From assembly GCA_005240015.1 (NCBI GenBank), contig SBBV01000513.1:1-12906 (forward strand): DNA of 12,906 nt, written 5' to 3'. The stretch comes from Candidatus Odyssella thessalonicensis (GTDB lineage Bacteria > Pseudomonadota > Alphaproteobacteria > Bin65). Positions 1-12,906 of this stretch are shown here, one piece after another. The notes below the pieces were generated by a model. It saw only the letters and a program-made list of their open reading frames with translations. It made no database searches and had not been told where the DNA came from. Position numbers and translations under genes: made by a program. Numbering within the stretch: the stretch's first letter is position 1; each line of letters opens with the position of its first letter.

Positions 1-104
1 CTCAACGCGCTGGCGGCGCCGCGCTTCTTCTTGCCGGCGGCGTCGGCGCTCTCGCCCGGCGGCTCGGCCGGCGGCAGCGTCTTGCTGGAGGGCTCCTCGG
101 TCAT
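1..104 (-). CDS. corC: N-terminus of probable CorC/TlyC-type CBS-domain protein (partial)
   Basis: Only the first 34 codons are in the window; the gene continues past base 1. The visible peptide starts MTEEPSSKTLPPAEPP and is polar, proline-rich and ends in a basic KKKRG stretch, with no domain of its own. The identification rests on position: in many proteobacteria the gene directly after ybeY encodes a CBS-pair/CorC_HlyC protein linked to divalent cation efflux, and such proteins often begin with a disordered charged tail. The ATG (102-104) overlaps the ybeY TGA (101-103) in an ATGA arrangement, which supports this start and translational coupling. The family assignment is inference, because no CBS or CorC motif is visible. 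Confidence 0.5.
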   Translation of the reverse strand, partial: MTEEPSSKTLPPAEPPGESADAAGKKKRGAASAL

Positions 105-607
105 GGCGCGCGCCCGTTCCGGGCGGCCGCGCGATAGGGATGGGGCACGCCGAGGCGCCTGAGGATGCGGACCTCGTGCCCTTCCATGATGCGGGCCGCA
201 TGCGCGCGCTCGTGATCGAAGCCGAGGAGATGCAGCGTGCCGTGCACGAGCATGTGCGCCGCGTGGCTGGCGATGCGCTTCCCTTCGGCCTTGGCCTCGC
301 GCCGGATCGTGCGATAGGCGAGCACGACGTCACCGAGCAGCACCGGCTTTTCCTTGGCGCCGTTTTCGCGCTCCAACGGGAACGAGAGCACGTTGGTGGG
401 CTTGTCCTTGCCGCGATGGGCGCGGTTCAAGCGGCGGATGAACGGATCGTCGGCGAGTACCACGCCGACCTCGGCGGGGCGGCGCAAGCCCACGCGCGGG
501 TCGTCGAGCACTGCGCCGACCACGCGCGCGGCGAAGCGCTCGGCGCGCGGCAACGCCTCCGCCCAGGCGGCACAACGCAGTGCCACGCTGACACGTCTGG
601 CCGCCAT
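101..607 (-). CDS. ybeY: Endoribonuclease YbeY (16S rRNA 3' maturation factor)
   Basis: Encodes a 168-residue metal-dependent single-strand RNase of the UPF0054/YbeY family, which acts in the cytoplasm on 16S rRNA maturation and ribosome quality control. The diagnostic zinc motif H-x3-H-x5-H is clear as HGTLHLLGFDH (His122, His126, His132). Upstream there is the family's TNVLSFP strand (71-77) and a DPFIRRLNRAHRGKDKPT region that precedes it in most YbeY proteins. Length is normal for the alphaproteobacterial form. The ATG at 605-607 shares one base with the phoH stop (TGATG) and the stop overlaps the next start, so translation is probably coupled along miaB-phoH-ybeY-corC. PhoH/YbeZ is a known functional partner of YbeY, which fits the adjacency. 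Confidence 0.95.
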   Translation of the reverse strand: MAARRVSVALRCAAWAEALPRAERFAARVVGAVLDDPRVGLRRPAEVGVVLADDPFIRRLNRAHRGKDKPTNVLSFPLERENGAKEKPVLLGDVVLAYRTIRREAKAEGKRIASHAAHMLVHGTLHLLGFDHERAHAARIMEGHEVRILRRLGVPHPYRAAARNGRAP

Positions 608-1736
608 CAGGCCCGCCCGCGCTTCTTCTGCGCCGTGGGAAGCAGATTGAGCTCGGCCTGGCGGCCGTCGCGCTCGTCGTAGGCGCGCGCGATACGGGCC
701 ACGAGCTCGTGGCGCACGACGTCGGCATGGCCGAAATGGATGAACGCGACGCCCTGCATGCCTTCCAAGATCTCGACCGCGTCGCGCAGGCCCGAGGTGA
801 CGCCGACCGGCAGGTCGATCTGCGTCAGGTCGCCGGTGACCACCATGCGCGAGTTCTCGCCCATGCGCGTCAGCAGCATCTTCATCTGCATCGGCGTGGT
901 GTTCTGGGCCTCGTCGACGATGATGTAGGCGTTGGCGAGCGTGCGCCCGCGCATGAAGGCGAGCGGCGCCACCTCGATCTCGCCGGTCTCGAGGCGCTTG
1001 GTCACCTGATCGCCCGGCAGCATGTCGTAGAGCGCGTCGTAGAGCGGGCGCAGATAGGGATCGACCTTCTCGCGGATGTCGCCGGGCAGGAAGCCGAGCC
1101 GCTCGCCGGCCTCGACCGCCGGGCGCGAGAGGATGATGCGCTCGACCTGCCCCGCCTGCAGCATGGTGACGGCCATGGCCACCGCGAGATAGCTCTTGCC
1201 AGTGCCGGCCGGCCCCAGCGCCACCACGAGCTCGTACGCCTTGAGCGCGCGGATGTAGTTCGCCTGGTTGGGCGTGCGCGGCACGATCTGGCGCTTGCGC
1301 GTCCCGATCACGAGGTCGCCACTATGGCGATCGCCGCGCCGCTCGGCCGGCGCCGCCTGATCGGGGCTCGCGACGTGCTGCTGCGCGAAGCGGACCTCGG
1401 CGTCGACGTCACCATCGTCGCCAAGGGCAATCGTCTCACGATCGCCGGCACCGACGACAAGCGCGAAGCCGCGCGCGTGGCGCTCTCGCAGCTCTACACG
1501 CGCCTCAAGCGCGGCCGCGAGATCGAGCGCGCCGACGTCGACGCCGAGGTCCGCTTCGCGCTTGTCGTCGGTGCCGGCGATCGTGAGACGATTGCCCTTG
1601 GCGACGATGGTGACGTCGAGCGCCTTCTCGATTCGCGCCAGATGCTCGTCGTGCGCGCCACAGAGCAGGCGCACGAGCGCATTGTCTTCGAACTCGAGCG
1701 ATAGGGCGGTGGCGCCGGCAGCGGTGGGCAGCGCAC

Positions 1737-1740
<4 letters not shown>
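607..1740 (-). CDS. phoH: PhoH/YbeZ family ATPase with scrambled N-terminal segment
   Basis: A 377-residue PhoH-like P-loop ATPase, cytoplasmic, probably acting with YbeY on RNA. The ATPase domain is intact: Walker A GPAGTGKS (176-183), Walker B IIVDEAQ (273-279), the [13 protein letters not shown] motif and [10 protein letters not shown]. The GTG start (1738-1740) overlaps the miaB TGA as GTGA, and the stop abuts ybeY. The oddity is the N-terminal region. Residues 1-63 look native (to DDKREA) and native sequence resumes at [10 protein letters not shown] (111 onward). Residues 64-110 do not match the family, because the DNA encoding them is an antisense copy of this gene. The native linker (ARVALSQLY...GREIERA, about 21 residues) lies on the opposite strand at 1471-1533. 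Net change is +78 bp, in frame, so the ancestor was probably about 351 residues. The ORF is open, but the N-terminal domain is probably misfolded if the sequence is real. Confidence 0.92.
1383..1410 (-). repeat. Left arm of overlapping 28-bp inverted repeat in phoH
   Basis: Bases 1383-1410 are the exact reverse complement of 1534-1561, with mismatches immediately outside. This arm is the correctly oriented copy and encodes the DVDAEVRFA region where the native PhoH sequence resumes. It overlaps the left 67-bp arm by the 8 bases TCGACGTC (1403-1410), which marks the first strand-switch point. Confidence 0.96.
1403..1469 (+). repeat. Left arm of perfect 67-bp inverted repeat in phoH
   Basis: Bases 1403-1469 are the exact reverse complement of 1553-1619, checked base by base, with mismatches immediately outside (1402 and 1470). 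The spacer is 83 bp. Identity extends through all wobble positions, so this is DNA-level copying and very young. It encodes the PhoH segment around [14 protein letters not shown] in plus orientation. Confidence 0.97.
1405..1560 (+). other. Inverted duplicate of phoH N-terminal coding sequence
   Basis: Read on the plus strand, these 52 codons give the uninterrupted native PhoH segment from [15 protein letters not shown] through [12 protein letters not shown] to DVDAEVRFA. The flanking gene is on the minus strand, so this block is inverted relative to its own gene. Both of its ends (DVTIVAKGN...KREA and DVDAEVRFA) are also present in the correct orientation on either side, so it is a duplication plus inversion that replaced about 64 bp of native middle sequence. 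It lies within a longer open plus-strand frame but has no start signal or gene context of its own, so I do not call it a gene. Confidence 0.93.
1534..1561 (+). repeat. Right arm of overlapping 28-bp inverted repeat in phoH
   Basis: Exact reverse complement of 1383-1410, and the inverted copy of the DVDAEVRFA codons. It overlaps the right 67-bp arm by the 9 bases GCTTCGCGC (1553-1561), which marks the second strand-switch point. Confidence 0.96.
1553..1619 (-). repeat. Right arm of perfect 67-bp inverted repeat in phoH
   Basis: Exact reverse complement of 1403-1469. This arm is the copy in the correct orientation for phoH and encodes residues from about Asp42 to Ala63 on the minus strand. Its inner end, GCTTCGCGC at 1553-1561, is one of the two microhomologies at which the sequence switches strand. 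Confidence 0.97.
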
Positions 1741-3107
<1,367 letters not shown>

Positions 3108-3182
3108 TGCCTTACATGCGCCTCGCGGCGCCGCCCAAAGGAATGCTCGGGCGATTTTCGCGCGCCGCCGAGCCGCCCACCA

Positions 3183-3211
3183 AGCATGGATATAGGGATG
3201 CTTTGCGTCAA
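3183..3211 (-). promoter_or_regulatory. Candidate promoter for the miaB-phoH-ybeY-corC chain
   Basis: On the minus strand TTGACG (3206-3211) is followed after 17 bases by CATGCT (3183-3188) in the 113-base gap between the acyltransferase stop and the miaB TTG. The -35 element is five of six to consensus and the -10 is poor. The gap is one of the longer ones in the left half, so an internal promoter is plausible. This is pattern matching only. Confidence 0.3.
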
Positions 3212-3220
3212 CTTCGCGAT

Positions 3221-4078
3221 CTAGGCCGGATGCGGCGCCGACGCGGCCTCGGCGGCCACCTGCGGCTTGGCGCCGTCGGGGCCCAGCACCGGCTGGGGCC
3301 GGCCCGACAACGCGCTCGACACGCCGGCGGCGACCACCGCCTGGCAATGCGCGGCGAGCGCCTTCCGGTCGGCGAAGTCGCGGATCGTGACCGGCTTGTG
3401 GAACTCGAGCACCACGGTCGAGCGGCCGAGGCCGACGATGCCCCAGAGATGCGAGAACATGTCCATGTCGCCGTACCAGGCGAAGAACGGGCGGAAGTGG
3501 CGGCCCATCGGAATGCCGTCGAGCCGCGTGTAGGCGATCGAGACGGGCTGCACCGTCACCGGCTTGCCGTCCGCGTCGATCTCGGCCGTAGCGAACAGCG
3601 AGGAGCGGAACGGCAGCACGCGGTTGCCGTCGCTCGTCGTCCCCTCGGCGAAGAAGATGAGCCGCTCGCCCTTCTGGAAGCGGCGCTTCATCTCCTCGGC
3701 CTGCTGGCGCGCGAAGCGGGCGCGGCGGTCGACGAACACGGTGCGCGAGAGCTTGGCGCAGATGCCGAACAGCGGCCATTTCGCCACTTCGGCCTTGGCG
3801 ACGAAGCAGCCGCGGATGTGCGCGCCGATGATCGAGACGTCGGCGTAGGAGGCGTGATTGCTGACGAACAGCACCGCGCCGTCCTTCACCTGCTGGCCCT
3901 TCACCGTCACCTTCGCGTCGAGCAGCCAGATCACGACGCGATGGACGAACAGCGGCAGGCGCTCGGCGAGCCGCGAATGCAGCAGCAGCGCCACCGCCTG
4001 GATCGGGATCATGAGGAAGATCCAGCCGACGTAGAGCGAGAGGCGCACGAACGAGCGCACCGGCGCGTTGTAGATCAT
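3221..4078 (-). CDS. 1-acyl-glycerol-3-phosphate / lyso-ornithine-lipid acyltransferase (PlsC family, OlsA-like)
   Basis: A 285-residue membrane-associated acyltransferase. It has a hydrophobic N-terminal segment (about residues 13-33), the catalytic HX4D motif as NHASYAD (His75, Asp80), and the substrate-binding motif FAEGTTSDG (143-151). PlsC enzymes transfer an acyl chain to a lysophospholipid. The OlsA branch does so on lyso-ornithine lipid, the second step of ornithine-lipid synthesis. The start is four bases after the stop of an OlsB-like gene, with GAGG between them, so the pair is probably co-translated. That pairing favours an OlsA role, but sequence alone cannot exclude ordinary phosphatidic-acid synthesis. 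The C-terminal 30 residues are rich in Ala/Pro and look disordered. Confidence 0.88.
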
Positions 4079-4082
4079 CGCC

Positions 4083-5012
4083 TCAGGCCTCCGCCTGAAT
4101 GCCGCGCGTGTAGTGGCGGTAGTATCTTTCGCTCACCTTGCGCATATCCACGTAGACGAGGACGTCGACGGTGTTGAAATCATAGTCGATGACGGCGCCG
4201 TCGCCGACCACGCCGCCCAGGCGCAGATAGCCCTTGATCATCGGCGGCAGGTCGCGCATCGCCGCCTTGGCGTCGATCGCCTCCTTGGCCATGAGATTCA
4301 TCCCGACATGGCGCGCCGGCAATGCGACCGGCCGAAGCAGCGGCGGCGCCAAGTGATGGTGGTAGAGATAGGAGAGCGGCACTGCCATGGCGGCGGGATC
4401 GGTGCCGTGGAGACTGGCGCAGCCGAACAGGATGTCGATGCGGTGCGCGAGCACATAGGCGGTGACGCCCTTCCACAGGAGCTGCATCGCCGCGCGCGTC
4501 CGGTGCGCGGCATCGACGCAGGAGCGCCCCATCTCGAGGATTTCGCCGTGGTGATCGATGATCGGGCGGATGTCGTATTCCGACGAGGAGTAGAAGCGCC
4601 CGACGCGCGCGGCGCCGCGCCGGCGCAGCATCCGATAGGTGCCGACGACGGCCTCGGGCCCGGTGCCGAGCGCGGTGTCGATGACGAGCAGGTGATCGCA
4701 GTAAGGATCGAACTCGTCGACGTCGCGCTGCTTGGCGACGATGCCCGGCGTGGCGCGCGCCTGCATCTCGTCGAAGAACACACGGTAGCGCAGCGCCAGC
4801 GCCGCATCCACCTCGTCCCAGGTTTCGGCGAGCCGCACCTGGAGCGGGCCGGCGCGCTCGTCGACGAGGCGGTTCTCCGGCGCCGGCGTCGGTGCCAGAT
4901 GCCCGCGCCGGCGGCGGCGCGGGCGCAGCTTGCCCTGTTTGAGCTTCCGCTTGCGGATCTGGCGGATCGGCGCCACGGAGAGGCGCTGCGCCTGCCGCAG
5001 CAGGCGCATCAT
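4083..5012 (-). CDS. olsB: OlsB-like GNAT-fold N-acyltransferase (ornithine lipid synthesis)
   Basis: About 309 residues, of the family once annotated as putative hemolysin (COG3176) that includes OlsB, the acyl-ACP-dependent ornithine N-acyltransferase making lyso-ornithine lipid. Visible family features are LRYRVFFDEM (74-83), VGTYRMLRR (123-131), EILEMGRSCVD (157-167) and LFGCASLHGTDP. The N-terminus is very basic (RKRKLKQGKLRPRRRRR), which could aid contact with acidic ACP or the membrane. The open frame runs upstream into fur; I chose the ATG at 5010-5012, 28 bases after the fur stop, because the protein then has normal OlsB length and begins before the basic tail. A second ATG follows directly. 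The olsA-like gene is four bases downstream. Substrate is inferred from family and pairing. Confidence 0.82.
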   Translation of the reverse strand: MMRLLRQAQRLSVAPIRQIRKRKLKQGKLRPRRRRRGHLAPTPAPENRLVDERAGPLQVRLAETWDEVDAALALRYRVFFDEMQARATPGIVAKQRDVDEFDPYCDHLLVIDTALGTGPEAVVGTYRMLRRRGAARVGRFYSSSEYDIRPIIDHHGEILEMGRSCVDAAHRTRAAMQLLWKGVTAYVLAHRIDILFGCASLHGTDPAAMAVPLSYLYHHHLAPPLLRPVALPARHVGMNLMAKEAIDAKAAMRDLPPMIKGYLRLGGVVGDGAVIDYDFNTVDVLVYVDMRKVSERYYRHYTRGIQAEA

Positions 5013-5040
5013 GCCGGCGCGCCAGCCGCGCCGGCGGCGC

Positions 5041-5517
5041 CTACGCCTTCGAACGGGTCCGCCGGCCATAGAGCTCGAGTCTGTGTCCCACCAGCTCGAA
5101 GCCGAGCTCGGATGCGACGCGCTGCTGGATGCGCTCGATCTCTTCGTTCTTGAACTCCACGACCTCGCCGGTCTGGACGTCGATGAGATGGTCGTGGTGC
5201 TCCGACGGCGCTTCTTCGTAGCGCGCGCGCCCGTCGCCGAAATCGTGGCGTTCGAGGATGCTCGCCTCCTCGAACAGGCGCACGGTGCGGTAGACCGTGG
5301 CGATGCTGATGTGCGGGTCGATCGCCGAGGCGCGGCGATAGACCTGGTCGACATCCGGATGGTCGACCGCCTCCGACAGGACGCGCGCGATCACGCGGCG
5401 CTGGTCGGTCATGCGCAGGCCCTTTTCGATGCACAGTTTCTCGAGCCGGTCGAGCGTGGGTGCTGCGGGCTTGCGCGGGGGCCGGGCTTCTTCCTTGACG
5501 ATGCGGCGCGTCGGCAT
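5041..5517 (-). CDS. fur: Fur/Mur family metal-responsive repressor
   Basis: A 158-residue ferric-uptake-regulator family protein. It has a winged-helix DNA-binding domain (about residues 22-100, with RMTDQRRVIARVL and ISIATVYRTVRLFEE) and a dimerisation and metal-binding domain containing HHDHLIDVQTGEVVEF (107-122). The CxxC structural zinc pair seen after HHDHLI in E. coli Fur is absent (DVQT instead); this is common in alphaproteobacterial Fur/Mur, where manganese is often the sensed metal. Only one cysteine remains (Cys29). There is a basic extension of about 20 residues at the N-terminus. The ATG at 5515-5517 has AGGAG 15 bases upstream, longer than usual, and that site sits at the edge of a hairpin. 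Whether it senses Fe or Mn cannot be told from sequence. Confidence 0.94.
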   Translation of the reverse strand: MPTRRIVKEEARPPRKPAAPTLDRLEKLCIEKGLRMTDQRRVIARVLSEAVDHPDVDQVYRRASAIDPHISIATVYRTVRLFEEASILERHDFGDGRARYEEAPSEHHDHLIDVQTGEVVEFKNEEIERIQQRVASELGFELVGHRLELYGRRTRSKA

Positions 5518-5532
5518 GGGCGCAAGAATAAT

Positions 5533-5558
5533 CTCCTGCGGGCCGCGGGGCCAGCAGG
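5533..5558 (-). promoter_or_regulatory. Hairpin overlapping the probable fur ribosome-binding site
   Basis: In the 63-base mucR-fur gap, CCTGC (5535-5539) pairs with GCAGG (5554-5558) and GGCC (5541-5544) with GGCC (5549-5552), leaving a four-base loop. On the minus strand the 3' side of the stem runs into AGGAG (5533-5537), the only Shine-Dalgarno-like sequence before fur, followed by AT-rich ATTATTCTT. It may be a weak terminator of mucR or may mask the fur ribosome site. Base pairing is seen; function is inferred. Confidence 0.35.
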
Positions 5559-5580
5559 ATCGGCCGTGGATGTCCGAGCG

Positions 5581-6000
5581 CTACCGCTTCCGGCGGCGGC
5601 CGCCCTTGGCGCCGAGTCCGATCTTGCGCGCGAGCTCGCTGCGCTTGGCGGCGTAGTTGGGCGCCACCATCGGATACTCGGGCGGCAGGTCCCATTTCTC
5701 GCGATACTGCTCCGGCGTCATGCTGTAGGCGGTCATGAGGTGCCGCTTCAGCATCTTGAGCTTCTTGCCGTCTTCGAGACAGACGATGTAGTCGGGCGTC
5801 ACCGACTTCTTGATCGGCACCGCGGGCCGCGGCTTCTCGGGCTCGGCGTGGCCGGGGTGCGATTGCGCGCGCAGCGCGGCATGGGTCTGCTCGATGAGCC
5901 GCGGCAGGTCGCCCACCGCGACCGTGTTGTGCGAGACGAAGGAGGCGACGATCTGGACGGTCTGGGCCAGGAGATCGGGCTTGGTTTCGCTGTCCGCCAT
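5581..6000 (-). CDS. mucR: MucR/Ros family transcriptional regulator
   Basis: A 139-residue regulator of the alphaproteobacterial Ros/MucR family, which binds AT-rich DNA, often silences many genes, and typically represses itself. The conserved C-terminal half is clear: VCLEDGKKLKMLKRHL (73-88), SMTPEQYREKWDLP, YPMVAPNYAAKRSELA, then a basic tail (GGRRRKR). The N-terminal half (1-60) is the family's oligomerisation region. Aligned to Ros (Cys24, Cys27, His37, His42), the zinc ligands here are Cys74, Asp77, His87 and Tyr92, so two of four are changed and zinc binding is doubtful; family members lacking zinc are known in rhizobia. The ATG at 5998-6000 has purine-rich GGGAAAGAAG ahead of it. An AT-rich region upstream probably carries its promoter and operator. 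Confidence 0.94.
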   Translation of the reverse strand: MADSETKPDLLAQTVQIVASFVSHNTVAVGDLPRLIEQTHAALRAQSHPGHAEPEKPRPAVPIKKSVTPDYIVCLEDGKKLKMLKRHLMTAYSMTPEQYREKWDLPPEYPMVAPNYAAKRSELARKIGLGAKGGRRRKR

Positions 6001-6181
6001 GGCTTCTTTCCCGGATTCCTTTTCCTGATTGACGGATGCCGACCCCTAATATTCGTAATAATTCGCAGCGTTACGGCATCGGGCAAGGTACATAATTGCC
6101 TTCATTGGCGAACGCAAGCATAGAAATGAGATCGAGGATTTATTTACCAAGTGATGTTTTGGACTGGCTTTTAGCTTTGCG
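6001..6181 (-). promoter_or_regulatory. AT-rich control region upstream of mucR
   Basis: The largest intergenic stretch in the window (181 bases), between the rimI stop and the mucR start. Its AT content is far above that of the flanking genes, with runs such as CTAATATTCGTAATAATTC (6046-6064) and GGATTTATTTACC. MucR/Ros proteins bind AT-rich sites containing several T-A steps, so autoregulation here is expected from the family. No ORF of interest and no clear rimI terminator were seen in it. Confidence 0.55.
6089..6117 (-). promoter_or_regulatory. Candidate sigma-70-type promoter for mucR
   Basis: On the minus strand TTGCGT (6112-6117) and TATGTA (6089-6094) are separated by exactly 17 bases, inside the AT-rich region. 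This would place transcription start near 6082 and give an untranslated leader of about 80 bases before the mucR ATG. Recognised by eye only. Confidence 0.4.
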
Positions 6182-6655
6182 TTACAGCGATTTCGTCAAG
6201 ACCAGCGCGTCGCGCCGCTGCCCGCCGGGGTGGGCGCGGTAGTAGCCCGGGCGCCGTCCCGTTTCGGCGAAACCGAGCGCGGCATAGAACACGCGCGCGT
6301 CTTCGTTTTCGGCGGCGACCTCGAGCATGAGGCGCTGGGCGCCCGACCCGCGCACGTGGGCTTCGCAGCGCGCAAGCAGCGCCCGCCCGATGCCGGCGCG
6401 CCGATGCTCTGGGAGCACGCCGATCGCGACGAGATCCACCGCCTCGCCGGCAGGGAGGCAGGTGGCGAAGCCGACGGGATCCGGCGCCAGCGCCAGTGCG
6501 GCGAACGCGCCCGGCAGCGCCAGGACCCGCGCCACCCACGCCTCGCTCCACCCCTCGCCGCCTTCCGGCACGTCGGCGCCCACCGTCGCGGCATGCAGCG
6601 CCGCCAGAACCGCCGCGTGGACCGGGCCGGCGTCGATGATCGTCGGCGCGCTCAC
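6182..6655 (-). CDS. rimI: RimI-type N-alpha-acetyltransferase
   Basis: A 157-residue GNAT acetyltransferase that uses acetyl-CoA, best known for acetylating the N-terminus of ribosomal protein S18. The acetyl-CoA pyrophosphate loop is RRAGIG (85-90), preceded by the beta-4 strand VDLVAIGVLPEH. The catalytic region follows: LEVAAEN (111-117), ARVFYAALGF (120-129) and the RimI hallmark RRPGYY (134-139). The start is GTG at 6653-6655 and overlaps the tsaB TGA as GTGA, so it is translationally coupled to tsaB, its usual neighbour. The first 30 residues are Ala/Gly-rich and vary within the family. Other GNAT functions cannot be ruled out, but the tsaB pairing makes RimI the best call. Confidence 0.92.
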   Translation of the reverse strand: MSAPTIIDAGPVHAAVLAALHAATVGADVPEGGEGWSEAWVARVLALPGAFAALALAPDPVGFATCLPAGEAVDLVAIGVLPEHRRAGIGRALLARCEAHVRGSGAQRLMLEVAAENEDARVFYAALGFAETGRRPGYYRAHPGGQRRDALVLTKSL

Positions 6656-7359
6656 GGCACCTTGCCGCGCCGCTTGCCCTGCAGCGCGAGCGGCGTTGCC
6701 TCGGGTGCCCTCATATAGAGCGGCGCGGGCGGCGGCAGCGGCGCGCCTGCGCGGCGCGCCGCCGCGAGCAGCTCCGCGCCCAGCGCGGCAACGGCGGTCG
6801 CATCGGGGGGCGCCGCCTCCGCGGCCCAGGCGATGTCGCGCGCGGAACCGGCGAGCACCGACTTCACGAGCGCGGCGCCATCACCGGCGACGTAGAGGGG
6901 GCCGGTCGGCAGCCGAACGGCGATTTCCGCGGCACCGGCCACTAAGCCCGGGGCGAGCGGCAGACGGTTTTCATCGAAGCACTGGAGATAGACATCGCCC
7001 CGTTTCGTATCGATCGCGACGGCGATCGAGCGCCGGACTCGCGCCGCTGCAGGGATGCCGGCGGCGATCGCGGCGAAGGCGGAAACGCCGATCGCGGGAA
7101 TGCGCGCGGCCAGCGCAATGCCGCGCGCCGCGGCCAAGCCGATGCGCAGGCCCGTGAAGGCGCCCGGACCGGCCGTGACCGCGACCGCATCGAGCGCGTG
7201 GTAGCCCGTGCCTTGCATCACGCGCTCGATCATCGGCATCAGTGCCTCGGCGTGGCCGCGCTCCATGCGGGCGCGCTCGGACGCCGCGATGGCGCCGTCG
7301 CGCCAGAGCGCAGCCGAACAGGCCGCGGCCGAGGTGTCGATGCCGAGCACGCTCACCAT
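6652..7359 (-). CDS. tsaB: tRNA t6A37 threonylcarbamoyltransferase complex subunit TsaB
   Basis: A 235-residue ASKHA-fold protein that partners TsaD and TsaE in transferring threonylcarbamoyl to A37 of ANN-decoding tRNAs, in the cytoplasm. It shows the N-terminal strand VLGIDTSAAACSAAL (4-18), the dimerisation motif RGHAEALMPMIE, and the strongly conserved GPGAFTGLRIGLAAARG segment, followed by IDTKRGDVY. Length matches the family. The ATG is at 7357-7359; only 35 bases separate it from the divergent dipeptidase start, so its promoter must overlap that gene. The stop overlaps the rimI GTG. Confidence 0.94.
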   Translation of the reverse strand: MVSVLGIDTSAAACSAALWRDGAIAASERARMERGHAEALMPMIERVMQGTGYHALDAVAVTAGPGAFTGLRIGLAAARGIALAARIPAIGVSAFAAIAAGIPAAARVRRSIAVAIDTKRGDVYLQCFDENRLPLAPGLVAGAAEIAVRLPTGPLYVAGDGAALVKSVLAGSARDIAWAAEAAPPDATAVAALGAELLAAARRAGAPLPPPAPLYMRAPEATPLALQGKRRGKVP

Positions 7360-7384
7360 GGGCGCTGCAACGCCTGCGTGCTAT

Positions 7385-7390
7385 GGGGAG
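7385..7390 (+). promoter_or_regulatory. Ribosome-binding site deciding the dipeptidase start
   Basis: GGGGAG lies four bases before the ATG at 7395. The alternative in-frame ATG at 7383 overlaps this element and has no comparable site of its own, so 7395 is preferred. Confidence 0.6.
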
Positions 7391-7394
7391 CGCC

Positions 7395-7952
7395 ATGAGC
7401 CTCGTCGAGATCGCGCCGCCCGAATACGATGTCGTGCTCGCCATCGCTCATGCGACGCCGCGCAACTTCACCGGCAAGCCGGTCTATGCGCGCGCCGGCT
7501 GCTATCTGCACCCCGCGGCGGCGGAGAAGTTGAAGCTCGCGATCGCGATCGCGCGCCCGTTCGGCTTGAAGCTCAAGATCTTCGACGCGTTCCGGCCGAG
7601 CGAGGCGCACTTGGTTTTGTGGCGGGCACGGCCCGATCCCAACTTCCTCGCCGATCCCAGGAAAGGCTCGCCGCACTCGCGCGGCGTCGCGGTCGACCTG
7701 ACTCTCGTCGACGGTGCCGGCCGCGCACTCGACATGGGCACCGGCTTCGACGCGTTCACGCCGCTCTCCCATCACGGCGTCACCGACGGCGTCGGCGTCG
7801 AGGCGCAGCGCAATCGGCTCGTGCTGCTCGGCATCATGACCTCGGCCGGCTGGGACTTCTATCGGAACGAGTGGTGGCACTATCAGCTCTTCAACGCGCG
7901 CGAATATCCGCTGCTTTCGGACAAGGACCTGCCGAAGCCGATGATGAAGTGA
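7395..7952 (+). CDS. ddpX: D-alanyl-D-alanine dipeptidase (VanX/DdpX family)
   Basis: A 185-residue zinc peptidase of family M15D, which hydrolyses D-Ala-D-Ala. All active-site elements are present: zinc ligands His94 and Asp101 in SPHSRGVAVDLTL, His162 and catalytic base Glu159 in EWWHY, and the transition-state arginine in DAFRPSE (Arg67). No signal peptide is visible, so it is probably cytoplasmic, like E. coli DdpX. In most Gram-negatives such enzymes recycle peptidoglycan D-Ala-D-Ala rather than confer glycopeptide resistance; no vanA or vanH partner is in the window. It is the only complete plus-strand gene here, divergent from tsaB and convergent with the amidohydrolase, and no clear terminator lies in the 60-base convergent gap. 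Confidence 0.93.
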   Translation: MSLVEIAPPEYDVVLAIAHATPRNFTGKPVYARAGCYLHPAAAEKLKLAIAIARPFGLKLKIFDAFRPSEAHLVLWRARPDPNFLADPRKGSPHSRGVAVDLTLVDGAGRALDMGTGFDAFTPLSHHGVTDGVGVEAQRNRLVLLGIMTSAGWDFYRNEWWHYQLFNAREYPLLSDKDLPKPMMK

Positions 7953-8012
7953 TAGCACGAGCGTGGGCGCGCGCACCCCTCCATCGCTGGCTGATGCCTG
8001 CCCCTACGGCGC

Positions 8013-9404
8013 TCAATGCTTCCCGCGATGAACGGGGTTGCCGCAGCCGTCGCGCACGGGTGCGAGCACGCCGCCCGCGGCTTTGCGGATGCGCATCGCG
8101 GAGCGCTTCGCGCGCTCGACAATGCCGGCGACGTCGTAGCCGACGAGCTGGCCTTTCCGCTTCACGATGCGGCCATCGACCATGACCGTATCGACATTCG
8201 CCGGCGTCGCCGATTGCACCACCGTCGATTCGATATTGGCGAGCGGCGCGATGTTCACGTCATTGGTGCGGATCAGGATGATGTCGGCGCGCTTGCCCGG
8301 CGTGAGCGAGCCAGTGACATCGGCGAGGCCGAGCGCCTTGGCGCCATTGATCGTCGCCATCTCGATCGTCTCGTAGAACCCGAGATAAGGCAGGTTCTCC
8401 GATGGCGTGCCCTTCCACGGGATGCACATGTTCCAGGTGAAGCGCATGTTCTCGAACATGTTGGGCGGTGCGATCGACGTGGCGTCGGACGAGAGCGAGA
8501 CCGAGACGCCCGCGGCACGCGCCTTCATCAGCGCCACACGCGGATCGCCGTGCTCGCCCAAGCGGAACTCGGAATGCGTCGAGAAGCTCAGCGAGGTGCC
8601 GGTGCGTGCCATCGCTTCGCGGTCGCTGTCGCTCGCCGCAATGTAGTGGCAGAAGAGGAATTTCGGGCCGAGATAGCCACGCTTCTCGTAATCCGCGGCG
8701 TCGTCGGAGTTGGGCTGCGTCTGGCTCGCATGGATGCAGACCGCGAGCCCGCGCTTGAGCATGTCCTGCATCTCGGTGTGGAACACGCGCGCGTCGCTCT
8801 GCACCATGCCGCGCAGATTCACGCCGAGATGCACGAGCCCGTCGAGGCGCGGCGTGTCGCCAAACCATTCCTGCTGGACGCGGCCCATGTCCTCGAACTT
8901 GTTCACGACGTCGGCCGGCAAGCGGTCGATGTGGCCCATCGAGTAGCGCGCGCGCAGGCCCGAATCGCGGTGCGCCTTCAACTCGGCGTCGACGTGCTGC
9001 GGCGAGCGATTGTTGTGCGACCAGTTGTGGACGGTGGTCACGCCGCCGTTCGCGCATTCGGCCAGGCCGAGCAGCACGCTGTTGTAGAAATCCTCGGCGG
9101 TGTAGAGCTCCGCGGTCGCCCATTTCGCGGGGAAGTATTCGAAGCCCTCGTCGGAGATGAAGTTGCGGCCGAGCGTGCTCCACATGTGGTAGTGCGAGTC
9201 GATGAGGCCCGGCATCACGATCATGTCGGCGGCGTCGATGATCTCGGCGCCGTCCGCCGCGAGGTTCTCGCCCACCTGCGCGATGACGCCGTTCTTCACC
9301 AGCACATCGGCCTTGGGCAGCGTGCCGAGCTTGGGATCGACGGTGATGACGCCGCCGTTCTTGATGAGATAGTTGCCGCGAGCCGCTGCAATGCCGTTCG
9401 TCAT
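8013..9404 (-). CDS. Amidohydrolase-superfamily metal-dependent hydrolase (AtzB/TrzN/SsnA-like), substrate unknown
   Basis: A 463-residue cytoplasmic metallo-hydrolase with the urease-type barrel. An N-terminal beta-sandwich strand pattern (LIKNGGVITVD) leads into MPGLIDSHYHMW with the HxH ligands His71 and His73. Further expected ligands are His225 (CIHASQ), His253 (FCHY) and Asp307 (SSDATS). The C-terminus closes with GSLTPGKRADIILI and VMVDGRIV, typical of the family. Relatives deaminate or dechlorinate purines, pyrimidines and s-triazines. In that subgroup the fourth residue of the H-x-x-E motif is usually glutamate; here it is Gln228, so the chemistry may differ. The ATG at 9402-9404 has AAAGG upstream. 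It lies just beyond the terminator of the ABC operon, so it probably has its own promoter, though the transporter may import its substrate. Confidence 0.85.
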   Translation of the reverse strand: MTNGIAAARGNYLIKNGGVITVDPKLGTLPKADVLVKNGVIAQVGENLAADGAEIIDAADMIVMPGLIDSHYHMWSTLGRNFISDEGFEYFPAKWATAELYTAEDFYNSVLLGLAECANGGVTTVHNWSHNNRSPQHVDAELKAHRDSGLRARYSMGHIDRLPADVVNKFEDMGRVQQEWFGDTPRLDGLVHLGVNLRGMVQSDARVFHTEMQDMLKRGLAVCIHASQTQPNSDDAADYEKRGYLGPKFLFCHYIAASDSDREAMARTGTSLSFSTHSEFRLGEHGDPRVALMKARAAGVSVSLSSDATSIAPPNMFENMRFTWNMCIPWKGTPSENLPYLGFYETIEMATINGAKALGLADVTGSLTPGKRADIILIRTNDVNIAPLANIESTVVQSATPANVDTVMVDGRIVKRKGQLVGYDVAGIVERAKRSAMRIRKAAGGVLAPVRDGCGNPVHRGKH

Positions 9405-9454
9405 TCCATGAACCTTTCACGTGTCGCACGCGCTCACGGGCGAGCAGCGCAGGG

Positions 9455-9491
9455 AAACAAAATCGCGCGCGGACGAGGGGTCCGCGCGCGA
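9455..9491 (-). terminator. Intrinsic terminator after the ABC transporter operon
   Basis: A perfect 11-bp stem, TCGCGCGCGGA (9463-9473) with TCCGCGCGCGA (9481-9491), closes a seven-base loop. On the minus strand it is followed by TTTTGTTT (9455-9462). It starts 14 bases after the binding-protein TAA. This is the clearest terminator in the window and separates the transporter from the downstream amidohydrolase. Confidence 0.85.
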
Positions 9492-9504
9492 CCGTCGAGA
9501 GACG

Positions 9505-10518
9505 TTATTTCGGCAGATAGTCGTTGGTGACGGCCTTGGCGACGTCGACCTTCGCCGGGATGAGCTTCTGCTCGCGCATGAACTCTTCCTGCGCCGCCCA
9601 CACCTTCACGTCCTGCCAGCCGAGCCCGTTCTTCTGCGTGTCGGGGCTCTGCGAGATACGCGCGATCTCGGCAATATTGGCTTTGGCCTCGGTCGCGTTG
9701 AGCTCGGGACTGTGCTTGCGCATCAGATCCACCGCCGCGGCCTGGTTCTTGATCGCCCAGTCTTGGCCCTTGGCCCAGGCGCGGAGATAGCGCCGCGCGA
9801 GCTCGCCCTTGTCCTTCGCGATCTCGCGCTCGTCGGCGACGACGCCGAAGGTGTAGTAGCGCGGCACGCCGTTCTCGTAGAACGCGAAATATCTGTAGGT
9901 GGACTTGTCGTCCGCGGCCTTCTTGAGCTGGACGTTGTACATCGCCGGCTCGGACCAGGTGATCGCGTCGCCGAGCGCGTCGATGCGCTTGCTCAACAGC
10001 AGCGGCATGGGCGTGAAGCCGACGGTGACGATCTTCACCTTGGAGAGATCGACGCCGTTCTTCTTCAGGCTGTATTCCAGCATCGTCTTGTTGAACGGAA
10101 TGCCGGTAACGCCGATCGTCTTGCCTTCGAGCTGCTTAAGCGTCGTCACACCCGCATCGGCCGGGATCATGATGCCGGCCGTGCCGAACTGATGGTTGGT
10201 CGCGATCGAGATGACGGGCAGGCCGCGGCTCCGCGCGGTGATCACCTCGGTCGAATGCGCGGTGGCGAAATTGGCGCCGCCGCTCGCCACGAGCCGCACG
10301 CCGTCGGCCGGCGTCGCCGGCGAGACGAACGAGACGGTGAGCTTCTGTTCTTCGAAGAACTTGCGGTCGACCGCCGCGAAGAGGCCCGCATCCCAGATGC
10401 CGGGCTGGGTCAGCAGCGCCACCTTCACCGGCGTGTTCTGCGCCGCGACCGGGCCGATCGCCGCCGCCAGGGCCAGCGCCGTTACGCACGTCGTCATCGT
10501 CCGCTGCATGCTGCTCAT
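9505..10518 (-). CDS. ABC transporter periplasmic substrate-binding protein (SsuA/THI5-like)
   Basis: A 337-residue binding protein of the NMT1/THI5-SsuA-TauA type. A signal peptide is visible: basic start, hydrophobic core TALALAAAIGP, cleavage probably after PVAA (residue 26). Family features follow: a strand after VKVALL, the FFEEQKLTVSFV segment, GGANFATAHSTEVITA and LKQLEGKTIGVTGI. Relatives bind nitrate, alkanesulfonates, taurine, pyrimidine precursors of thiamine or hydroxypyrimidines; the ligand here cannot be told. The ATG at 10516-10518 is supported by GGAGGG five bases upstream, much stronger than the ATPase and permease signals and suited to higher output of the binding protein. 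It is the last gene of the operon and ends just before a strong terminator. Confidence 0.9.
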   Translation of the reverse strand: MSSMQRTMTTCVTALALAAAIGPVAAQNTPVKVALLTQPGIWDAGLFAAVDRKFFEEQKLTVSFVSPATPADGVRLVASGGANFATAHSTEVITARSRGLPVISIATNHQFGTAGIMIPADAGVTTLKQLEGKTIGVTGIPFNKTMLEYSLKKNGVDLSKVKIVTVGFTPMPLLLSKRIDALGDAITWSEPAMYNVQLKKAADDKSTYRYFAFYENGVPRYYTFGVVADEREIAKDKGELARRYLRAWAKGQDWAIKNQAAAVDLMRKHSPELNATEAKANIAEIARISQSPDTQKNGLGWQDVKVWAAQEEFMREQKLIPAKVDVAKAVTNDYLPK

Positions 10519-10523
10519 GGTCT

Positions 10524-10529
10524 CCCTCC
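10524..10529 (-). promoter_or_regulatory. Strong Shine-Dalgarno site of the binding-protein gene
   Basis: GGAGGG on the minus strand, five bases before the ATG at 10518. It fixes the start and excludes the longer upstream open frame as coding. Confidence 0.8.
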
Positions 10530-10630
10530 ATTCACAAGCGCCGCACTGATGCGATGGCGAAGCTTCTGCCGATTCGAACGGAGGGTCAAGAAAACGCCGC
10601 CGGTGACGCCGCGAAGCGGGGATGCTGAAT

Positions 10631-10651
10631 GGGCGCGCGCCCAACGCGCCC
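10631..10651 (-). other. GC hairpin after the permease stop
   Basis: In the 134-base gap between permease and binding-protein genes, GGGCGCG pairs with CGCGCCC (seven bp) starting two bases after the permease stop. No U-run follows, so it is not a standard terminator. It may protect or process the mRNA so that the binding protein is expressed separately. The rest of the gap shows TTGACC around 10585 but no good -10 element. Confidence 0.4.
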
Positions 10652-10652
10652 G

Positions 10653-11516
10653 CTATCGCGCGCTGGTGCCGATCTGTTTGGCCCTCATCGTGGCCGCGGC
10701 GGGCGACGCGCGGCGCGGGCGCGCGAGGAAGCGCGGGCGGCCATAGACCCAGGGCATGAAGAAGCGCTGCAGCAGGCCGATGAAGGCGAAGAACAGGATG
10801 CCGACCGTTCCGAGCACGACGAGCGAGGCAAAGACGCGCGCCGTGTTGATCTGCTGCGTATCCTGCGCCATCAGGTAGCCGAGACCCGCGCTGGCGCCCA
10901 CCCATTCGCTGATGGTGGCCCCGATGACGGCGAGCGTCGTCGCGACCTTCAAGCCAGCGAAGATGTTGGGCAGCGCCGCCGGCAGCCGGAGCTTCAGGAA
11001 GATCTGGAGCCCGTTGGCGTTGAGCGAGCGGAAGAAGTTGATGAGCTCGGACTCCAGCGATTCGAGCCCGGTAACGAAGCTCACCGTGAGCGGGAAGAAC
11101 GCGACCAGCGCCGTAATGATGATGCGCGGCACGTCGTTGTAGCCAAACCAGATGACGAGAATCGGCGCGATCGCGATCACGGGAATCGTCTGTGCCGCCA
11201 CGATCAGCGGCAGCACGCCGCGCCGGAACGCCTTCGAATAGACGATGGCGACGCTCAAGCCGAAGCCGACGACGCAGGCGAGGAGGTAACCGGCGACGAT
11301 CTCGAACAGCGTGACCTGGAGATGGCCGAAGATCATCGCGCGCTCGAGATAGATCTGCGCGAGGATCTCCGAGGGCGCCGGCACCACGAAGGTGGGCACC
11401 GCGAAAATGCGCACCAGCGCTTCCCACGCCGCAAGGATCAGCAGCATCAAGAGGACCGGCGCCGCCACGTCCTTCGTGCGTGAACCGGGATGGAGGCTGG
11501 CGTTGCGCCGGCTCAT
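10653..11516 (-). CDS. ABC transporter permease (SsuC/TauC-like)
   Basis: A 287-residue inner-membrane protein of the BPD_transp_1 family with about six hydrophobic segments (for example VLLMLLILAAWEALV, IVAGYLLACVVGFGLSVAIV, IIITALVAFFPLTVSFV and VVLGTVGILFFAFIGLL). The cytoplasmic EAA-type coupling loop is visible as FFRSLNANGLQIFLKLRLPA, ending in the usual LPxxxPxIF. The start ATG (11514-11516) overlaps the ATPase stop as ATGA, so the two are translationally coupled; the longer open frame upstream lies within the ATPase gene and is not used. The tail is basic and Ala-rich. It forms the channel for the binding protein and ATPase flanking it. Confidence 0.93.
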   Translation of the reverse strand: MSRRNASLHPGSRTKDVAAPVLLMLLILAAWEALVRIFAVPTFVVPAPSEILAQIYLERAMIFGHLQVTLFEIVAGYLLACVVGFGLSVAIVYSKAFRRGVLPLIVAAQTIPVIAIAPILVIWFGYNDVPRIIITALVAFFPLTVSFVTGLESLESELINFFRSLNANGLQIFLKLRLPAALPNIFAGLKVATTLAVIGATISEWVGASAGLGYLMAQDTQQINTARVFASLVVLGTVGILFFAFIGLLQRFFMPWVYGRPRFLARPRRASPAAATMRAKQIGTSAR

Positions 11517-12301
11517 GCCGCGGCGCTCCGCGCGCGCTCGGGCGCATGCAGCAGCGCGAGCACCTGGCGCTTGTGCTCGGCGAATTCGGGCGTGAGCGTC
11601 ACGTCGCGCCCGCGATCGCGCGGCAGCTCGATCGGCACGATTCCGGCGATGCGCATGGGCCGCGGCGAGGCGACATAGACGCGGTCGGAAAGATAGACCG
11701 CCTCGTCCGGATCGTGCGTGATCAGGATCATCGTGCGCTGGAACTCGCGCTGGATGCCGAGCAGCCATTCGTGCATCGAGGCGCGCGTCAGCGCGTCGAG
11801 TGCCCCGAGCGGCTCGTCGAGCAGGATCACCGAGCGCTCGCAGAGGATCGTGCGCAGCAGCGCCGCGCGCTGGCGCATGCCGCCGGAAAGCGCCGCGGGA
11901 TAGGCGTTCTCGAAGCCCTCGAGGCCGAAGCGGTGCAGCAAGGTCATCGCGGTGTCGCGGGCGCGCGCGAGCGGCTGGCCCGCGAGCTCGGGCCCAAGCG
12001 TCACGTTCTCCAGCACGGTGCGCCAGGGCAGAAGCAGATCGCGCTGCATCATGTAGGCGACGCAGCCGGGCCGGCCGACGATGCTTCCGCCATCGAGCGC
12101 CACCGCGCCGGATTCGGGGATCTGCAGCCCGGCGATGACGTTGAAGAGCGTGGACTTGCCGCAGCCGCTCGGCCCGATCAGCGAGACGAAATCGTTGGGC
12201 TCAAGCGTGAGATCGACCTTCTCGATCGCGGTGACGCCCGCCTGGCCGTTGCCGGCGTAGGTGACGCGCAAGTTCGCAATATCGAGTCTGGCTTGAGCCA
12301 A
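11513..12301 (-). CDS. ABC transporter ATPase (SsuB/TauB-like)
   Basis: A 262-residue nucleotide-binding subunit. All motifs are present: Walker A GPSGCGKST (43-51), Q-loop Gln86 in MMQRDLLLPWRTVLENV (a signature of the nitrate/sulfonate/taurine class), ABC signature LSGGMRQR (138-145), Walker B VILLDEP (158-164), D-loop and switch His195 (LITHDPDEA). The start is TTG at 12299-12301, giving MAQARLDIANLRV. It is supported by GGGGAG (12308-12313) six bases upstream, and there is no ATG nearby. It is the first gene of the operon and its stop overlaps the permease start. No convincing promoter was seen in the 126-base upstream gap. Confidence 0.94.
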   Translation of the reverse strand: MAQARLDIANLRVTYAGNGQAGVTAIEKVDLTLEPNDFVSLIGPSGCGKSTLFNVIAGLQIPESGAVALDGGSIVGRPGCVAYMMQRDLLLPWRTVLENVTLGPELAGQPLARARDTAMTLLHRFGLEGFENAYPAALSGGMRQRAALLRTILCERSVILLDEPLGALDALTRASMHEWLLGIQREFQRTMILITHDPDEAVYLSDRVYVASPRPMRIAGIVPIELPRDRGRDVTLTPEFAEHKRQVLALLHAPERARSAAA

Positions 12302-12307
12302 CGTCCG

Positions 12308-12313
12308 CTCCCC
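12308..12313 (-). promoter_or_regulatory. Shine-Dalgarno site supporting the ATPase TTG start
   Basis: GGGGAG on the minus strand, six bases before TTG at 12301. It supports a non-ATG start at the position expected from family N-termini. Confidence 0.6.
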
Positions 12314-12386
12314 AGGGATCGCGCCGGAGAGTGAACCGCTCCAGACATCACGACAAGGCCCTTGGGCGCGCGGGGCCGTTACCCGC

Positions 12387-12418
12387 GGAAAGCAGAACCG
12401 CGCCTCGGCGGGCGCGGT
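12387..12418 (-). terminator. Probable terminator after the glucosaminidase-like gene
   Basis: ACCGCGCC (12397-12404) pairs perfectly with GGCGCGGT (12411-12418) around a six-base loop, starting nine bases after the upstream gene's TGA. On the minus strand it is followed by TCTGCTTT, an interrupted U-tract, so termination is likely but less efficient than at 9455-9491. Confidence 0.55.
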
Positions 12419-12427
12419 CCCACAGGC

Positions 12428-12906
12428 TCAGCCTTCGTGCAGGCGCTCGACGATGAGCTGGGCGTCGTCGAACGGCGCCAGGCTCTCCTTCTCGATCACC
12501 GCCTGGATGTGGCGCGTGTATTGGAGGCCGAGCTCGGAATAGCGCTGCAAGGTCATGGCGAGCGCCGAGCCTTCGAGCGGCCGGCCTTCGACGCGAAGCG
12601 CCGCCCGCTGGCGGCGGAAGTCGGCATAGGGCGGGAACGTGTTGAGGTTGTGCACGTAGGCCTGGACCGAGGCGTAGAGCGATTCGAACGCCGCGAGCTT
12701 CGCGGTGTCGGTGCCGTCGCCGCCGATCATGCCGAAGAGCGCGTTGGAGCGGCGCGCCGGCGCCGAGCTGCCCCAGCCGGTCTCGACGATCGACTGGGCC
12801 AGCGCCAGCGACGGCGGCACCACGTCGATGCGCTCGATCAGCGCCACCCAATCGACGCGGTTGCCGCGGATCGGCACCTTGTAGCGCTCGGAGATCGTCT
12901 TGAGCC
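12428..12906 (-). CDS. Bax-like glucosaminidase-domain protein (C-terminal part)
   Basis: The gene runs off the window at its 5' end; 158 codons and the TGA are visible. The frame stays open to the edge (LKTISERYKVPIRGN...), so the GTG at 12877 is probably internal and not the start. The segment VPPSLALAQSIVETGWGSS, with the likely catalytic Glu, followed by SNALFGMIG and the later AFESLYASVQAYVHNLNT, is characteristic of the Bax/GH73-like glucosaminidase family, which cleaves peptidoglycan glycan chains. E. coli Bax is periplasmic or membrane-linked; the signal sequence would lie outside this window. It appears to be a separate transcription unit from the ABC operon, given the hairpin after its stop. 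Confidence 0.85.
   Translation of the reverse strand, partial: LKTISERYKVPIRGNRVDWVALIERIDVVPPSLALAQSIVETGWGSSAPARRSNALFGMIGGDGTDTAKLAAFESLYASVQAYVHNLNTFPPYADFRRQRAALRVEGRPLEGSALAMTLQRYSELGLQYTRHIQAVIEKESLAPFDDAQLIVERLHEG

Follow-up and report, generated by a model that had tools for sequence, protein, structure and literature searches.

Within the phoH gene of this contig, an inverted block is enclosed by perfect inverted repeats, and the reading frame runs through it without a stop. Did copying switch strands in the living cell, is the block an established part of the protein, or was it made after the DNA had left the organism? The window, i.e. the whole stretch of 12,906 nucleotides that was analysed, is an entire contig of an assembly of 3.52 Mb (624 contigs, 74% complete, 0.08% contaminated) and has a GC content of 68%. 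Its first genes follow the run ybeY-phoH-miaB, the usual gene order in alphaproteobacteria:

101-607, minus strand: ybeY
607-1740, minus strand: phoH reading frame, 377 aa, GTG start, open
1737-3050, minus strand: radical-SAM gene with TRAM domain, miaB by order and domains

The phoH frame matches PF02562 with 315 bits, and the PhoH ATPase domain (residues 152-355) is intact; the interruption is confined to the N-terminal part of the protein and leaves this domain untouched. A whole-genome search of the same assembly finds no second, colinear phoH copy.

Structure of the inverted block

Two perfect inverted repeats interlock within the frame:

1403-1469, plus strand: left arm of the 67-bp perfect inverted repeat, partner 1553-1619
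1553-1619, minus strand: right arm of the 67-bp perfect inverted repeat, partner 1403-1469
1383-1410, plus strand: left arm of the 28-bp perfect inverted repeat, partner 1534-1561
1534-1561, minus strand: right arm of the 28-bp perfect inverted repeat, partner 1383-1410
1403-1561, minus strand: inverted block, 159 bp including both microhomologies, reverse complement of native phoH
1553-1561, minus strand: junction 1, the first met on the coding strand, 9-nt microhomology GCGCGAAGC
1403-1410, minus strand: junction 2, where copying returns to the coding strand, 8-nt microhomology GACGTCGA

The native codons missing from the phoH frame are read on the plus strand inside the block. In the colinear gene, the microhomology GCGCGAAGC recurs as its inverted complement at a distance of 92 nt downstream, and both junctions connect segments less than 160 bp apart. 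In four-point notation the order is 3-1-4-2, with inverted microhomologies of 9 nt and 8 nt. With the block returned to its native orientation, a colinear gene of 351 aa is restored, relative to which 64 bp have been replaced by 142 bp (+78 bp) and 21 residues by 47 (counted by eye in the alignment), with the frame still open. Random switches of the same kind in phoH leave an open frame in 2,577 of 20,000 trials (13%) and keep the frame in 6,647 of 20,000. The window's other inverted repeats, as far as the 25 longest listed of 160 pairs go, measure 25-37 nt at 70-88% complementarity, which matches chance expectation at 68% GC. The DNA folding of 1383-1619 (z = -18.6) merely restates the inverted repeat.

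Comparison with relatives

A BLASTN comparison of window positions 601-1800 with a genome of the same genus (G001), whose phoH is colinear, returns five pieces, two of them only 23-24 nt long. On the phoH strand of G001, positions 601-1410 match at 90% and positions 1551-1775 at 86%, whereas positions 1399-1561 match the opposite strand at 89%. The native 21 residues are present, where the window has 47, in all 14 relatives that were aligned (from 120 homologues listed, 8000 scored), and the residues removed by the change are conserved among them. With residues 60-116 as query, no protein of a 5.8-billion protein set is found at E 1e-3 (727 candidates); the window's own phoH protein is absent from both homologue lists, and same-species carriers clustered with it may be hidden. 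A further genome of the species was not found. Across 61 genomes, 55 have a phoH match, and the match pattern indicates that the matching family members align in two pieces around the block; a second genome of the family (G002) has no phoH match at the locus in this search. On this sequence comparison, the colinear phoH is the ancestral state and the block the derived one. Since G001 has diverged by about 10% and yet not one position differs between the arms of either repeat (67 and 28 bp), the event is either very young or not biological.

The observation of the earlier note and its geometry are borne out by these comparisons. Both repeats lie where it had placed them and are perfect, and the codons it had located on the plus strand are those that G001 matches in inverted orientation. 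Its exchange of 64 bp for 142 bp in an open frame agrees with the colinear reconstruction, its 47 residues in place of about 21 are seen against the 14 relatives, and its two strand switches at interlocking inverted microhomologies of a native ancestor have the right geometry with G001 as outgroup. Relatives with the same 47-residue block, which it had named as grounds for abandoning the claim, occur neither among the 14 aligned sequences nor in the protein set.

One homologue, P0001 (373 aa), was considered as a carrier of the block and rejected: its extra length is a GDRHSGDRH-type linker. In this PhoH homologue, the GDR/HSGDRH linker that separates the ATPase domain from the N-terminal part is expanded. 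The nearest phoH relatives carry Rhodospirillales-type labels. Sequence JAEULD010000159.1 is labelled Candidatus Odyssella (Holosporales), yet its matching stretch has 71% GC; Odyssella has a low GC content, and the label may be wrong.

Fold-back repeats at contig ends

Apart from the window, 80 further contigs of its assembly were picked by place and not by content; together with the window, 70 are readable and 11 masked. The base totals including masked N contigs are 474,528 and 452,753, the readable totals 444,636 and 446,288. We define a terminal fold-back as a perfect inverted repeat of at least 14 bp that starts at most 4 nt from a contig end and has its partner within 1.2 kb. Such fold-backs are present at 13 of 140 contig ends of the window's assembly (70 readable contigs, 445 kb), with arms of 80, 74, 60, 59, 59, 58, 43, 37, 26, 23, 21, 20 and 15 bp. 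None of the 67 ends of G001 (41 contigs, 38 of them readable) is of this kind, and of the 38 ends of G002 (20 contigs) one is, with an arm of 73 bp; pooling the two genomes gives 13/140 versus 1/105 (Fisher p = 0.005). Restricted to arms of at least 35 bp, the counts are 8/140 versus 1/105 (p = 0.08). Two ends are doubtful, namely L174 (a dispersed repeat by sight) and L133 (15 bp only), and without them 11/140 remain (p = 0.015 versus the other genomes). Random internal positions in the same 70 contigs carry a fold-back in 31 of 20,000 cases (p ~1e-18 versus the ends).

Perfect fold-backs of 37-80 bp lie exactly at the ends of contigs L134, L181, L120, L171, L180, L124, L168 and L169. Three of the thirteen terminal fold-backs (L134, L181 and L180) were compared with G001, and all three are colinear with it at 87-88% from the inner boundary inward; their outer arms match G001 only in inverted orientation, within the same stretch. 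The two G001 matches of L134 overlap by about 7-14 nt, which fits a junction microhomology; those of L181 and L180 are without clear overlap. Arms of variable length that end exactly at the contig end would indicate a chimeric read end, since a true genomic repeat would have no reason to stop there. As far as tested, the contig-end fold-backs of the window's assembly thus appear to be chimeras, judged from their sequence. The single case in G002, at positions 1-161 of L250 (G002:C240), is a 73-bp contig-end fold-back in another genome of the same family, and suggests that the artefact is not limited to one assembly. A literature search on fold-back ends of metagenome contigs, partly judged by title, found no paper.

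Internal repeats and repeat families

The sampled assembly has nine perfect repeats whose arms measure at least 35 bp: eight are terminal and the ninth is that in phoH. A search of the remaining 432 kb of readable contigs finds no second internal chimera, and at the loci of 79 named relatives (527 kb) perfect arms reach 20 bp at most. The sample of the window's assembly contains 11 other internal repeats of at least 25 bp. For 8 of them the core recurs in other sampled contigs; the remaining three, one each in L126, L132 and L182, can be assigned to dispersed families by eye.

We note a dispersed element of about 160-220 bp with nested inverted repeats, GAACCGCGAAGCGGTTC outside and CAACCC..GGGTTG inside, of which four diverged copies are recognized by sight (L126 3828-3984, L166 1436-1654, L170 987-1199 and L182 514-728). 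It looks like a real intergenic repeat family. Other short dispersed inverted-repeat families of the genus are of the TCATCCTGAGCGAAGCGAAGGAT type and the GTAGGGGCG..CGCCC type, found at L121 4909-5015, L158 9007-9115, L180 1288-1821 and elsewhere, as well as in L202, L211 and L218 of G001.

Origin of the inverted block

We consider it probable that the phoH block is a strand-switch chimera which arose outside the cell and was assembled into the contig, and not a mutation of the organism. It is the presence of contig-end fold-backs in the assembly together with the same signature in phoH that makes a chimera the more likely cause. The locus has a nearby inverted junction and short complementarity, as in-vitro chimeras do, and its assembly holds further chimeras above controls. 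The origin would lie in DNA amplification, or in library fragmentation and end repair. At junction 1, a 3' end would have annealed to a nearby inverted microhomology and been extended, running forward to b and backward from d; junction 2 would stem from another molecule, or from a further switch in the same one, running backward to a and forward from c. What lies inverted in the middle of the contig would then be the native locus seen from the other strand. Two kinds of chimeric molecules of this sort would overlap perfectly over about 140 bp and could be joined by an assembler, and the joined path would pass once through each native adjacency and, in addition, through the two chimeric ones. 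A molecule with a double switch would not be required, although a single one would suffice. The cell itself would possess an ordinary phoH of about 351 residues.

The excess of fold-back ends (13/140) over G001, G002 and the internal controls argues for such a chimera, as do the company of the phoH repeat among the long perfect repeats (eight terminal ones besides it), the identity of its arms in the face of about 10% divergence from G001, and the lack of the block from every protein of the 5.8-billion set. Inverted chimeras at short complementary stretches are described in PMC1855051, PMC10908179 and PMC8674242. Against it stand the open frame, which at 13% by chance favours a selected real allele up to about eight-fold, and the fact that the other chimeras are single fold-backs at contig ends, with no second internal one in 432 kb; two junctions at one locus would have had to survive assembly. 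The open frame and the lack of a second internal case also speak for a real and recent mutation, in which the template would have been switched twice in inverted orientation (3-1-4-2), at the 9-nt and 8-nt microhomologies and within a single replication event, so that the gene was rewritten. A single inverted fragment copied from nearby explains the whole change, with the ancestor known from relatives; the geometry is clean, with microhomology at both junctions, the colinear outgroup marks the block as derived, and, in contrast to the other fold-backs, the event is 1.4 kb away from the contig end. Switches of the double inverted kind are known from E. coli (PMC3161906). The chimeric fold-backs in the same assembly count against a mutation, as does the occurrence of the block in 0 of 14 aligned relatives and in no member of the protein set (in which the own protein is unlisted), and the sampled population would have to carry the variant as its main allele despite the loss of conserved residues. 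We regard a real mutation as rather unlikely, while giving it serious weight. The template-switch mutation of the earlier note is thus upheld in its geometry and derived state, whereas its occurrence in the organism is not supported, given the fold-backs at 13 of 140 contig ends; of the two options it had left, a very recent event or a chimera, arm identity agrees with the pair and the contig-end fold-backs make the chimera the likelier one.

Two further explanations carry very little probability. That the PhoH proteins of this lineage acquired the block long ago as a fixed, functional insertion is favoured by the open frame only, and it is highly improbable: the block is absent from G001 and the 14 aligned relatives, identical repeat arms leave no time for drift, and none of 727 candidates is a homologue of the block at E 1e-3. 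For the relatives examined, all of which are without the block, an old fixed insertion is ruled out. Still less credible is a mobile or regulatory inverted-repeat element inserted in phoH. The genome does possess dispersed families of short inverted repeats, but the block is phoH's own sequence inverted, its core recurs in no other sampled contig, and a whole-genome search finds it here only. The comparison with G001, in which the block corresponds to inverted phoH sequence, refutes a mobile or repeat element.

If the block is an artefact, metagenome bins may hold strand-switch chimeras with open frames that pass as novel protein segments, and a perfect inverted repeat within a gene, in a bin whose contigs also end in fold-backs, would serve as a cheap alarm. 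If it is a true mutation, a conserved bacterial gene would have been rewritten over 47 codons in a single recent step with the frame left open: a 159-bp miniature, in a wild bacterium, of the kilobase inverted triplications of E. coli, and a case of protein innovation through strand switching caught shortly after its occurrence.

Comparison with known systems

In yeast, template switching alters coding genes, changing up to five neighbouring residues (PMC8604942). The four-point template switches described for great apes (PMC7954356) resemble the phoH case, as one inverted 2-to-3 fragment explains the latter and yields perfect inverted repeats; the majority patterns there are 1-4-3-2 and 3-2-1-4, and the label 3-1-4-2 was not found in the main text of that article. 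In starving E. coli, double inverted switches, or inverted triplications, of 5.2-42.6 kb have microhomologies of 3-30 bp and are tied to amplification (PMC3161906). The phoH locus shares with these the two inverted switches, the microhomology at both junctions and the same copy order. It differs in that its block measures 159 bp within one gene. Among the marks of a tandem inversion duplication or inverted triplication of enteric bacteria it has the two inverted junctions with 3-30 bp microhomology and lacks the kilobase-sized unit.

Artefacts of library preparation form a second group. They arise at inverted repeats, for which one study used a criterion of at least 8 bp (PMC10908179), and end repair gives hairpin-derived chimeric reads (PMC8674242). 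Like these PDSM/MICR chimeras, the phoH case involves pre-existing inverted repeats of at least 8 bp, inverted intervening sequence and both-strand reads; the published ones are minority reads in human clinical libraries and not, as here, an assembled contig. A third comparison is offered by multiple displacement amplification (MDA), where 85% of 475 chimeras are inverted, many are joined at 2-21 complementary nt, and the segments lie mostly less than 10 kb apart (PMC1855051). MDA is the amplification of that study and may not be that of the window's sample, and its chimeras consist of two segments, whereas phoH has two junctions 142 bp apart in one contig. The likeness lies in phoH segments less than 10 kb apart, complementarity of 9 and 8 nt at the junctions, and several cases per data set.
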